This document shows, in pieces, positions 1 through 64,000 of a DNA stretch of 64,000 bases. Origin of the DNA: Salana multivorans (GTDB taxonomy: Bacteria; Actinomycetota; Actinomycetes; Actinomycetales; Beutenbergiaceae); NCBI RefSeq assembly GCF_003751805.1, contig NZ_RKHQ01000001.1:2046001-2110000 (forward strand). The letters run 5' to 3'. The notes under the pieces are model-generated. The model was not told the DNA's origin. It did not search any database and was given only the letters and a program-made list of their open reading frames with translations. The stretch's first letter is position 1; every line of letters starts with the position of its first letter. The position numbers and the translations under genes are program-made.

Positions 1-215
1 GCCTGGTCGAACGCCGGGCGTCGGACGAGGACGCCCGGCGCCGCTTGATCCGTCTCACCGGTGCGGGCCGAGCGCTGATCGACGAGGCCTTCAGTGCCCA
101 TCTCGCGAACGAGCACCGACTGCTGCGCGGTCTCGACGCCGACGACCTCGCGGCGATGGAGTCGATCACCCGACGCTGGCTCCGGCTGCTGAGCGACGAC
201 TCGTCCCCGCCGTGA
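1..215 (+). CDS. MarR-family transcriptional regulator, C-terminal part
   Basis: The frame is open from the window edge and ends with TGA at 213-215, so only about 70 residues are present. The visible part begins LVERRASDEDARRRLIRLT, which matches the wing of the MarR winged helix (a 'D-x-D-x-R' run, then basic residues and 'L-T-x-A-G'). It continues into the long C-terminal dimerisation helices (DEAFSAHLANEHRLL and a Leu/Asp-rich helix). MarR proteins are dimeric repressors that usually respond to small phenolic or oxidative ligands. The target cannot be inferred because the upstream gene context is cut off. The family call rests on the wing motif and the helical C-terminus. Confidence 0.8.
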   Translation, partial: LVERRASDEDARRRLIRLTGAGRALIDEAFSAHLANEHRLLRGLDADDLAAMESITRRWLRLLSDDSSPP

Positions 216-403
216 GGCCGCCGGCGCCACGCTTCGCGCGACGGTGACGTCGGCGTCGTCGGTTGGAGGAGGTCGTGGACGGGCGATCGATCGCGACGGC
301 GGTGCTGGACGAGCGCGCGGCGCGCGGTGCTCCCGAGGCCCTCGTCGGTCCGGTCGCCCCGGAGGGCGGCCGGACCGACGAGGCGACGGCGGTCGACCCG
401 CGA

Positions 404-2602
404 CTAGCGCGTGGTGCGCCGTGCCCTGCGCGAGCGGAGGACCAGGCCGGTTCCGACCGCCGCGGCCAGGAGGGCCGGCAGGAGCACGGCCATCGGGTTC
501 GCGCCGGTCGAGGGGAGCGGCCGGCCGTCGTCGTCCGTCGGGCTGGGGCTGGGCGACGCTGCGGACCGGGTGACGACGAACTCGGCCGATCCCTCCCGGT
601 CGGAGGTCACGCCGGTCAGCGTGATCGTCCGCGTTCCGGGAGCGACCTCGGGGACGGTGAAGGCGTGGCTGACGGCCCCGTCGGCGTCGGCCGTCACCAG
701 GACGGCCCCGTCGTTCGTGGAGCCGACGACCCGAACGGTCTCGTTCGGGAGGAAGCCGGTCCCCGTGACGGTCTGGGCCTGGCCGATCTCGCGGGTCGCG
801 TGCTCGAGGTGCACCCCGACCTCCGGGGCCGTGACCTTGATCCGTGCCGTGTCGTCCGCGCGCACCCCGTCGACCGTGAAGCCGACGGTGGTCACCGCGG
901 TGTCGATACCGGCGGTGAAGGTCGCCTCGAAGGTGCCGTCGTCGAGCGGGGTCGTCTCGCTGACGACCCCCGGCCCGTCGATCACGCTGATGTCGACCAC
1001 CTCACCCGACCCGGTGATCGGCAGGCCGGTGGTGTCGACGAGCTGGACGACGATCCGGGAGGTCGACGTGCCGTCCGCGACCAGCTCGGCGGGCGTCGCG
1101 GTGATGGACGACCCGTCCGCCCCCAGGTCGGGGACGGCAAGGAACGTGTACGACCCGATCGGGTCGCCGAGGCCCGTGACGGCGTTGAGACGCAGGGACA
1201 CGTCGACGGTGCCGGCGGGATGCGCCGGGGTGACCGCCCGCACCGTGCCGGCCGAGGCGTCCACCGTCACGTCGGTGCCGGGGTGGTCGACGTCCCCGAA
1301 GTAGACCGCCGGGACGAGGGACAGGACGAGCTGGTCCACCTCGACGGGCAGCGGCTGGTTGGCCTGCTCGCCGTTCCCCAGCCGACCGGACTCGCCGTTG
1401 CCCCAGGCGTAGATCGCTCCGTCGACCCCGACGGCGAGGGAGTGCTCGGCGCCGGCGCTCGCGGCGATGACGTCGACGTCGGGCAGGTCGACGAGCGCGG
1501 GGGAGGTCTGCGGGAGCGGCGTGCCGGTCCCGAGCTGCCCGTCGAAGTTCTCGCCCCAGGAGTAGAGCCGCCCGTCGTCGGTCCGCGCCAGGGAGTGGAC
1601 GAACCCGGCGGAGACGGAGGTCGCCCGCGCCCCGGCCGGCAGCGTGACGGCCTGGGGCGTCGTGGCGAACGGCACGTCCTCGGGCAGGCTGCCGATCCCG
1701 AGCTCCCCGGTTCCGTTGTCCCCCCACGAGTAGACGGTTCCGTCGGAGCCGACGGCGAGGGAGTGGCGGAACCCGGCGGCGACGGCCGTCGCGCTCACGT
1801 CGGGACCGAGGTCGACCGCCACCGGGGCGAGCTCCCCGTCGGTGGTCCCGGTGCCGAGCTGCCCGGCCCCGTTGCCGCCCCAGGCGTAGACGAGGCCGTC
1901 CGACCCGACGGCGAGGGAGTGCCCGTCCCCGGCGGCGACGGCGAGGGCCCGGACTCCCGGGGCCAGCTCGACGCGGACGGGAACGAGCTTGCCGACCGCC
2001 GTGCCGTCGCCGAGCTGCCCCTCGTTGTTCAGGCCCCAGGCGTAGACGGCCCCGTCGGAGCCGACGGCGAGGGAGTGCCGCGCGCCGGCCGACACGGACT
2101 CGGCCCGCACCCCGTCGGGCAGGTCGACGCGAACCGGTGCCGACTCCTCCGTCCCCGGTCCCTGCTCGGCGTTGCCGAGCTGGGCGAACGTGTTGTCGCC
2201 CCAGGCGTAGACGGCTCCGTCCGAGCCGGCCGCGAGCGAGTGCGTCCCGCCGGCCGAGATGTCGACGGCGTGGACGCCGTCCGGGAGCGCGGCGACGACC
2301 GGCGTGGAGCTGTCGGTCAGCGTGGCGTCACCGAGCTGGCCGAGACCGTTCGAGCCCCAGGCGTAGACCGTGCCGTCGACGCCGATCGCGAGCGAGTGCG
2401 TCCCGCCGCCGGAGACGTCGCGCGTGACGTCGAGCACGAGCCCCGAGAGGGTGACCTCCTGACCCCCGCTGGTCGGCCCCGAGACCGGATCGATCCGCGG
2501 GTCGGCCTCAGCGCTCGTGCCGACGAGTCCGACGGCCACGACCAGAGCCGCGGCTCCGAGGGCCCGCCGACCGGAGACCAGGTGTCTTCGGTTGCTGTTC
2601 AT
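404..2602 (-). CDS. Wall-anchored seven-bladed RCC1 propeller protein with LPSTG sorting signal
   Basis: This is a secreted surface protein of about 732 residues. ATG at 2602 is chosen because GGAGAA lies at the right distance and a signal peptide follows (hydrophobic GAAALVVAVGLVGTS, then Ala-rich cleavage region). Seven repeats of about 50 residues carry the RCC1 signature 'HSLA-x-G-x-DG-x-x-YAWG-x-N-x-x-GQLG', enough for one beta-propeller. The propeller is framed by the two halves of an IPT/TIG-like fold (DPVSGPTSGG before it, VYFGD...TPAHPAGTVDV after it). Two further Ig-like domains follow, the first resembling Big_1/invasin. The C-terminus is a classic sortase signal: LPSTG, a hydrophobic segment and RSRRARR. 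No sortase is in the window. The function is probably adhesion or ligand display; this is inference. Confidence 0.85.
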   Translation of the reverse strand: MNSNRRHLVSGRRALGAAALVVAVGLVGTSAEADPRIDPVSGPTSGGQEVTLSGLVLDVTRDVSGGGTHSLAIGVDGTVYAWGSNGLGQLGDATLTDSSTPVVAALPDGVHAVDISAGGTHSLAAGSDGAVYAWGDNTFAQLGNAEQGPGTEESAPVRVDLPDGVRAESVSAGARHSLAVGSDGAVYAWGLNNEGQLGDGTAVGKLVPVRVELAPGVRALAVAAGDGHSLAVGSDGLVYAWGGNGAGQLGTGTTDGELAPVAVDLGPDVSATAVAAGFRHSLAVGSDGTVYSWGDNGTGELGIGSLPEDVPFATTPQAVTLPAGARATSVSAGFVHSLARTDDGRLYSWGENFDGQLGTGTPLPQTSPALVDLPDVDVIAASAGAEHSLAVGVDGAIYAWGNGESGRLGNGEQANQPLPVEVDQLVLSLVPAVYFGDVDHPGTDVTVDASAGTVRAVTPAHPAGTVDVSLRLNAVTGLGDPIGSYTFLAVPDLGADGSSITATPAELVADGTSTSRIVVQLVDTTGLPITGSGEVVDISVIDGPGVVSETTPLDDGTFEATFTAGIDTAVTTVGFTVDGVRADDTARIKVTAPEVGVHLEHATREIGQAQTVTGTGFLPNETVRVVGSTNDGAVLVTADADGAVSHAFTVPEVAPGTRTITLTGVTSDREGSAEFVVTRSAASPSPSPTDDDGRPLPSTGANPMAVLLPALLAAAVGTGLVLRSRRARRTTR

Positions 2603-2622
2603 GATGGTTCTCCAGTGTTCAC
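2599..2622 (-). other. Possible 7-codon leader frame from a duplicated ribosome-binding site
   Basis: Just upstream of the RCC1 gene the ribosome-binding site and start codon are duplicated with about 20-bp spacing. The upstream copy reads CTGGAGAATCATCGTGAACA and the downstream copy CTGGAGAACCATCATGAACA. The upstream GTG at 2622-2620 opens a frame reading VNTGEPS whose TGA overlaps the RCC1 ATG as ATGA. This could be a translated, coupling leader peptide or a chance result of a short duplication. Confidence 0.3.
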
Positions 2623-3057
2623 GATGATTCTCCAGCATGTGGATAGAGGGGCGCCTCGACGTCGCCCGTTGCGGCGACGGGGCAGTGAACGGCGCTAGAC
2701 AAGGGTAGGGCTGGGTGTCGGCGGCTCCTGCCGTCGTGCGGTACCTCCATGAAGGAGCGAACCCAGGTTCCCTGTGCTCGCGCGTGGTGGGCCGACCGTC
2801 AGCGGCATCCTCTGTCCAGGTGGTGCTCGCGTCTCTGGATGACCTCACGTGGTCGGCGCGGTGTCGCCGCCGGTGATGGGTGTCGCCTCCGTCTCTGCCT
2901 GGTCTCCCTCAGGTCGGGCACGGGCGGGGCGTCACCCCCGGTGCCGTGAGGTGTTCGCCCTCCGCCGACGGCTCGGTGCCCTCCCGCGTCGTGACGTCCG
3001 TCCTGTCGCATCTCCTCTCGTCGTCGCTGGTGCCTGTCCTGGCTCGACCCCCTCGGC
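2603..3057. other. Intergenic region upstream of the RCC1 gene
   Basis: These 455 bases separate the RCC1 start from the 3' end of the histidine kinase, both on the minus strand. The region should hold the RCC1 promoter. I see the duplicated ribosome-binding site at its left edge but no convincing -35/-10 pair, and no credible gene on either strand. Confidence 0.6.
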
Positions 3058-4236
3058 TCAGTCCCCCGCGTGGAGGTCTCGGAGCGGCAGGTGGAAGGTG
3101 AGACGACCGCCGCCCCGGGGGCTTCTCCCGAGAGCCAGGTCGCCACCGCGTCCGCGCAGGCGTGCGCGGTGACGGGCCAGCCCGTGCAGCCGCGGCGGAT
3201 CCTCGAGGAGCCCCTGCCCGTCGTCGTCGACGCTCACCCTCAGCGTGATCGGCGCGAGGGGCCCACCGCTCGGCGGGTCGGAAGGCTCGGTCCGCGCGCT
3301 GACCCAGATGGTGTCGGGACGCCCGTGCTTGAGGGCGTTGGTGACCGCTTCCTCGACCGAGTACAGGACCACCAGCCGCTCGGGCAGGGAGAGCGGGTCG
3401 GTTGCCGTGGCCGCGATCCCTCGCAGGGCGGGGTCGAGGTCGAGGTGGTACTCGATCGACGCGGGGAGGCGACTCATCATCAGCTCGATCGCCTCGGAGG
3501 TCCCGATGTCGACGGCGGCGGGGAAGAGGCTGCGGCTGAGCGGACGGACGTCCCTGTCCCGGAGCTCCTCCAGTGCGGCGACGTGCCCGTCCACCAGGTC
3601 CGACCACTCCCGGTGCCCCTGCGCGCGCAGGTCCGAGCTGGTCCGGTCGAGGCCCGCGATCACGACGACCAGCCGGTTCTGGATCGTGCCGTGCAGGGCA
3701 TCGGCGACCACCTGCCGCACGCGCATCTCCTCGGCCTCGGTGTTCGCGATCGTGCGCGCCGCCTGCTCCAGGTCCGCGCGTCGGTGCTCCTCCGCCTCCC
3801 GGCTGCGCACCAGCAGGAACGCGGTCAGGACGGTCGTGGCCGTGGCGACGCCGTAGCCGAACACCCCGAGCAGCCACAGCAGAGCCGCGGACGGGACCCC
3901 CACGGGCGTGGCGTCGAGATTGGCCAGGGCGTAGGCCCGGGGGAGGGCGGCCAGCGGGATGGAGGCGATCGCGACGAGCCAGAAGGCGCTCCGACGATGA
4001 CGCAGATGGAACCAGGCGACGACCCAGGTCGCCAGGACCGCCAGCCCGCACACGAGGGTGACGCCGAACGCGGCGATCGCCTGGGCGAGCATCTCCGGGA
4101 GCGGGTCGCCGCCGGGCAGGCCGCGCCAGACCGTCCACTCGAACGCCACGACGGAGGCGAAGAGCATCATGTTCGTCGCGGCGATCCAGCCGAGCATGTT
4201 CCGGTCGTGCCGGCTGAGGAGCACCTCGCGGCTCAT
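3058..4236 (-). CDS. Membrane histidine kinase, HisKA_3/NarL-partner type
   Basis: This is a sensor kinase of about 392 residues. It has four predicted membrane segments in residues 14-145 with short loops, and so no large extracellular sensor domain. A helical linker leads to a phosphoacceptor region (VVADALHGTIQNRLV, His182) that resembles the HisKA_3 'H-D-x-x-Q-x-L' box, but with Gly where Asp is usual. The HATPase domain shows the N box (YSVEEAVTNALKHG, Asn300) and a DDDGQG loop. It overlaps the response regulator by four bases (ATGA), so it is co-translated as the second gene of the pair. It presumably phosphorylates that regulator. The signal sensed is unknown; a membrane or envelope cue is plausible given the small periplasmic exposure. 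Confidence 0.85.
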   Translation of the reverse strand: MSREVLLSRHDRNMLGWIAATNMMLFASVVAFEWTVWRGLPGGDPLPEMLAQAIAAFGVTLVCGLAVLATWVVAWFHLRHRRSAFWLVAIASIPLAALPRAYALANLDATPVGVPSAALLWLLGVFGYGVATATTVLTAFLLVRSREAEEHRRADLEQAARTIANTEAEEMRVRQVVADALHGTIQNRLVVVIAGLDRTSSDLRAQGHREWSDLVDGHVAALEELRDRDVRPLSRSLFPAAVDIGTSEAIELMMSRLPASIEYHLDLDPALRGIAATATDPLSLPERLVVLYSVEEAVTNALKHGRPDTIWVSARTEPSDPPSGGPLAPITLRVSVDDDGQGLLEDPPRLHGLARHRARLRGRGGDLALGRSPRGGGRLTFHLPLRDLHAGD

Positions 4237-4910
4237 CGCGCTGCGATCCGTCCCGTTTGCTCCAGGAACGCCAGGACCGCGGCGACCCGGCGGTTCGTCC
4301 GGGTCGAGTCGAGCTCGAGCGTGCGGTAGGCCGCGACGAGGTGGGCCTCGACCGACTGCTCCTGGATCTTCAGGCGCTCGGCGATCAGGCGGTTGGTCAG
4401 GCCCTGGGCGACCAGGCGCACGACCCGCAGCTGCGCCGGGGTCAGCGCGGAGACCCGGGAGCCGCGCCGGGGCTGAGCCGTCCGCGCCAGGTCGGGGTCG
4501 ATGACCACCCTGCCCTCGGCGCAGGCGTGGACGGCTCGGACGAGCACGTCGCGGGTGAAGGTCGACTTCTTCGACAGGTAGCTCCACGGCCGGCTCACCT
4601 CCTGCTGCACGGCGGTGAAGAGCCCGGTGAAGTCCTCGCCCGACAGCAGCATGATCGACAGGCGCGGGTCGGCGCGCTGCAGCTGGACGCCGAGGCTGAT
4701 GCCGTTGCCGTCGGTCAGGTTCACGTCGAGGATCGCGACGTCGGTGCTGCCGGGCGTGATGAGCAGCGCGGCCTCCTGCACGCCGCGGGCCGTGTGCACC
4801 ACCCTCAGCCGCGGGTCGGCGTCCAGGGTGCGTGCCAGCAGCGAGCACAGCAGAACCTCGTCCTCGACGATGCTCACCCGGACGCTGCGTTGACTCGCCG
4901 TCTCATCCAC
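4233..4910 (-). CDS. LuxR/NarL-family response regulator
   Basis: This is a DNA-binding response regulator of about 225 residues. GTG at 4910 is chosen because GGGAGG lies nine bases upstream and it precedes the receiver start (VRVSIVEDEVL). The receiver domain has the acidic pair EDE and the phosphoacceptor in DVAILDVNLTDG (Asp62). The KK of YLSKKS takes the place of the conserved Lys. The C-terminal HTH begins near residue 155 (SALTPAQLRVVRLVAQGLTN, then IAERL and SVEAHL), the LuxR recognition-helix pattern. Its TGA overlaps the kinase ATG, so the two form a coupled operon transcribed regulator first. Nearby target candidates are the RCC1 surface gene and itself; this is inference. Confidence 0.88.
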   Translation of the reverse strand: MDETASQRSVRVSIVEDEVLLCSLLARTLDADPRLRVVHTARGVQEAALLITPGSTDVAILDVNLTDGNGISLGVQLQRADPRLSIMLLSGEDFTGLFTAVQQEVSRPWSYLSKKSTFTRDVLVRAVHACAEGRVVIDPDLARTAQPRRGSRVSALTPAQLRVVRLVAQGLTNRLIAERLKIQEQSVEAHLVAAYRTLELDSTRTNRRVAAVLAFLEQTGRIAAR

Positions 4911-5193
4911 GCGCGGTCGCCTCCCGGGCCGGGGCTGCGTTCCGGGCTGCGCCGCGCGCTGCGTTCCGCGCTGCGGACGCGTCGACGCGCGCCGGGCTCC
5001 TGCGGGCATGGCTGCGGTCCGGCGCTCGTCCTAGCGTCGTGGCCCGATCGTGCGACGCCGGGTGAGCAGGCGCGCGGCCCGAGCGCGCTCGGGCTCGGTG
5101 CGCACGGGGAGCGCCGCAGCCGCGTGCATCCCCGTGGCGGCTTCCGCGTATCTCCCCTTGCTGGACACCAGACACCCCAGACCACGTCCCTCA

Positions 5194-5282
5194 CATAACA
5201 GACCAGCGGGCGCTCCCGCATGCCGCCGGCCACCAGCCGCGCGCGACGAGGCTACGCGGCCGCTTCGTCGGTGCCGCGATCC
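5194..5282. repeat. 89-bp dispersed repeat, copy 1
   Basis: This segment recurs at 23148-23236 in the same orientation with one mismatch in 89 bases (A versus G in the 'cataac' junction). Flanking sequence differs completely. It includes CGCTCCCGCATGCCGCCGGC and GCTACGCGGCCGC. It does not match a tRNA, rRNA or an IS end that I recognise. Confidence 0.9.
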
Positions 5283-5569
5283 TCGCAGGGTACGCGCGGT
5301 GGACGCCGAGGGGAACCCTGTGGCGCCGGGCATCGAGGAGGCGCGGCGGTGGTGGCTCGCCCGGTGCGCGGCGACGTGGTCCGTCCGTCGCTGGGCGGGT
5401 GCTCCGACGCCGGTGCGGCGCCCGCCCGGAGCCTGACGGTCCGAGGGAGGGGAGGACGCGCCGCCTGGGTGCCCGGGTGTCGGATCCGTCGGGGGGCGGG
5501 TTGCCGGATCGCCGTGCCGGGCTGCCCGGATCACCGTGCCGAGGGGCCTCGAGCCGCACGCGTGCCGGC

Positions 5570-5615
5570 CCGTCGGGGTGGGGGTGGGCCGGCCGTCGGG
5601 GTGGGGGTGGGCCGG
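5570..5615. repeat. 23-bp G-rich tandem duplication
   Basis: Two perfect copies of a 23-base unit (starting CCGTCGGGGTGGGGGTGGGC) lie head to tail, followed by a partial third. The plus strand therefore has four closely spaced runs of four or five G, which could form a G-quadruplex. Confidence 0.85.
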
Positions 5616-5888
5616 CCGTCGGCCACGGCGACCGGCCGGGCTCCCGGACGCGAGGGCGGGCTGGCTGACGGCCCCTCGAGACCGAGCGCCGGAGTGCTGC
5701 GGCGCTCGCGCGGCCGCAGCGGGTGGGGGGCCGATGCTCAGCAGGGGGGGGGTGAAGGGCCGGAGGAAGGAGTGCCAGCCCGCCCTCGTCCCCACCATCC
5801 TTCGGCCGTCGGACCCCGTCGACGAGCGACGATCGCGGCCCCCGCAACCGGACACGCAGGAAACCCCGAAGGGTCGGGGCGGCGGCGG

Positions 5889-6060
5889 TCACGCGGCGCC
5901 GTCGTCGTTGATGACGTCGATGGCTGCGTTCGGCAGGGGGAGCTAGGTGCTGCGCGATCAGGTACCCGTAGGCCTCGCCTTCGGACAGGATCGAGAGCGC
6001 CACCGGTCCGAGCACCGCGCGACGCCACTCCGACGGCCACCGTCGCCGACGCTCGTCCAC
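5889..6060 (-). pseudogene. PadR-family regulator remnant
   Basis: Reading leftward from GTG at 6060, the frame gives a PadR N-terminus: SEWRRAVLGPVALSILSEGE followed by AYGYLIAQHL. These are helix 1 and the start of the winged helix of PadR repressors. The similarity stops after about 39 residues. In the next frame a short stretch (LPNAAIDVINDDGAA) leads to TGA at 5889-5891. The rest of the winged helix and the C-terminal dimerisation helices are missing. It is best read as a truncated, frameshifted gene. Confidence 0.6.
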
Positions 6061-6125
6061 CGTGCTCTGGACGGGGCGCGACGGCTCGGGCCCGCGGGCG
6101 GGGCGGGGCACGGCCTCGTCGAGGG

Positions 6126-7856
6126 TCAGCGGCAGGTGGACGGCGAGCCGTCCGCGACGACCTCGTCGGCCCAGGCGAGCAGCTCGGGGACGAGCGGTGA
6201 GTCCTCGGCGATCACGCCCATGTGGCTCCGGCCCGGGTACTCGTGCGAGGACACCGCTCTGCCGGCGGTGCAGAGCGCGGCGGTGAGGGTGCGCTGGATC
6301 TCGATCGGGACGACCTCGTCGTCCGTGCCCTGACCGAGGAACAGGGGCGCGGGCACGAGGCCGTCGGCGGTGTTCTGGACGAGGCGGTCGTGGACGGGCC
6401 CCGCGTCCAGGTCGAGCTGGTAGAGCCGGTCGTGGTCGCCGAGACCCACCCCGACCAGGAGCGTGACGAGCATGGAGCGATCGGTGGCGCAGCGCGATGC
6501 CGCGGACTCGGTGAACACGACACCGGCGGGGTGGGTGACGTCGGTGAGGGCGACGTCGGCGTACTCGTCGGAGTAGGGCACGACGACGTAGGAGGTGACG
6601 GCGTCGCTCAGCGGGCCGGGGCTGGCCTGGGTCACGCGTCGCGCGAGCGCAAGCGGGTCCGAGGCGGCGGAGAGCGCCGCGACCCCGACGACGTCCAGCT
6701 CGGGGGAGTACTCCGGGGCGATCTGCGCCGCCCACAGCGTCGCGTGCCCGCCCTGGGAGTGACCCCACAGCATCACCCGTTCCGGACTCCCTGCCCCCTC
6801 GATCTGACCGGCAGCGCGCGCCGCGTCGAGCGTCGCTCGTCCCTCCCCCTCGCCGATCAGGTAGGGGTAGCGCCCGGTGGTGCCCTGACCGGGATAGTCG
6901 GTGGCGACGACGACCCAGCCGCGTTCGATCGCACCGGCGATCCCGGGGATCGCCTCCTCCGTGAGCGCGTCGGGTCGCAGGCTCGGCGCGCAGGACCGGG
7001 CCACGCCCGTCGTCCCGTGCTGCCAGGCGAGCACGATCCGTGCCGAGCCGGTGTCCTGTGTCGGCACGGCCACGACGGCACTGGCCAGCGTGATCGAGCC
7101 GTCCGAGCGCGTCGTGGTGTACAGCATGCGCAGAGCCCGCGCGTCCGCTGGAGCTTCGCCCTCGTACGGGGCCACTCGGAGCAGGACGCCGGGCTGCTCC
7201 GGCAGGGGACCCGTCCAGGAGTAGAACGCATCGGGCGCCGGGACGTCGGACATCGCCTGGACCGTCACGGCCGCCCCTGGAACCGCGAGGGCCGCGACCA
7301 GGAGGGCGCCGATCAGGCGCGGGGCGGGACGAACGCGCCGGGCCGCCCGGGGCTTCGCTCGGACGGCACGCCAGGCCAGCAGGAGCCCGGCCACGACGAG
7401 GGTGGCGGCGATCGCCCACGCGAGCAGGAGCAGCGTGGCATCGGGCCACAGCCAGAACAGAACGGCTCCCGCTCCGCTGGCCAGCGCCCACACGGCACGC
7501 GTCAGGCAGGTGATGCCGGACCGGTGCCTCCGTACCGCGAGGGTCACCAGCCGCACGGCGTTCACCGCGGCCAGGCAGCTCAACGCGACCGGCACCAGCG
7601 GCAGGATGCGGACGCCCGCCACCGCGACGGCCACCGCCGCGGCGAGGAGGGCGAGCGCGGCCAGCCACCGATGCGAGGCGCGCCGGTCGGTCCGCAGCAC
7701 GAGTGCGGCGGCGGCGAGCAGCGAGGTGGCGAACAGCCACGGCGACAGCTCGAGCGTCGTCAGCGGACGAGGCAGGAGGAGCACGCCCGCCGTGGCGCCG
7801 ATGATGCCGCCGACGGCCTGCGCGACGCGAGGCCACAGGGCTGAGGGCGAGAGCAC
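6126..7856 (-). CDS. Membrane-anchored secretory-lipase-like alpha/beta hydrolase
   Basis: This protein of about 576 residues has an N-terminal membrane domain of roughly five hydrophobic segments (residues 10-165) and a sixth segment near 181-200. An extracytoplasmic alpha/beta-hydrolase domain follows. The hydrolase resembles the secretory lipase family (LIP, PF03583-like): WQHGTTG oxyanion region, GHSQGGHA nucleophile elbow (Ser367), TDDEVVP (Asp512/513) and SHMGV (His545). It probably hydrolyses ester bonds of lipids or acylated polymers outside the membrane. The lipase part alone is near the usual 380 residues, so the membrane domain is an addition. It is monocistronic. The substrate is not predictable. 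Confidence 0.75.
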   Translation of the reverse strand: MLSPSALWPRVAQAVGGIIGATAGVLLLPRPLTTLELSPWLFATSLLAAAALVLRTDRRASHRWLAALALLAAAVAVAVAGVRILPLVPVALSCLAAVNAVRLVTLAVRRHRSGITCLTRAVWALASGAGAVLFWLWPDATLLLLAWAIAATLVVAGLLLAWRAVRAKPRAARRVRPAPRLIGALLVAALAVPGAAVTVQAMSDVPAPDAFYSWTGPLPEQPGVLLRVAPYEGEAPADARALRMLYTTTRSDGSITLASAVVAVPTQDTGSARIVLAWQHGTTGVARSCAPSLRPDALTEEAIPGIAGAIERGWVVVATDYPGQGTTGRYPYLIGEGEGRATLDAARAAGQIEGAGSPERVMLWGHSQGGHATLWAAQIAPEYSPELDVVGVAALSAASDPLALARRVTQASPGPLSDAVTSYVVVPYSDEYADVALTDVTHPAGVVFTESAASRCATDRSMLVTLLVGVGLGDHDRLYQLDLDAGPVHDRLVQNTADGLVPAPLFLGQGTDDEVVPIEIQRTLTAALCTAGRAVSSHEYPGRSHMGVIAEDSPLVPELLAWADEVVADGSPSTCR

Positions 7857-8015
7857 TCCGTCAGCCTAGGTGTCGGGGGCGACGCCGACGCCGCGAGGCG
7901 GCTCCGCCGCGCTGGCGCCGTGCTCGGTCGGTGATCGACGAGGGAGGGTCCGTCGTGCCGGCTGCCGATCGGTGCGACGTCTCGTGACCGTTCCGCCCGT
8001 GCTTACCGGGTCGCC

Positions 8016-8059
8016 CGCTCCCGTCCACCACCCGGAGCGTCGGGTGGTGGACGGGAGCG
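8016..8059 (-). terminator. Perfect 19-bp inverted repeat downstream of the hydrolase gene
   Basis: CGCTCCCGTCCACCACCCG is followed after six bases (GAGCGT) by its exact reverse complement at 8041-8059. It lies about 80 bases past the stop of the GH49-like gene and before the lipase start. A Rho-independent-type terminator without a clear U tract is the simplest reading. Confidence 0.65.
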
Positions 8060-8141
8060 CACGTGAGACCGCTCGGCGACCTGCTGGCGACGGCCGAACG
8101 CTTCGGCCGCGCCACGGCGGCCGGCTCGGCCCCTCGGCCTG

Positions 8142-10475
8142 CTACCGGTCCGAAGCACCCCGATCGGTCATGGTGAGCGACCGGCGACGCAGGAGCAGCG
8201 CTCCGACGCCGGCAGCGACCGTGGCCGCCGTGGCCCAGGCGAGGCCTCCGCCGATCCCCGTGCTCGCGAGGTCGCCCGCGCGGTGCGCTCCTTGGCCCGA
8301 TGCGGTCGGCGCCGAGGTCGCGGACCCGGCTGAGGTCCGCGAGGTGGGCTCGGAGGTCGGCTCCGGGGTCGGCTCCGTCGTGGGATCGGGCGTCGGCTCC
8401 GTCGTGGGATCCGGCGTGGGCTCGGGCGTGGGCTCCGGGGTCGGTTCCGTCGGCAGGTACTCGACCGTCGGGTTCCAGACGGTCGAGTCGGCCGCTGTCG
8501 TCACGTTCTGGTCGAGCCGGAACGTGATCGTGTCGCCGGCCGAGACGGAGGTCACCTCGCTGACCGATACCCCGGTCGTGTCGTCGAAGGCGAGCGTGTG
8601 CCAGTCGGAGTCCGCCGGCCACAGGCGCGTGGTGCCGTGCCAGAGGGCCAGGCGCACACCGTCGCCCTCGTGCGTCGCGAACTTCGCAGCGGTTCCGGTG
8701 ATCTCGACCCGGCCGTCGCGCGGTGCGGTCCACCGGACCCAGACCTCGTTCCCGTCCGGGTGCAGATAGAGGCGGCTCGGGTCGGCCCAGACAGCGTCCC
8801 AGTCGTGAGGTCCCCGCCACCGACCGAGCTCGGTGTTCCAGGTCATCTCCACAGGGTCAGCCCCGGGGACGACGGTGAGGAAGTGCCATCCGCGCAGCCC
8901 CTGGATCGGCCCGAAGGCCCGTGCTGCCTCGTATCGGTCGGGGTCGTAGTCCTCGTGCGGCGGGACGTTGACCGGCCCGTTGACGGTGGTGGTCCCCGCC
9001 GAGCACACCAGGTGGACGTTGCTGACGAGGGAGTTCAGCCGCAGGTGCGGGTCGTCGGGCGAGCAGACCTGGACGCCGTCGATCGCCACTCGCTCGAGGG
9101 TGACGTCGTCGATCCGGCGACCCTCGTCCCATCCCTCCATGCGGATCTCACTGCTGCCGGTGCTGCCCTCGACGGTGATGTCGCGGAAGGTGATCCCGGA
9201 GATGTGCCCCGGCCACGTGAGGTTGCCCAGGAGCGTGCCGAACCAGAACGAGGGCTGGAAGGACAGGGCGATGAGGCGTTCGGCCTGCTCCACGCGGATG
9301 TTCTCGAAGGTGATGTCGCGGAAGTAGGTGGAGTTCAACGAGGCGATCGACATCACGGCGCGCTCCGAGAGCTGGCCGTGGTTGTCCCTGTCGTCGTAGC
9401 TGTACAGGACGTCGTTGTCGTAGAAGTGGATCCGCTCGTAGCTGGACGCCTGGGTCTCGGCCCCGAGGGTGATGACGTTGTTCGCGTCGGACCAGAACTG
9501 GGACCGGGTGATGGTGATGTCGGTGTTGGCGGTGCCGCGGGCTGGCTCCTGGGCGGGGTCGTAGCCGGGGTGGACGATCCCCTTGATGGGGATGTTGTCG
9601 TCGGCGGAGCGCAGGAACGAGTCGGCGATGCGGATGTCCTGCACGTTGATGAGGCCGAGGGCGTCGGTCGACGCGTACTGCGGGCTGACGACCTTGTAGT
9701 TGCGGAACTCCACGTCGGATGAACCGTCGACCGTGCTCGACCACCCCGTGCCCATGCGCGACACGATGATCCCGTCCACGAGGACGTTGGTGCTCTCGAC
9801 CACGGTCAGCGGGATCATCGGATGGTCGGCCGGCATGTGGTCGAGAGCGACGACGCCGCGCCCCGTCACGTGCACGTCCTCGACGTCGTCGATCACCACG
9901 CGCCCGTTGATGTAGGCACCCGGCGAGAGATAGAGCGTCTGCCCGGAGCCGACCACGATCTGGTCGGCGTCGTCGTCGGCGTCGTAGAAGCCGGGCTCGA
10001 CCCAGATCACCGCTGGGTCGTCCCGATCGGGCACCTCGACCGGCGCGTTGCCGAAGAGGTGCAGGGTCGGTCCCTGGTGGTTGCCGTCGAAGACCAGCGA
10101 GACGTTGGTCGGTCCGGACAGCTCGAAGGTCACCGTCCGACCGCTGCGCTCGGCCGAGAGGCCGAGCGAGGAGGGGGCGATCCTGACGTCCTGGAAGTCG
10201 AACCCGACCTCGACCTCGACCGTCACCGTGTCGGTGAAGTCGAACTGGCCGAACGCGACCTCCGCGCCCCAGCCGTTGCTGTCGGCGTACAGGCCGACCG
10301 GTTCCCCTTCGACGGTCGCCGCGAACAGCGTGGCCGCCGGGGCGCCCGCAGGCACGGGCGCGGTCTCGACGAACGGGGTCGGAGCCGCGTGGCTCGGTGG
10401 TCCGCCGGCGATGGCGGCCGCCAGGACGGCCGGGCCGAGCGTCGCGAGTGCTGCGCCTCGAAGGGTGCGTCTCAT
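8142..10475 (-). CDS. Secreted beta-helix glycoside hydrolase (GH49/GH28-like) with C-terminal anchor
   Basis: This is a secreted enzyme of 777 residues; GAGGAG lies six bases before ATG 10475 and a signal peptide ends near SHAAPTP. An N-terminal beta-sandwich (to about residue 150) precedes a right-handed parallel beta-helix with repeating 'V-x-x-T-G-R-G-V-V' and 'I-x-F-x-x-I-x-V' turns. The SADDNIPIKG turn carries the paired Asp typical of GH28/GH49 active sites. This order resembles GH49 dextranase-type enzymes, but the substrate is uncertain. After about residue 560 comes a jelly-roll-like domain, a Thr/Pro/Glu spacer, and LASTG followed by a hydrophobic segment and RRR, an LPXTG-like wall anchor. 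An operator-like site at 10516-10533 ties it to the locus regulon. Confidence 0.75.
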   Translation of the reverse strand: MRRTLRGAALATLGPAVLAAAIAGGPPSHAAPTPFVETAPVPAGAPAATLFAATVEGEPVGLYADSNGWGAEVAFGQFDFTDTVTVEVEVGFDFQDVRIAPSSLGLSAERSGRTVTFELSGPTNVSLVFDGNHQGPTLHLFGNAPVEVPDRDDPAVIWVEPGFYDADDDADQIVVGSGQTLYLSPGAYINGRVVIDDVEDVHVTGRGVVALDHMPADHPMIPLTVVESTNVLVDGIIVSRMGTGWSSTVDGSSDVEFRNYKVVSPQYASTDALGLINVQDIRIADSFLRSADDNIPIKGIVHPGYDPAQEPARGTANTDITITRSQFWSDANNVITLGAETQASSYERIHFYDNDVLYSYDDRDNHGQLSERAVMSIASLNSTYFRDITFENIRVEQAERLIALSFQPSFWFGTLLGNLTWPGHISGITFRDITVEGSTGSSEIRMEGWDEGRRIDDVTLERVAIDGVQVCSPDDPHLRLNSLVSNVHLVCSAGTTTVNGPVNVPPHEDYDPDRYEAARAFGPIQGLRGWHFLTVVPGADPVEMTWNTELGRWRGPHDWDAVWADPSRLYLHPDGNEVWVRWTAPRDGRVEITGTAAKFATHEGDGVRLALWHGTTRLWPADSDWHTLAFDDTTGVSVSEVTSVSAGDTITFRLDQNVTTAADSTVWNPTVEYLPTEPTPEPTPEPTPDPTTEPTPDPTTEPTPEPTSEPTSRTSAGSATSAPTASGQGAHRAGDLASTGIGGGLAWATAATVAAGVGALLLRRRSLTMTDRGASDR

Positions 10476-10515
10476 CAGTTCTCCTCATGCGTCATTGCTA
10501 GAGCTCGTCGCGTCA

Positions 10516-10533
10516 TGCGCAACCGGTTGGTCA
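10516..10533 (-). promoter_or_regulatory. LacI-type operator upstream of the GH49-like gene
   Basis: TGCGCAACCGGTTGGTCA is a near-palindrome centred on AACCGGTT and lies 41-58 bases upstream of the hydrolase start. Nearly the same sequence precedes the transporter, the GH43/GH36 operon and the esterase. On the minus strand TTGCGC within it and TAGCAA 16 bases on could be the -35/-10 pair, so binding would block transcription. Confidence 0.7.
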
Positions 10534-10714
10534 CGGCAAGCGTCTCAGTCTCCGCGAAGACTGTCAAGGGCTGGGCTCGCGTCGTGAGGCTACCGAGCGA
10601 GGATCTGAACGACCGTTCGCGCAGGCCGACCCCGGCGCCGGAGGGCGACCGCGCTGCCTCGCCGACGATCTCCGGCTACTCTCAGGACACGCCGAACGAT
10701 GAGAGGTGGGACGA

Positions 10715-11740
10715 GTGGAGCAGCAGGTGACCATGCGGGACGTGGCCGCGGTTGCCGGGGTCTCCGTGTCCACCGTGTCGCGCGCGCTCAAGGGGTCGGG
10801 GCGAATGGCGGAGGGGACCCGCCGTCGGATCCTGGAGGCGGCCGATCGTCTCGACTTCCATCCGAACGCGCTGGCCCAGTCCTTCGCGACGGGACGGTCG
10901 TTGACCGTCGGGATCCTCACGCACAAGGCGGCCGGCACCTTCGCGACCCCGGTGATCACCGGCATCATGCAGACGCTGTCCCAGCACGACATCGCGGTGG
11001 TCGTCTACGACGACCAGTCCAACCCCGCCTCGCGGCCCGAGAACCTGCGGAGGCTGCGTGCCCGCCACGTCGACGGGGTGATCGTCGTCGGTGACGGGAC
11101 GGACCACTCGTTCCACAGCGTCGCCCACGCCCTGCAGGTTCCCGTCGTCTATGCCTTCGCCGTCTCGGAGGATCCGCGGGACCAGATGCTGCTGCCCGAC
11201 GACCGCGCGGCCGGTGTGCTCGCGGCCGAGCATCTCCTCGCCATGGGGCGAACCCGGATCGCTCACGTGACGGCGAACGCCTCGTCTCGGGCGGTCAGGG
11301 AGCGCACCGAGGGGTTCGTCGGCCGGCTGGAGGAGCACGGGCTCGAGCTCGCGGCTCCCGTCCAGCACGGCGACTGGACGCGAGCGTGGGGGACAGCGGC
11401 GGGGGAGCTGCTGGACCCCGCAACGATCGACGCGGTCTTCTGCGGGAACGACTTCATCGCTCTCGGTCTCGTGCCGAGCCTTGTCCGCCGCGGCATCCGG
11501 GTCCCGGACGACGTCGCGGTCATCGGGTACGACAACTGGGCGAAGTTCGGCCTGCTCGACACCTTCCTCACCACGATCGATCCTCAGCTCGACCTGCTGG
11601 GGCAGCGGGCCGCGGGTCGTCTGGTCGAGGCGGCGACGGGCGAGCCTCGGGCCGGAGTGGAGACGACCGAGGTGACCCTGGTCCCCGGTGTGTCCAGCGG
11701 CGCTCTCGCGGACCGGGACGAGCGCTTCTACCCCATCTAG
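10715..11740 (+). CDS. LacI-family repressor 1 of the polysaccharide locus
   Basis: This regulator has about 341 residues. GTG 10715 is preferred because AGAGG lies eight bases upstream; ATG 10733 and GTG 10706 are alternatives. The HTH is canonical (MRDVAAVAGVSVSTVSRALK) and followed by the hinge region (HPNALAQSFATGRS). The effector domain is the periplasmic-binding-protein fold, with VGILTHKAAG, the VDGVIVVGDG strand and AVFCGNDFIALG. It lies divergent to the GH49-like gene and just upstream of the transporter operon. It is closely related to the LacI at 15453, including DDRLAG/DDRAAG and VPVVYA. It probably binds the TGCGCAACCGGTTG sites and releases on a sugar from the imported polymer. 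No obvious operator overlaps its own start. Confidence 0.88.
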   Translation: MEQQVTMRDVAAVAGVSVSTVSRALKGSGRMAEGTRRRILEAADRLDFHPNALAQSFATGRSLTVGILTHKAAGTFATPVITGIMQTLSQHDIAVVVYDDQSNPASRPENLRRLRARHVDGVIVVGDGTDHSFHSVAHALQVPVVYAFAVSEDPRDQMLLPDDRAAGVLAAEHLLAMGRTRIAHVTANASSRAVRERTEGFVGRLEEHGLELAAPVQHGDWTRAWGTAAGELLDPATIDAVFCGNDFIALGLVPSLVRRGIRVPDDVAVIGYDNWAKFGLLDTFLTTIDPQLDLLGQRAAGRLVEAATGEPRAGVETTEVTLVPGVSSGALADRDERFYPI

Positions 11741-11953
11741 GCGTACCGACCCGCGTGATCGCGCCACCGGTCGACGGTCGAGCGGGATCGTCCGTCCGTC
11801 CGCGCGCGCCTGCCGCCCGCCTGGGCGCCAGTGACCACCCGTCGTCCGTCACCGGCCCGGGTGGTCCCGTGCCGGTGGTCCGGCAGCGACACCATCGACG
11901 ATGCCCGACGTGATCGCGGACAGGACGTCGCGGCACGCAGTCAACCCGCGCCG

Positions 11954-11995
11954 TTTGAGCAACCGTTTGACAACCGATGCGCAACCGGTAGATCA
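11954..11995 (+). promoter_or_regulatory. Transporter promoter with two overlapping LacI-type operators
   Basis: A consensus -35 TTGACA (11967-11972) is followed after 16 bases by TAGATC (11989-11994). One operator-like site (TTGAGCAACCGTTTGACA, 11954-11971) covers the -35 box. A second (TGCGCAACCGGTAGATCA, 11978-11995) covers the spacer and -10 box. A regulator bound here would exclude RNA polymerase from the transporter operon. Confidence 0.75.
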
Positions 11996-12035
11996 TGGCC
12001 CCGCCACTAGAAGAAGTCTCGGCGGGTCGAGCGTT

Positions 12036-12053
12036 TGCGCAACCTGTCGATCA
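12036..12053 (+). promoter_or_regulatory. Third LacI-type operator before the transporter operon
   Basis: TGCGCAACCTGTCGATCA keeps the left half-site of the locus operator and lies downstream of the promoter, 39-56 bases before the binding-protein start. Three sites within 100 bp suggest looping or cooperative binding, perhaps by both LacI paralogues. Confidence 0.6.
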
Positions 12054-12091
12054 TCCTGCGGACGCTGTCGTCGGCAGGGAGGAGGAGTCGC

Positions 12092-13471
12092 ATGAATCTC
12101 ACACGGCCAGCTGGCGTCGCCACCCTCGCGGCGCTCGCGCTCGCACTAGCCGCCTGCTCGGGGTCGACCACCCCCGGGGGGAACGGGGCGACCGGCTCCG
12201 ACGCGGGCACGGAGAAGGTCACGATCGTGGTCGGTGACCGGCCCAGCCCGGACCAGAAAGAGGCCGTCGCCCTGCTGGACTCGCTCATCGCCCAGTTCGA
12301 GGACGAGCACCCCGACGTGACGATCGAGTCCGTCGAGACGAAGTGGGAGGCCCAGACCTTTCAGGCGATGCTCGCCGGCGGCACCATGCCGACGGTGATG
12401 AACGTCGCCTTCACCGAGCCCCAGTCGCTCATCGCGGCCGGACAGATCGCCGACATCACCGACGTGCTCCAGGAGACCGGTCTCGGCGAGAAGCTCAACC
12501 CGGCGGTCCTCGATGTCGTCACGGACGCCGATGGCCGGGTCTTCGGCGTCCCCGTCGACGTCTACTCGGTCGGTCTCGCCTACAACCGTCAGCTCTTCGA
12601 GGACGCGGGTCTCGACCCGGACGCCCCGCCGACCACCTGGGAGCAGGTTCGCGAGGCGGCTGCGGCGATCTCCGACGCGACGGGGGCCGCCGGCTACGCG
12701 ACCTACACGGCGGACAACTTCGGTGGCTGGATGACGGCCGCGGCGGTCGCGAGCTTCGGGGGAGAGCTCCAGAACGCCGACGGCACCGCCGCGACCATCA
12801 ACACCCCGGAGATGGCGGGCTACCTCGAGGTCCTTCGCCAGATGCGCTGGGAGGACGACTCGATGGGGTCGACTTTCGTCTACAGCGCGCAGCCAGCGAT
12901 CCAGGACTTCGGCGCCGGCAAGATCGGGATGCTGCTCAACCTGCCGTTCGACTATCCCGGGCTGATCCTCAACTACCAGATGGCCCCGGAGGACTTCGGG
13001 TTCACGGCGCTCCCCCAGGCGACGGACGAGTCGAGGACGCTCACCGGCGGGGCGGCGAAGATCTTCAACCCGAAGGCGACGCCCGCCGAGCTCAAGGCCG
13101 CGGTCGAGTGGATCGAGTTCCAGAACTTCCAGCAGTACTTCGACGAGGAGACGGCCGTCGCCAACGCCGCCGCCGCCGCGAAGGACGGGTCGATCGTCGG
13201 GCTCCCCGTGATCTCCCCGGTGAGCGAGGAGGCGTACGCCCAGCTCCAGGAGTGGATCGCGCCGTACGTCAACGTCATCCCCGAGAACTGGGTCGGCTAC
13301 ACGTCCGCTGTCGACAGCCAGGTCCTCGTCCCGGAACCCCGGACCAAGGCGCAGGAGACCTATGCGGAGATCGACCTGGTCCTGCAGGCGGTGCTGACCA
13401 AGCAGGACGTCGACCTCGATCAGCTGCTCACGCAGACCGAGGACACCATCAACTCCAAGCTCGCCAGGTGA
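12092..13471 (+). CDS. Sugar ABC transporter solute-binding lipoprotein
   Basis: This is an extracellular sugar-binding lipoprotein of about 459 residues. ATG 12092 is chosen because a GGGAGGAGGAG purine run lies just upstream and a lipoprotein signal follows, with lipobox LALAACSG. The mature protein has the SBP family 1 pattern: TIVVGDRPSPDQKEAV, QFEDEHPDVTIE, WEAQTFQAMLAGGTMPTVM, VPVDVYSVGLAYN and a Trp-rich C-terminal lobe. It is the first gene of a four-gene operon with two permeases and a LacI repressor, under three operator-like sites. No ATPase gene is in the operon, as usual for actinobacterial CUT1 systems that share an MsiK-type ATPase. The ligand is probably an oligosaccharide released by the nearby GH49-like, GH36 or GH43 enzymes. 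Confidence 0.9.
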   Translation: MNLTRPAGVATLAALALALAACSGSTTPGGNGATGSDAGTEKVTIVVGDRPSPDQKEAVALLDSLIAQFEDEHPDVTIESVETKWEAQTFQAMLAGGTMPTVMNVAFTEPQSLIAAGQIADITDVLQETGLGEKLNPAVLDVVTDADGRVFGVPVDVYSVGLAYNRQLFEDAGLDPDAPPTTWEQVREAAAAISDATGAAGYATYTADNFGGWMTAAAVASFGGELQNADGTAATINTPEMAGYLEVLRQMRWEDDSMGSTFVYSAQPAIQDFGAGKIGMLLNLPFDYPGLILNYQMAPEDFGFTALPQATDESRTLTGGAAKIFNPKATPAELKAAVEWIEFQNFQQYFDEETAVANAAAAAKDGSIVGLPVISPVSEEAYAQLQEWIAPYVNVIPENWVGYTSAVDSQVLVPEPRTKAQETYAEIDLVLQAVLTKQDVDLDQLLTQTEDTINSKLAR

Positions 13472-13543
13472 GGTGAGGCCGCTCCCCGCCGGCCCCGGCG
13501 GGGAGCGGCGCACCGCCCGTGGCCGACCCACCTCAGGAGCGAC

Positions 13544-14557
13544 ATGCGCATCGCAGCGACGGGACCGAGCAGGGCTCAGCTCGGCAAGTCAACCGACGAG
13601 CCCTCGAACGCCCATCGACCGGGCGACGCGCGAGAGGTCGGGGGTGGTCCACCCGCCCGGAGGGCTGCCGCCGCCGTGCGGTGGTACCGCAGGGGCGGGC
13701 TCATGACGCTGGCGTTTGCGGCGCCGGTGGTCCTCGTGTTCGGGTTCTTCTCCTGGGGGCCGATCGTCCGGGGCCTCGTCATGGGGTTCCAGCGGACCAA
13801 CCTGGTCGATGCCCCGAGCTGGGTCGGCTGGGCCAACTTCTCCTACGTGCTCGAGGATCCCCAGCTCGGCCAGGCCGTCGGCAACACCGCCTGGTTCGCT
13901 CTTCTCGCGCTCGTCGTCGGGTTCCCGGTCCCGCTCTTCCTCGCGGTCTTCATGGCGGAGCTGCGCGGGGCCAGGGGTCTGTTCAACGTGCTGTCCTATC
14001 TGCCGGTCGTCGTCCCGCCGGTCGTCGCCGCCATGCTCTGGCGGTTCTTCTACGCACCGTCGGCGGACGGCGTCTTCAACCAGATCCTCGGTGTGGTGGG
14101 TCTCGGTCCCTACCCGTGGCTCAACTCCGACGCGGCGGCGATGCCCGCCATCGTCGTCGAGGTGACCTGGGCGACGGCCGGCGGGACCGTCATCATCTAT
14201 CTCGCGGCGCTGACGGCGGTGAAGACCGAGCTCTACGAGGCGGCCGAGCTCGACGGTTCAGGGATCTGGCGGCGCCTGTGGCACGTCACGCTGCCGCAGA
14301 TGCGGGGCATCATCCTCGTCCTGCTGCTGCTCCAGCTCATCGGCACGCTCCAGATCTTCAACGAGCCGTTCATCTTCGGAGGTGCCGGCGGCGCCCCCAA
14401 CGGGGCGACGTTGACGCTCCTCATGAAGATCTACAACTACGCGTTCGTCTTCGGCGACTTCGGTGCGGCGACGGCGCTCTCCGCGATGCTCGCGGTCGTG
14501 CTCGGCCTCCTCTCCGTCATCTATCTCATCGCGACAAGGAAGTGGAGCGCCTCATGA
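13544..14557 (+). CDS. CUT1 sugar ABC permease, MalF type
   Basis: This is an inner-membrane permease of 337 residues; AGGAG lies before ATG 13544. A basic cytoplasmic N-terminus of about 45 residues precedes six membrane segments. The EAA loop that docks the ATPase is visible as YEAAELDGSGIWRRLWHVTL. It pairs with the next permease (ATGA overlap) and with the upstream binding lipoprotein to import an oligosaccharide. The family call is firm; the substrate is inferred only from the neighbouring glycoside hydrolases. Confidence 0.92.
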   Translation: MRIAATGPSRAQLGKSTDEPSNAHRPGDAREVGGGPPARRAAAAVRWYRRGGLMTLAFAAPVVLVFGFFSWGPIVRGLVMGFQRTNLVDAPSWVGWANFSYVLEDPQLGQAVGNTAWFALLALVVGFPVPLFLAVFMAELRGARGLFNVLSYLPVVVPPVVAAMLWRFFYAPSADGVFNQILGVVGLGPYPWLNSDAAAMPAIVVEVTWATAGGTVIIYLAALTAVKTELYEAAELDGSGIWRRLWHVTLPQMRGIILVLLLLQLIGTLQIFNEPFIFGGAGGAPNGATLTLLMKIYNYAFVFGDFGAATALSAMLAVVLGLLSVIYLIATRKWSAS

Positions 14558-15456
14558 GACGACAGGTCCGCAGCGACTCCGACGAGCGCTCCATCATCTC
14601 GGTCGCCGACCTGAGGCAGCCGCGGGTCCGGCGGACCCTGCGCGGTGTCCAGGGCCTCATCCTCGTCGGTCTGGTCGTGGTCGGGGCGGGGCCGCTCCTC
14701 TGGCTGGTCATGGCCGGGTTGTCGACGACCCAGGACCTGATCACGGACCCGCTGGCCTGGTTCCCCTCCGGTGTGCAATGGCACAACCTGGCCGACGCGT
14801 GGACCCGGATCGAGATCGGCAAGTACCTCGGCAACACCGCGATCATCGCGCTCGGCTGCCTCGTGGCCAACCTCCTCGTGACGACGACGAGCGCGTACCT
14901 CTTGTCGATCCTGCGCCCGCGGTGGGGTGGCGTGCTGTCCGGCGCGATCCTCGCCACGCTCTTCGTGCCGAGCGTCATCGCCCTGGTTCCGCTGTACCTC
15001 ACCGTCGTCCGGGTCCCGGGGACGAACATCTCGCTCCTCAACACGTTCTGGGCGGTGTGGCTCCCCTCGGCCGCGAATGCCTTCAACATCCTGGTCGTCC
15101 GACGGTTCTTCGACGCCATCCCGAGGGAGACCATCGAGGCGGCCCAGATCGACGGCGCCGGCGTGGTGAGGGTGTTCTGGCAGATCGTGCTCCCCTTCTC
15201 CAAGCCGATCCTCGGAGTCATCTCGATCATGGCGGTCCTCGGAGCCTGGAAGGACTTCCTGTGGCCCAAGCTCGTCCTCCAGGACCCGACGATGCAGCCG
15301 ATCTCCGTCGCGCTGCCGCGCGTGGAGGCGACGACCGAGCTCAGTCTCCAGATGGCGGGGATGCTCCTCGGCATGCTCATCCCGGTCATCCTCTTCCTCG
15401 TCTTCCAGCGCCAGATCCTCAAGGGCGTGTCGATGAGCGGCTCGGTCAAGGGATGA
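14554..15456 (+). CDS. CUT1 sugar ABC permease, MalG type
   Basis: This is the second permease of the importer, 300 residues. Its ATG overlaps the TGA of the first permease by four bases. After a basic N-terminus there are six membrane segments, and the EAA loop reads IEAAQIDGAGVVRVFWQIVL. The C-terminus ends MSGSVKG, as in MalG-like permeases. Its own stop overlaps the start of the following LacI gene (ATGA), so transporter and regulator are translationally coupled. Confidence 0.92.
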   Translation: MRRQVRSDSDERSIISVADLRQPRVRRTLRGVQGLILVGLVVVGAGPLLWLVMAGLSTTQDLITDPLAWFPSGVQWHNLADAWTRIEIGKYLGNTAIIALGCLVANLLVTTTSAYLLSILRPRWGGVLSGAILATLFVPSVIALVPLYLTVVRVPGTNISLLNTFWAVWLPSAANAFNILVVRRFFDAIPRETIEAAQIDGAGVVRVFWQIVLPFSKPILGVISIMAVLGAWKDFLWPKLVLQDPTMQPISVALPRVEATTELSLQMAGMLLGMLIPVILFLVFQRQILKGVSMSGSVKG

Positions 15457-16493
15457 GGAGCGACCCGCCGACCTCCTCGTCGCGCGGGCTCGTCACGATG
15501 CGAGACGTCGCGGCGGTGGCGGGTGTCTCGATCTCGACCGTCTCGAAGACGCTCAACGGGACCGGCCGGGTCTCCGCCGAGGCGCGTCGCAGGATCGTCG
15601 CGGCCGCCGAACGCCTCGAGTACCGGCCGAACCTGCTCGCCCAGAACTTTGCGCTCGGCAAGAGCTTCACGGTCGGCATCCTCACGACCAAGGCGGCAGG
15701 GCTCTTCGCCGTTCCGGTGATCACCGGGGTCGTCTCGGCGCTCGGCCGTCACGACACGGCCGTGATCGTGTACGACGACGGAGGGGATCCGCGACTGCGC
15801 CCTCGGAACGTTCGCAAGCTCCAGGCGCGGCGGGTCGACGGCATCGTCGTCGTCGGGGACGGGACCGACGTGTCCTGCGCGTCGGTGACGCCCGCGTTCT
15901 CGGTCCCGGTGGTGTACGCCCTCGCGCTCTCCGACGACCCCGGTGACTCGATGCTGCTGCCGGACGATCGTCTCGCGGGGATCCTGGCGGCTCAGCACCT
16001 GCTGGGCCTCGGGCGCCGTCGAGTCGCCCACGTCACCGGTGCCGTCTCCTCGCGCGCCGTTGCCGAGCGCCTCGGCGGTCTGCGTGAAGGCCTCGGGGCC
16101 GGCGGCGCCGATCTGGTCGGGCCGGTGCGGTACGGGGACTGGTCACGGTCGTGGGGTGAGACCGCGGGGCACACCCTCGACCCGTCGGCGATCGACGCCG
16201 TCTTCTGCGGGAACGACTTCATCGCCATCGGCGTCGCCGGTGCTCTCATGTCGCGCGGCATCCGGGTCCCCGAGGACGTGGCCATCGTCGGGTACGACCA
16301 CTGGAGCAAGGTCGCGGAACAGGACCGTTTCCTCACCTCGGTCGACCCCCTGCTGAGCGAGCTGGGTGAGCGCGCCGGTGAGCTGCTGCTCGCCGCGGGC
16401 GGTGGTGGGGTCGAGCTTCGCCCGGTCCAGCTCGTCCCGGGCTACTCGACGGGGACGCCCGCTGGTCCCAGCGTGCCCTACGTCGCGCTGTAG
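15453..16493 (+). CDS. LacI-family repressor 2, coupled to the sugar transporter
   Basis: This LacI regulator has 346 residues, and its ATG overlaps the upstream permease stop. The HTH is MRDVAAVAGVSISTVSKTLN, followed by the hinge (RPNLLAQNFALGKS) and a sugar-binding effector domain with VGILTTKAAG, VDGIVVVGDG and AVFCGNDFIAIG. It is clearly paralogous to the regulator at 10715. The recognition helices differ at few positions (VSVSTVSRAL versus VSISTVSKTL), so both may bind the same operators. Because it lies in the operon it would control, negative autoregulation through the 11954-12053 sites is likely. GH36 converges on it from the right. Confidence 0.9.
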   Translation: MRSDPPTSSSRGLVTMRDVAAVAGVSISTVSKTLNGTGRVSAEARRRIVAAAERLEYRPNLLAQNFALGKSFTVGILTTKAAGLFAVPVITGVVSALGRHDTAVIVYDDGGDPRLRPRNVRKLQARRVDGIVVVGDGTDVSCASVTPAFSVPVVYALALSDDPGDSMLLPDDRLAGILAAQHLLGLGRRRVAHVTGAVSSRAVAERLGGLREGLGAGGADLVGPVRYGDWSRSWGETAGHTLDPSAIDAVFCGNDFIAIGVAGALMSRGIRVPEDVAIVGYDHWSKVAEQDRFLTSVDPLLSELGERAGELLLAAGGGGVELRPVQLVPGYSTGTPAGPSVPYVAL

Positions 16494-16527
16494 CGGCGCG
16501 GACGGGGATGGCCGCGACTCTCCTCGG

Positions 16528-18684
16528 CTAGCTCGCCTCGCCGGACACTCGCTCGGCGAGGACGAGCGCGATGTCGTCGGGCCACAGGACGGGGGCCTCG
16601 ACGCCGACCGTGGCCAGGGTGGAGCCGGGCAGCACCAGCCCGCCGTGCTCGATCCACGCAGGGCGCTGGAGATAGCCGTTGTGCGCCACGGCGGGCTCGA
16701 CGGCGCTCAGGCGGTATCGAGCCCGCCGGTCCAGGCCGGGCAGACGGATGCGTCCGGGGGTGTAGCCCGTGGTGGTCTCCATGGACACCACGGCGTACAG
16801 CGCCTGGTCGCCGTCCGGGGCGACGACCCCGTTGACCCAGGTCGCGGCGTCCGGGTGGTCGGAGCGGACGACCCGGCCCGATCGGAGCAGGGGCCGGAAG
16901 CGCTTCGCCAGGGCGATCCACTCGGCGAGCTCCGTGCGCTCGGCCGGCGTCGCCTGCGCGATGTCCCACTCGACGCCGAAGTCGCCGAAGAGGGCGGTCC
17001 CCGCCCTGAACCGCAGTCGGTGCGTGCGCTGCGAGGCTCCGGCGACCGGAGCGCCGACGTGGGCCCCGAGGACCTCCGGAGGCATGAGCAGCTGCGTCCA
17101 GCGCTGGATCGTCTGACGGTCGCGAGGGTCGACGTTGTCCGAGGTCCAGAAGCGGTCGACGTGCTCGACGATCCCGAGGTCGATGCGCGCTCCGCCGGAG
17201 GCGCACGACTCGAGGGCCAGGTGGGGGAAACGGCGACGCAGCTCCGCCATGAGCTCGTAGCACGCCTTGGTCTGGAGGTGCGTGGCGGCCTCCCGGCCCG
17301 GCCACCGCCCGGCGTCGACCAGGTCCCGGTTGTGGTCCCACTTCACGTAGCCGATCCCGTAGGTGGCGATGATGGCCGACATCGTCTCGAGGACGTGGTC
17401 CCATGCGGCCGGAACCGTCAGATCGAGCACCTGCTGGTGCCGGATGCGCTCGGGAAGCCGCCCCGGCACCTGGAGGATCCACTCCGGATGGTGCCGCGCT
17501 AGTGCGGAGTCCTCGTTGATCATCTCGGGCTCGAACCAGATGCCGAGCTGCATCCCGAGCTCCCGCACCCGAGTGGCCAGCTCCCCGAGCCCCTCGGGGA
17601 AGACCTCCGCGGCGACCGACCAGTCCCCGAGCGATCTGGTGTCGTCGCGCCGGTCGGAGAACCAGCCGTCGTCCACCACGAACCGCTCGACGCCGACCTC
17701 GGCACCAGCCTCGGCGAGGGCAACGAGGGATGCCGTGTTGAGACCGAACCCGAGCGCTTCCCAGCTGTTGAGCGTGATCAGCCGGTCGCGGTCGGCGATG
17801 TGGGGAAGGCCACGGACGAAGGCGTGGAACCGTGACGACATCGAGTCGAGGCCCGCGTCGCCGTACGAGCCGTAGAGCCACGGGGACCGGTAGCGCGCAC
17901 CCGGAGCGAGCGCGATCTCACCGGGCCACAGCAGCTCTCCCGCCGCGAGGATCCGCTCTCCCGTCGAGGTGTGCTCCGCGTAGCCGCGGTGGTTGCCGGA
18001 CCATCCGAGATGGACTCCCCACACCTCGCCGCGTCCAAACCCGAACCCCGTCTCCCCGGCCACCATGACCGAGGCGCCGTCGGCGCCCGTGCGACCGCGG
18101 CGCGTGTCGTGCAGATGGGTTCCGACCGTGAACGGCGTTCGCACCGGCACCCGGTCCAGACAGTGGCGCCCGGTCAGGTCCAGCAGGTCCGTCGCCTCCG
18201 CTCCCACCGGCAGGTGTGCCACCAGCGCATCGAGCTGGTAGTCCTCCTCCCCGTCGTTGCTCAGGTCGTGACGGACCCGCAGGAGCCCGCTCCCGAGCAT
18301 CTCGAGCTCGGTCCGGAGACCGAGCCCAGCATGGTCGTCAACGGCGTCGACGACGAGACGCTGCGTTCCCTCGACCTCCTCCCGGAGGATGCCGACCGTC
18401 CGGAACCGGGGCGACCAAGCCCGCCCCGACCGGTGGCCGAGGAGGCTCGGCTGCCCCAGCCAGCCGGTGCTGGGCTCTGCGAGCAACCCGGGGTCGTGCG
18501 TCTCGGCGAGCGAGCTCCCGGTCACGCGAGCGGTCGCCAGGGCGAGCTCGGTGAGGTCGACGTCGGTCCCGAGGTCACCACCCCAGTGCAGCAGCGCCGG
18601 CAGTCTCGATGGGTCGCGGGCGTCCACGACGACGGACACCCCCGCCTGGCGCAGGTGGTGGAGGTCGGGATGGCAGGAGGGCAT
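16528..18684 (-). CDS. GH36 alpha-galactosidase
   Basis: This is a cytoplasmic enzyme of 718 residues, the normal length for the retaining GH36 family, with no signal peptide. It removes terminal alpha-1,6-galactose from oligosaccharides. An N-terminal beta-supersandwich precedes the (beta/alpha)8 barrel. The barrel shows FVVDDGWF, GIWFEPEMIN, the nucleophile in KWDHNRD (Asp450), the SCASGG loop and the acid/base in TSDNVDPRDR (Asp516). A C-terminal beta domain follows. It lies 87 bp downstream of the GH43-type gene on the same strand and is probably co-transcribed from the operator-controlled promoter at 19695-19723. No Shine-Dalgarno site is evident at ATG 18684. Confidence 0.92.
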   Translation of the reverse strand: MPSCHPDLHHLRQAGVSVVVDARDPSRLPALLHWGGDLGTDVDLTELALATARVTGSSLAETHDPGLLAEPSTGWLGQPSLLGHRSGRAWSPRFRTVGILREEVEGTQRLVVDAVDDHAGLGLRTELEMLGSGLLRVRHDLSNDGEEDYQLDALVAHLPVGAEATDLLDLTGRHCLDRVPVRTPFTVGTHLHDTRRGRTGADGASVMVAGETGFGFGRGEVWGVHLGWSGNHRGYAEHTSTGERILAAGELLWPGEIALAPGARYRSPWLYGSYGDAGLDSMSSRFHAFVRGLPHIADRDRLITLNSWEALGFGLNTASLVALAEAGAEVGVERFVVDDGWFSDRRDDTRSLGDWSVAAEVFPEGLGELATRVRELGMQLGIWFEPEMINEDSALARHHPEWILQVPGRLPERIRHQQVLDLTVPAAWDHVLETMSAIIATYGIGYVKWDHNRDLVDAGRWPGREAATHLQTKACYELMAELRRRFPHLALESCASGGARIDLGIVEHVDRFWTSDNVDPRDRQTIQRWTQLLMPPEVLGAHVGAPVAGASQRTHRLRFRAGTALFGDFGVEWDIAQATPAERTELAEWIALAKRFRPLLRSGRVVRSDHPDAATWVNGVVAPDGDQALYAVVSMETTTGYTPGRIRLPGLDRRARYRLSAVEPAVAHNGYLQRPAWIEHGGLVLPGSTLATVGVEAPVLWPDDIALVLAERVSGEAS

Positions 18685-18771
18685 GGCGGGCGCTTTCGGT
18701 CGAGGGCTCGGGGCCTTGGCCGCGCGACGTGGCGCGGCGGGCCGAGGGATCGGGAGTGTCCGGTGCCGGTC

Positions 18772-19659
18772 TCAGTCGGTACCGACGAGCGTGGTGCGCT
18801 CACGCAGCCCCGAGAGGATCGCCGCGTCTGGGACGGACAGCACGCTCGCGTGACGAGCGCCCCGTGGGATGTCGACGCTGGTCGGCTGCCAGGTGAGTCC
18901 CTCGTCGTGGCTGGACACCGCGGAGTAGCGCCCCTCGAGGAAGTGATCGACGATCATGACGAGCTCGTCTGGCCGACGTCGGAAGATGCTGGGACCCTCG
19001 ACCGGGGAGGGGCTCACCGGTGCCGACGGGGCGGAGAGCTCTCCGGTGGCGGAGGTGAACGTCGTCATGCGGATGTTCTTGTGGGTGCCGCCGAGGTCGT
19101 TGGGTCCGCGCTCGTCCTTGAATGCCATGAGGAACCGGTCGGTGAGTCGGAAGACCGTGGCGTCGATGACGGAGTAACCCGGGTCGAAGAACGGGTGTGA
19201 CGCGGTCGTCGTGCGGAAGTCCCGCGTCGTACAGGTCCAGATCCGGTGCTCCTGGGGCACCTGCTCCCACGTCTCCGGGTCGTCGGCCCCCTCCGGGGCG
19301 AGAACCGATGACCACAGCAGCCGGATCTCTCCGGCGTCGTCGACGAAGCACTCCGGCGCCCAGGTGTTGATCGTGCCGTGGGAGCCGTCCATCAAGCGAA
19401 GCGTGTGCTGGTCGGACCACTCGACCAGGTCGGTGGAGCTGGCGTGAATGATGTCCGGCGAGTGCCAGCCGTCGGTCGCCAGCAGGTGGAAGACGCCGTC
19501 CGGCGTCCGGTGGAGGAACGGGTCGCGCAACGCCCTCGTGCTCACGGTGCCGCGCAGCAGCTCGCGCCCGTCGTCGACAGGGTGGAAGACGACGCCGTCC
19601 TCGCTCAGCGCAAGGTGGAGCGACTCCTCCTCGGTCGTGAAGTAGGAGAGTACGAACAT
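18772..19659 (-). CDS. GH43-type five-bladed propeller glycoside hydrolase
   Basis: This cytoplasmic protein has 295 residues; GGAGG lies seven bases before ATG 19659 and there is no signal peptide. The sequence has the GH43/GH32/GH117-like five-bladed propeller pattern: LRDPFLHRTPDGVFHLLAT at the start of blade 1 (Asp as candidate base), TNTWAPE-like INTWAPECF, SVIDATVF (candidate pKa-modulating Asp) and a later VEGPSIFRR (candidate Glu acid). It probably releases arabinose, xylose or galactose residues. It is the first gene of the GH43-GH36 unit, divergent from the esterase. An operator-like site lies in its promoter spacer. The subfamily and substrate are uncertain. Confidence 0.75.
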   Translation of the reverse strand: MFVLSYFTTEEESLHLALSEDGVVFHPVDDGRELLRGTVSTRALRDPFLHRTPDGVFHLLATDGWHSPDIIHASSTDLVEWSDQHTLRLMDGSHGTINTWAPECFVDDAGEIRLLWSSVLAPEGADDPETWEQVPQEHRIWTCTTRDFRTTTASHPFFDPGYSVIDATVFRLTDRFLMAFKDERGPNDLGGTHKNIRMTTFTSATGELSAPSAPVSPSPVEGPSIFRRRPDELVMIVDHFLEGRYSAVSSHDEGLTWQPTSVDIPRGARHASVLSVPDAAILSGLRERTTLVGTD

Positions 19660-19694
19660 CGGTGTCCTCCAGGTCTGCCGGTGGGTGCAGCCCG

Positions 19695-19723
19695 ACCATA
19701 GCCAACCGGTTGCGCATCCTCAA
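19695..19723 (-). promoter_or_regulatory. Promoter of the GH43-GH36 operon with operator in the spacer
   Basis: On the minus strand a -35 box TTGAGG (19723-19718) and a -10 box TATGGT (19700-19695) are separated by exactly 17 bases. The operator-like site TGCGCAACCGGTTGGCTA occupies 19716-19699, covering the whole spacer. This is the classic arrangement for LacI-type repression. Confidence 0.8.
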
Positions 19724-19788
19724 CTTCGACATCGTGCTTCAAGGTAACAATGTGGGGGAGCGCCGAGCACGCGAAGGGCGTCACCTAC

Positions 19789-19819
19789 TTGCGCAACCGG
19801 GTGAGCAAGCGAGTAGTGT
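19789..19819 (+). promoter_or_regulatory. Promoter and operator of the esterase gene; leaderless start likely
   Basis: A -10 box TAGTGT (19814-19819) ends six bases before the ATG at 19826, so the transcript would begin at or next to the start codon. TTGCGC (19789-19794) could be the -35 box with a long 19-base spacer. An operator-like site TGCGCAACCGGGTGAGCA covers 19790-19807. Confidence 0.6.
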
Positions 19820-19825
19820 CCGGGC

Positions 19826-20809
19826 ATGCCCCTGTACGACATGCCTCTCCCTGAGCTCCTGACCTATCGGCCGCAGGTCGAGGAGCCGCCGGACTTCGAC
19901 GACTTCTGGTCCGAGACGCTCGCCGAGTCCCGCGCAGTCGGTGGCGAGGTCGAGCGCGTGAGGCACGACGGGGTGCTGCGCACCGTCGATGTCGAGGACG
20001 TCGTCTTCCCCGGGTTCGGGGGAGACCCCGTGCACGCGTGGTTGCTCACGCCGACCCATGCGTCAGGTCCCCTTCCGGCCGTCGTCGGCTACCTGGGGTA
20101 CGGCGCCGGCCGCGGGCGGCCGCACGAGCACCTGCGCTGGCCCAGCGCTGGCTACGTGACGCTCGTGATGGACACCCGCGGGCAGGGTGCAGCGTGGGGA
20201 ACCGGCGGCGACACCGCCGACCCGGTCGGCTCCGGTCCCGCGGTGCCCGGAAGCATGACCCGTGGGATCGGGGATCCGCGCGACTACTACTACCGACGGG
20301 TCCTGACCGACGCCGTCCGCGCGGTCGACGTCGTCCGTGACCTGCCCCAGGTCGATCGCAGCCGGGTCGCGGTCGCCGGCGGCAGTCAGGGCGGGGGGAT
20401 CGCGCTCGCTGCCGCCGGCCTGGTGGACGGCCTCGTCGGCGCCGTGATCGACGTTCCCTTCCTGTGCCACCTTCGCCGCGCGGTCTCGATCACGTCGACC
20501 GATCCTTACGGAGAGGTCAGGCGCTACCTTGCGGTCCACCGCGACAGCGCAGACCGGGTCTTCCGGACTCTCTCCTACATCGACGGCGTGAGCTTCGCCG
20601 CCAGAGCGTCCGCACCCGCGCTGTTCTCGGTCGCCATGATGGACCCCGTCTGCCCCCCGTCGACCGTCTACGCCGCGTTCAACGCCTACGCGGGGACGGA
20701 CAAGGAGATCGCCCGGTTCGACTTCAACGAGCACGAGGGTGGCGGAGCGGCGCACGACGAGGCCCAGGTCCGCTGGCTCAACGCCCGGGCCGACTCGCTT
20801 CGCGGCTGA
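19826..20809 (+). CDS. AXE1-type acetyl esterase (acetylxylan esterase/cephalosporin C deacetylase family)
   Basis: This cytoplasmic esterase has 327 residues, the usual AXE1 length, and no signal peptide. It removes O-acetyl groups from acetylated sugars or oligosaccharides. Family marks are the start MPLYDMPLPELLTYRP, the RGQG motif, the nucleophile elbow GGSQGGG (Ser187), MMDPVCPPST (Asp273) and NEHEGG (His303). The wider motif RGIGDPRDYYYRRVLTDA is typical of the family. It is divergent from the GH43-GH36 operon and shares the operator type, so it is probably induced with it. That implies the imported glycan is acetylated, as in xylan or galactoglucomannan side chains. Confidence 0.9.
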   Translation: MPLYDMPLPELLTYRPQVEEPPDFDDFWSETLAESRAVGGEVERVRHDGVLRTVDVEDVVFPGFGGDPVHAWLLTPTHASGPLPAVVGYLGYGAGRGRPHEHLRWPSAGYVTLVMDTRGQGAAWGTGGDTADPVGSGPAVPGSMTRGIGDPRDYYYRRVLTDAVRAVDVVRDLPQVDRSRVAVAGGSQGGGIALAAAGLVDGLVGAVIDVPFLCHLRRAVSITSTDPYGEVRRYLAVHRDSADRVFRTLSYIDGVSFAARASAPALFSVAMMDPVCPPSTVYAAFNAYAGTDKEIARFDFNEHEGGGAAHDEAQVRWLNARADSLRG

Positions 20810-20832
20810 CGGGCCGGTGGCGGTGCGGTGCC

Positions 20833-20875
20833 CCTGTCGCCGCCCCCGGGCCGCCGCGAGCCCAGGGGCGACAGG
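20833..20875. terminator. Weak inverted repeat between convergent genes
   Basis: CCTGTCGCC and GGCGACAGG form a 9-bp stem with a 25-base GC-rich loop between the convergent esterase and lipoprotein genes. No U tract is present. It may act as a bidirectional terminator. Confidence 0.3.
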
Positions 20876-21070
20876 CGTCGATCCCATGGCCTCACGACTC
20901 CCAGCTCCGCCTCCTGATCCGGGCGTCCGGAGACCGACCGGGGGCCGACGGCGGAGTCGAGGGGACGTCGGCCCCGCGTCGGGGGCGTCGGTCGTCCGCC
21001 TGTCGTCGACCTGGCCGCCGAGGGCGGGCGCCGAGGTGGGCGCGGTGGTGGGCGACCCCCTGGGGAGGCG

Positions 21071-22657
21071 TCAGGGGCCCTGGACGTCGGGGCCCTCGCC
21101 GCCCAGGTGCCAGGCCTCGTCAAGGTATTCACGGCCGATGTACTCCGCGTTGTCGCCCTCGACGAGCATCTCGACCGTGCCGTCGGAGATGCACATGAGC
21201 ACCGAGGGAGCGGGGCCGCCCGTGACCACCACGAAGGCGCAGGTCGGGTAGGGAGCGAAGACGGCGCCCTCGAAGGGGTTGCCGTCGAGGGTCCCGACGA
21301 TCGAGGCCGGGGCGTCCCCGTCCGGCTCCTGGCACACCGTCGCGGTGACGCGCTCGGTCCGCACGCCTCGGATGGCCATCCCGCTGCCACACTCGGCATC
21401 GGCCGGCGCGGCGGACAGCACGGCGGGGACCACGACCCGCGGGTCGGTTCCTGGGGCCGGTGCGTCCGTCAGGACGATGCGTCCCACGTGACCGGTGACA
21501 GCATCCCCGAGGTCGACCACGGCACGCTGGAGAGCTTCGTCCGCCACCTCGTCCTGAGTGAGAAGGTTGGCCTCGGCCTCCGGGTCCCGGAGCTCCGTCT
21601 GGACCAGCCAGCGGCCCGTGACCGTCGCGTACAGGACCCAGCCCGGCTGGCAGGTGACGAGGATGCCGTCGCTCGCGACGCAGCCGTCGTGACTCTGGCC
21701 GCCGGCCAGGGAGGCGTCCGAGGGGGAGGGGGCCAACGACAGGTCCACCTCGAGGCTCGCCCCCTCGCTCGACGAGACTCCCTCGCTGGCGTAGCCGCAG
21801 GAGACCCGGGGGGTGCTGACACCGTCGTACCGGCTCTCCTCGCCCGTTGCGGACAGGATCGGCTGACCGTCGATGGGCAGGACCGCGTCGGGACGCTCCT
21901 GCCCGAGCGCGGCCTGGCATATCCCGACGACGTCGGCGGCGTCGGTGGGTTCGGCTGGGAACGTCGGGACGCGGCCCGCGTCCCAAGCATCGGCCATGGT
22001 GCCGGCAAGCTCACCGAGGGTGCGGACGTTGCTGTCGTTGTGACGACCGTCCAGCAGGAGGGTCAGGACGAGGTAGACGTCGTCCGCCAGCTCGATCGTG
22101 AAGGTGCCGTTCTCGACCGAGGTCGCGGTGGCATGGGTCCCGAACGCGAGCGCCTCGGATCCGAACGGTCGGGGTGGATCGACGTCGGCGGCGAACGCGA
22201 AGTCCGGGTCGGCCACGAGCGTCACCGTCGCCGCGGTGGTGGCCTGATGGCCGACATACTCGCCGACGCCGTCGACGGGAAGCGTGCAGGACAGCCGGGT
22301 CGTGTCGGTGCTGACGTGGCCCTCGACGTAGCCGTCCGAGGCGGCCACGGGCAGGGCAGCGGAGTTGTCGGGTGGGCCCTGCAGGAAGGACAGCCGCAGC
22401 TCGTTGGCCTCCCAGTCCATCCACCGACACAGGTCGATCCTGCTCGGTGCAGCGAGTCCGTCCGAGGTCGCCGCGTCGGTGCCCGACGTGATGGTCGGGG
22501 TTCCCGCGGTGGTGGTGGAGCCTTGCTCCGTGTCGACCGAGACGTCAGCGCCGGCTTCCGGCGTGGGTCCCCCGGTGCCTGCTGCGCAGGCGACCAGCCC
22601 GGTCGCCGCGAGACCGGCCCCGACCATGGCGGCCAGCCTGAATCGATCCGCCTTCAC
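21071..22657 (-). CDS. Large lipoprotein of unknown function
   Basis: This is a surface lipoprotein of 528 residues. The start is GTG 22657, with GGAGG seven bases upstream. The signal peptide ends in a lipobox (GLVACAAG), followed by a Thr/Ser/Asp-rich linker to about residue 65. The mature part seems to hold two related halves. Each has a Cys-containing opening (IDLCRWMDWE; VVGICQAALG), an 'LPV/LSC' strand and a weak hydrophobic core, reminiscent of DUF3558-like actinobacterial lipoproteins. A third Cys-bearing segment near the C-terminus may repeat the pattern. I do not recognise a catalytic motif. It lies just outside the tRNA-Phe-derived repeat and is convergent to the esterase. Confidence 0.75.
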   Translation of the reverse strand: MKADRFRLAAMVGAGLAATGLVACAAGTGGPTPEAGADVSVDTEQGSTTTAGTPTITSGTDAATSDGLAAPSRIDLCRWMDWEANELRLSFLQGPPDNSAALPVAASDGYVEGHVSTDTTRLSCTLPVDGVGEYVGHQATTAATVTLVADPDFAFAADVDPPRPFGSEALAFGTHATATSVENGTFTIELADDVYLVLTLLLDGRHNDSNVRTLGELAGTMADAWDAGRVPTFPAEPTDAADVVGICQAALGQERPDAVLPIDGQPILSATGEESRYDGVSTPRVSCGYASEGVSSSEGASLEVDLSLAPSPSDASLAGGQSHDGCVASDGILVTCQPGWVLYATVTGRWLVQTELRDPEAEANLLTQDEVADEALQRAVVDLGDAVTGHVGRIVLTDAPAPGTDPRVVVPAVLSAAPADAECGSGMAIRGVRTERVTATVCQEPDGDAPASIVGTLDGNPFEGAVFAPYPTCAFVVVTGGPAPSVLMCISDGTVEMLVEGDNAEYIGREYLDEAWHLGGEGPDVQGP

Positions 22658-22788
22658 GTCCTGTACCTCCGTGCCGCTCGCCGCGGGGTGTGGGCTGCTG
22701 GCCTCGCACCAGCCGCCGTCGCGTCCATGCTAGGGGCGGGGCGCGGGCGCGTCGTCGCGCTCCTACCGGCCGGCCGTTCCCGGTCCGT

Positions 22789-22905
22789 GGAACGACGAAG
22801 CCCCGCTCCGGGGGCACCGGGCGGCCATCGGGCGGGGCTGCGTTCTGCGTCGATCGACGTGGTGGCTCCGACGGGCGTCGATCCCGTGACCCCACGGTTT
22901 TCAGT
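22789..22905 (-). repeat. Partial tRNA-Phe copy with terminator; att-like left boundary
   Basis: About 117 bases repeat the sequence at 33694-33808 with a few mismatches. On the minus strand the copy runs from the anticodon loop (ACTGAAAA) through the T arm and acceptor 3' strand of tRNA-Phe into the downstream terminator stem. The 5' half of the tRNA is absent, so it is not functional. This is the pattern left by integration into the 3' half of a tRNA gene. Confidence 0.85.
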
Positions 22906-23147
22906 TCTTCGTTTCGGTCCTGTGGTGTCGGCGTCGATCGGCGCGCGTCGCGGGCGCGGTCGGGACCTTGGTCCCACGCCAGGAGTCTCAGTCTGCGCAA
23001 CCGTGGTCGACCTCGACGCGGCGCGCCGGCAGCGCGCCGCGTCCTGCCTCGGAGCTACCGCGAAGGAAACGTGGCGTTTGCGCAGATGTCTTTGAGTGCA
23101 CTGGGGCGAGAGACTCCCGCCATCGATCCGCTCACAGATGAACTGCT

Positions 23148-23236
23148 CATAACGGACCAGCGGGCGCTCCCGCATGCCGCCGGCCACCAGCCGCGCGCGA
23201 CGAGGCTACGCGGCCGCTTCGTCGGTGCCGCGATCC
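23148..23236. repeat. 89-bp dispersed repeat, copy 2
   Basis: This copy matches 5194-5282 at 88 of 89 positions in the same orientation and lies about 240 bases inside the att-like boundary. It does not overlap a supported gene. Confidence 0.9.
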
Positions 23237-23301
23237 ACGCCGAGCCCATCCTCCAGGGGTCTGTGCGGTGCCGGGGAGACCCCGACTCCTCGCGTCGGCG
23301 A

Positions 23302-23955
23302 TCACGGGGGATCCCGCCAGTCCGATCTGCCTGCGCCGGTAGCGCCGGGTTCCACGTCCTCGGGCGTGGACGCAGTGCCTGGCGGCGGTGTCGTGCGACG
23401 GGGGTTCGTCCGGGTGGGGAGGAGCGCGAGGGTGACGAGCGCGATGGACCCGACGACGATGATGGGGGATCTCGCTGCGGTGAGGATTCTGCCGCCGGCC
23501 GGGACGCTCGCGATGACGATGCGAGCCTGGGTGGTGACGTCGTAGACGTCGGCGTCGGGTGAGGGGTTGGCGTCTCCCTTGAGGGTTGCATACCACCGGT
23601 CTCCGCGGTGTTCCAGTGAGGTGATGCGGTGGGTGACGAGCGTGGCGGAACCGGGGATGGGGACGGTGACGACGTCGCCGGTGCGCAGATCTTCTCCGTC
23701 GCGGGGGGCCGTGATGACGACGGCGCCGACGGGCATGGCAGGCGACATGGAGTCGGAGACCAGCACTACGGGACGCACCCCGAGGACTAGGGCCGTGATC
23801 ACGCCGATCACGCACAGACTTCCGAGGATCGCGGCCGCGTTGAGCAGCCATCCGGCCACTCGGTGTAGTCGCTCGGCCCTGCTGCCGTTCGCCGCTGACT
23901 CGTCCGGGCGCGGTCTGCCCCGGTCAGCGCCGGTGCGGCGCGCCACGATCACCAT
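23302..23955 (-). CDS. sipW: ER-type signal peptidase I, SipW-like
   Basis: This membrane serine protease of 217 residues removes signal peptides. ATG 23955 overlaps the end of the upstream RCC1 gene. A basic N-terminus precedes a membrane segment (residues 35-60). The catalytic Ser is in SDSMSPAMPVGAV (Ser69), and VTHRI (His109) takes the place of the Lys of ordinary bacterial enzymes. That Ser-His dyad defines the archaeal/ER/SipW group. A box with GDRWYATLKGDANPSPD follows, then a C-terminal membrane segment and a Thr/Pro tail. In Bacilli SipW processes TasA-like fibre proteins. Here the same operon encodes a TasA-like protein and another protein with a similar unusual cleavage site, so a dedicated processing role is likely. 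Confidence 0.88.
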   Translation of the reverse strand: MVIVARRTGADRGRPRPDESAANGSRAERLHRVAGWLLNAAAILGSLCVIGVITALVLGVRPVVLVSDSMSPAMPVGAVVITAPRDGEDLRTGDVVTVPIPGSATLVTHRITSLEHRGDRWYATLKGDANPSPDADVYDVTTQARIVIASVPAGGRILTAARSPIIVVGSIALVTLALLPTRTNPRRTTPPPGTASTPEDVEPGATGAGRSDWRDPP

Positions 23956-25178
23956 TCCATGACTGGTGTGGGTGTTCCGAACGAGCTCCGGTAGGTGAAC
24001 TCCCCGGTGCCGAGCTGTCCCTGACTGTTGGCGCCAGCACCCGTGTAGCTTCTTGACTGGTCGAGGTAGAGGGTGTGCTGAATGCCGGGGGCTACCTTCG
24101 CCGGTGATGAATCCGGGGGAAGCGCGACGAGCGTCGGTTCTGCGACCGATGGGCCGACGTCGCCTAGTCCGAGCTGGCCAGCGCTGTTGTTGCCCCAGGC
24201 GTACAGCTGCCCTGCTTCGTTCCAGGCGAAGAAGGACAGAGCGCCCGGCGCGGCTGACAGGGGATCGCTCACGGCAGCGCCGGTGATCCCGTTCAGTCCC
24301 GGGACGTAGCCGGAGTCGGAGTCGGAACCGGGAGCTGTGTAGAGCTGCCCGGAGCTCGACCAGAACAGGATGCGGTTGGTGCCGATGCTCGCGCCGGTGA
24401 CGGTGTCGCCGGAGAGCCCGGTGATCGTGACCCCGTCGATGCCGCCGAAGATGTCGACCTCGCCGCCCCAGACGACGACCTCGCCTTCGACCACGGCGAG
24501 ACCCTGGAGAAAGCCGGCATCGGCGCTGCTCACGAACCGAGTGTCGATGCCCTGGGCCGTGACGAGTGCAGGCGGGCTGTTCGTGTCGCCTGGTCGGCCC
24601 AGGCGTCCGCCGCTGGCATCGCCCCAGGAGTACAGGTCTCCGCCCAGGGTCCAGGCGAGGTAGAAGAAGGTACCGGTCGACACCCCGACGACGTCGTCGT
24701 CGATCGTGTCGAAGAACTCCACGCGTTGCGGTGTGGGACCTCCACCGACGATGTCGGGACGGCCCCAGGTGTAGACCCCACCATCCCGGGTCAGCGCGAT
24801 TCCCGTGTCGAGTCCGGCGGAGGCCGAGACCACGGTCTGATCGTCCGGGAACTCCACCAGGCCGGGAGTGGGGTCGATCCCGCTGACTGACACATTCGTG
24901 CGACCGAGTCGCCCCAGGACGTTGCTCCCCCAGGTGAACAACTTGCCGTCGTCGGAGACCCCCAGGGACCAGTCCCGGCCCGCCGCCACGTCGACAAGGC
25001 CGACCTGGCGGGCCGGGATCGATCCCACCACGGACCGCACCTGCCCGGCGTCGGTGAACCTGGCGGAGGCCTCGTCGATCGGCAAGAGCACGAGGCACAG
25101 GAGCAGCGCCGTCAGCGCCCCGCACGCACTCACGACCCTGCGACGCAGGCCCGTCTCGGAAGCCGCCGGCCCCTTCAC
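23949..25178 (-). CDS. Secreted RCC1-type propeller protein with SipW-type signal
   Basis: This protein has about 409 residues and starts at GTG 25178, which overlaps the upstream stop as GTGA. The signal region (VVSACGALTALLLCLVLLPI, then ASARFTD) ends in A-R-F-T-D, like the A-x-F-[ST]-D sites cleaved by SipW enzymes. Seven divergent RCC1-like repeats follow (KLFTWGSNVLGRLG, GVYTWGRPD, DLYSWGDASGGRLG, QLYAWGNNSAGQLG), ending YTGAGANSQGQLG; several blades have lost the His-Ser-Leu motif. There is no C-terminal anchor. The stop overlaps the signal peptidase start, so the two are made together. The role is unknown; a secreted component or modifier of the TasA-like assembly is an inference. Confidence 0.8.
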   Translation of the reverse strand: MKGPAASETGLRRRVVSACGALTALLLCLVLLPIDEASARFTDAGQVRSVVGSIPARQVGLVDVAAGRDWSLGVSDDGKLFTWGSNVLGRLGRTNVSVSGIDPTPGLVEFPDDQTVVSASAGLDTGIALTRDGGVYTWGRPDIVGGGPTPQRVEFFDTIDDDVVGVSTGTFFYLAWTLGGDLYSWGDASGGRLGRPGDTNSPPALVTAQGIDTRFVSSADAGFLQGLAVVEGEVVVWGGEVDIFGGIDGVTITGLSGDTVTGASIGTNRILFWSSSGQLYTAPGSDSDSGYVPGLNGITGAAVSDPLSAAPGALSFFAWNEAGQLYAWGNNSAGQLGLGDVGPSVAEPTLVALPPDSSPAKVAPGIQHTLYLDQSRSYTGAGANSQGQLGTGEFTYRSSFGTPTPVMEW

Positions 25179-25693
25179 CGTGCACCCCGAGACCGGAGCC
25201 GTCCCAACCAGCTCCCCGCCAGCACCAGCGCGGCGGCGGCGGCGATCGCCCATACGACCTCGGCGCCGGTCGTCTCCAGCGGCGGCCCACCGTCCGGTGC
25301 GGCGCCTGCGCACGCCGCGACCTCGGTCGCGGCGAACGTCAGGAGCGACTCCCCGCTCAGTCCCTGTGCCTCGTTTCCCGTCTCGCGCGGCAGGTGCGCC
25401 GTCACCGTCACCGTGACGTGCTCGCCCGCGCCGACGACGGGCAGTGTCTGCTGACCGCACTCACGGACCTGTTGTGGTGAGGATGCGTAGGAGATCTCTA
25501 TGGGCGGGGTCACCTCGAACAGCTCGCCCGACTCGACGTGATCGAAGCGCACCACGACGTCAACGCCGGAGGAGTTGGTGACCTCAACCGTTCTCGAGAC
25601 AACGTCTGCGGGGCGCAGGACGTCGATCGAGATCGTCGAGGGTGATGCGATCACCCCGACGGCCTCGATGTCGGCATCGGTCCGGTTCACCAT
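25175..25693 (-). CDS. Small anchored protein of the TasA-like operon
   Basis: This protein has about 172 residues if ATG 25693 is the start. The core reads as a beta-sandwich (SRTVEVTNSSGVDVVVRFDH, then VTVTVTAHLPRETGNEAQG) with two Cys pairs' worth of cysteines (RECGQQ, VAACAGA). The C-terminus has LETTG, a hydrophobic segment and RLRSRGAR, an LPXTG-like wall-sorting signal. No signal peptide is visible, which is odd for an anchored protein. The residues just upstream in frame (VLTAGTTSLS) look like the TasA-family strand that follows a signal peptide. Either the start is wrong, a frameshift has removed the signal, or it is secreted with a partner. It lies 23 bases after the TasA-like gene and overlaps the RCC1 gene. 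Confidence 0.7.
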   Translation of the reverse strand: MVNRTDADIEAVGVIASPSTISIDVLRPADVVSRTVEVTNSSGVDVVVRFDHVESGELFEVTPPIEISYASSPQQVRECGQQTLPVVGAGEHVTVTVTAHLPRETGNEAQGLSGESLLTFAATEVAACAGAAPDGGPPLETTGAEVVWAIAAAAALVLAGSWLGRLRSRGAR

Positions 25694-25716
25694 GCTGAGG
25701 GAGGTAGTGCCGGCGG

Positions 25717-26274
25717 TCAGGACAGCGTCTGCGTCGCGGTGAACGGCAGGTCGATCTGGATCTCCTGACCGGCGATCTCCACCGGGGCGTCACTGCTGAC
25801 GGTGATCGCGAGCGTGAGTGTGTGCCCGGTCGCAGTCGTGCCGTTCGCGCCGATCGCGAAGTCGGTGAACGCCGCCTCGGTCAGGGGGCCCGAGTACAGC
25901 TCCGTGCTCGTCGCGGCATCGGTGATCGTCAGCTCGAGCTCGTCCTGGAGCAGGTCATCGCCAGTGGCGTCGTTGTCCACGACCGGGATCGCCAGCGCCA
26001 GCGCCGCGTTGACTGAACCCGAGTTGTAGACGACGAGATCCTGAGTGACCTCGACTCCGGGGGCGAGCACGTCGCCGTCCTCGAACACGATCACGTACGG
26101 ATCGGGGCTACCGTCCTGGTCGGCGTCGAACTTCAGGTCCAGCGTGCCCGCCGTCAGAGTCGTGCGCACCGTGCCGGAATCCGAGAACAGGGCCATCGAG
26201 CCGCCGACTGCCATCACCGCAACAACACCAGCGGCCGCGAGAATACGAAGACGCGGCGAGATCGAGATACTCAT
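25717..26274 (-). CDS. TasA/camelysin-like protein with SipW-dependent signal
   Basis: This secreted protein has about 185 residues; GAGGAG lies eight bases before ATG 26274. The signal peptide (LRILAAAGVVAVMAVGGS) ends MALFSDSG, the A-x-F-[ST]-D SipW-dependent cleavage site. TTLTAGTLDLKFD follows, the first strand of the TasA/CalY fold. The rest alternates beta strands with Asp-rich loops (NSGSVNAALALAIP, a late FTATQTLS end). In Bacilli such proteins form biofilm matrix fibres; many actinobacterial members are uncharacterised. It is the first gene of a four-gene operon that also supplies its probable peptidase. Confidence 0.82.
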   Translation of the reverse strand: MSISISPRLRILAAAGVVAVMAVGGSMALFSDSGTVRTTLTAGTLDLKFDADQDGSPDPYVIVFEDGDVLAPGVEVTQDLVVYNSGSVNAALALAIPVVDNDATGDDLLQDELELTITDAATSTELYSGPLTEAAFTDFAIGANGTTATGHTLTLAITVSSDAPVEIAGQEIQIDLPFTATQTLS

Positions 26275-27256
26275 CGAAGAAACTCCTCTATTGGGGGCGA
26301 ACGAATCCACAGGCGACAACCGGGCCGTCTCCACGAAACCCATGTCACAAGCCCCCTGCCGACGGAGCAACGGCCAGCATCGCAACCACCGTAGAGGACA
26401 TCTGGTATTGCCGGAAGACCCAATCAGGATGCGAGGGCGGGCTGGCGGGTTCCCTCAAAGCCGGGGGCCGAAGGGCTGGAGAATCCGGACAACTCCGCGG
26501 CCGGGGAACTGGCGGCGCTTGACAGGGGGCTAAGCGCCGGGGGACACCAGTACGCCCTCGCGACTTCGATGCTGCCGCCCCGCCGCCTCGCTGACCGACA
26601 CGTGACCCGCTACCCGCGACCAGGCACCCAGGGAACCCTCAAGGTATGGCCCCTCGGGGAGTCCGACACCCGACTAGGGCGGGTTCGCGCCGGAGTGGTC
26701 CGCCCGAGCGGCGGTTGGGGTGCGACGACGGACTGCCCGGGCATCCACGTCTAGCCTCGTGTCTCGCGGAGGAGAGGAGGTCGTCGTGTCGCTTACCGTC
26801 CTCCGTGGTTGCCGTCTGGCGCGGCCCGTCAGTGGCTGCGGGGGGCAGCCTGCGGGGGAGTGTGCCGCCCTCATCGGACGTGGAGCGCAGACCTGCTTTG
26901 TGGAGGCCCGAGCTCATGCCGCGCTCGCCATGCTTGGCTCGGGGGATGACCGCGGGGGCTGAGGGCATCCGCAGTTCGACCAGCCGCGGCTGTTGGGTTC
27001 GTCGATGAGCCCCGTGGCCAGCGAAGGGCGATCGGCTAGGTCTCGAGAGGAAGGTCTCGCCTGGGCCGAGCTGGCTGGGCGATCCGGAGGCCTCACGTCT
27101 CTGCGTCGTCGCGAACGCCTCGACGGGTGTGCTTGCGGCTCGTGGCGAGCCGCGCCGATGTGGATCGCGGGCCGCCGACCAGCGGTCCTGGTGCCGGGTG
27201 ACGCTCGTAGCGGTTCCCAGCACCAGAACCTCCCGCTTGTGGCGGTGTCGGCTGAC
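26275..27256. other. Large intergenic region inside the island
   Basis: These 982 bases separate the TasA-like start from the 3' end of the next RCC1 gene. The left end must hold the TasA-like promoter and 5' leader. An open frame on the minus strand at 26639-27223 has no ribosome-binding site, no domain and shadow-like composition, and I do not call it. A riboswitch was considered but no consensus core was found. Confidence 0.55.
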
Positions 27257-29260
27257 CTAGTCGGCCTCGGTACCCGTTCGCTGGCGCTTCGCGGCCAGGG
27301 TGAGCCCGGCCCCCAGTGCGAGGGCGGTGGCGGCCAGCGTGAGCCAGTAGAGGAGACTCGCACCGGTCGTGGGCAGATCCTGACCCTCGCCCGACTCGCC
27401 CGACTCGCCCGACTCGCCCGACTCGCCCGACTCGCCCGACTCGCCCGGCATGCCCGACTCGCCCGGCGATGGCTCGGGCGCCGGTTCGAGTTCCGGAGCG
27501 ACCACCGAGGCCTGCGACAGGGTTGCGGTCGCGGTGATCGCCTCGCCGAGTGGATTGGTGAACACCGCTCGATAGGTTGCCGCGCTGTCCGCGTCGGGGA
27601 TGGTCGTGGTGAGAGTCGTGGTCGTCGTCAGGTTCTCCGTCGTCGCCGAGACGTCGTCGAGGACGGTGACCCAGTGGCCGTCCTCCAGTCGCTGCCAGGA
27701 GGCGGCAGGGGCCTCGTCAGCGTTCGCTGCAGCGGTGAGGATCACGACCGCGGCGGTGTCGCCGGTGGCGTCGGCAGGGTGGAGTGTGACGGCGGGAGAG
27801 GTTCCGAAGGCGAACCCGTCGGGGAAGGAGATCAGCTCGGCGCCGTTGCCAAGGACTCGGATGTCCACGAGGCCGGATGGATGAGGGGGCGACGTCACCT
27901 GAAGGGCTCCAGGGGCAACTGGTGTCACGGACGCCGCCTCCACGTCGCCGAAGAACACCTGCATCAGCATTGGCGAGGGCAGGTTCACCGCGACCGGGCT
28001 GGGGTGGCTCTGCACCTGTCCGTCACCAAGGCGTCCGTACCGCCCGGCACCCCAGGCGTAGGCACGGCTCTCGTCCTCGTCCAGTGCCAACGAGTGGTAG
28101 GACCCCGCGGCGATCTGCGTGATGGTCGCGCCCGCCATCGCCCCGGAGGTGTCGACAGCGACGGGGCTCAGATAGCCGCCCTCCTGCCCCGTACCGAGCT
28201 GTCCCGAACCGCCCCAGCCCCAGCCGTAGATCCGTCCCGCGTCGTCCAGGGCCAAGGAGTGATAGGTGCCGGCGGCGATCTGGGTGATGGTCTTGCCGGA
28301 CAGCACCCCGGAGGTGTCGACGGCGACCGGGATCCGATGACTCTCATCCTGTCCGGTGCCGAGCTGCCCCGGCCCGCCCCAGCCCCAGGCGTAGACCATG
28401 CCCTCGTCATCGAGCGCGAGCGAGTGGCCGCGCCCGGCGGCGATCTGGGTGATGGTCTTGCCGGACAGCACCCCGGAGGTGTCGACGGCGACCGGGATCG
28501 GCACGTTCTCGGCCTGCCCGGTATCGATACCGAGCATCTCGTGGTCGCCCCAGGTGTAGACCCTTCCCTCGTCGTCGAGCGCCATCGACATGGTGCTGTC
28601 GGTGGCGATCTGGGTGATGGTCTTCCCGGACAGCGCCCCGGAGGCGTCGACGGCGACCGGACTCAGCTCGGTCCCGGTCTGGCCGTTGCCGAGCTGCCCG
28701 GAGGCGCCCCGGCCCCAGGCGTAGACCCTTCCCTCGTCATCGAGCGCCAGGGAGTGCTCGCGCCCGGCGGCGATCTGGGTGATGGTCTTGCCGGACAGCA
28801 CCCCGGAGGCGTCGACGGCGACCGGACTCAGCTCGGTCCCGGTCTGGCCGTTGCCGAGCTGCCCGGAGGCGCCCTGACCCCAGGCGTAGACCTTGCCTTC
28901 GTCATCGAGCGCCAGGGAGTGGTAGGCGCCGGCGGAGATCTGGGTGATGCCCCTGCCGGACAGCACCCCCACCGCCTCGATCGCGGTCGGTGTCGCCTGT
29001 AGGTCGGCTTGACCGTTGCCGAGCTGCCCGAGGCTGCCGTTCCCCCAGGAGTAGACCCGCCCGAGGTCGTCCAGAGCCAGCGAGTGCTCTTCCCCGGCCG
29101 ACAGCGAGACGAGCCTCCCGCCGGGGACCGAGAGCGAGATCACGGTCCCGCCGGCCGTGGGGCCGTGATCCGGCGTGACGACGGCTCCGGCGGGAGCGCC
29201 TCCCGCAGCAAGAGCCACGCTCGTTCCGGCGACCAGCCAACCGCGCAACCACATGCGCAT
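27257..29260 (-). CDS. Wall-anchored RCC1 propeller protein with LPTTG sorting signal
   Basis: This surface protein has about 667 residues; GGAGG precedes ATG 29260 and a signal peptide ends near GAPAGAV. The N-terminal strand VTPDHGPTAGGTVISL and the segment VFFGDVEAASVTP...TSPPHPSGLVDIRV together make one IPT/TIG-like domain split by the propeller. Between them are seven RCC1 repeats of about 60 residues, 'HSLALDDEG-x-VYAWG-x-x-x-x-GQLG', with near-identical spacer 'SGVLSGKTITQIAAG'. A further Ig-like domain, a PGESG-type spacer and LPTTG with a hydrophobic segment and KRQR follow. The blade repeats are so alike in DNA that recent expansion is likely. It probably acts as an adhesin. Confidence 0.85.
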   Translation of the reverse strand: MRMWLRGWLVAGTSVALAAGGAPAGAVVTPDHGPTAGGTVISLSVPGGRLVSLSAGEEHSLALDDLGRVYSWGNGSLGQLGNGQADLQATPTAIEAVGVLSGRGITQISAGAYHSLALDDEGKVYAWGQGASGQLGNGQTGTELSPVAVDASGVLSGKTITQIAAGREHSLALDDEGRVYAWGRGASGQLGNGQTGTELSPVAVDASGALSGKTITQIATDSTMSMALDDEGRVYTWGDHEMLGIDTGQAENVPIPVAVDTSGVLSGKTITQIAAGRGHSLALDDEGMVYAWGWGGPGQLGTGQDESHRIPVAVDTSGVLSGKTITQIAAGTYHSLALDDAGRIYGWGWGGSGQLGTGQEGGYLSPVAVDTSGAMAGATITQIAAGSYHSLALDEDESRAYAWGAGRYGRLGDGQVQSHPSPVAVNLPSPMLMQVFFGDVEAASVTPVAPGALQVTSPPHPSGLVDIRVLGNGAELISFPDGFAFGTSPAVTLHPADATGDTAAVVILTAAANADEAPAASWQRLEDGHWVTVLDDVSATTENLTTTTTLTTTIPDADSAATYRAVFTNPLGEAITATATLSQASVVAPELEPAPEPSPGESGMPGESGESGESGESGESGESGEGQDLPTTGASLLYWLTLAATALALGAGLTLAAKRQRTGTEAD
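27393..27446. repeat. 9-bp tandem repeat encoding the Glu-Ser-Gly spacer
   Basis: Six perfect copies of GACTCGCCC lie in tandem, with one more after an interrupting GGCATGCCC. Read on the minus strand they encode (Gly-Glu-Ser)n before the LPTTG signal. Slipped-strand length change would keep the frame and alter spacer length. Confidence 0.9.
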
Positions 29261-29605
29261 CGATCCTCCAGACCACGCCACGACGACCACGCCCCTACTT
29301 CGCAACCCGAGTGGGACGCGTTGGCCCCGCTGACGGTCGTCAAGTTACCGATACTGCGCGTCCTAGAATTGCGCGCCTGTGGCTACCCGCGATGGCCCGC
29401 GGGGGAAACCCTGACCTTGGGTCGTCGGGACGAGTGCGGACCGACGAGTGTCGATGTGGAATGTCCAGCGGGCCGCGGCAGTGCCGATGGAGATAGCCGG
29501 TCGATACGCCTTCTCGTGGAGGCTGGCTACTCCGGACGTGCGTCGCCGTCCGATGGACGAAACCGACATCCCGCACGGCGCGCGGGTGTCTCGTGAGGAG
29601 AATCC
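29261..29605. other. Divergent intergenic region between two surface-protein genes
   Basis: These 345 bases separate the minus-strand RCC1 gene from the plus-strand DUF5979-type gene and should hold both promoters. A TAGAAT box at 29364-29369 could be a -10 element for the plus strand, but it has no good -35 partner. No gene is supported here. Confidence 0.5.
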
Positions 29606-32600
29606 GTGCCTGTTGCCCCGCGCCTCTGCCTGTCCGCTGCTGCCGCGGTCGTCCTGATCGCCGGGGCGGGCCTGACCCTCTGCGAGCTCCCCACGGCGAA
29701 CGCGGCCGTCGGGGCGTCCGTGACGCCCGCGAGCGAGGAGGCCGACTGCCCGCCGACGTGGGTGTGGCCGCCGTTGCACAACGACTCCCCGCAGTACACG
29801 GACAACGGCATCGCCGTGTACGCGGGGGGCGACTTCTCGGTGGGGCGGTCGGCGGCGGAGGCCGAGGGTCGCGTCCTGGTACAGGGGGCGATGACCTTTG
29901 ACCGTCAGCCGCCGGGGCTGTTCAACCTCGGCAGGGTCGGAGTCGGGTCCCAGGTCGCCCCGACCTCCGGCTCGGTCATGGTGTTGACCGGGGCGAGCCT
30001 GGAGGACGACCTGACCCTGACGCCCGGGAACAGGATCGAGATCGGGCACGGTGTCGCGGGTGGTGGGGACGTGTGGATCGGCGGTGACCTGGTGCCCTCC
30101 CTGGAGCCGGTGGAGACGAACGGTGGCACGGTGACCTCCCGGTTGGGGGCTGCCGCGACGAGCGGGTACTCGGCGCTGCCCGGCGAGCTGCGCGAGCTCT
30201 CGGTCGAGCTCGCAGCCCAGGCCCCCAACGGCCGGGTCACGGTCAGCGGGAACAGGCTGACGTTCACTGGAACCGGGGAGCCCGGCGTCCTGCAGGTCTT
30301 CACGATCGATGCGGCCGTGCTGGGCCAGGCGACCATCGAGGAGAGCTGGGTCGGGATCCCGGAGGAGACCGCCGTGGTGGTCAACGTGACGGGCGAGAGG
30401 GCCCGGATGAACCCGGTGTTCGTCTCCGACGACGGCGTGCGCGCCGACGATCCGAGCAGTCAACGGTTCCCGAGGGTCGCGGTCCGAACGCTGTGGAACT
30501 TCGTCGATGCGCGTTCGCTCGACCTGGCCGGCACGAGTCAGATCCTCGGCTCGATCCTGGCGATGGACGCCGAGCGCACCGAGATCACGGCCTCGACCAA
30601 CGGCCGGCTCTATCTCGGCGGGGATCTCGTCCTGGCCGGGACCGGGAACGAGACGCACAACTACCACTGGCCCTGGTCACGCGTCACGTCGTGCGAGGAC
30701 GAGCCGGAGGAGGAGGACCCGGCCGGCAAGGTATCGGTCACCAAGCACCTGGCATCCGACGCGGCGCTGCTGCCTGCTGGGCTCAGCTTCGAGGGCGCCG
30801 TGAGCTGCGCGACCCCGTCGGGACAGGTCACTGCTGGGCGGTGGAGGATTCGTCCCGGGCAGACCATGACCCAGGACGGTCTCCCCGTCGGCTCGGTGTG
30901 CGAGATCACCGAGTTCACTCCCCAGCCCGTTGACGGGGTCCAGTGGGATCCACCGGTCTTCGATCCGCCAGACGCGCGCGTGGTCGTCCCACCCGAGGGG
31001 CAGCCGCAGGTGGGGGTGCACGTCACGAACACCTCGCGCGCCAGGTTCGCCGTCACCAAGCAGGTCATCGGCCCGGACGGCGACGACACGGGTCTCGCGG
31101 CGACGCAACGCACGTTCGCCGTGGAGTACGCGTGCACCTCAGCCGGGCGGCCCGTCGACGGGCTCGGTCCCGATGGGGACGTCCTTCCCGGTAGTGCCTC
31201 TGGCACCCTCGAGATCCGCGCGGGGCAGCGGGTCGAGTCTCCCTCGTTCCCCGTTGGCACCGTCTGCGACCTGGTCGAGCGGCTCACCTCGGAACCGGGC
31301 GACTTCGACGACGGTCACCACTGGTCCGCGGTCGAGATCCTTCCCGCGTCGCGGATCGTCGTCGGCAAGGCGGAGCTGGCGGAGATCGCGGTCCGCAACC
31401 ACTTCGTGCGCGAGCCCGAGCCCCTCGGGGTCTTCGCCGTCACGAAGTCGGTCCAGGGCCCGGGCGGGTTCATCGCCACGGACAGGACCTTCCCGGTGGA
31501 CTACGTCTGCACCCTCGACGGTGCCCCGAGCCTTGGTCTCGACGCCCAGGACGGCGTCACCATCGTCGCGCCGGACGGCCGAGGGCGGCTGGAGGTCCGC
31601 GCCGGAGAGAGGCAGACCTCCCCGGCCTTCGCCGTGGGGACCAGCTGTGACCTCAGCGAGGACCTGACAGCTCAGCCGGACGACTTCGACACCGACATGC
31701 ACTGGAAGGCTCCCGAGTTCCTGCCCGGTTCGACGGTCCTCATCGGCGACCCGGAGCCCGGCGACGAGCTGACCGTCGTCGAGGTGGAGCTGCGCAACAC
31801 CTACGAGGCGAACGACACCCCGCTGGCCGCGTTCGCCGTGACCAAGCAGGTCGTCGGGCCCGGAGGCGACGACGCCGGGTTCGCACGCCCCGAGCGTGAC
31901 TTCGCCGTGACGTTCTCCTGCACCCTGGACGGGGCGCCCTCGCCCGGGTACGGGCCGGACGGGACCGACATCCTCGCCCCCGACGGCACCGGCGTCCTGC
32001 GTGCTCGGGTGGGAGAGATCACGACCTCCCCCCTGTTCGCCCAGGGCACGCGGTGCGACCTGCAGGAAGACCTGGTCGCCTACTACGACGACTTCATCGG
32101 CCCCGACCATCACTGGAGGGAGGGACACCTCCTGCCTTCCGGCACCGTGCACCTGCTCGACGAGGACGTCCTGGTGGAGGTCGTGCTGCGCAACTATTTC
32201 GACGTCGACATCCCCGACCCGGCACCCCCACGGGTGACGTTCGAGGTGACCAAGGCCACGAACGGCCCCGAGGCCGGGATCGTCGACCCGCAACGACCGT
32301 TCGAGGTCGGCTTCGACTGCCAGGTCGACGACGGGCCCAGCTCGGGTACCGACTCCTCCGGCACCGTCCTGCTCGCCCCTGACGGCACGGGCTCGTTGAC
32401 GGTCGCCGACGGGCGCACCGCCCAGGGTCCCTGGTTCGTTCCGGGGACCGTCTGCACGCTGACCGAGGAGCTCGAGCACCGACCGGGTGACTTCGGTGAC
32501 CGTGACTCGGACTTCGAGTGGACCGACGCCGTGTTCAACCGCACCATGCCGATCGAGCTGACCTCGGGAGTCTCGGAGCCCGTCGGGGTACTGCTGACCA

Positions 32601-33256
32601 ACGTGTTCGCCACGACGGAGGGGCCCGATCGCGGAGTCTTCGCCGTCACCAAGCGGATCGAGGGTCCCCCCGGGGCGAGCCTGCCCGCCGACCTGACCTT
32701 CACCGTCGACTACACCTGCACCATCAACGGCACCCCAGCCGTCGGGCTCGACCCGGATCGCCTCGATGAGGTGATCGCGCCGTGGGGGACAGGAACGCTC
32801 ACCGTCGCTCCGCACGCCCCGCCTACCCGAGGCCCAGCATTCGACACGGGCACCGTGTGCGAGCTCAGCGAGCACCTTTCCGAGCGCTCCGGCGACTTCC
32901 CCGAGGACGGCTGGTCCTGGCAGGAGGCAACCTTCGCGCCGGGGTCCGTCGTCACGATCGACCGCACGACGCCCGCCGAGCCGATCGAGATCACTCTGAC
33001 GAACACCTATGCGGGCCCCGGGACGCCGGGCCCCGGGACACCCGGACCCGAGACACCCGAAGCGCCGGAGACGGAGGGGACCCCCTCGGCCGTCCCCAGC
33101 CCGGGTCAGAGCTGGCCGATCGAGGGTGGCTCGCGAGCTCCCGACGACGGCCTGGCGGTCACCGGAGGGTCTCAGCCTGCAATCTGGCTGCTCGGGGGAT
33201 CGCTCGTCGTCGCAGGTTCTCTCGCGGTGGCGTCGAGGCGACGCTTCGGCCTGTGA
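29606..33256 (+). CDS. Giant wall-anchored protein: choice-of-anchor-A domain plus six DUF5979-type repeats
   Basis: This secreted protein has 1216 residues. GTG 29606 is supported by GAGGAG six bases upstream and a signal peptide (LCLSAAAAVVLIAGAGLTL). Residues 60-360 resemble the choice-of-anchor-A domain (GIAVYAGGDFSVG, LYLGGDLVLAGTGNETHNYHW). Six repeats of about 110 residues follow, each opening '[FS]-x-VTK-x-[VI]-x-GP' and containing a Cys pair (D-Y-x-C-T, G-T-x-C-D/E-L), 'GDF' and a closing 'V-x-V-x-L-x-N-x-[FY]', as in DUF5979 domains. The paired cysteines could form a disulphide in each repeat. A Pro/Gly/Thr spacer, LAVTG, a hydrophobic segment and SRRR end the protein, a sortase-type anchor. 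It probably forms a long stalk displaying the N-terminal domain. Confidence 0.85.
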   Translation: MPVAPRLCLSAAAAVVLIAGAGLTLCELPTANAAVGASVTPASEEADCPPTWVWPPLHNDSPQYTDNGIAVYAGGDFSVGRSAAEAEGRVLVQGAMTFDRQPPGLFNLGRVGVGSQVAPTSGSVMVLTGASLEDDLTLTPGNRIEIGHGVAGGGDVWIGGDLVPSLEPVETNGGTVTSRLGAAATSGYSALPGELRELSVELAAQAPNGRVTVSGNRLTFTGTGEPGVLQVFTIDAAVLGQATIEESWVGIPEETAVVVNVTGERARMNPVFVSDDGVRADDPSSQRFPRVAVRTLWNFVDARSLDLAGTSQILGSILAMDAERTEITASTNGRLYLGGDLVLAGTGNETHNYHWPWSRVTSCEDEPEEEDPAGKVSVTKHLASDAALLPAGLSFEGAVSCATPSGQVTAGRWRIRPGQTMTQDGLPVGSVCEITEFTPQPVDGVQWDPPVFDPPDARVVVPPEGQPQVGVHVTNTSRARFAVTKQVIGPDGDDTGLAATQRTFAVEYACTSAGRPVDGLGPDGDVLPGSASGTLEIRAGQRVESPSFPVGTVCDLVERLTSEPGDFDDGHHWSAVEILPASRIVVGKAELAEIAVRNHFVREPEPLGVFAVTKSVQGPGGFIATDRTFPVDYVCTLDGAPSLGLDAQDGVTIVAPDGRGRLEVRAGERQTSPAFAVGTSCDLSEDLTAQPDDFDTDMHWKAPEFLPGSTVLIGDPEPGDELTVVEVELRNTYEANDTPLAAFAVTKQVVGPGGDDAGFARPERDFAVTFSCTLDGAPSPGYGPDGTDILAPDGTGVLRARVGEITTSPLFAQGTRCDLQEDLVAYYDDFIGPDHHWREGHLLPSGTVHLLDEDVLVEVVLRNYFDVDIPDPAPPRVTFEVTKATNGPEAGIVDPQRPFEVGFDCQVDDGPSSGTDSSGTVLLAPDGTGSLTVADGRTAQGPWFVPGTVCTLTEELEHRPGDFGDRDSDFEWTDAVFNRTMPIELTSGVSEPVGVLLTNVFATTEGPDRGVFAVTKRIEGPPGASLPADLTFTVDYTCTINGTPAVGLDPDRLDEVIAPWGTGTLTVAPHAPPTRGPAFDTGTVCELSEHLSERSGDFPEDGWSWQEATFAPGSVVTIDRTTPAEPIEITLTNTYAGPGTPGPGTPGPETPEAPETEGTPSAVPSPGQSWPIEGGSRAPDDGLAVTGGSQPAIWLLGGSLVVAGSLAVASRRRFGL

Positions 33257-33402
33257 GCGTGCCCGTTCGACCTTCGAGCCACCCCGCCTCCGAACACCGT
33301 TCGGTCACGGGCGGGCACGACTAACCGGTTCCCGACCGCCTTCAACGAAGGGAGTAGCCCGGACGGGGTTCGCCTGGGCCATCACCAGGGGAGTCAGGGG
33401 CG

Positions 33403-33612
33403 ATGGCTCCGACTCGCGTGCTGGGGCGCGCCGGGGCCGCCGACGGGACTGCCAGCGCAGGAGAGGACGGCGAGGATGTCCAGCAGGCTGCGCGTCGCAG
33501 GCTTGTCGTCTTTCGGAAGCTCAACGGCACGTCGCCCCGGAAGGCGCGTGAAGTCGCAGCTCTCGCAGACTTCTTCGAGGCCCCGATCGGAAGCCTCTTC
33601 GACGGGCTAGGG
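33403..33612 (+). pseudogene. XRE-type repressor remnant beside tRNA-Phe
   Basis: Residues 38-66 of this frame (RKLNGTSPRKAREVAALADF, then FEAPIGSLF) match the C-terminal part of an XRE helix-turn-helix domain, as in phage-type repressors where 'LNG' is followed by 'E-V-x-x-L-A-D-x-F-x-V-P-x-x-x-L-F'. The N-terminal helices are absent from the frame, and the frame runs on into the tRNA-Phe terminator. It is probably a broken regulator of the element that integrated here. Confidence 0.4.
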
Positions 33613-33693
33613 GGCGTTGTGCGTGGCGCCGGCGGCGGTGGCGCGCGGGGGCAACCTCAACGTCGCTCCACGACTCCAGCGCTCCTTCGTGCT

Positions 33694-33808
33694 GGAACGA
33701 CGAAGCCCCGCTCCGGGGCCGGGTCGGCCATCGGGCGGGGCTTCGTTCTGCGTCGATCGACGTGGTGGCTCCGACGGGCGTCGATCCCGTGACCTCACGA
33801 TTTTCAGT
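33694..33808 (-). repeat. tRNA-Phe 3' half plus terminator; att-like right boundary
   Basis: This is the copy belonging to the intact tRNA-Phe gene and matches 22789-22905. The match ends in the anticodon loop, inside the tRNA. The two copies bound 10.9 kb of surface-protein genes. Confidence 0.85.
33700..33746 (-). terminator. Terminator of the tRNA cluster
   Basis: ACGAAGCCCCGC and GCGGGGCTTCGT are exact complements separated by 23 bases, 17 bases past the tRNA-Phe CCA end. The related stem is also present in the left copy near 22794-22845, with a mismatch. Confidence 0.7.
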
Positions 33809-33838
33809 CGTGCGCTCTACCAACTGAGCTACAGAGCC
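33763..33838 (-). tRNA. tRNA-Phe (GAA)
   Basis: The 76-base gene starts GGCTCTGTAGCTCAG at 33838 and ends with an encoded CCA at 33765-33763. The seven-base acceptor stem pairs (GGCTCTG with CGGAGCC). The anticodon loop is CTGAAAA (GAA) and the T loop is normal. It is the last of three clustered tRNAs and its 3' half is duplicated at 22.8 kb. Confidence 0.97.
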
Positions 33839-33893
33839 TCGAAACAACTGGCCGGGGCCTTCTCCAGGAGATGACCACCGGCCGGTGTTCGAG

Positions 33894-33967
33894 CGACCCC
33901 GACGGGACTTGAACCCGCGACCTCCGCCGTGACAGGGCGGCGCGCTAACCAACTGCGCTACGGGGCC
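33894..33967 (-). tRNA. tRNA-Asp (GTC)
   Basis: The 74-base gene begins GGCCCCGTAGCGCAGTTGG and its acceptor pairs with CGGGGTC. The anticodon loop CTGTCAC gives GTC, the discriminator base is G, and CCA is not encoded. Confidence 0.97.
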
Positions 33968-34018
33968 TCGACGGTGCGAGACCGTTACTGCGTGTACTGC
34001 CTTCACTGCACGAACCCG

Positions 34019-34091
34019 TACCCCCAACGGGATTCGAACCCGTGCTACCGCCGTGAAAGGGCGGGGTCCTAGGCCGCTAGACGATGGGGGC
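34019..34091 (-). tRNA. tRNA-Glu (TTC)
   Basis: The 73-base gene begins GCCCCCATCGTCTAG and its acceptor pairs with TGGGGGT. The anticodon loop CTTTCAC gives TTC. It is the first gene of the Glu-Asp-Phe cluster, and CCA is not encoded. Confidence 0.97.
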
Positions 34092-34205
34092 CCTGTTGAG
34101 CGCCCGTGACGCCGCAGCGCCCCAAGACCTCCGGAAGCATACGTGACGAACGGGCCGCAACACAAACTGAGCGTCCGGTGCGGCAGGGCGGGGGAGAATG
34201 GCCCC

Positions 34206-34565
34206 ATGCCGGTCACCATGAGCGAGGAGGACTTCGAGGGCTGCGTCGCCGACGGCCTCGACCTCGTGCCGCCCGAGCTGACCGCGCTCATGGACAACGT
34301 CGTCGTCCTCGTGGCCGACGAGCCGCCCGACGGCGAGGAGCGCCACCTCCTCGGTCTCTACGAGGGCGTCCCCCTGACGGAGCGCGACGGCTGGTGGGCC
34401 GCCGGCTCCCTCCCGGACCGGATCACGATCTTCCGCCTCCCGACGCTGGCGATCTGCGAGACCGCCGAGGACGTCGCGGAGGAGGTGGCCGTCACCGTCG
34501 TGCACGAGATCGCCCACCACTTCGGGATCGACGACGCGCGCCTGCACGAGCTCGGCTGGGACTGA
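34206..34565 (+). CDS. Minimal zincin-type metallopeptidase family protein
   Basis: This small cytoplasmic protein has 119 residues, the usual size for the Zincin_1 (PF06262-like) family found next to tRNAs and core genes in actinobacteria. The zinc motif HEIAHHFGID (His100, Glu101, His104) lies near the C-terminus. Upstream are the family's acidic helix (EEDFEGCVADGLDLVPPEL) and the strand ERHLLGLYEG. GGGGAGA lies about ten bases before ATG 34206; ATG 34218 is an alternative start. No protease activity has been firmly assigned to this family to my knowledge. Confidence 0.88.
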   Translation: MPVTMSEEDFEGCVADGLDLVPPELTALMDNVVVLVADEPPDGEERHLLGLYEGVPLTERDGWWAAGSLPDRITIFRLPTLAICETAEDVAEEVAVTVVHEIAHHFGIDDARLHELGWD

Positions 34566-34616
34566 CGTCGCCTCGTGCGGCCCGCCGGAATCGCCGTCGT
34601 GCGATAGCATCGCCGC

Positions 34617-35030
34617 ATGACGATGAATCATGAGGCCCTGACGCACGACCACGCCGCCGTCGCGGCCGTCTTCCGTGCGCTCGCCGACCCGGCTCGTCTC
34701 ACGCTCCTGCACTGTCTCGCCGACGGGGAGGCCCGGGTCGTCGAGCTCACCGCCTGCGTCGGCCTCGCGCAGTCCACCACCTCGGCCCACCTCGCCGTCC
34801 TGCGCGACGCCGGCCTCGTCGCCGCGCGCGCCGACGGCCGCGCCACGCTCTACCGGCTCACCACCCGCGCCACGCTCGCGCTGCTCGCGCGCGCCGAGGA
34901 GCTGCTGGACGAGGGCCTCGGCGTCGTCGTCCACGACCACACCGAGGACGCGGACGCGCACGACGACGCGACCCACCGCCCGCACGGCGCTGGACGACCC
35001 GAGCGGCGACGGACGGCGGCCGAGCGATGA
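34617..35030 (+). CDS. ArsR/SmtB-family metal-responsive repressor
   Basis: This winged-helix repressor has 137 residues. The HTH shows FRALADPARLTLLHCLADGE and STTSAHLAVLRDAGLV, as in ArsR/SmtB proteins. Candidate metal ligands are Cys in the HTH region (LHCL, TACVG) and a His/Asp-rich C-terminal tail (VVHDHTEDADAHDD). It overlaps the downstream cation exporter by four bases (ATGA), so it very likely represses that exporter and releases on zinc or cadmium. TAGCAT lies seven bases before the ATG and no Shine-Dalgarno site is seen, so a leaderless transcript is plausible. Confidence 0.88.
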   Translation: MTMNHEALTHDHAAVAAVFRALADPARLTLLHCLADGEARVVELTACVGLAQSTTSAHLAVLRDAGLVAARADGRATLYRLTTRATLALLARAEELLDEGLGVVVHDHTEDADAHDDATHRPHGAGRPERRRTAAER

Positions 35031-35971
35031 GCGGCGGCCACGCGCACGGCCACGCGCACGGGGTCGGCGGCCCGGCGACGGCCGGCCAGCGGCACCGGGG
35101 CCGGCTCGTCGCGGCCCTGTCGATCACGCTCACGGTCATGGTCGCGGAGCTGGTCGCCGCGTGGTGGTCCGGCTCGCTCGCCCTGCTCGCGGACGCCGGC
35201 CACATGCTCTCGGACTCCGCCGGTCTCGCGATCGCGCTCGTCGCGACCTGGCTCGCCGCCCGTCCCGCCACCGACCGGTGGACCTTCGGCTGGCAGCGCG
35301 CCGAGATCCTCGCCGCCCTCACGAACGGCGTCATCCTCACCGTCGTCGGCCTCGGCGTCATCATCGAGGGCGTCCGCCGGCTGCGGGAGCCGGAGCCGGT
35401 CGAGAGCGGGATCATGCTCGTGGTCGGCATCGTCGGGCTGCTCGCCAACCTCGTCGCGCTCCGGCTGCTGTCGGGCGGCCGGGAGGAGAGCCTCAACGTC
35501 CGCGGCGCCTACCTCGAGGTGCTCGGCGACCTGCTCGGCTCGCTCGCCGTCATCGTCGCCGCCGTCCTCATCGCGACGACCGGCTGGGAGCGGGCCGACG
35601 CGGTCGCCTCGCTCGCGATCGGCGTCCTCATCGTGCCGCGGGCGCTCTCGCTGCTGCGCGACGTCGCCCGCGTCCTGCTCGAGGGCGCGCCGCTCGACGT
35701 CGAGGTCGCCGTGGTCCGGGAGCACCTGGAGCGGACGCGCGGCGTCGTCGCCGTCCACGACCTGCACGCCTGGACGATCACGTCCGGCGTCCCCGCCCTG
35801 TCGGCGCACGTGGTGGTCGAGGACGAGGAGGCGTCGGCCGCCGGGCTCTGCCGCCTGCTCGACGCGTTCGGGGCGTGCCTGGAGGGGCACTTCGACGTCG
35901 AGCACTCCACCATCCAGGTCGAGCCGGTGTCGCACCACCGCGCCCACCCCGAGGGCGCCGGCCACCGCTGA
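35027..35971 (+). CDS. CDF-family divalent cation exporter (CzcD-like)
   Basis: This inner-membrane antiporter has 314 residues with six membrane segments and exports Zn/Cd/Co-type ions. It starts with a His-rich stretch (GGHAHGHAHG). The first metal site is in ALLADAGHMLSDSAGL (the H-x-x-x-D of TM2), and the second half-site is in YLEVLGDLLGSLAV of TM5. The cytoplasmic C-terminal domain has the ferredoxin-like CDF fold (VVAVHDLHAWTITSG). The start overlaps the ArsR repressor gene, forming a two-gene metal-resistance operon. It is convergent with galE. Confidence 0.93.
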   Translation: MSGGHAHGHAHGVGGPATAGQRHRGRLVAALSITLTVMVAELVAAWWSGSLALLADAGHMLSDSAGLAIALVATWLAARPATDRWTFGWQRAEILAALTNGVILTVVGLGVIIEGVRRLREPEPVESGIMLVVGIVGLLANLVALRLLSGGREESLNVRGAYLEVLGDLLGSLAVIVAAVLIATTGWERADAVASLAIGVLIVPRALSLLRDVARVLLEGAPLDVEVAVVREHLERTRGVVAVHDLHAWTITSGVPALSAHVVVEDEEASAAGLCRLLDAFGACLEGHFDVEHSTIQVEPVSHHRAHPEGAGHR

Positions 35972-36005
35972 GCGAGGCCGCGCGGCTCGGGACGGGCCGC
36001 ACGAC

Positions 36006-36983
36006 TCAGGAGGCCGGGCGGGCCTCCCAGGCCGAGCGGACCATGTCGGCGACGGTGTGTCGCATCGCCCAGTCGATGTCCCGCGCGGCGAGCGACCCGT
36101 CGGCGACGATCCGGTCCGGGTCGCCCGGCCGGCGCGGCGCGATCTCGGGGGAGAAGTCGATGCCCGTGACCTCAGCGAACGCGTCCATGATCTGCCGGAC
36201 GGACAGCCCGTCGCCCGAGCCGAGGTTGTAGACCGGCTCGAGCTCGGCACCGGCGGCGAGCGCCCGAGCCGCCGCGACGTGCGAGGCCGCGAGGTCGACG
36301 ACGTGGACGTAGTCGCGCACGCACGTCCCGTCCGGGGTGGCGTAGTCGTCGCCGTTGATCCGCGGCGTCCGGCCCTCCACCAGCGCCTTGACCACGAGCG
36401 GGAACAGGTTGTGCGGTGAGGTGTCCGCGAGCCCCGGCAGCGAGCCGACGACGTTGAAGTAGCGCAGCGACGTGTGCCGCAGGGCGTGCGCGCGGGCGGC
36501 GTCGGCGATGAGCCACTCGCCGATGAGCTTGCTCTCCCCGTAGGGGGACTCGGGCCGGGTCGGCGTCGTCTCGGTCACGAGGTCGACGTGCGGCGTGCCG
36601 TACGTCGCGGCCGAGGAGGAGAACACGATCGCCCCGACGCCGGCCTCGCGCATCGCCTCGAGCAGGTGGACGGTGCCCGTCACGTTCTGCGTGTAGGTGT
36701 GCAGCGGTCGCGTCACCGACTCGCCCGCGTACTTGAACCCGGCGAGGTGGACGACGCCGGTGACGCCGTGCTCGCGCATCGCGGCCGCCAGGACCTCCGT
36801 GTCGAGGATCGACGCGACGATGAACGGGACGTCGTCCGGCACGTACTCGCGGTGGCCGGAGGACAGGTCGTCGACCACGACGACGCGGATGCCCGCCTCC
36901 TGGAACGCCCGCACGACGTGGGAGCCGATGTAGCCCGCCCCTCCCGTGACCAGCCAGCACTGTCCGGTGGTGGTGTCGCTCAT
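36006..36983 (-). CDS. galE: UDP-glucose 4-epimerase
   Basis: This extended short-chain dehydrogenase has 325 residues and interconverts UDP-galactose and UDP-glucose. ATG 36983 is chosen because the NAD-binding strand (WLVTGGAGYIGSH) starts just after it. Other marks are DDLSSGH, the VVHLAGFKYAGESV loop, the catalytic SSSAATYG and YxxxK in SPYGESK, and the sugar-binding RYFNVVG and RRPGDPDR motifs. It supplies galactose entry into glycolysis or UDP-galactose for surface polysaccharide. That fits the GH36 gene elsewhere in the window, though the two are not linked. AGGAG lies about 12 bases upstream. Confidence 0.93.
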   Translation of the reverse strand: MSDTTTGQCWLVTGGAGYIGSHVVRAFQEAGIRVVVVDDLSSGHREYVPDDVPFIVASILDTEVLAAAMREHGVTGVVHLAGFKYAGESVTRPLHTYTQNVTGTVHLLEAMREAGVGAIVFSSSAATYGTPHVDLVTETTPTRPESPYGESKLIGEWLIADAARAHALRHTSLRYFNVVGSLPGLADTSPHNLFPLVVKALVEGRTPRINGDDYATPDGTCVRDYVHVVDLAASHVAAARALAAGAELEPVYNLGSGDGLSVRQIMDAFAEVTGIDFSPEIAPRRPGDPDRIVADGSLAARDIDWAMRHTVADMVRSAWEARPAS

Positions 36984-37129
36984 GCTGCTTCGCTGCTCCT
37001 CGCGCGTGGTGGGACGGGACGGGTCGACCAGCTCCCAACCTACTCCGGGCGACCTGCTCCCCACCGGGACCGCCCGGTCCGCGGGCGGTGGGTCGCCACG
37101 CGCACGGCGCATGCGGCAGGCTGGGGTCC

Positions 37130-38227
37130 GTGGGTGAGACGGAGCAGCAGACCCGGCGCGGGCCCTCGATCGCGGCGTCGATCGAGGCCGCGATCGAGCG
37201 ACGCGCCGCGTTCTGGCTCGCCCGCGAGGGCTGGCGTCCGACGCCCCTGGTGTTCGACTCCTACGGCCGCGCGGCCACGACGCCCGGCTCCGGCTGGGTC
37301 CGCGTCATCACCCGCGTCCTCGTCATGCCGCCGACGAACCGGCGCAGCGCCGAGGGCCGCGCGCGCGGCTGGCGGCGGTACATCTCCGTCTCCGCCCCCG
37401 ACCTGGCGGTGCGCATCCGGATCGGCGACGTCGTCCACCGCACGCGGACCGAGCCCGGCGGCTACGTCGACGTGCGCCTGCCCGTCGACCTCGCGCCGGG
37501 CCGGCACGAGGTGAGCGTCGAGGTCCCGGGCGGCGCGGCCCCCGGCCGCGGGCACGTCGACGTCATCGACCCGTCGATCGGGCGCGGCGTCGTCTCGGAC
37601 GTCGACGACACCGTCATGGTCACGCTGCTGCCCAGCCCGCTCCAGGCCTTCTGGAACACCTTCGTCATGCAGGAGTGGCAGCGTCGGCCGGTGCCCGGCA
37701 TGTCGACCTTCCTCCAGCGCGAGACCCGCGGGTTCGTCGTCTACCTGTCGACGGGGGCGTGGAACTACGCGCCCGTCATCCGCGACTTCCTGCGTCGCCA
37801 CGACTTCCCGCCCGGGGCGCTGCTGATGACCGACTGGGGCCCGTCGACGCAGCGCTGGTTCCGCTCCGGGACCGAGCACAAGCGCACCCAGCTGCGCCGG
37901 CTGCGGGCCGAGTTCCCGGAGCTCACCTGGACGCTGCTGGGCGACGACGGCCAGCACGACCCCGCGATCTACGCCGAGTTCGCCACCGAGTTCCCCGACG
38001 ACGTCGCGCTCATCGCGATCCGCACGCTGACGCCGCCCGAGCACGTGCTGACGGCCGGCCTGCCGATGAGCCCCGACGAGATCGCCGAGGTGCTCCCCGG
38101 CCTCGCGCCGCCGGGGCTCGGCGGCGTCCGCATCCCGCGCGGCGTCCGGCACGTCTCGGGCGGCGACGGGAACGCGCTCGTCGTCAAGACTCTGCCCCGG
38201 CCGTGGCGCGGGCGCAGACCCGACTGA
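37130..38227 (+). CDS. App1-type phosphatidate phosphatase-like protein
   Basis: This protein has about 365 residues, and GTG 37130 is the likely start. The C-terminal half matches the App1/DUF2183 catalytic domain of the HAD-like superfamily. It has the nucleophile box VVSDVDDTVMVT (DxDxT-like), the STGAWNYAPVIRDFL loop and LLGDDGQHDPAIY with the conserved acidic residues. The N-terminal 170 residues form the beta-rich DUF2183 companion region (PGGYVDVRLPVDL). In yeast App1 acts on phosphatidate; bacterial substrates are not established. It is divergent from galE. Confidence 0.85.
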   Translation: MGETEQQTRRGPSIAASIEAAIERRAAFWLAREGWRPTPLVFDSYGRAATTPGSGWVRVITRVLVMPPTNRRSAEGRARGWRRYISVSAPDLAVRIRIGDVVHRTRTEPGGYVDVRLPVDLAPGRHEVSVEVPGGAAPGRGHVDVIDPSIGRGVVSDVDDTVMVTLLPSPLQAFWNTFVMQEWQRRPVPGMSTFLQRETRGFVVYLSTGAWNYAPVIRDFLRRHDFPPGALLMTDWGPSTQRWFRSGTEHKRTQLRRLRAEFPELTWTLLGDDGQHDPAIYAEFATEFPDDVALIAIRTLTPPEHVLTAGLPMSPDEIAEVLPGLAPPGLGGVRIPRGVRHVSGGDGNALVVKTLPRPWRGRRPD

Positions 38228-38282
38228 CCCGGGACGGCGGCACGAGCCGTCCCGCCCCACCGCACCACTCGAGGAGGAGTCC

Positions 38283-41060
38283 GTGAGCACCGAGACCGCA
38301 GGCACCGGCGCAGGGGCCGGGACGGACGCCGGCGGCGGCACGGGGGCCGGCACCGGCCCCGCGGCCGACCGGCCCTGGTTCACGCGGGACGGCGAGGACG
38401 TCGCCCGCGCGCTCGGCTCGGACGCAGCCATCGGGCTCACCGCCGCCGAGGCCGCGGCCCGGCTCGAGCGGTACGGCCCGAACGCGATCGCGGCCGAGCC
38501 GTCCCCCTCGGTGTGGCAGGTCGCGCTGCGCCAGCTCGCGGACCCGATGAACGTCATGCTCGTCGCGGTGGCCGCCATCAGCCTGTTCATCGACCAGGTG
38601 CCGGTCGGCATCCTGGTCGGCACGCTCGTCGTGCTCAACGTCGTGCTCGGCTCGCGGCAGGAGCTCAAGGCGCAGGCCTCCGTCGACGCCCTCGCCTCGC
38701 TCCAGGTTCCGCGGGCGCGCGTCGTGCGGGGCGGGACGCTGCTCGAGATCGCCGCGACGGACCTCGTCCCGGGCGACCTGGTCACCCTCGAGGCGGGCGA
38801 CCTCGTGCCCGCCGACGGGCGCCTGCTGCGCAGCGCGACGCTCGAGACGCAGGAGGCGGCGCTCACGGGGGAGAGCGCGCCGATCGCCAAGGACCCGGCG
38901 ACGCTGGCCGACCCGGCGACGCCGCTCGGCGACCGGACCAACCTCGTCTTCCAGAACACGCAGGTCACCCGCGGGACGGGCGCGATGGTCGTCGTAGAGA
39001 CCGGCATGACGACGGAGATGGGCCGGATCGCCTCGATGCTGTCCGCGGTCAAGCCGGCCCGCTCGCCGCTCCAGCGCGAGCTCGACGGCCTCACCCGCGT
39101 CCTCGGGTTCGTCGCCTGGGGAGCCGTCGCCGTCATCGTCGTCATCGGCCTGCTGCGGGGTCAGCCGTTCGCGTCGGTCATCCTGCTCGGCATCTCCATG
39201 GCGATCTCCGCGATCCCCACGGGCCTTCCGACGTTCGTCCAAGGGATGCTCTCCTACGGCTCGAACCAGCTCGCCGAGCACCGCGCGGTGGTGAAGAACC
39301 TCGCCGACGTCGAGACGCTCGGCGCGACGAGCGCGATCAACTCGGACAAGACCGGCACGCTCACGATGAACGAGATGACGGTCTCCCGGCTCTACTACCG
39401 CGGGGAGTGGTTCCCGGTCTCGGGCGGCGGCTACGCCAAGACGGGGGAGATCCGCCACGCCGCCGGCGCCGCGGAGCCCGACTTCACGCCGCTCGCCTAC
39501 GGCCTGTGCCTGTGCAGCGACGCGACGGTCTCGGACGACGGCGTCGTCGTCGGCGACCCGACGGAGGCCGCGCTCGTCGTGCTCGCGGCCAAAATGGGCG
39601 TGGACGCCGAGCTCTCCCGGCGCCGCTACCCGCGCCTGGCCGAGGTGCCGTTCGACTCGGCCTACAAGTTCATGGCGACGTTCCACGACGTGCCGCTGGG
39701 CGGGCGGGACCGGCTGATCGGCGTCGTCAAGGGCGGCCCGGACGTCGTCCTCGCCCGCTGCTCGTCGGTGCTCCTCGCGGACGGCTCGCTCGCGCCGATG
39801 GCCGAGCAGCGCGAGGCGATCCTCGAGGCGAACCGCCAGCTCTCCGAGCAGGGCCTTCGGGTGCTCGCCTTCGCCTACCGCCTGCTGGACGGGCACCGCG
39901 ACGCGGTCCTCGCCGATCCGATGACGCTGGTCGAGGACCTGGTCTTCGCCGGCCTCGTCGGCATCATCGACCCGCTGCGTCCCTCGTCCGCGGAGGCGGT
40001 GCGGATCGCGCGCGAGGCCGGCATCGACGTCCGGATGATCACGGGCGACCACGCAATCACGGCCTCGGCGATCGGCGCGCAGCTCGGGCTCGCGCCCGGC
40101 GCGGCGAGCGGGGCCGAGATCCAGGCGATGACGGACGCGGAGCTCGCGGCCGCGCTGCCGGACCTGCACGTGTTCGGGCGCGTGACCCCCGAGGACAAGC
40201 TGCGGATCGCGCGGCTCATGCAGCAGCAGGGCGCCATCGTCGCGATGACGGGTGACGCCGTCAACGACGCGGCGGCGCTCAAGCAGGCGGACATCGGCGT
40301 CGCCATGGGCTCGGGCAGCGAGGTGACCAAGCAGGCGGGGAACATGATCCTCACCGACGACAACTTCGGCACGCTCGTGCAGGCGATCCGGCTCGGCCGC
40401 GGCATCTACGACAAGATCGTCGGCTACGTCCGGTTCCAGATGTCGCTGCTGTTCTCGCTCGTGCTGCTGTTCCTCGTGGCGAGCATCTTCGACGTCAACC
40501 AGGGCGTCCCGCTCACGCCGATGATGGTGCTGTTCCTCAACTTCTTCATCACGATCTTCCCGGTCGTGGTGATCCTGCTCGACCCGGTGCCGGCCGACAT
40601 CATGTCGAAGCCGCCGCGCGACCCGGCCAAGACCATCGCGCGCGGGTCCACCGTCGCGCAGTGGCTGTTCTACGGCGCGCTCATGTTCGCGACGACCCTC
40701 GTCCCGCTGCTGACGCACCCCGGCGAGCTGAGCCCGTCGGAGCCGAACGTGCCGGTCACGATGGCGTTCGCCGTCTCCGCGCTGGGCTCGCTGCTCGGCG
40801 GCCTCGCGATCCGGCGCGACCCCGCCTCCGGCCTGCTGCCGCCGCTGCTCACGGCCGTGCGGTGGCTCTCCGTCCCGCTGGCGCTCACGGTGGCCGCGGT
40901 CGAGCTGCCCTTCCTGCAGCACGTGCTCGGCACCGTCTCCCTCACGGGCGACGAGTGGTTGCAGTGCCTGGGCCTTGCGCTCGTGGTGCCGGTCGTCGTC
41001 GAGCTCGACAAGTGGGTGCGGCGGGCTCGCGCCCGGCGCCGGGGCCTCGTCGGCGCCTGA
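38283..41060 (+). CDS. Cation-translocating P-type ATPase
   Basis: This membrane pump has 925 residues; GGAGGAG precedes GTG 38283. After a Gly/Ala/Thr-rich head it has the cation-ATPase N domain, the actuator loop TGES (195-198), the phosphorylation site SDKTGTLT (Asp355), a KGGPDVVLARC-type nucleotide site, TGDAVNDAAALKQADIG and ten likely membrane segments. The TM4 motif is IPTGLP rather than the IPEGLP of calcium pumps or CPx of heavy-metal pumps, so the transported ion is uncertain (a Ca, Mg or Na-type pump is possible). It follows the App1-like gene by 55 bases and may be co-transcribed. Confidence 0.9.
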   Translation: MSTETAGTGAGAGTDAGGGTGAGTGPAADRPWFTRDGEDVARALGSDAAIGLTAAEAAARLERYGPNAIAAEPSPSVWQVALRQLADPMNVMLVAVAAISLFIDQVPVGILVGTLVVLNVVLGSRQELKAQASVDALASLQVPRARVVRGGTLLEIAATDLVPGDLVTLEAGDLVPADGRLLRSATLETQEAALTGESAPIAKDPATLADPATPLGDRTNLVFQNTQVTRGTGAMVVVETGMTTEMGRIASMLSAVKPARSPLQRELDGLTRVLGFVAWGAVAVIVVIGLLRGQPFASVILLGISMAISAIPTGLPTFVQGMLSYGSNQLAEHRAVVKNLADVETLGATSAINSDKTGTLTMNEMTVSRLYYRGEWFPVSGGGYAKTGEIRHAAGAAEPDFTPLAYGLCLCSDATVSDDGVVVGDPTEAALVVLAAKMGVDAELSRRRYPRLAEVPFDSAYKFMATFHDVPLGGRDRLIGVVKGGPDVVLARCSSVLLADGSLAPMAEQREAILEANRQLSEQGLRVLAFAYRLLDGHRDAVLADPMTLVEDLVFAGLVGIIDPLRPSSAEAVRIAREAGIDVRMITGDHAITASAIGAQLGLAPGAASGAEIQAMTDAELAAALPDLHVFGRVTPEDKLRIARLMQQQGAIVAMTGDAVNDAAALKQADIGVAMGSGSEVTKQAGNMILTDDNFGTLVQAIRLGRGIYDKIVGYVRFQMSLLFSLVLLFLVASIFDVNQGVPLTPMMVLFLNFFITIFPVVVILLDPVPADIMSKPPRDPAKTIARGSTVAQWLFYGALMFATTLVPLLTHPGELSPSEPNVPVTMAFAVSALGSLLGGLAIRRDPASGLLPPLLTAVRWLSVPLALTVAAVELPFLQHVLGTVSLTGDEWLQCLGLALVVPVVVELDKWVRRARARRRGLVGA

Positions 41061-41105
41061 GAGGCCGCGCCGGTCCTCGTCGCCGGCCGCCGGCCCGGCG
41101 TCGCG

Positions 41106-42047
41106 TCAGCGCGCGACCTGCTGGACCAGCTCCTCGCCCGCGCGCCAGCGACGCAGGTTCTCCGCGATCCGCTCGTCGGCGCCGAGCGGGCGTCCGCCCG
41201 CGCAGTGCGGCGTGAGGATGAGGTTGGGCGCGTCCCACAGCTCGTCGTCGGCCGGCAGCGGCTCGGGGACGACGACGTCGAGCGCCGCCCCGGCCAGACG
41301 ACCGGCGCGCAGCGCGTCGGCGAGCGCCGCCTGGTCCAGCGTCGCGCCGCGCCCGACGTTGACCACCCAGGCCTTCGTCGGGAGCAGGGCGAGCGTGTCG
41401 GCGTCGATCGCGTTCGCGGTCTCCGGCGTCGACGGCAGGACGGCGACGAGGACGTCGGCGTCGCCGAGGACGCGCGGCAGCTCGTCCGTCGTCACGACCT
41501 CGAACCCCTCGCGCTCGCCCGCGGTGCGCGCGACGCCGACGACGTGGGCGCCGAGCGCGCGCAGGAGCCCGGCGAGCCGGGTGCCGATGCTGCCGAACCC
41601 CCAGACGACGACGCGCGCGCCGTGCACGAGCGTGAAGGAGGTGGCGTTGTCGAGGGGCTGGGCGTCCGCGAGCTCGGCCGCCCACCGGTGCTCACCGACC
41701 GCCCGGACCGCGACGTCGAGCCGGCGGGCGGCCGCCAGGATCAGCGCGAGCGCGTGCTCGGCGACGGTGACGTCGTGCAGCCCGACCCCGGACGCGACGA
41801 GCGCCTCGGGCCGGAAGTCGGCGGCGAGGATCGCGTCGACGCCGGCCGTGAGGCTCTGGACCAGGCCGAGGTTCGGCAGCAGCCCCGCGTTCTCCCGCCA
41901 CCAGCCCGAGGTGAGCGACCAGATGACGATGGCCTCGGCGTCGCGGTGCTCCGGCGGGATCGGCGACGCGGTGGAGTAGCGCACCACCTCGACGTCGTCG
42001 GGAAGCTCCGGCGCGAGCGGCAGCGAGTCGGGGAGGAGGATCTTCAT
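41106..42047 (-). CDS. D-isomer-specific 2-hydroxyacid dehydrogenase
   Basis: This NAD(P)-dependent oxidoreductase has 313 residues, and ATG 42047 is preceded by a GGGGAGGAGG purine run. The Rossmann motif is VVWGFGSIGTRLAGLLRALG. The family catalytic residues are visible: Arg in VVNVGRGATLDQ and His in LILTPHCAGG, with the Glu of VVPEPLP. The N-terminal substrate domain is short and less conserved. It reduces 2-keto acids or oxidises D-2-hydroxyacids; the substrate cannot be read from the sequence. It is divergent from msrB. Confidence 0.9.
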   Translation of the reverse strand: MKILLPDSLPLAPELPDDVEVVRYSTASPIPPEHRDAEAIVIWSLTSGWWRENAGLLPNLGLVQSLTAGVDAILAADFRPEALVASGVGLHDVTVAEHALALILAAARRLDVAVRAVGEHRWAAELADAQPLDNATSFTLVHGARVVVWGFGSIGTRLAGLLRALGAHVVGVARTAGEREGFEVVTTDELPRVLGDADVLVAVLPSTPETANAIDADTLALLPTKAWVVNVGRGATLDQAALADALRAGRLAGAALDVVVPEPLPADDELWDAPNLILTPHCAGGRPLGADERIAENLRRWRAGEELVQQVAR

Positions 42048-42134
42048 GGTCACAGTCTGGCGTGAACCGCGCGAGCCGTGCGGAACACGGGGGGCCGGCG
42101 CGACGTTGAGACAGGCGGAGGAAGGGGAGTCACC

Positions 42135-42548
42135 ATGGACTACAAGGTCTGGAAGAGCGACACCGAGTGGCGGGAGCTGCTCGGTGCCGACGAGTACGCC
42201 GTGCTGCGCGAGGCCGCGACGGAGCGTCCGTGGACGGGCGAGCTGCTGGACGAGGCCCGCGAGGGCATCTACTCCTGCCGCGCTTGCGGGGCAGAGCTGT
42301 TCCGCGCCGAGACCAAGTTCGAGTCGCACTGCGGCTGGCCGAGCTTCTACGCGCCGAAGGAGTCCGACGCCGTCGAGCTCGTCGAGGACCGCAGCCTCGG
42401 CATGGTGCGCACCGAGGTGCGCTGCGCGACCTGCGGCTCCCACCTCGGGCACGTGTTCGACGACGCTCCGCAGACGCCGACCGGCGACCGGTTCTGCATG
42501 AACTCCGTGTCGCTCGCGTTCGCCCCCGCCGAGTCCGCCGGCGACTGA
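42135..42548 (+). CDS. msrB: Peptide-methionine (R)-S-oxide reductase MsrB
   Basis: This repair enzyme has 137 residues and reduces methionine-R-sulfoxide in proteins using thioredoxin. ATG 42135 is preceded by AAGGGGAG. The zinc-binding CxxC pairs are in YSCRACGAELF and VRCATCGSHLGHVF. The catalytic Cys is in RFCMNSVSLAF, and CGWPSFY is the substrate loop. All key residues are present at the family's normal length. Confidence 0.96.
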   Translation: MDYKVWKSDTEWRELLGADEYAVLREAATERPWTGELLDEAREGIYSCRACGAELFRAETKFESHCGWPSFYAPKESDAVELVEDRSLGMVRTEVRCATCGSHLGHVFDDAPQTPTGDRFCMNSVSLAFAPAESAGD

Positions 42549-42830
42549 GCGGCCGGCGACCGAGCCGTCGGCGCGACCCGCCCGCCGAGGCCGCGTGACG
42601 GGACTCACGTGCGGCCCGCCCTGGGCGGGAGCCGCCGTCTGTGGGAGAATGATCGAGTCGGCGCCCTCCCTGGGCGCCGTCGCCGCGAGATCCTCAGCGT
42701 GACCTGGCGCGCCCGTTCGGGCGGCCGCCGGGCTCGTCCCCGGCCGGCGCCGGGGCCAGCGCAGGCGTCCCCGCGGCACCCACCGCGAGAGCGCCGCACG
42801 TTCGGCGCGCGCCCACACGATCGGATCCAT
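42549..42830 (+). other. msrB terminator and leader region of the helicase gene
   Basis: These 282 bases hold a short inverted repeat (CCGCCCTGGGCGG, near 42617-42629) that could end msrB transcription. A longer leader before the helicase contains GGCGCCCTCCCTGGGCGCC (near 42661-42679). DEAD-box helicase genes often have long structured leaders; no known riboswitch was recognised. Confidence 0.45.
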
Positions 42831-44558
42831 GTGACCACCTCCACCTCCGCGCGTCAGCCTGCCCGCACCTCGGGCCCCGCGACGCCGACCCCCTCCTTCG
42901 ACTCCCTCGGCGTCCCCGCCCGGCTCGTGGCCGACCTGGCCGCCCGCGGGATCACCGAGCCGTTCCCCATCCAGGCCGCCACGCTGCCCGACGCCCTCGC
43001 GGGCCGGGACGTGCTCGGCCGCGGCCGGACCGGCTCGGGCAAGACGCTCGCGTTCAGCCTGCCGCTCGTCACCCGGCTGTCGGGCGCCAAGCGCGCCGCC
43101 GCCGGCCGTCCGCGCGGTCTCGTGCTGGCGCCGACCCGCGAGCTCGCCACCCAGATCGCGCAGACCCTCACGCCGCTCGCCCGCGTGGCCGGCCTCCAGG
43201 TCACGACGATCTTCGGCGGCGTCGGCCAGAACCCGCAGGTCTCGGCGCTGCGCTCCGGCATCGACATCGTCGTCGCCTGCCCCGGCCGGCTCGAGGACCT
43301 CAAGGGCCAGGGCCACGTCAGCCTCGACGCCGTCGAGATCACCGTGCTCGACGAGGCCGACCACATGGCCGACCTCGGCTTCCTGCCCGGCGTGACGCGC
43401 ATCCTCGCGGCGACGCCGGCCGGCGGCCAGCGGATGCTGTTCTCGGCGACGCTCGACGCGGGCGTCGACAAGCTCGTCAAGCGCTTCCTGTCCACGCCCG
43501 TGACGCACTCGGTCGACCCGGCCAGCTCGCCGGTCGCCACGCTGACGCACCACCTGTTCGAGGTGCCCGACGTGACGGCGAAGCGCGAGCTGGTCGAGCT
43601 GCTCGCCTCCGGGACCGGTCGCCGGCTCCTGTTCATGCGGACCAAGCACCAGGCCCGCCAGATGGCGCGGCGCCTCACGGCGGCCGGCATCCCCGCGGCC
43701 GACCTGCACGGCAACCTCTCCCAGGGGGCGCGCGAGCGCAACCTTGCGGCGTTCTCCTCGGGTGAGGTGCGCGTCATGGTCGCGACCGACATCGCGGCGC
43801 GCGGCATCCACGTCGACGACGTCGACCTGGTCGTGCACGTCGACCCGCCGGCCGAGCACAAGGCCTACTTGCACCGCTCGGGCCGCACGGCCCGCGCCGG
43901 GGCCGGCGGCGACGTCGTCACCATCCTGCTCCCGGAGCAGCGCGGCGACGTCGCGTCGCTCACCCGCGCCGCCAAGATCGACGCGAAGGTCCGCCCGGCC
44001 GACGCGGCTGCGGTCGCCCGACTCGTCGGTGAGGTCGCGCCGCGCGTGGCCCCGCAGGACGCCCCGTCGGGCGCCGCGCAGAAGCCGTCCGGCAACGGCG
44101 GCGGCAAGGCGGGCGGCGGCAAGGCGGGCGGCCGGTCGGGCGCCAGGGGCGCGGCGAAGGCCGGTACCGCCCAGGCCGGTTCGCCGAAGTCGGGCGCGCG
44201 GTCCGGTGCGTCTGCTGGCGCCCGTGACGGTCGGCCCGGGACGAGGGCCGACCAGGCCGATCGACCGGCCGCCGGCGGTGGCCGTCGCCGGCGCGGTCAG
44301 CGCTCCGCAGCCGACGGCCTGCGCGGGGAGTCCCGCGGGCAGGGCGTGCGCGGTGGCGGTGCCCCAGCGCAGAGCCCCGCGACGAGCGGGCGCGGCTCCT
44401 CGAGCACCGGGCGCACGGCGTCCGGCGCGGGGCGCGCCGCGTCGACCACGGGCCGCACGCCGGGCCGGTCGCAGCGACGCGCGTCCTCGCGCGGCGGTGC
44501 CGTCTACTCGACGTCGACCACCGGCGGCAGCGGCTTCGTCCAGATGTCCAGCCGCTGA
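42831..44558 (+). CDS. DEAD-box ATP-dependent RNA helicase with low-complexity tail
   Basis: This RNA helicase has about 575 residues, and GTG 42831 is the likely start. Core motifs occur in order: the Q motif (GITEPFPIQAATLP), Walker A GRTGSGKT, PTRELA, DEAD (VLDEADHMADLG), SAT, the RecA2 motif IV region (LLFMRTKHQA), TDIAARGIHVDDVDLV and HRSGRTARAG. The core ends near residue 400. The last 170 residues are Gly/Ala/Ser/Arg-rich and repetitive (GGKAGGGKAGGRSGARG and TTGRTPGRSQRR). This is a disordered RNA-binding tail like those of cold-shock and ribosome-assembly helicases. It probably unwinds structured RNA at low temperature or during ribosome assembly. Confidence 0.93.
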   Translation: MTTSTSARQPARTSGPATPTPSFDSLGVPARLVADLAARGITEPFPIQAATLPDALAGRDVLGRGRTGSGKTLAFSLPLVTRLSGAKRAAAGRPRGLVLAPTRELATQIAQTLTPLARVAGLQVTTIFGGVGQNPQVSALRSGIDIVVACPGRLEDLKGQGHVSLDAVEITVLDEADHMADLGFLPGVTRILAATPAGGQRMLFSATLDAGVDKLVKRFLSTPVTHSVDPASSPVATLTHHLFEVPDVTAKRELVELLASGTGRRLLFMRTKHQARQMARRLTAAGIPAADLHGNLSQGARERNLAAFSSGEVRVMVATDIAARGIHVDDVDLVVHVDPPAEHKAYLHRSGRTARAGAGGDVVTILLPEQRGDVASLTRAAKIDAKVRPADAAAVARLVGEVAPRVAPQDAPSGAAQKPSGNGGGKAGGGKAGGRSGARGAAKAGTAQAGSPKSGARSGASAGARDGRPGTRADQADRPAAGGGRRRRGQRSAADGLRGESRGQGVRGGGAPAQSPATSGRGSSSTGRTASGAGRAASTTGRTPGRSQRRASSRGGAVYSTSTTGGSGFVQMSSR

Positions 44559-44692
44559 GCGGTTCCAGGACCTCCAACGTCGTTCCCCGCGAGGCGGACC
44601 CGACGGTGTCGAGCGGGATCTCTCGGAGGTCTGACTCGCGCCCGTCGGGTCCGCCTCGGCGTCGGGGCGCGACGGACCGGTAGGTTCGTTCG

Positions 44693-45613
44693 GTGACCGG
44701 GGTCCTGGAGGGGTTCGCGCTGATCGGCGCGATCATCCTCGTCGGCTACGTCCTCGGCCGCACCGGCATCCTCGGCGAACGCGCCGACGCGGTCCTGTCG
44801 CGGCTCGCGTTCTTCGTCGGCGCGCCGGCGCTGCTGTTCGTCACGCTGAGCCAGGCGCGCGTCACCACGCTCGTCGACGCCCGCTCGCTGCTGTCCTACG
44901 CGCTCGCCAGCGCGATGATCCTCACCTACGTCCTGATCGCGCGGTTCGTCATGCGGCGTCCGGCGGCGGAGACGGTGATCGGCGGGCTCTGCGCCGGCTA
45001 CGTCAACGCCGGCAACCTCGGCATCCCGATCGCGGTCTACGCGCTCGGCGGCGCCCAGGAGGCCGCGCCGAGCATGGTGTTCCAGCTCGTCGTCCTCGCC
45101 CCGGCGTCGTTCGTGATCCTCGACCTGCTGGAGCGCCGCAGCTCCGGCATCCGGGTGCGCGACGCCGTCGCGCCCCTGCTCAACCCGCTCGTGCTCGCGT
45201 CGGCCGCCGGAGTCGTCTGCGCGGCGACGCAGTGGCGGCCGCCGGAGGTCGTCCTCGCCCCGCTCGAGACGCTGGCCGGTCTGGCCGTCCCGGCCATGCT
45301 GCTCGCGTTCGGGATCTCGCTGCGCGGTGCGCCCGTGCCCGGGCGGTCGGCGGTCCGGCCGCAGCTCACGCTCATCGTCGTGCTCAAGTCCTTCGTCCAG
45401 CCGCTGCTCGCCTGGGTGGTCGGCACCGCGATCGGCCTCGACGCGCACGCGCTCCTCGCCGTCGTCGTCATCGCGGCGCTGCCGACGGCGCAGAACGTCT
45501 TCACCTACGCGATGCGGTACGACCGCGGCGTCATGGTGACCCGCGAGTCGGTGCTCGTCACGACGATCCTCGCGGTCCCCGTCGTGCTCGTCGCCGCGGC
45601 GGTGCTGTCATGA
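44693..45613 (+). CDS. AEC-family transporter
   Basis: This membrane protein has 306 residues and about ten hydrophobic segments. It resembles the auxin efflux carrier (AEC/PF03547) family: ILVGYVLGRTGILGERADAVLSRLAFFVGAPALLF near the start, the AGYVNAGNLGIPIA motif with Asn-Gly in the broken helix, and IAALPTAQNVFTYA in the second half. Bacterial AEC proteins carry malate, malonate or other organic acids. GTG 44693 is the likely start. Its stop overlaps the start of the EamA gene (ATGA), so the two transporters are co-translated. Confidence 0.9.
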   Translation: MTGVLEGFALIGAIILVGYVLGRTGILGERADAVLSRLAFFVGAPALLFVTLSQARVTTLVDARSLLSYALASAMILTYVLIARFVMRRPAAETVIGGLCAGYVNAGNLGIPIAVYALGGAQEAAPSMVFQLVVLAPASFVILDLLERRSSGIRVRDAVAPLLNPLVLASAAGVVCAATQWRPPEVVLAPLETLAGLAVPAMLLAFGISLRGAPVPGRSAVRPQLTLIVVLKSFVQPLLAWVVGTAIGLDAHALLAVVVIAALPTAQNVFTYAMRYDRGVMVTRESVLVTTILAVPVVLVAAAVLS

Positions 45614-46674
45614 GCCGGGTGCGCGGCGGGGATCGCGACGGCGCAGGCGCGCGCCTGGCTGCGGCCGTGCCCGCACCGGCGCTGTTCCTCGGGGCCGGCG
45701 TCTCGATGTACTACGGGGCCGCGCTCGCGGTGGGGCTGTTCGCCGTCGCCGGCGCGGTGAGCGTCGGCTGGGCGCGGCTCGTCGTCGCCGCGGCGGTCCT
45801 GCTCCTGCTGGCCCGCCCGTGGTCGCTCCCGTGGACACGCCGCGGGCTCGTCGCGGCCGCGGCGTTCGGCGTGCTCCTCGGGGCGATGAACCTGCTGTTC
45901 TACGTCGCCATCGACCACCTGCCGCTCGGGGCCGCCGTCGCGGTCGAGTTCATCGGGCCCGTGACCGTCGCCGTCGTGACGGCCGGGGCGGGGACGGCGC
46001 CGTGGCGGCGCATCGTCCCGCCCCTCCTCGCGGCGGGCGGCGTCGCGGCGATCAGCTTCGGCGAGATCGACTGGTCGGCGCTCGAGGCCGGCAGCGGCGT
46101 CGGCGTGCTGTTCGCGCTCGCGGCCGGGGCCGCGTGGGCCGGGTACATGGTGCTGGGCCGGCGGATCGCGGCGCGCGCCTCGGCGCAGCACGCCGGCTCC
46201 GGTGACGGTGCCGACGGTGACGGTGCCGACGGTGACGGTGCTGACGGTGGTGGGGTCGGTGCCGTGGCTGCCGCGGGGGCGGTGGTGGAGGTAGCGGCCG
46301 CGGAGGCGGCCGGACGCTCGCGCCCGACGCCGGGGCCGCTGCGGACCGGCATGGCCTCGCTCGCGCTCGGCATGACCACCGCGGCGATCCTCTACGCCGT
46401 CGTGGGTGCGCCGGGGGCCGGACCGCTGATCGGCTCCTGGTCGGCGCTCGGTCTGGTCGTCGGCGTGGCGGTGCTCTCCTCCGTCGTGCCGTACGCACTC
46501 GACCAGGTGTCGATGCAGCGGCTCTCGACGTCGCAGTTCGCGCTGCTGAACGCGCTGCTGCCGGCGACGGCGACCCTCGTCGGGTTCGTCTCGCTGCGCC
46601 AGGTGCCGGCGGCGGCGGAGCTCGTCGGCGTCGCGGCGATCTCGGCGGCGGTCGCGCTCGCGACCCGGCGCTAG
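45610..46674 (+). CDS. EamA/RhtA-type drug/metabolite exporter with internal loop insertion
   Basis: This membrane protein has 354 residues and ten segments arranged as two EamA repeats. Family marks are LGAMNLLFYVAIDHLPLGAAVAVEFIGP and SVVPYALDQVSMQRLSTSQFALLNALLPA, which match RhtA-like threonine/homoserine exporters. Between the repeats the usual short loop is replaced by about 65 residues. These include GDGAD repeated three times and an Ala-rich stretch (VAAAGAVVEVAAAEAAG). The substrate is unknown; efflux of amino acids is an inference from RhtA. It is coupled to the AEC gene. Confidence 0.88.
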   Translation: MSRVRGGDRDGAGARLAAAVPAPALFLGAGVSMYYGAALAVGLFAVAGAVSVGWARLVVAAAVLLLLARPWSLPWTRRGLVAAAAFGVLLGAMNLLFYVAIDHLPLGAAVAVEFIGPVTVAVVTAGAGTAPWRRIVPPLLAAGGVAAISFGEIDWSALEAGSGVGVLFALAAGAAWAGYMVLGRRIAARASAQHAGSGDGADGDGADGDGADGGGVGAVAAAGAVVEVAAAEAAGRSRPTPGPLRTGMASLALGMTTAAILYAVVGAPGAGPLIGSWSALGLVVGVAVLSSVVPYALDQVSMQRLSTSQFALLNALLPATATLVGFVSLRQVPAAAELVGVAAISAAVALATRR

Positions 46675-46685
46675 CCGGAACGGGA

Positions 46686-46726
46686 CGACGCCGGGCGGAT
46701 GGATCGAGTCCATCCGCCCGGCGTCG
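46686..46726. terminator. Bidirectional terminator, 18-bp perfect stem
   Basis: CGACGCCGGGCGGATGGA (46686-46703) and its exact complement (46709-46726) flank a five-base loop TCGAG. It lies between the convergent EamA and GlsB/YeaQ genes. Confidence 0.85.
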
Positions 46727-46756
46727 TGTCGCGCCTGCGGGCTGACGCCCGCGGTG

Positions 46757-47017
46757 TCAGCGCTTCCTGCCCGAGATGGCCCCGTAGATCAGGAGGACCA
46801 GGAGGGAGCCACCGATCGCCAGGATCCAGCTCCAGAGGTCGAAGAACCCCTTGAGCCCCTCCCCGGAGATGGCGCTCCCGATCCACCCGCCGAGCACGGC
46901 GCCGATGACGCCGACGACCAGCGTGGCCAAGAACCCGCCGGGCGCGCGGTCCTTGAGGATGGCCCCGGCGATGGCGCCGGCGATCAGGCCAAGGATGAGC
47001 AAGGAGATGAAGCCCAT
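46757..47017 (-). CDS. GlsB/YeaQ/YmgE-family small membrane protein
   Basis: This protein has 86 residues and three hydrophobic segments. It has the family's Gly-rich start (ISLLILGLIAGAIAGAILKD), PGGFLATLVVGVIGAVLGGW, and a C-terminal segment ending AISGRKR. Members are transglycosylase-associated or stress-induced membrane proteins; the molecular function is not settled. It is monocistronic, with the terminator above at its 3' end. Confidence 0.92.
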   Translation of the reverse strand: MGFISLLILGLIAGAIAGAILKDRAPGGFLATLVVGVIGAVLGGWIGSAISGEGLKGFFDLWSWILAIGGSLLVLLIYGAISGRKR

Positions 47018-47077
47018 GGTCGTGCCCTTCGTTCTTTTGCCCCTGCGTCTCCACCCTCTGTCGAAGGCGGCGGCGCG

Positions 47078-47440
47078 TCAAGTACCGGGGACGAGTGCCG
47101 TGTCGTACTGGTGGTGCCGCTCCAGCCAGCGCACGACGTACGAGCACGTCGCTGTGAACCGGCCGCCCCGCCCGACCACGTCGCCGATCGCCCGGTCCAC
47201 GAGGATCCCCGCCAGCCCGCGGCCCTGGAACGCCGGGTCGACGACCGTGTGGTCGAACACGTGGACGCCGTCAACCAGCGTGGTGGACGCGAAGCCGGCG
47301 AGCATGCCGTCGACCGTGATCTCGTACCGCCCGCGCGTGGCGTCGAACGCCACCCCGATGGTGGGCTCGGCCTCGCCCTGCGGGTCGGTCGGCCCGCCCG
47401 GGTCGTGCTGCTCGCGCGGCTCGCGCTGCTCCCCGGTCAC
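47078..47440 (-). CDS. Small GNAT-type N-acetyltransferase (YidJ-like), copy B
   Basis: This protein has 120 residues: an acidic Pro/Glu-rich head of about 28 residues, then a minimal GNAT domain. The acetyl-CoA loop is FQGRGLAGILVDRAIGDVVGRG (Q-x-x-G-x-G/A-like). It is followed by CSYVVRWLERHHQYDTALV, the pattern of the single-domain YidJ/Acetyltransf_CG family. It is paralogous to the gene immediately upstream and overlaps it by four bases (ATGA). The substrate is unknown. Confidence 0.88.
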   Translation of the reverse strand: MTGEQREPREQHDPGGPTDPQGEAEPTIGVAFDATRGRYEITVDGMLAGFASTTLVDGVHVFDHTVVDPAFQGRGLAGILVDRAIGDVVGRGGRFTATCSYVVRWLERHHQYDTALVPGT

Positions 47441-47778
47441 AGCTCCTCCAGCAGCCGGGCGCCGGCGATGGCCTCGGGCAGCGCGACCACTGCGGCGTCG
47501 TGCTGGTGGTTCTTGCTCAGCCAGTGCCGGACGAACGGGCAGGTCGCCGCGACGGCTCCGCCGCGCGCGGCGACGTCGGCGATCGCGCGGTCGACCATGA
47601 TGCTCGCGAAGCCCTGGCCGTCGAAGGCCTCCTGCATCACCGTGTGGGTCATCACGGTGACGTCGTCAACCACGTCGTAGGCGACGATCCCGGCGAGCTG
47701 TCCGTCGACCGTGATCTCGTAGCGGTAGCGCTCGGGGCGCTCGGTGACCTCGATGTCCCGGTCCGTTGGCGTGTCCAT
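47437..47778 (-). CDS. Small GNAT-type N-acetyltransferase (YidJ-like), copy A
   Basis: This protein has 113 residues, again a minimal GNAT fold: RYRYEITVDGQLAGIVAYDVV, the beta4 strand MTHTVMQEAF, the acetyl-CoA loop DGQGFASIMVDRAIADVAARG, and CPFVRHWLSKNHQHDAAVV. It overlaps copy B, and the two probably arose by tandem duplication. They are transcribed away from, and 12 bases after, mgtE on the same strand, so all three may form one operon. Confidence 0.88.
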   Translation of the reverse strand: MDTPTDRDIEVTERPERYRYEITVDGQLAGIVAYDVVDDVTVMTHTVMQEAFDGQGFASIMVDRAIADVAARGGAVAATCPFVRHWLSKNHQHDAAVVALPEAIAGARLLEEL

Positions 47779-47790
47779 GCCAGCAGTCTC

Positions 47791-49194
47791 CTACAGTCCG
47801 GCCAGCTCCGGCAGGGTCAGCTTCGCGATCCAGAAGTAGATGAGCAGGCCGGTGCCGTCGACGAGCGTCGCGATCATCGGTCCCGACACGACGGCCGGGT
47901 CGACCCGCAGCTTCTTGAGCACGAGCGGGATGACGGAGGCGATGAGCGAGGACCACAGGATGATCGCGGCGAGCGACAGCGCGATCGTCACCATGACCTG
48001 CACCTCGACGCCGAGCATCCACGCCCGGACGAACCCGGCTCCCGCCATGGCGATGGCGACGAACGACCCGGCGGACAGCTCCTTGACCACGACGCGGCCG
48101 ACGTCGCGCATCCGGACGTTCTCGGTGGCCATCGCGCGGATGAGCGTCGTCGTGATCTGCGTGCCGGTGTTGCCGCCCGTGCCGATGAGCAGCGGGATGA
48201 AGAACGCCAGCGCGACGACCGCGTCGAGCTCGTCCTCGAACGCCTTCATGACGTTGCCCGTGTACATCTCGGCGACGAACAGGACGAGCAGCCACACGAT
48301 GCGCTTGCGCCACAGCAGGAACGGCGAGGCGCGCAGGTACGGCACGTCGAGCGGCTGTGACCCGCCCTGGCGCTCCGCGTCCTCGGTGGTCTCCTCGCCG
48401 ACGATGTCGGCCGCGTCGTCCGCGGTGAGGACGCCGAGGAGGTGGTCGGCGTCGTCCACGACGGGCAGCGCGAGCAGCCGATGCCGGACGAGGAGCCGGG
48501 CGGCCTCCTCCTGGTCCGTCAGGGCCGTGACCGAGACGACCTCGTGCGTGCACAGGTCGTCGACCAGGGTGCCCTCGTCCGCCAGCACGAGCTCGCGGAA
48601 CGACACGACGCCGCGTAGCCGGCCGTCGTCGGCGACGGCGAAGACGTAGGCGCCGATGTGGGAGTCCTGCCGCAGCTTGGCCGAGTGGTCGCGCACCTGC
48701 TGGATCGCCTCGCCGGCCGTGACGGAGTCGTCGACCGCGATGACGTCCGGCACCATGTGGGCCGCGACCGAGTCCTCCGGCCAGCGCAGCAGGCCGCGCA
48801 GCACGGCCGCCCGGTCCGCCGGCACGCGGCCGAGGATCCGCTCGGACTCGGCGGCGTCGAGCTCGCGCAGCAGCTCGGCCGCGCGGTCCGTCTCGAGGTG
48901 GGCGACGACGGCGCCGGCGCGCGCGGGCGGAGCGATGCGGAGCGCGTCGACCGCCGTGTGCAGGTCCAGCGTGTCGAGCAGGTCGACGGCCTCGGGGACC
49001 GTGAGCAGCTCGGTGAGCCGGACGGCCTCGGCCTCGGTGAGGTCGCCGAGCTGGTCGGCGCGCTCGATCGGGTCGTCGACGACGTCGAGCCACAGGCTCA
49101 CGGCCTTCGGCGTCCCGATGGCGAGCGCCTGGTGCAGGGAGAGGGCGGGGGCCGTGCCGGCGCTGGGCGCGCCGGAGAAGCGAGACGTGGGCAC
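47791..49194 (-). CDS. mgtE: Magnesium transporter MgtE
   Basis: This channel-like Mg transporter has 467 residues. GTG 49194 is the likely start, with GGAG eight bases upstream. The domains are an N-terminal superhelical Mg-sensor (LTVPEAVDLLDTLDLHTAVDALRIA; RILGRVPADRAAVLRGLLRWPEDSVAA), two CBS domains (MVPDVIAVDDSVTAGEAIQQ and EVVSVTALTDQEEAARLLVR) and five membrane segments. The pore signature PLLIGTGGNTGTQ is present. In the family the cytoplasmic domains close the pore when Mg is plentiful. The upstream 326 bases were searched by eye for an M-box riboswitch without a convincing match. Confidence 0.94.
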   Translation of the reverse strand: MPTSRFSGAPSAGTAPALSLHQALAIGTPKAVSLWLDVVDDPIERADQLGDLTEAEAVRLTELLTVPEAVDLLDTLDLHTAVDALRIAPPARAGAVVAHLETDRAAELLRELDAAESERILGRVPADRAAVLRGLLRWPEDSVAAHMVPDVIAVDDSVTAGEAIQQVRDHSAKLRQDSHIGAYVFAVADDGRLRGVVSFRELVLADEGTLVDDLCTHEVVSVTALTDQEEAARLLVRHRLLALPVVDDADHLLGVLTADDAADIVGEETTEDAERQGGSQPLDVPYLRASPFLLWRKRIVWLLVLFVAEMYTGNVMKAFEDELDAVVALAFFIPLLIGTGGNTGTQITTTLIRAMATENVRMRDVGRVVVKELSAGSFVAIAMAGAGFVRAWMLGVEVQVMVTIALSLAAIILWSSLIASVIPLVLKKLRVDPAVVSGPMIATLVDGTGLLIYFWIAKLTLPELAGL

Positions 49195-49520
49195 GGGGAC
49201 TCCTTCGACGATCGATCGGTCGGCCCCGCGGGGCCGCGGACCACGACCGGCGGAGTGACGGACGTGGCGGAGCGATGAGCAGCTGCGAGTGCTCGGCGGG
49301 CCTCGGTGGCGCGAGCCCGGACCGGGGCGGTGCGGACGTGGCTGAGCCGTCCGGTGCGGGCGGCGTCGAGGGGTGGCCGGTCGGGTGGCCGCCGTGCTCG
49401 CCGCCCCATCTTGTCAGAGCCTCGCGCCGGGCGGGACTACGCTCGCCCGGGGACCGGTCGACGCCGAACGGACCCCCGCGCTGACCCGCGCGCGACGCGC
49501 CCCACGCCACGGCAGGAGCC
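49195..49520. other. Divergent intergenic region between mgtE and the kinase-fold gene
   Basis: These 326 bases should contain promoters in both directions. TTGTCA at about 49414-49419 is a possible -35 box for the plus strand, but the nearest -10-like sequence is too far. No gene or known RNA element is supported. Confidence 0.5.
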
Positions 49521-50615
49521 ATGACCCACAAGCTCGACGTCACGCCCACCCAGATCGCGGCCGTCCTGCGACCGATCGGCGTCCCCGAGCGGATCGAGCG
49601 GCTGACCGGCGGGATGTTCGCGGCCGCCTACCGGGTCACGCTCGCCGACGGCGGCCGTGTCGTCGTCAAGGCGACCGCGACGGACCCGCGCCGGCTGTGC
49701 CGATACGAGCTGGGGATCGCGCGGACGGAGGTCGAGGTCTACCGGACCCTCGCCGGCCGCGGTCTGCCCGTGCCGGCCGTGGTGCTCACGGACTTCGGTC
49801 ACGACGTCGTCGCCGGCGACGTGGTCGTCACCGCGCACCTGCCCGGAACCCCGTGGATCGAGCTCGACCTGGACGAGGAGGGCGCGGCCCGGGCCAGGCG
49901 GGCGCTCGGCGGGTTCATGGCCGACCTGCACCGCGTGCCGGCGCCGGCGTTCGGCTACCCGGCCGCGGAGTCCGGGCTGCGGGCGCAGGACTGGCCGACG
50001 GCGTTCGAGGCGATGGTGGAGGCGATCGTCCAGGACGCGACCGACGTGGGCGTCGTCCTGCCGGTCGACCGCATCCGCGCGACGGTCCGGGCGCACCGCG
50101 GAGCGCTCCGGGTCGTGACCGCACCGGCGGTCGTCCACACCGACCTGTGGCCGGCCAACGTCTTCCTCGACGACGACCTCGCGATCGTCGGCGTCATCGA
50201 CACCGAGCGGACGGTGTGGGGAGACCCGCTGCTCGACCTGATCGGCGTCGACCAGCTCGGGCTCTTCGACGTCGACGGCGACCTGCTCGCCGGCGACACC
50301 GAGGCCGGGGGCGTGCTCGCGCAGCAGCTCGCGACGCCGACGGGGCCGGCGCGCTTCGCGCTCTACCGCCTCTACTTCTCGCTCATCCTCGTCGCGGAGG
50401 TCGACGTCCGCGGCTACGACGACGCGTGGGTGCCCGAGCACCGCGTCCGCGTCCGGGGTCTGCTCGACGCCGCGCTCGACCGGCTCGACGAGCTCGCCGC
50501 CGCGGGAGCCGGAGGGACGGGGCGCCAGGGGCCGGGCGTGCCGGGCCCGGGGAGGGTTGCGCCGGTCGACGATGGCGGGCCGGGCGCCGTCTTGGGGTCC
50601 GGCACCCGGCCCTGA
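49521..50615 (+). CDS. Aminoglycoside-phosphotransferase-fold kinase
   Basis: This cytoplasmic protein has 364 residues with the APH/choline-kinase fold. The N-lobe has the LTGGMFAAAYRV loop and the Lys strand RVVVKATA. The C-lobe has the Brenner motif VHTDLWPANVFLDD (H-x-D-x-x-x-x-N) and the metal-binding VGVIDTERTVWGDPLLDL. It transfers phosphate from ATP to a hydroxyl of a small molecule. Resistance to an antibiotic cannot be assumed, as such kinases act on many sugars and amines. The last 50 residues are a Gly/Pro-rich tail, perhaps read-through of little structural value. It is followed by tRNA-Lys on the other strand. Confidence 0.87.
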   Translation: MTHKLDVTPTQIAAVLRPIGVPERIERLTGGMFAAAYRVTLADGGRVVVKATATDPRRLCRYELGIARTEVEVYRTLAGRGLPVPAVVLTDFGHDVVAGDVVVTAHLPGTPWIELDLDEEGAARARRALGGFMADLHRVPAPAFGYPAAESGLRAQDWPTAFEAMVEAIVQDATDVGVVLPVDRIRATVRAHRGALRVVTAPAVVHTDLWPANVFLDDDLAIVGVIDTERTVWGDPLLDLIGVDQLGLFDVDGDLLAGDTEAGGVLAQQLATPTGPARFALYRLYFSLILVAEVDVRGYDDAWVPEHRVRVRGLLDAALDRLDELAAAGAGGTGRQGPGVPGPGRVAPVDDGGPGAVLGSGTRP

Positions 50616-50653
50616 GGCGAGGTTACCCCGCGAACGTCGGCGCGCGGGCGTCG

Positions 50654-50726
50654 TAGGCCCCGTGGGACTCGAACCCACAACCCGCGGATTAAAAGTCCGC
50701 TGCTCTGCCAGTTGAGCTAGAGGCCC
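50654..50726 (-). tRNA. tRNA-Lys (TTT)
   Basis: The 73-base gene begins GGGCCTCTAGCTCAACTGG, and the acceptor pairs with GGGGCCT with a G-U at the end. The anticodon loop CTTTTAA gives TTT. The discriminator is A, and CCA is not encoded. Confidence 0.97.
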
Positions 50727-51041
50727 TCGTCCCGGTGGGGAGGACGCGCCCAGCGTAGTTCGCCCGCGGCGAGGCAGGCATTCCTCGCGCTGCCGTCACG
50801 CTGCCACCGTCCCCGCGGTCGCCCCGTCGCCGGGCTGGCGTCCGCCGCCACCCACCCCCTCAGTGATCGTTTGTGATCGAAAACCAGGCGAACCGTCACC
50901 GAATCGTGACCTGTTCTGGCCGCCTGGCGGTTGACATGATCGAAGTCGTGCACCAACACTGGGTGCGAGATAGTTCGATCGGGCGTTCGTTCATGAACGT
51001 ACACGATCGTTCAGATCGCTTGACCTGGCAAAGGAGCAGGT
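50727..51041. other. Upstream region of the SurA-like gene with palindromes
   Basis: These 315 bases hold a consensus -35 box TTGACA (50931-50936), with a weak AACACT 18 bases on. They also hold a perfect 12-bp palindrome CGTTCATGAACG (50988-50999) and ACGATCGT (51003-51010). The run TACACGATCG is shared with the operator-like site before the GH43 gene at 57586, so the third LacI regulator may act here too. Confidence 0.5.
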
Positions 51042-52115
51042 GTGCGCGAGGCACCGTCGCCGTCGAGACCCGGCCGTCCCACCCGACCAACCCAACCCGT
51101 CCGCCCCACCCCGGACCGCGGCCGTCCCGGCCGCCGCCGGGTGCTGCTCTGGGGCGCGGTCGCCGCCGTCGTCGTCGCGGGCGGCGCGACGGTCGCGGCC
51201 GTCGCCGCGACCGGGGACGGCGCCGTCGTCGCGCGGTGCGGCGACCTGACGATCGACACCGACGGCGTCATGGTCCACGCGCAGGGGCTCGCCGGCCAGG
51301 TCGGCGCCGCCTTCGCGCGGGAGCACGCAATCGACTCCTACGGCGCCGACTTCTGGGGCGAGACGTACGACGGCGCCAGCCCGCTCGACGCGCTCGCGGA
51401 CGCCGTGGTGGACCAGCTCGCGCTCGACTGCGCCACCTGGACGCTCGCCGACGAGCTCGGCGCGCAGGATCCGGCCGGCAGCCGCGAGATCCTCGCCGAC
51501 GCCACGGGCAGCGCCGACGCGACCGACTACGAGCTGCTCCGCTCCGCCGTGGAGAACCTCCGGGACGGCATGCGCACCGAGCTCCTGGAGAGCGACCCGC
51601 CGAGCGAGGACGAGCTGCGCGCCGCCTTCGACGGGCTCGACGACGTCTACAAGGGAACCCACGTCGCCCTCACGCTGTGGCGCGTCGACGCCTTCGCCGG
51701 CACCGCCGACGAGCTGGCCGACCTCGCCCGGACGGCGATCTCGCCGGACCCCGACCTCGCGGCCATGGCCGCCGGCGTCGACGGCGCGAGCCCCGGCGCC
51801 ACCGTGACGGAGCTGGCGCTGGACTCGCAGGAGGTCTCCAAGGAGGACCTGTTCGCCGCGCACGTCATCGAGCTCGCGGGGCGGGCCGAGCCGGGCGACG
51901 TCGTCCCCGGGATGACGGACGGGGAGTACGTCGTGGTCCTCGACCGGGCCGGCGGCGAGCTCCTCACGCTCGAGCAGGCGCCGCAGATGGCGCGCAACGC
52001 CTACGTCAACGACCTGCTGGAGCAGCGCATCGCCGACGTGGCGGCGGCCGAGCCCCTGTCCGTCGAGCGAGACCTCCGCCCGATCCTCGAGCGCGAGCTC
52101 ACCGCCCCGCGGTAG
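51042..52115 (+). CDS. Membrane-anchored SurA/PpiC-like protein
   Basis: This protein has 357 residues; AAAGGAG lies just upstream of GTG 51042. A Pro/Arg-rich cytoplasmic head of about 33 residues precedes one membrane segment (RVLLWGAVAAVVVAGGATVAAVA). The extracytoplasmic part is helical, with the SurA-type N-domain pattern (DALADAVVDQLALDCATWTLADELG), and a later segment (LFAAHVIELAGRAEPGDVVP, LEQAPQMARNAYVNDLLEQR) resembles a parvulin-like core and C-terminal helix. Such proteins help fold secreted proteins. It lies 48 bases before the giant beta-helix gene and may assist its export. The parvulin active site is not clear, so catalysis is uncertain. Confidence 0.65.
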   Translation: MREAPSPSRPGRPTRPTQPVRPTPDRGRPGRRRVLLWGAVAAVVVAGGATVAAVAATGDGAVVARCGDLTIDTDGVMVHAQGLAGQVGAAFAREHAIDSYGADFWGETYDGASPLDALADAVVDQLALDCATWTLADELGAQDPAGSREILADATGSADATDYELLRSAVENLRDGMRTELLESDPPSEDELRAAFDGLDDVYKGTHVALTLWRVDAFAGTADELADLARTAISPDPDLAAMAAGVDGASPGATVTELALDSQEVSKEDLFAAHVIELAGRAEPGDVVPGMTDGEYVVVLDRAGGELLTLEQAPQMARNAYVNDLLEQRIADVAAAEPLSVERDLRPILERELTAPR

Positions 52116-52163
52116 CCCCCAGATCTTCCACGACCCCCCACCACCGAAAGGAATCCTGAGCAG

Positions 52164-55100
52164 ATGAGAGCGGTCAGAATACTCGTCGCGACGGTGCTGA
52201 CGACGGCGCTCGCCGCGTCGGCGGCGTCCGCGGCACCCGACGAGGCGGGCCCCGAGGCCGGGGAAGCCCCGGGCGCCTACGTGTCGATCGGTGAGTCGAC
52301 CACCGGCACGACCTACTACGTCGACGGGGCGAACGGCGACGACGACGCCGACGGCACGTCCCCCGAGACGGCATGGCGCAGCCTGGAGAAGGTCAGCGCC
52401 ACGACGTTCGAGCCCGGCGACCACATCCTCCTCGAGGCGAACAGCACCTGGAACGACCAGATGCTGCACCCGAAGGGGTCCGGGACGGACGGCAACGTCA
52501 TCGCCGTCGACCTGTACGAGCAGACGGACGACGGCGCCGTCTACACGGCGGACAGGCGTCCGGTCATCAACGGCAACGGGACGTACGGGACCGGCAGCTT
52601 CAAGCGCTACATCACGGGCGCCGTCCAGCTCGTCAACCAGGAGTTCTGGCAGATCCAGAACCTCGAGGTGACGAACAGCCCGGAGCTGTCCAACCCGAAC
52701 GGCTACAAGAAGTCGGGTGACGCGCAGCGCGCCGGCATCCTCGTCATGGGGTACGAGCAGGACCGCACGTTCCGCTCGGTGCGCGTGGCCAACAACTACG
52801 TCCACGACGTTCAGTCGGAGTACTTCCAGAAGGTCGTCAGCCCCGAGGCGGGCGTCGCGCTCAAGGCCACCGGCGGCATCATCATCCTCGGGCACTGGAT
52901 CGACCCGGACGGCACCGTGCTGCTGCCCGCGGGCGAGTGGCGCTCCTCGACCGGGTTCACCGACGTCATGGTCGAGAACAACGTGGTCAAGCGCGTCGGC
53001 CTGGAGGGCATCCGCACCAAGGCGGATGCGAACACCTCGGTCTCCAACTCGTTCAAGAAGACGTTCTCGGACATCACCATCCGCAACAACTACCTCGAGG
53101 ACGTGGCCGGCGACGGCATCGTCATGAGCGAGCTGTCCGGCGGCGGCCTCGTCGAGGGAAACGTCGCGATCCGTCCGTCCAACGCTGACTACGGTGCGCG
53201 CAACTTCGCCGGGATGTGGGCGATGTCGAACGACTACGGCGTGTTCCAGTACAACGAGGTGTACGGGATCCAGTTCGGCTTCAACGACGCCGAGGCCTAC
53301 GACATCGACCTGTCCAGCAACTACGTCGTCTACCAGTACAACTATAGCCACCACAACACGGGCGGCTTCATCCTGCTGATGAGCGACCAGCGCAACTCGA
53401 CGGTTCGCTACAACATCTCGGCCAACGACGGCGGCGGCAACCGCGGCACCGATGCGGACAACGGTGGTGGAGGCTCCTACACCTACAAGGAGCAGAGCAT
53501 CTTCCACTACTGGGTCAGCAGCGAGAGCTCCGCGATGCCGCAGATCTACAACAACACGTTCTACGTGGGCGACGGCATCTCGACCTCGCTGTTCGGGGAG
53601 GGCAACTCCGGCAACAACTCCGGCACCGTCGCGCACTTCTGGAACAACATCATCGTCAAGGAGGGCGCCGGAAGCTTCAAGTTCCTCTCGGCCAACCCGT
53701 CGAACGGCGCCGACGCGATCGAGCGCAAGATGGTGGACAACCCCGAGCGCTACTTCAAGAACAACGTGATCTGGCCCGCGTCGATCGCCTCGGTGACCAG
53801 CGGTGCGACGCCGGACAAGCTGGCGCTGTCGGACAACGTGATCGCCGACCCGCAGCTCGCGCTCACCCGTGACCCCTCGCTCGTCGCCGAGCTCGCCACC
53901 CAGGCGGGCACCACGTTCGACGTCGAGACCGGCTCGATCGCCGAGTTCACCTCCCGGGAGAAGCTGCGCCAGCGCGCCGCGCTGTTCCAGATCGACGCCG
54001 ACAGCGTCGCCGCGGCGGCCGGTCTCACGATCTCGGACGCCCTGGCTCGGGTCGACGCCCCCGTCGAGGACTTCTTCGGCGGGAACGTCGCCGGTGTGGC
54101 CGCGGACGTCGGGGCCCACCAGGCCACGCAGATCGCGACCACCATCGAGGTCATCGCGCCCGAGGTGGCCGTGACCACGGCGGCCGGCGTCTACCCGACG
54201 CTCCCGGCGACGGTCGACGTCACGGTCCGCGAGACCGCCGGCGCGAACGTCACCGAGCGCACCGAGACGCGACCCGTGGTCTGGGACGTCATCCCCCTCG
54301 GCGATCTCCAGGAGGCGGGCGAGGTCTCGGTGAGCGGTGTGCTGCAGGGCAACCCCACCGGATCGGTCACCGCCACCGTGACGGTCGAGGGCGACCTCGG
54401 CCCGGGCGTGAACGTGAACCGCAGCGACTCCACGGACGCGGCATACGTCCAGCAGGGCAACCCGACGACGGCGATGAGCGCGCCGGGTGCCGGGGGCGGC
54501 ATCACCACCCCGGCCGCCGGTGACATGTTCAAGTTCCCGTTCGGGCTCTCGTTCAACAACAACCACACGCTGAAGCTCAAGAACGCGGCGTCCGTCGGCT
54601 TCAACCGCCGCATCCTCGTGGAGGTGGACACCACGCAGTTCGACGGTGAGCTCGCCGACGTGAAGAACGCGTCGCTGCGGCTGTACGTCTCCCGGTTCGA
54701 CTCCTGGAGCGGTGCGGGCGGCACGGACGCGGAGCGGGTGCGCAACACCCAGTTCGTGGCGGACGTCTACGCGAACGACCCGACCTGGACCTCCGGGACG
54801 GTCACCTGGAACAACGCCCCGCTGAACGCGGACGTGCCGGTGACGACGGTGCCGGACTACGCCACGCTCCCGCTGGTGTCCAGCCGACTGGTCACCAACT
54901 CGGAGATCTTCGACAACGGCTACGCGCTCGACCTCGACGTCACGTCCTACATCAGGTCGCTGCCCGAGGGGACCGAGTCGGCGAGCTTCCTGGTCGTCAT
55001 CCCGCTGAGCACCGCCCCGAACTTCAACCGGGACAACTCCGGGTTCGACTCGTTCTCGCACCTGGGGGCCGCGGCCGCGTACGACCGCTACCAGGCCGGG

Positions 55101-56312
55101 ACGATGACGCTCCCCGCCGGGATGCCGGACGACTTCGTGATGTCGGCGACGGCGCTCGCGCCCTCGCTGCTCCTCTCGGACGTCTACGTCTCGGGGATCG
55201 ACCCGATCACCCGGACGGTGGCGCCGCTCGAGGTGCCGGTCCTCCCGGAGACCGCGACGGTGCGCTACTCCAACGGTGACTCGCGCGAGGTCCCGGTGAC
55301 CTGGCCGACCATCGAGGCGTCGCAGCTCGCGGACGAGGGCGAGCACACGATCGTCGGATCGGCGCCCGGGATCGCCAACCCGATCGTCGCCACCGTGACC
55401 GTCGTCGCCACGCACGTCACCGGGTTCGAGGACCTGCCGGTCATCGACCTCCCGGTCGGCCTCTCGCGCGGTGAGCTCGGCCTGCCGACGACCGTGACGG
55501 CGACGCTCGACGACGGCACGTCGGCCGAGCTGGCCGTCACCGGCTGGGACGACGACCCGAACAACTACGGCCCGAGCAGCCCGCCGGGGACCTACCGGTT
55601 CCCGGGTGCCGTCGAGCTGCCCGCCGGGGTCACCAACCCGGACGACCACAAGCCGCAGCAGGAGGTCGTCACGCACCCCCTGCCGGTCTCGGTCAGCCTC
55701 TCGGCTGATCGCGACGAGGTCGCGCCCGGTGCGGACCTGCCGGTCCGGGCGAGCATCCGCGGCCAGGAGCCGTACACCGAGGTCGACGCCTGGGGGAGCG
55801 AGCTCACCTGGTCGGTCGCCCCGGCGGGTTCGTCCGGCACGACGGGCGGCGACGCGGCCCCGGAGGCGCTCGCGCCCCAGGCGGACGAGGAGCTCGTCAC
55901 GATCGACGACGACGGGATCGTCCACGTCGCCGAGGGTGCGCAGCCGGGCGACTACGTCGTCACGGCGACGAGCACGCGGGTCGACGGGGTGAGCGGGACG
56001 TTCGCGTTCGCCGTCGTCGCCGACGACGGTGAGCCCACCCCGACGCCGTCGGGTGACCCCTCCGGCGACCCGTCGGGCGACCCGTCGGGCGATCCGTCCG
56101 GTGAGCCCTCGGGTGACCCGTCGGGCGACCCCTCCGACGGCACGTCGACGTCGCCGAGCGGGTCGGCCAGCGCGTCCCCGAGCGGGACGGCGCCCGGCAG
56201 CGGCACGATGCCGGGGACGGGCGTCAGCGCCGGTCTGCTCGTGGCGCTCGCGCTCGGCGCGCTGCTCACCGGCGGTGTGCTCGCGGTGCGGCGCCGGAGG
56301 CTCACGGCCTGA
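52164..56312 (+). CDS. Giant wall-anchored beta-helix protein with Ig-like and DNRLRE-type domains
   Basis: This secreted protein has 1382 residues; AAAGGAATCC precedes ATG 52164 and the signal peptide ends near ASAAPDE. Residues 45-650 form a right-handed parallel beta-helix of the pectate-lyase type. It starts TTYYVDGANGDDDADGTS and carries many 'I-x-N-N-x-V/F' turns (ITIRNNYLEDVAGDGIVMS, FWNNIIVKEG). Big_4-like Ig domains follow near 665 and 990, and a jelly-roll DNRLRE/CBM96-like domain lies near 750-960 (KNASLRLYVSRFDSW; GTVTWNNAP). The C-terminus has a 12-base repeat encoding PSGD, then MPGTG, a hydrophobic segment and RRRR, a sortase-like anchor. It probably binds or cleaves a plant polysaccharide at the cell surface. 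Confidence 0.82.
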   Translation: MRAVRILVATVLTTALAASAASAAPDEAGPEAGEAPGAYVSIGESTTGTTYYVDGANGDDDADGTSPETAWRSLEKVSATTFEPGDHILLEANSTWNDQMLHPKGSGTDGNVIAVDLYEQTDDGAVYTADRRPVINGNGTYGTGSFKRYITGAVQLVNQEFWQIQNLEVTNSPELSNPNGYKKSGDAQRAGILVMGYEQDRTFRSVRVANNYVHDVQSEYFQKVVSPEAGVALKATGGIIILGHWIDPDGTVLLPAGEWRSSTGFTDVMVENNVVKRVGLEGIRTKADANTSVSNSFKKTFSDITIRNNYLEDVAGDGIVMSELSGGGLVEGNVAIRPSNADYGARNFAGMWAMSNDYGVFQYNEVYGIQFGFNDAEAYDIDLSSNYVVYQYNYSHHNTGGFILLMSDQRNSTVRYNISANDGGGNRGTDADNGGGGSYTYKEQSIFHYWVSSESSAMPQIYNNTFYVGDGISTSLFGEGNSGNNSGTVAHFWNNIIVKEGAGSFKFLSANPSNGADAIERKMVDNPERYFKNNVIWPASIASVTSGATPDKLALSDNVIADPQLALTRDPSLVAELATQAGTTFDVETGSIAEFTSREKLRQRAALFQIDADSVAAAAGLTISDALARVDAPVEDFFGGNVAGVAADVGAHQATQIATTIEVIAPEVAVTTAAGVYPTLPATVDVTVRETAGANVTERTETRPVVWDVIPLGDLQEAGEVSVSGVLQGNPTGSVTATVTVEGDLGPGVNVNRSDSTDAAYVQQGNPTTAMSAPGAGGGITTPAAGDMFKFPFGLSFNNNHTLKLKNAASVGFNRRILVEVDTTQFDGELADVKNASLRLYVSRFDSWSGAGGTDAERVRNTQFVADVYANDPTWTSGTVTWNNAPLNADVPVTTVPDYATLPLVSSRLVTNSEIFDNGYALDLDVTSYIRSLPEGTESASFLVVIPLSTAPNFNRDNSGFDSFSHLGAAAAYDRYQAGTMTLPAGMPDDFVMSATALAPSLLLSDVYVSGIDPITRTVAPLEVPVLPETATVRYSNGDSREVPVTWPTIEASQLADEGEHTIVGSAPGIANPIVATVTVVATHVTGFEDLPVIDLPVGLSRGELGLPTTVTATLDDGTSAELAVTGWDDDPNNYGPSSPPGTYRFPGAVELPAGVTNPDDHKPQQEVVTHPLPVSVSLSADRDEVAPGADLPVRASIRGQEPYTEVDAWGSELTWSVAPAGSSGTTGGDAAPEALAPQADEELVTIDDDGIVHVAEGAQPGDYVVTATSTRVDGVSGTFAFAVVADDGEPTPTPSGDPSGDPSGDPSGDPSGEPSGDPSGDPSDGTSTSPSGSASASPSGTAPGSGTMPGTGVSAGLLVALALGALLTGGVLAVRRRRLTA
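56046..56129 (+). repeat. 12-bp tandem repeat encoding a Pro-Ser-Gly-Asp spacer
   Basis: Seven near-perfect 12-base units encode PSGD (one PSGE) just before the wall anchor of the beta-helix protein. Copy number could vary in frame and change stalk length. Confidence 0.85.
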
Positions 56313-56340
56313 CGCGCTGATCGGCCAGCTCGCTCGGCGC

Positions 56341-56382
56341 GACGCCGGCGGTGCCACCCACGCGGGTGGTGCCGCCGGCGTC
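56341..56382. terminator. Hairpin between convergent beta-helix and LacI genes
   Basis: GACGCCGGCGGTGCCACCC (56341-56359) and GGGTGGTGCCGCCGGCGTC (56364-56382) pair except at two internal positions, with a four-base loop. It lies between convergent genes and fits a bidirectional terminator. Confidence 0.75.
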
Positions 56383-56443
56383 GTCGTCCCGGCTCCGCCG
56401 CTCGCGGAGGGTGTGCCGGTACGACGCCGGATCGGGACGGCGG

Positions 56444-57451
56444 CTAGTCCGTCGACCCGCGCGCCACGACTCGAACGGGGGACTCGCGCAGCACGGCCGG
56501 GGCCGCGGGGTCCGCGATGCGACGCTCGAGCAGCTCGACGGTCTGCTCGACGATCCACGCGTTGCTCGGGTCGACGGTGGACAGCCCCGGGGGGACCTGG
56601 GCCAGCAGGTCGAGGTTGTCGAAGCCGATGACCCGGACCTCCTCCGGAACGCGTCGGCCGAGGTCGTGGAGCGCGGCGAGAGCCCCGACGGCGAGCTGAT
56701 CGGTCACCGCGAACACCGCGTCGACGTCCGGGTAGCGCCGGAACAGCTCGGTCGTCGCACCCCGCGCACCTCCCGAGCCGTGGTCGGACACCGGTGCGAC
56801 GAGCTCCTCCGGCGGCTCGAGGCCCCGCGCGCGGTGGGCCGCGCGCCACCCGGCCGTGCGCTGCGGGCCGATGCCGCCGGCCACGTCCCCGACGCGCGCC
56901 CCGCCGAGCACGGCGATCCGTCGCGACCCCCGCTCCAGCAGGTGCTCGGTGGCCAGCCGAGCCCCCTCGGCGTTGGCCATCATGACGTGGTCGACGACCT
57001 CGGGGAGATCCTGCTCCCCGAGCAGGACGAGCGGCACCTCTCCCCGCAGGTGCGTGACGTCCTCGGCGGTGAGCCCGACGGCGCTCAGCACGATCCCGTC
57101 GTAGAACCGCAGGCGGGCGGGGGAGACCGCCGCGAGCTCGTTCTCCCGGCTGGCGTTCGACTGCTCCACGACGAGGTGGTGCCCGTTCTCGGCGAACGCG
57201 GTGGCGAGGAGCGCCGCCAGCTCCGCGTAGTACTGGTGGTCGAACCGCGGGACGACGAGCGCCACGGTCCCCGTGCGTCCCGTGCGCAGCCGCCGGGCCG
57301 TCAGGTCGATCTCGTACCCGAGCTCGGCGACGACCGCGAGCACCCGCTCCCGGGTCGCCGCCCCGACGCGCGGCCGATCGTTGAGCACGTTCGACACGGT
57401 CATGACGGAGACACCCGCGGCGCGGGCGACGTCGCTCATCGTCAGGGCCAC
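56444..57451 (-). CDS. LacI-family repressor of the arabinan locus
   Basis: This regulator has about 335 residues. GTG 57451 is chosen because GGAGAG lies upstream and MSDVARAAGVSVMTVSNVLN (the HTH) follows. The effector domain shows VALVVPRFDHQYYAEL, FYDGIVLSAVG, VDAVFAVTDQLAVGAL and VIGFDNLDLLAQVPPGLSTV. It differs clearly from the two LacI paralogues at 10-16 kb. It is divergent from the GH43-GH43-GH51 genes, and an operator-like palindrome (57551-57565) lies between. It probably represses these genes, and itself, until arabinose or an arabino-oligosaccharide is present. Confidence 0.9.
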   Translation of the reverse strand: MALTMSDVARAAGVSVMTVSNVLNDRPRVGAATRERVLAVVAELGYEIDLTARRLRTGRTGTVALVVPRFDHQYYAELAALLATAFAENGHHLVVEQSNASRENELAAVSPARLRFYDGIVLSAVGLTAEDVTHLRGEVPLVLLGEQDLPEVVDHVMMANAEGARLATEHLLERGSRRIAVLGGARVGDVAGGIGPQRTAGWRAAHRARGLEPPEELVAPVSDHGSGGARGATTELFRRYPDVDAVFAVTDQLAVGALAALHDLGRRVPEEVRVIGFDNLDLLAQVPPGLSTVDPSNAWIVEQTVELLERRIADPAAPAVLRESPVRVVARGSTD

Positions 57452-57550
57452 GTGCTCTCCATCCGGTCGTGCGCATCGCCGCCGTCGTGGGGGACGGGCG
57501 GCGCGGTCTTGACGTCCGCCAGGCCACCGTGCCACAGTCGGGAGTAGTTT

Positions 57551-57565
57551 ATCGTTATACACGAT
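57551..57565. promoter_or_regulatory. Operator-like inverted repeat of the arabinan locus
   Basis: ATCGT-TATAC-ACGAT is a perfect 5-bp inverted repeat around five bases, 21 bases before the GH43 start. It overlaps TATAAC, a good -10 box for the divergent LacI gene. A similar TACACGATCG run occurs at 51000-51009 before the SurA-like gene. Confidence 0.6.
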
Positions 57566-57585
57566 CGCGGCGTCACAGGAGAGCC

Positions 57586-58680
57586 ATGCTGGAGTCCAGC
57601 CACCCCCATCCCCTCGACGAGGTTCCCTGCCACGACCCCTTCATCCTCCCGGTCGAGGACGGCTACCTGCTCTACACCTCCTACGACTCGGCGCGCTGGG
57701 AGCTGTTCGTCCCGCCGGGCTCGGACCACCGGGCGCCGCCCGGCACGGGCGTGCTCGCCTGGTGGAGCCCGGACCTGCTGACGTGGGGGTCCCCGCGCGC
57801 GGTCCTCACCGTGCCGGAGGACTGCTGGGCCGACCCGACCCGCGCGCCCTGGGCGCCGGAGGTCCACGCCTGGAACGGGCGCTACGTCCTCGCGGCGACG
57901 CTCCACGCGCCCGACGACCGCCTGCCCGACGTGCGCCAGCGCGGCACGAGGATCACGCTCGCACCGGCCGTCGTCGACCGCTACGACTTCGCGCCGAGCC
58001 GCCGGGGCACCGTGCTCGCCGTCGCCGACGACCCGCGCGGGCCGTTCGAGCTGCTCGACCCCGCCTCGTCGCACACCCCGCGCGACTTCATGGCGCTCGA
58101 CGGCACGCTGACCCGGGACGAGCACGGCCGACCGTGGTTCGTCTACGCGCACGAGTGGGTGCAGATCCTCGACGGCACGATGGAGGCCGTCCCGCTGGAC
58201 GAGGACCTCGGCGTGGCTGGCGATCCCGTCCACCTGTTCCGCGCCTCGGAGGCGTCCTGGTTCGCGGACGTCGTGCCGTCGACGCAGGCGCTCGCCCCCT
58301 ACGTCACCGACGGACCGCAGCTCGTCCGGCTGCCCGACGGCGCGCTCGGGATGCTCTGGGCCTCCTACCGGCCCGACCTCGGCTTCTCGGCCGGCGAGTA
58401 CGTCGAGACCCAGGCGATCTCCCGCTCCGGCTCGCTCCTCGGGCCGTGGGAGCAGGGCGACGTCCTCGTCGGCGGCAACGCCGGGCACGGCATGCTGTTC
58501 CGGCGGCACGCCGGCGACCTCGCGGGCGGCGAGACGGAGGGCGGCGAGACGGCGGACCCCGATCCCGGCCCCGACACGCTCGTGCTGCACCGCGGCATGA
58601 ACTCCTCGCGGGTTCGGGCCGAGATCCACGCGGTCGGGCTGACACCCGACGGCGTCGTCCTGCGGGAGCGTCTCGCATGA
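57586..58680 (+). CDS. GH43-type glycoside hydrolase, first of an arabinan operon
   Basis: This cytoplasmic enzyme has 364 residues; CAGGAG precedes ATG 57586 and there is no signal peptide. The five-bladed propeller pattern starts EVPCHDPFILPVEDGYLLYTS (candidate base Asp). It continues APWAPEVHAWNGRYVLAA, then MALDGTLTRDEHGRPWFVYA (candidate pKa-modulating Asp) and TDGPQLVRLPDGALGMLWAS (candidate region of the general acid). It probably removes arabinose or xylose from oligosaccharides. The stop overlaps the start of the next GH43-type gene (ATGA). Confidence 0.82.
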   Translation: MLESSHPHPLDEVPCHDPFILPVEDGYLLYTSYDSARWELFVPPGSDHRAPPGTGVLAWWSPDLLTWGSPRAVLTVPEDCWADPTRAPWAPEVHAWNGRYVLAATLHAPDDRLPDVRQRGTRITLAPAVVDRYDFAPSRRGTVLAVADDPRGPFELLDPASSHTPRDFMALDGTLTRDEHGRPWFVYAHEWVQILDGTMEAVPLDEDLGVAGDPVHLFRASEASWFADVVPSTQALAPYVTDGPQLVRLPDGALGMLWASYRPDLGFSAGEYVETQAISRSGSLLGPWEQGDVLVGGNAGHGMLFRRHAGDLAGGETEGGETADPDPGPDTLVLHRGMNSSRVRAEIHAVGLTPDGVVLRERLA

Positions 58681-59663
58681 CGCACTCCGCCGAGCTGACC
58701 GACCCCTTCGGGTACCTGCTCGTCCCCTTCGTCGAGGACGCGCGCGAGCACCGGGAGAAGATCTACCTCTCGCTCAGCGTCGGCGACGACCCGCTGCGGT
58801 GGCGCCGGCTGGCCGGCGGGGAGGCGATCCTCGAGTCGACCTCGGGGACGACGGGTGTGCGCGACCCGCACCTCGTCCGCCGTCACGACGGCACCGGGTT
58901 CCACATCCTCGCGACCGACCTGCGGGTCTGGGCCGACGGGCCGGAGATCGACTGGTCGCGGCTGAGCCGGCACGGCAGCCGCGACCTGGTGGTCTGGGAC
59001 TCCCCGGACCTGCTCGCCTGGTCCGAGCCGCGGTACGTCACCGTCGCTCCGCCGGAGGCCGGGATGGCCTGGGCCCCGGAGGCGCACCACGACGAGTCGT
59101 CGGGGGAGTACCTCGTCTACTGGTCCTCGAAGCTCTTCGCCCCCGACGACCCGGGCCACGACGGCGGGTCCCACAGCCGGATCCTCGTCAGCCGCACGCG
59201 CGACTTCGTCACGTTCTCCCCGGCCCGGGTGTACCTCGACCCCGGCGAGGAGGTCATCGACATGACCGTCTACGTCGAGGACCCGGCGCGCGAGGGCGAG
59301 GGGACCCGCGTCCACCGGTTCGCCAAGGACAACGGCGGCGGCCGCGGCATCGTCCAGGAGTCCGGGTCGAGCTTCCTCGCCGACGACTTCACCCCGGTCG
59401 CCGCGCGCCTGGGGAGCGTGTTCCACGAAGGCGTCGAGGCGCCCCTGATCTTCCGCGACCACCACGAGCCGCGCTGGTACCTGTGGGTCGACGCCTACGG
59501 GCTGCGGCCCATGGGCTACCGCGCGCTCACGACGACGGACCTCGCCGCGGGCGCGTGGGAGCCGGTCCCGGACGCCGCGTTCGACCTCCCGCCCGACACC
59601 AAGCACGGCACCGTGCTGCCCCTCACCCGCGCCGAGCACGCCAGGCTCGACGCCGCGCTCTGA
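58677..59663 (+). CDS. GH43-type glycoside hydrolase, second of the operon
   Basis: This cytoplasmic protein has 328 residues and is translationally coupled to the preceding gene. Propeller marks are [54 protein letters not shown] (candidate modulating Asp) and [20 protein letters not shown] (candidate acid Glu). It resembles the protein at 18772 (shared RDPHL/F, WAPE, VEGP/VEAP pattern), so the two loci may act on related sugars. The exact subfamily is not assigned. Confidence 0.8.
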
Positions 59664-59727
59664 CCGCCGACCGACCACCACCACAGCCCAACCCAGCACC
59701 ACAGCCCAGCGACACCGAAGGACTCCC

Positions 59728-61257
59728 ATGGCCGACCTCACCGCCGTCATCGACCTCGACCTGCCCGGACCGCGGATCTCCCGCCACGTCTACGGGCACT
59801 TCGCCGAGCACCTGGGCCGCTGCATCTACGGCGGCTTCTTCGTCGGCGAGGACTCGGACGTCCCCAACGTCCGCGGCATCCGCCAGGACGTCGTCGAGGC
59901 GCTGCGGGCGATCCGGATCCCCAACCTGCGCTGGCCCGGGGGCTGCTTTGCCGACGACTACCACTGGCGCGACGGCATCGGCCCGCGCGCCGACCGGCCC
60001 CGGATGGTGAACTCGCACTGGGGCGACGTCGTCGAGGACAACTCCTTCGGCACGCACGAGTTCATGGACCTGTGCGAGATGCTCGGGGCCGACGCCTACA
60101 TCTCCGGCAACATCGGCTCGGGCACCGTCCGCGAGATGAGCGAGTGGATCGAGTACCTCACCCGCGCCGACGACTCCCCGATGGCGACGCTGCGCCGCGC
60201 CAACGGCCGCGACGAGCCGTGGCGTGTCCCGTTCTGGGGGCTGGGCAACGAGGCGTGGGGCTGCGGCGGCAACATGACCGCGGAGTTCTTCGCCAACCTC
60301 GCGCGCCAGTACGGCACGTACGTCCGCAACCACAACGACAACGACCCGTACCGGATCGCCGCCGGCGCGAACGCCGACGACTACGCCTGGACCGAGACGC
60401 TCATGCAGTCGGTCGCTCGCCTGGGCGGCGACCGGCTGCAGGCGCCCGGGGCGCCGTACCAGGGCATCTCGCTGCACTACTACACGATGAGCGGCGACTG
60501 GGCCGACAAGGGCGACGCGACGCAGTTCTCCACCGAGGAGTACTACCGCACCGTCCGCAAGGCGCAGCACGTGCGCACCCTCGTCGAGGGCCACGGCGCG
60601 GTCATGGACGCCTACGACCCGGACAAGAAGGTCGGCCTCGTCGTCGACGAGTGGGGCACGTGGTGGAACGTCGAGCCCGGGACGAACCCCGGCTTCCTGT
60701 ACCAGCAGAACACGCTGCGGGACGCCCTCGTCGCGAGCATCCACTTCGACGTCTTCCACGACCACGCCGACCGCGTCGTCATGGCGAACATCGCCCAGAC
60801 GGTCAACGTGCTCCAGGCCATGATCCTCACCGACCCCGACACCGGGGCGCTCGTCCTCACCCCGACGTACCACGTCTACGCGATGAACGTCGGGCACCAG
60901 GACGCGGACACGCTGCGGGTCACCGTGCACGGCGACGTGCGCGACACCGAGTCGGACGGTCGGCGCGTGCCGCTGTTCTCGGCGTCCGCGTCGACCAAGG
61001 ACGGCTCGGCGCTCGTCTCGCTGTCCAACCTCGACGCCGACGCCGACCTCACCGTCGTCCTCGACCTGCGCGGCCGCGAGGTGACGGGCCACCGCGCCCG
61101 GGTGCTCACGGCGCCCGAGCTCGCCGCGCACAACTCGCCGGAGGCCCCCGACGCCGTCGTGCCGGCCGCGCTCGAGGCCGTGCGCCCGCACCCGGCGGGT
61201 CTCGAGGTGACGATCCCGGCGCACTCCTACGCCACGGTCGAGCTCGACCTGGCCTGA
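59728..61257 (+). CDS. abfA: GH51 alpha-L-arabinofuranosidase
   Basis: This cytoplasmic enzyme has 509 residues, the normal length of GH51, and releases terminal alpha-L-arabinofuranose from arabinan and arabinoxylan fragments. Clan GH-A marks are [19 protein letters not shown], the acid/base in [12 protein letters not shown] (Glu175), HYYTMSGDW and the nucleophile in VVDEWGTWW (Glu308). The C-terminal beta domain ends [10 protein letters not shown]. It lies 64 bases after the GH43 gene in the same operon, and a strong hairpin follows it. Confidence 0.95.
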
Positions 61258-61272
61258 GCCCGCCGGCCGATC

Positions 61273-61310
61273 GGCTCGGCGCTCGCGGAAGACACCGCGG
61301 GCGCCGAGCC
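61273..61310 (+). terminator. 16-bp hairpin after the GH51 gene
   Basis: GGCTCGGCGCTCGCGG and CCGCGGGCGCCGAGCC pair fully with one G-U, separated by six bases (AAGACA). It may terminate the GH43-GH43-GH51 transcript or attenuate expression of the next gene. Confidence 0.7.
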
Positions 61311-61357
61311 GGTCGCCGGTCCGCGAGGACCCGGCGCCCCACACCATGGAGGAGACT

Positions 61358-62347
61358 ATGACCACGTTCGATGACCGTCCCGGGACCGCGCCGCGCGGCA
61401 CCGTCGTGCCGGGCCGGCTGTTCGTCGACGATCGTGGCGAGATGGCCCAGCTGCACGGGATCGGGATCGTCCGCCTGGCCGACGGCCTGTTCTGGGCGTG
61501 GGGCGAGGACAAGCGGAACGGTGCGGCGTTCGGCGGCGTCGCCTGCTACTCCTCGCCGGACCTGGCGACCTGGACGTGGCGCGGGCACGCGCTCGCCGTC
61601 GACCCGGACGTGCCTGACCTGGCGCCCGGTCGCATCATCGAGCGCCCGAAGGTGATCCCGCGGTCCGACGGCACCTACGTCATGCTGCTCCACGTCGAGT
61701 CGCCGGACTACTCCGACGCTCGCGTGGGCTGGGCCGTCGCGGACCGGCCCGAGGGTCCGTACACCTATCTGCGCTCGGAGCGGCCGCTGGGCAACCTGAG
61801 CCGGGACATCGGCGTGTTCGTGGACGACGACGGCGCGGGCTACCTCCTGAGCGAGGACCGCGAGCACGGGCTGCACGTGTACCGACTGTCTGCCGACTAC
61901 CTGGCCGTCGAGGAGCTGGTCTCCACGACGCTCGCCAAGCCGGGCGACCACCCGGCGGGGGAGCACGGGTACGAGTCGCCGACGATCGTCAAGGTCGACG
62001 GACTGTACTACCTGGTCGGGTCCGACCTCACGGGCTGGTCGACCAACGACAACCAGTACGCCACCGCCACGTCGCTCGCGGGGCCGTGGAGCGAGTGGCG
62101 CGACGTCGCCCCGCCCGGGTCGGCGACCTACGACTCGCAGACCTCGGTCGTGCTGTCGATCGTGGGGCCGGAGACGGCGAGCCACGTCTACCTCGGCGAC
62201 CGGTGGCGGCGCGACGACCTCGCTCACTCCGCTCCGGTGTGGCTGCCGATGACGATCGGCGACGGGGAGGCCCGGATCGAGTGGTGCGAGAGCTGGACGC
62301 TCGACCCGGTCACCGGCGTCGTCACGCCCAGCACCGCGGGGTCGTAG
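61358..62347 (+). CDS. GH43-type glycoside hydrolase (galactan-degrading subfamily-like)
   Basis: This cytoplasmic protein has 329 residues; ATG 61358 is chosen because GGAGGAG lies just upstream. It has a five-bladed propeller with MAQLHGIGIVRLADGLFWAW, VACYSSPDLATWTWRG, RIIERPKVIPRSDGTYVML, SRDIGVFVDDDGAGYLLSED and HGYESPTIVKVDGLYYLVGS. The RPKV...SRDIGVF...ESPTI pattern resembles GH43 enzymes that act on beta-1,3-galactan side chains, and in that group the usual catalytic base is sometimes absent. It follows the GH51 gene after a hairpin and may have its own lower expression. Confidence 0.75.
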   Translation: MTTFDDRPGTAPRGTVVPGRLFVDDRGEMAQLHGIGIVRLADGLFWAWGEDKRNGAAFGGVACYSSPDLATWTWRGHALAVDPDVPDLAPGRIIERPKVIPRSDGTYVMLLHVESPDYSDARVGWAVADRPEGPYTYLRSERPLGNLSRDIGVFVDDDGAGYLLSEDREHGLHVYRLSADYLAVEELVSTTLAKPGDHPAGEHGYESPTIVKVDGLYYLVGSDLTGWSTNDNQYATATSLAGPWSEWRDVAPPGSATYDSQTSVVLSIVGPETASHVYLGDRWRRDDLAHSAPVWLPMTIGDGEARIEWCESWTLDPVTGVVTPSTAGS

Positions 62348-62933
62348 GCGGCCGTCCGGAGAGCTCGGTGCGGCCGCGGCGCGAGCCGGCGCTTGGCCGG
62401 TCGGCGCCGACTACCCCCGTGGCGCTCGTGGCGCTCGTAGCTGGGTCGCCGGGTCGAGCCGGTCCTCCCATGGCCTCGGCGCTCCCAGGGGCCACGGTGG
62501 GCGCGGGGGCGCGGACTCATGCGGTCGGGCGGTGGCCGCGGCGGCGGTTCGCGGGCCGGGGTGACGACGCGGTTCCGGGGTGGCCACGGTGCGACCGGGT
62601 TGCAGTGCCGACGCGGCTCCGAGGTGGCCACGGGGACGGTGGTGACCACGCTGTGGCCGGGTTGCCGTGACGACGCGGCTCCGGGGTGGCCACGGGGACG
62701 GTGGTGGCCACACTGCGACCGGGTTGCGGTGATGACCCGGCTCCAGCGTGGCCAGGGCGGCCGCGGTACGCGACCGCGCCCCGGGTTCGCGGGTAACGTC
62801 GCGAGCGTGGTGCGCGCGGACACGAGAGACCGACTCGCCACAGCGTGCCAGACGTCACGCAATCCCCCCGGAACCCCCGTGATCGCCACCCGGCCCCGTG
62901 ATGTGATCGTTACCATTCTGTGATGCGGGACAC
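62348..62933. other. Non-coding stretch before the LplB-type permease
   Basis: About 590 bases lie after the GH43 gene and before the permease promoter. They hold a 62-bp tandem repeat (62566-62757) and no supported gene. Confidence 0.55.
62566..62757. repeat. Imperfect 62-bp tandem repeat
   Basis: Units starting GACGCGGTTCC (62566), GACGCGGCTCC (62610 and 62672) and GACCCGGCTCC (62734) carry GGTGGCCACGG and GACCGGGTTGC or GGCCGGGTTGC cores. The two central units are 62 bases, the first is shortened to 44 and the last is partial. It is not in a supported gene. Confidence 0.8.
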
Positions 62934-62962
62934 TTGGCAGGAGTTCGTCTGAGGGTTAATGT
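62934..62962 (+). promoter_or_regulatory. Strong promoter of the LplB-type permease gene
   Basis: TTGGCA (62934-62939) and TAATGT (62957-62962) are separated by 17 bases. GTTA-ATG-TAAC, a short palindrome, overlaps the -10 box and could be an operator. The permease ATG is 78 bases downstream. Confidence 0.75.
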
Positions 62963-63040
62963 AACTCTCACCACAAGGCGAGGGAGCCGGGGCCGGTGCC
63001 CGGGACGCCTCGCCGCCAACCGCAGAGAGGCGGAGTGCGA

Positions 63041-64000
63041 ATGGCGACACAGGCCATCATGACGGACCTGGAGGGGCCGCCGACGAGACGGCGGAGCCTG
63101 GGGAGTCGGCTCTACCAGGCGCGCATGCTGCTGATCATGTGCCTGCCGGCGATCATCTTCTTCCTGGTGTTCAGCTACGGTCCGCTCCCCGGCAGCTACG
63201 TCGCCTTCACGAACTACAACTACCGCGACGGCATCTTCGGCAGCCCGTTCGTCGGTCTCAAGAACTTCGAGTTCCTCATCAAGTCGGGCCAGCTCTGGCT
63301 CCTGACGCGCAACACGATCCTGTACAACGTCGCGTTCATCGTCCTGGGGAACATCCTCCAGATCGCGCTCGCGATCATGCTGAACGAGATCCGGCTGAAG
63401 TACTTCAAGAAGGTCAGCCAGGCCATCATGTTCCTGCCGTACTTCATCTCGGTCGTGCTCATCGGCGTCATCGCCTTCAACCTGCTGAACTACGACACGG
63501 GCGCCATCAACGCCCTGCTCCAGCAGGCCGGCGGCGACCCGATCAAGTTCTACAGCATCGCCGGGATCTGGCCGGTCATCATCATCCTGTTCCAGCTCTG
63601 GCAGAGCACCGGGTACGGGTCGATCGTCTACTTCGCCGCGATCATGGGCATCGACGGCTCGATGTTCGAGGCGGCCGCCGTCGACGGCGCCTCCGCCTGG
63701 CAGCGCATCCGCTACATCATCCTGCCGAGCCTCAAGCCGACCTTCATCATCCTGCTGCTGTTCGCGCTCGGCGGGATCATGCGCGGAAACTTCGGGCTGT
63801 TCTGGAACCTCATCGGCAACAACGCCGCGCTGTTCCCGACGACGGACATCATCGAGACCTCCGTCTACCGCATGATCATGTCGCAGAACAACTTCACGAT
63901 GTCGACGGCCGTCGGCCTCTACCAGTCGCTCTTCGGCTTCGCGCTGGTGATGCTGTGCAACTGGATCGTCCGCCGCATGAACCCCGACTACGCGCTGTTC
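63041..64000 (+). CDS. LplB-type polysaccharide ABC permease, partial at the window end
   Basis: The frame starts at ATG 63041 with GGAG upstream and is still open at the window edge after 320 codons. It has a basic N-terminus and six membrane segments beginning LLIMCLPAIIFFLVFSYGP. The EAA loop reads FEAAAVDGASAWQRIRYIIL. NYNYRDGIFGSPFVGLKNF is typical of the LplB/YtcP-type permeases that import oligosaccharides such as pectin or xylan fragments. It presumably opens an operon with a second permease and a lipoprotein beyond the window. Its place beside GH43 and GH51 genes suggests arabino-oligosaccharide import. Confidence 0.92.
   Translation, partial: MATQAIMTDLEGPPTRRRSLGSRLYQARMLLIMCLPAIIFFLVFSYGPLPGSYVAFTNYNYRDGIFGSPFVGLKNFEFLIKSGQLWLLTRNTILYNVAFIVLGNILQIALAIMLNEIRLKYFKKVSQAIMFLPYFISVVLIGVIAFNLLNYDTGAINALLQQAGGDPIKFYSIAGIWPVIIILFQLWQSTGYGSIVYFAAIMGIDGSMFEAAAVDGASAWQRIRYIILPSLKPTFIILLLFALGGIMRGNFGLFWNLIGNNAALFPTTDIIETSVYRMIMSQNNFTMSTAVGLYQSLFGFALVMLCNWIVRRMNPDYALF

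Follow-up and report, generated by a model that had tools for sequence, protein, structure and literature searches.

The 64,000-nucleotide stretch of the Salana multivorans genome analysed here (the window) harbours, at 23302-26274 on the minus strand, a compact cassette of four genes in ~3 kb. A TasA/camelysin-like protein of 185 aa is encoded at 25717..26274 (−; ATG at 26274, stop at 25717), followed by a small LETTG protein at 25175..25693 (−), a seven-bladed RCC1-type propeller of 409 aa at 23949..25178 (−; GTG at 25178) and a SipW/ER-type signal peptidase with a Ser-His pair at 23302..23955 (−; ATG at 23955 or GTG at 23952). Between the stop of the TasA-like gene and ATG 25693 of the LETTG gene lie 23 bases; the LETTG stop and the RCC1 start at GTG 25178 overlap by four bases, and the RCC1 stop overlaps the peptidase start by seven (ATG 23955) or four bases (GTG 23952). 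The original prediction, which had read four minus-strand genes with one 23-base gap and two stop-start overlaps from the letters, was correct in this respect, as all of its open reading frames were recovered. An Rfam search near the operon returned no riboswitch or other RNA, and a promoter search at the operon returned no sigma-70-like promoter.

The TasA-like protein, whose signal ends ...GGSMALFSDSGTVRTTLTAGTLDLKF (SipW-type signal SMA-LFSD), scored above the cut-offs of both PF12389 (29.2 bits; cut-off 22.5) and the SipW-type signal model TIGR04088 (21.8 bits; cut-off 19), as expected for the TasA-like protein with a SipW-type signal that had been predicted. Scores were below cut-off for the models of B. 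subtilis TasA (NF046066; 15.4 bits, cut-off 450) and BsaA (TIGR04090; 24.1 bits, cut-off 60). Its structural model, of low confidence (pLDDT 67), has TasA (5of2/5of1) as best PDB match (E value 5.9e-5; TM 0.5), which lends weak support to a TasA jelly-roll fold. Counterparts in the Cellulomonas and Cellulosimicrobium cassettes described below are 61-62% identical.

The peptidase exceeds the cut-off of TIGR02228, the ER/archaeal type (65.1 bits; cut-off 51.85), and falls below the equivalog cut-off of NF046067, the model of Bacillus SipW proper (39.7 bits; cut-off 190). Its catalytic Ser (SDSMSP; SxSMxP) and His (VTHR), together with a downstream Asp, are invariant among its relatives, so that its assignment as a Ser-His signal peptidase holds. 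In the host genome, which has 3.9 Mb and is placed by its relatives in the order of Agromyces, merely two genes surpass the TIGR02228 cut-off, and each of them lies beside an RCC1 gene.

The RCC1 protein, with the N-terminus ...DEASARFTDAGQVRS (signal ASA-RFTDAGQVR), scored above the cut-offs of PF00415 (109.9 bits; cut-off 21.7) and PF25390 (154.5 bits; cut-off 150). Its AlphaFold model displays seven blades (pLDDT 78.5; pTM 0.79), and its best PDB matches by Foldseek are UVR8 and RCC1 (TM ~0.7), in agreement with the seven-bladed RCC1-type protein originally described. The fold is thus shared with eukaryotic RCC1/UVR8, yet identity to these is ~23%, the window propeller is secreted, and signs of a Ran or UV-B function are absent. 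Residues 27-51 were modelled with low confidence, and the N-terminus is probably a flexible tail.

Two other RCC1 proteins are encoded in the window. In one (404-2848, −), an invasin-type D3 domain and an LPSTG wall anchor accompany the RCC1 propeller, and no SipW gene adjoins it; the other (27257-29305, −), ~1 kb upstream of the cassette, is a large protein with GESGES repeats and an LPTTG anchor. Both carry ordinary signals. Elsewhere in the host genome, an RCC1-like protein of ~289 aa, in which a signal peptide is not evident, is encoded at G000:C2:322862-323650 (L105 4833-5702).

The LxxTG protein and its start near the TasA stop

The small protein ends in LETTG, a hydrophobic stretch and a basic Arg tail (RLRSRGAR). 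An LxxTG tail is present in all of its homologues, among which that of Agromyces is 37% identical; on NF058582 the protein scored below cut-off (21.4 bits; cut-off 27). A signal peptide was found neither in the protein nor in the frame upstream of its start. The homologues in Cellulomonas (L139), Cellulosimicrobium (L140) and Microbacterium (L141), in which the mature-like domain and the LxxTG tail are conserved, have no signal peptide either, and the signal-less form is a feature of the window's subclade. Counterparts in two cassettes of another family (L104 and L137) carry a Sec-like signal, as do those in many propeller-free SipW operons. Of the LETTG-anchored protein of the original prediction, the sortase-type tail was therefore retained, while an exported, wall-anchored product is doubtful, because the export signal is absent from the window and three relatives.

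The gene may start at ATG 25693 or at CTG 25720, the latter overlapping the stop of the TasA-like gene (CTGA). In the window (25693-25730), L139 (5369), L140 (5303) and L141 (5511), the LxxTG genes all start in or just past this stop, in the form of GTGA, CTGA or an ATG ~9 bases on. A programmed frameshift joining the two genes was rejected as a general mechanism, since the frame relation is −1 in the window, L139 and L140 yet +1 in L141, and since a slippery site was not apparent. In other loci SipW and its LxxTG companion are fused in a single reading frame (L138 5308-6573, −; also L092, L095 and L096), thus supporting a functional link between the two.

Recurrence of the cassette across genomes

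The full TasA-LxxTG-RCC1-SipW order was found again in Cellulomonas (L139), Cellulosimicrobium (L140), Microbacterium (L141) and a genome from another family (G276). The last harbours two cassettes: a four-gene one in the window order (L104) and an expanded seven-gene one (L137 6810-12103, −), which, besides a propeller and an LAATG protein, encodes several proteins with SipW-type signals and in which most genes overlap by ~4 bases. In Agromyces (L103; G370), whose peptidase is the best non-self match to that of the window in an order-wide search, the three genes LxxTG-RCC1-SipW run up to the contig end. A genome-wide propeller scan yielded four loci, in Cellulomonas sp. ACRRI, Cellulosimicrobium cellulans DE0111, Microbacterium sp. 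Leaf320 and Agromyces, and the propeller relatives that adjoin SipW in four other genera are 43-47% identical. A second copy in the host genome (L009) is rearranged: its TasA-like gene is oriented divergently from the SipW-RCC1 pair, whose propeller has the signal ETVAAFQDPG. As the window and L009 propellers are only ~27% identical, L009 is not a recent duplication of the window cassette.

RCC1-SipW linkage was further found in L174, L175 and L176, which came from the top-ranked SipW loci, and in a set of 80 further SipW loci that were taken by similarity rank to the window peptidase, with loci already known as linked left out and ~6 kb read on each side. An RCC1-type propeller was nearby in five of the 80 (L184, L189, L204, L230 and L253), while 0.84 were expected by chance (P value=1.7e-3 with a deliberately high RCC1 density; 1e-5 when the density was set closer to that observed). 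Several divergent propellers of linked loci were confirmed by Pfam RCC1 models. Linkage thereby extends to at least five families of the order; in the class-wide set, none of the 40 SipW loci read had an RCC1 gene. Propeller relatives were not found on viral contigs, and on plasmids only distant RCC1 proteins were found.

Locus L173 (G084), where an RCC1 gene lies beside a weak SipW-like gene and the signal (SFTG) has no Asp, was not counted. Weak RCC1-HMM matches in L182, L186, L202, L219 and L233 were likewise discarded, as these are other SipW-signal proteins that were matched via the signal only. They belong to a small SipW-signal protein family (TAAWTDSEYAR-type) that adjoins SipW in relatives and is unrelated to RCC1.

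A tree built from 98 SipW sequences, 16 of them partnered by a propeller, required four label changes for this pairing, as compared with 15.1 after shuffling (none of 500 shuffles was as low), and the sequences from the window, L009, Agromyces, Microbacterium, Cellulomonas and Cellulosimicrobium fell into one group. This was a quick tree in which near-copies favour clustering; thus the clustering speaks for a durable SipW-propeller pairing and not for any number of origins. The proposed cassette is sustained: across several families, its propeller is again found together with SipW and TasA-like genes, and the gene order is unchanged. Judged by gene order and spacing, the genes for the TasA-fold protein, the LxxTG protein, the RCC1 propeller and the Ser-His peptidase are one tightly packed, partly overlapping, conserved unit.

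The signal of the propeller

Past the hydrophobic core, all linked propellers with a readable N-terminus, the doubtful L173 left out, carry a TasA-like site of the form x-[ASG]-x-[FWYL]-x-D. With cleavage points placed by analogy with TasA, the sites read ASA↓RFTD in the window, TSA↓SFTD in L103, TEA↓AFTD in L141, TSA↓AWAD in L104, TTA↓AYTD in L137, TMA↓AFLD in L174 and TSA↓GFTD in L189, comparable to SMA↓LFSD, TFA↓AFSD and TLA↓AFTD in TasA-like proteins. An automated scan detected the site in 12 of 16 linked and two of 39 unlinked RCC1 proteins (P value=3e-7; Fisher's test); among the four linked proteins that were missed, three have the site on inspection, the automated signal finder having failed, and the fourth is L173.

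The same sites satisfy the ordinary A-x-A rule of SPase I, and TIGR04088 matched neither the window propeller nor ten relatives, so that these signals do not formally belong to the SipW type. The predicted SipW-type signal on the propeller is hence upheld as to its TasA-type site, and left ambiguous by the A-x-A fit and the missing TIGR04088 match. It is also conceivable that an ordinary Sec signal is cut by the housekeeping SPase I and that the operon position reflects chance or loose co-regulation, a view in line with A-x-A type sites such as ASA-R and with the TIGR04088 result. RCC1 genes also lie far from SipW in seven family relatives (G002, G013-G015, G017, G019 and G020), for which reason genome-level co-occurrence alone was not used as evidence. 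This explanation is unlikely, however, as the linkage recurs in at least five families and clusters on the SipW tree, unlinked RCC1 signals hardly ever contain the x-[FWYL]-x-D site, and the two other RCC1 proteins of the window (404-2848 and 27257-29305) have ordinary signals. For the original proposal that one peptidase serves the TasA-like protein as well as the propeller, gene linkage and the site motif provide good support, while cleavage by this enzyme is putative.

In ungapped alignments at six loci, the residues past the site resembled the locus's own TasA strand better than shuffles did (combined P value=5e-5). The resemblance is strong in L009 and L104, weak in the window and not significant in L141 and L137; similarity of the propeller N-termini to the strand of B. 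subtilis TasA is poor. Such unevenness across loci would also fit a propeller that acts as a separate secreted or surface matrix or adhesion protein, cleaved by SipW and co-regulated with the fibre genes yet standing outside the fibre. A shared peptidase would by itself suffice for the linkage and the signal type, and other SipW clients look unrelated in sequence to both TasA and RCC1. What speaks against a separate protein is that in four of the six loci the likeness to the TasA strand continues beyond the cleavage site and that the propeller N-terminus is predicted with low confidence, as probably a flexible tail. This alternative is possible, and we hold it to be the less probable account.

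Comparison with known SipW systems

In B. subtilis, TasA and TapA are processed by SipW; residues 28-38 of TasA serve as donor strand, and the N-terminus of TapA resembles this strand and starts fibres (PMC9674648, PMC10151520). The cassette shares with tapA-sipW-tasA a SipW-type peptidase and a TasA-fold protein with a SipW-type signal (PMC9674648, PMC10151520). In both, moreover, the peptidase gene is overlapped by that of a secreted accessory protein with an N-terminus similar to the TasA strand. The cassette differs in that the accessory is an RCC1 propeller rather than the Ig-fold TapA, in the additional LxxTG protein and in gene order. The propeller does not belong to the TapA sequence family or Ig-fold core, its likeness to TapA being limited to placement and N-terminus.

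Secretion and polymerization of BsaA in C. perfringens require SipW, and the sipW-bsaABCRSD operon likewise encodes additional secreted proteins next to a SipW-dependent matrix protein of the TasA/BsaA type; in contrast, a propeller is unreported there, BsaA polymerizes without sortase, and a two-component system is part of the operon (PMC7395162). The sipW-calY1-calY2 operon of B. cereus also pairs SipW with camelysin-like clients, and PF12389 matches the window TasA-like protein, yet it has two camelysins, and neither a propeller nor an LxxTG protein is mentioned (PMC10151520). Propeller-free actinobacterial clusters (for example, L079, L095 and L096) share the TasA-like proteins, the LPXTG companion and SipW, whereas they lack the RCC1 gene, and their companion is either fused to SipW or equipped with a normal Sec signal. 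Most SipW operons do without a propeller, which is thus dispensable for the core system.

A proposed role for the propeller

By analogy with these systems, we favour, at a probability of roughly 0.55, a surface-fibre operon of the SipW/TasA type whose propeller would be processed by SipW and attached to the TasA-like fibre. The propeller is probably a dedicated SipW client attached via its TasA-like N-terminal strand, like TapA in Bacillus. Both signals, that of the TasA-like protein and that of the propeller, would be cut off by the peptidase at T/S-x-A↓x-[aromatic or Leu]-x-D. Cleavage would free an N-terminal strand on both proteins, comparable to the strand with which Bacillus TasA and TapA complete the following TasA subunit. 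In this way the propeller could start or cap the TasA-like fibre as TapA does, displaying its seven-bladed binding surface at the fibre end, and wall attachment of the fibre would be provided by the LxxTG protein via sortase. Taken to its full extent, with the propeller as the TapA counterpart bearing a SipW-cleaved donor strand and a ligand-binding ring at the fibre end, and with the signal-less LxxTG protein, its translation overlapping the TasA stop, exported as the anchor, the model is possible but less probable. Counting against a fibre partner are the unmatched TIGR04088, sites that fit SPase I, the uneven strand likeness and the signal-less LxxTG protein.

The stop-start overlap with the peptidase gene is like that of tapA-sipW, where the overlap hinted at functional association (PMC10151520), and would also suit a cell-wall chaperone or assembly factor for SipW clients that is not itself part of the fibre. 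Such a role is highly improbable, given that the propeller has no anchor or membrane segment beyond its signal and that a large seven-bladed ring is unusual for a chaperone.

In a literature search conducted largely outside subscription journals, SipW and RCC1, or camelysin and RCC1, were not found together, which agrees, within that coverage, with the earlier remark that a propeller with a SipW-type signal coupled to its peptidase was unfamiliar. Taken singly, the ingredients, namely SipW/TasA operons, LxxTG companions and secreted RCC1 proteins, are known or widespread; what appears new is their combination, with a putative SipW-type signal on the propeller, and this suggests that the propeller is a so far undescribed fibre partner. 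TasA fibres are known mainly from Firmicutes. The finding would mean that actinobacterial SipW/TasA operons have repeatedly acquired a dedicated propeller partner, and the cassette would offer a small genetic unit for studying the start or tip of actinobacterial TasA-like fibres and the function of secreted bacterial RCC1 proteins.
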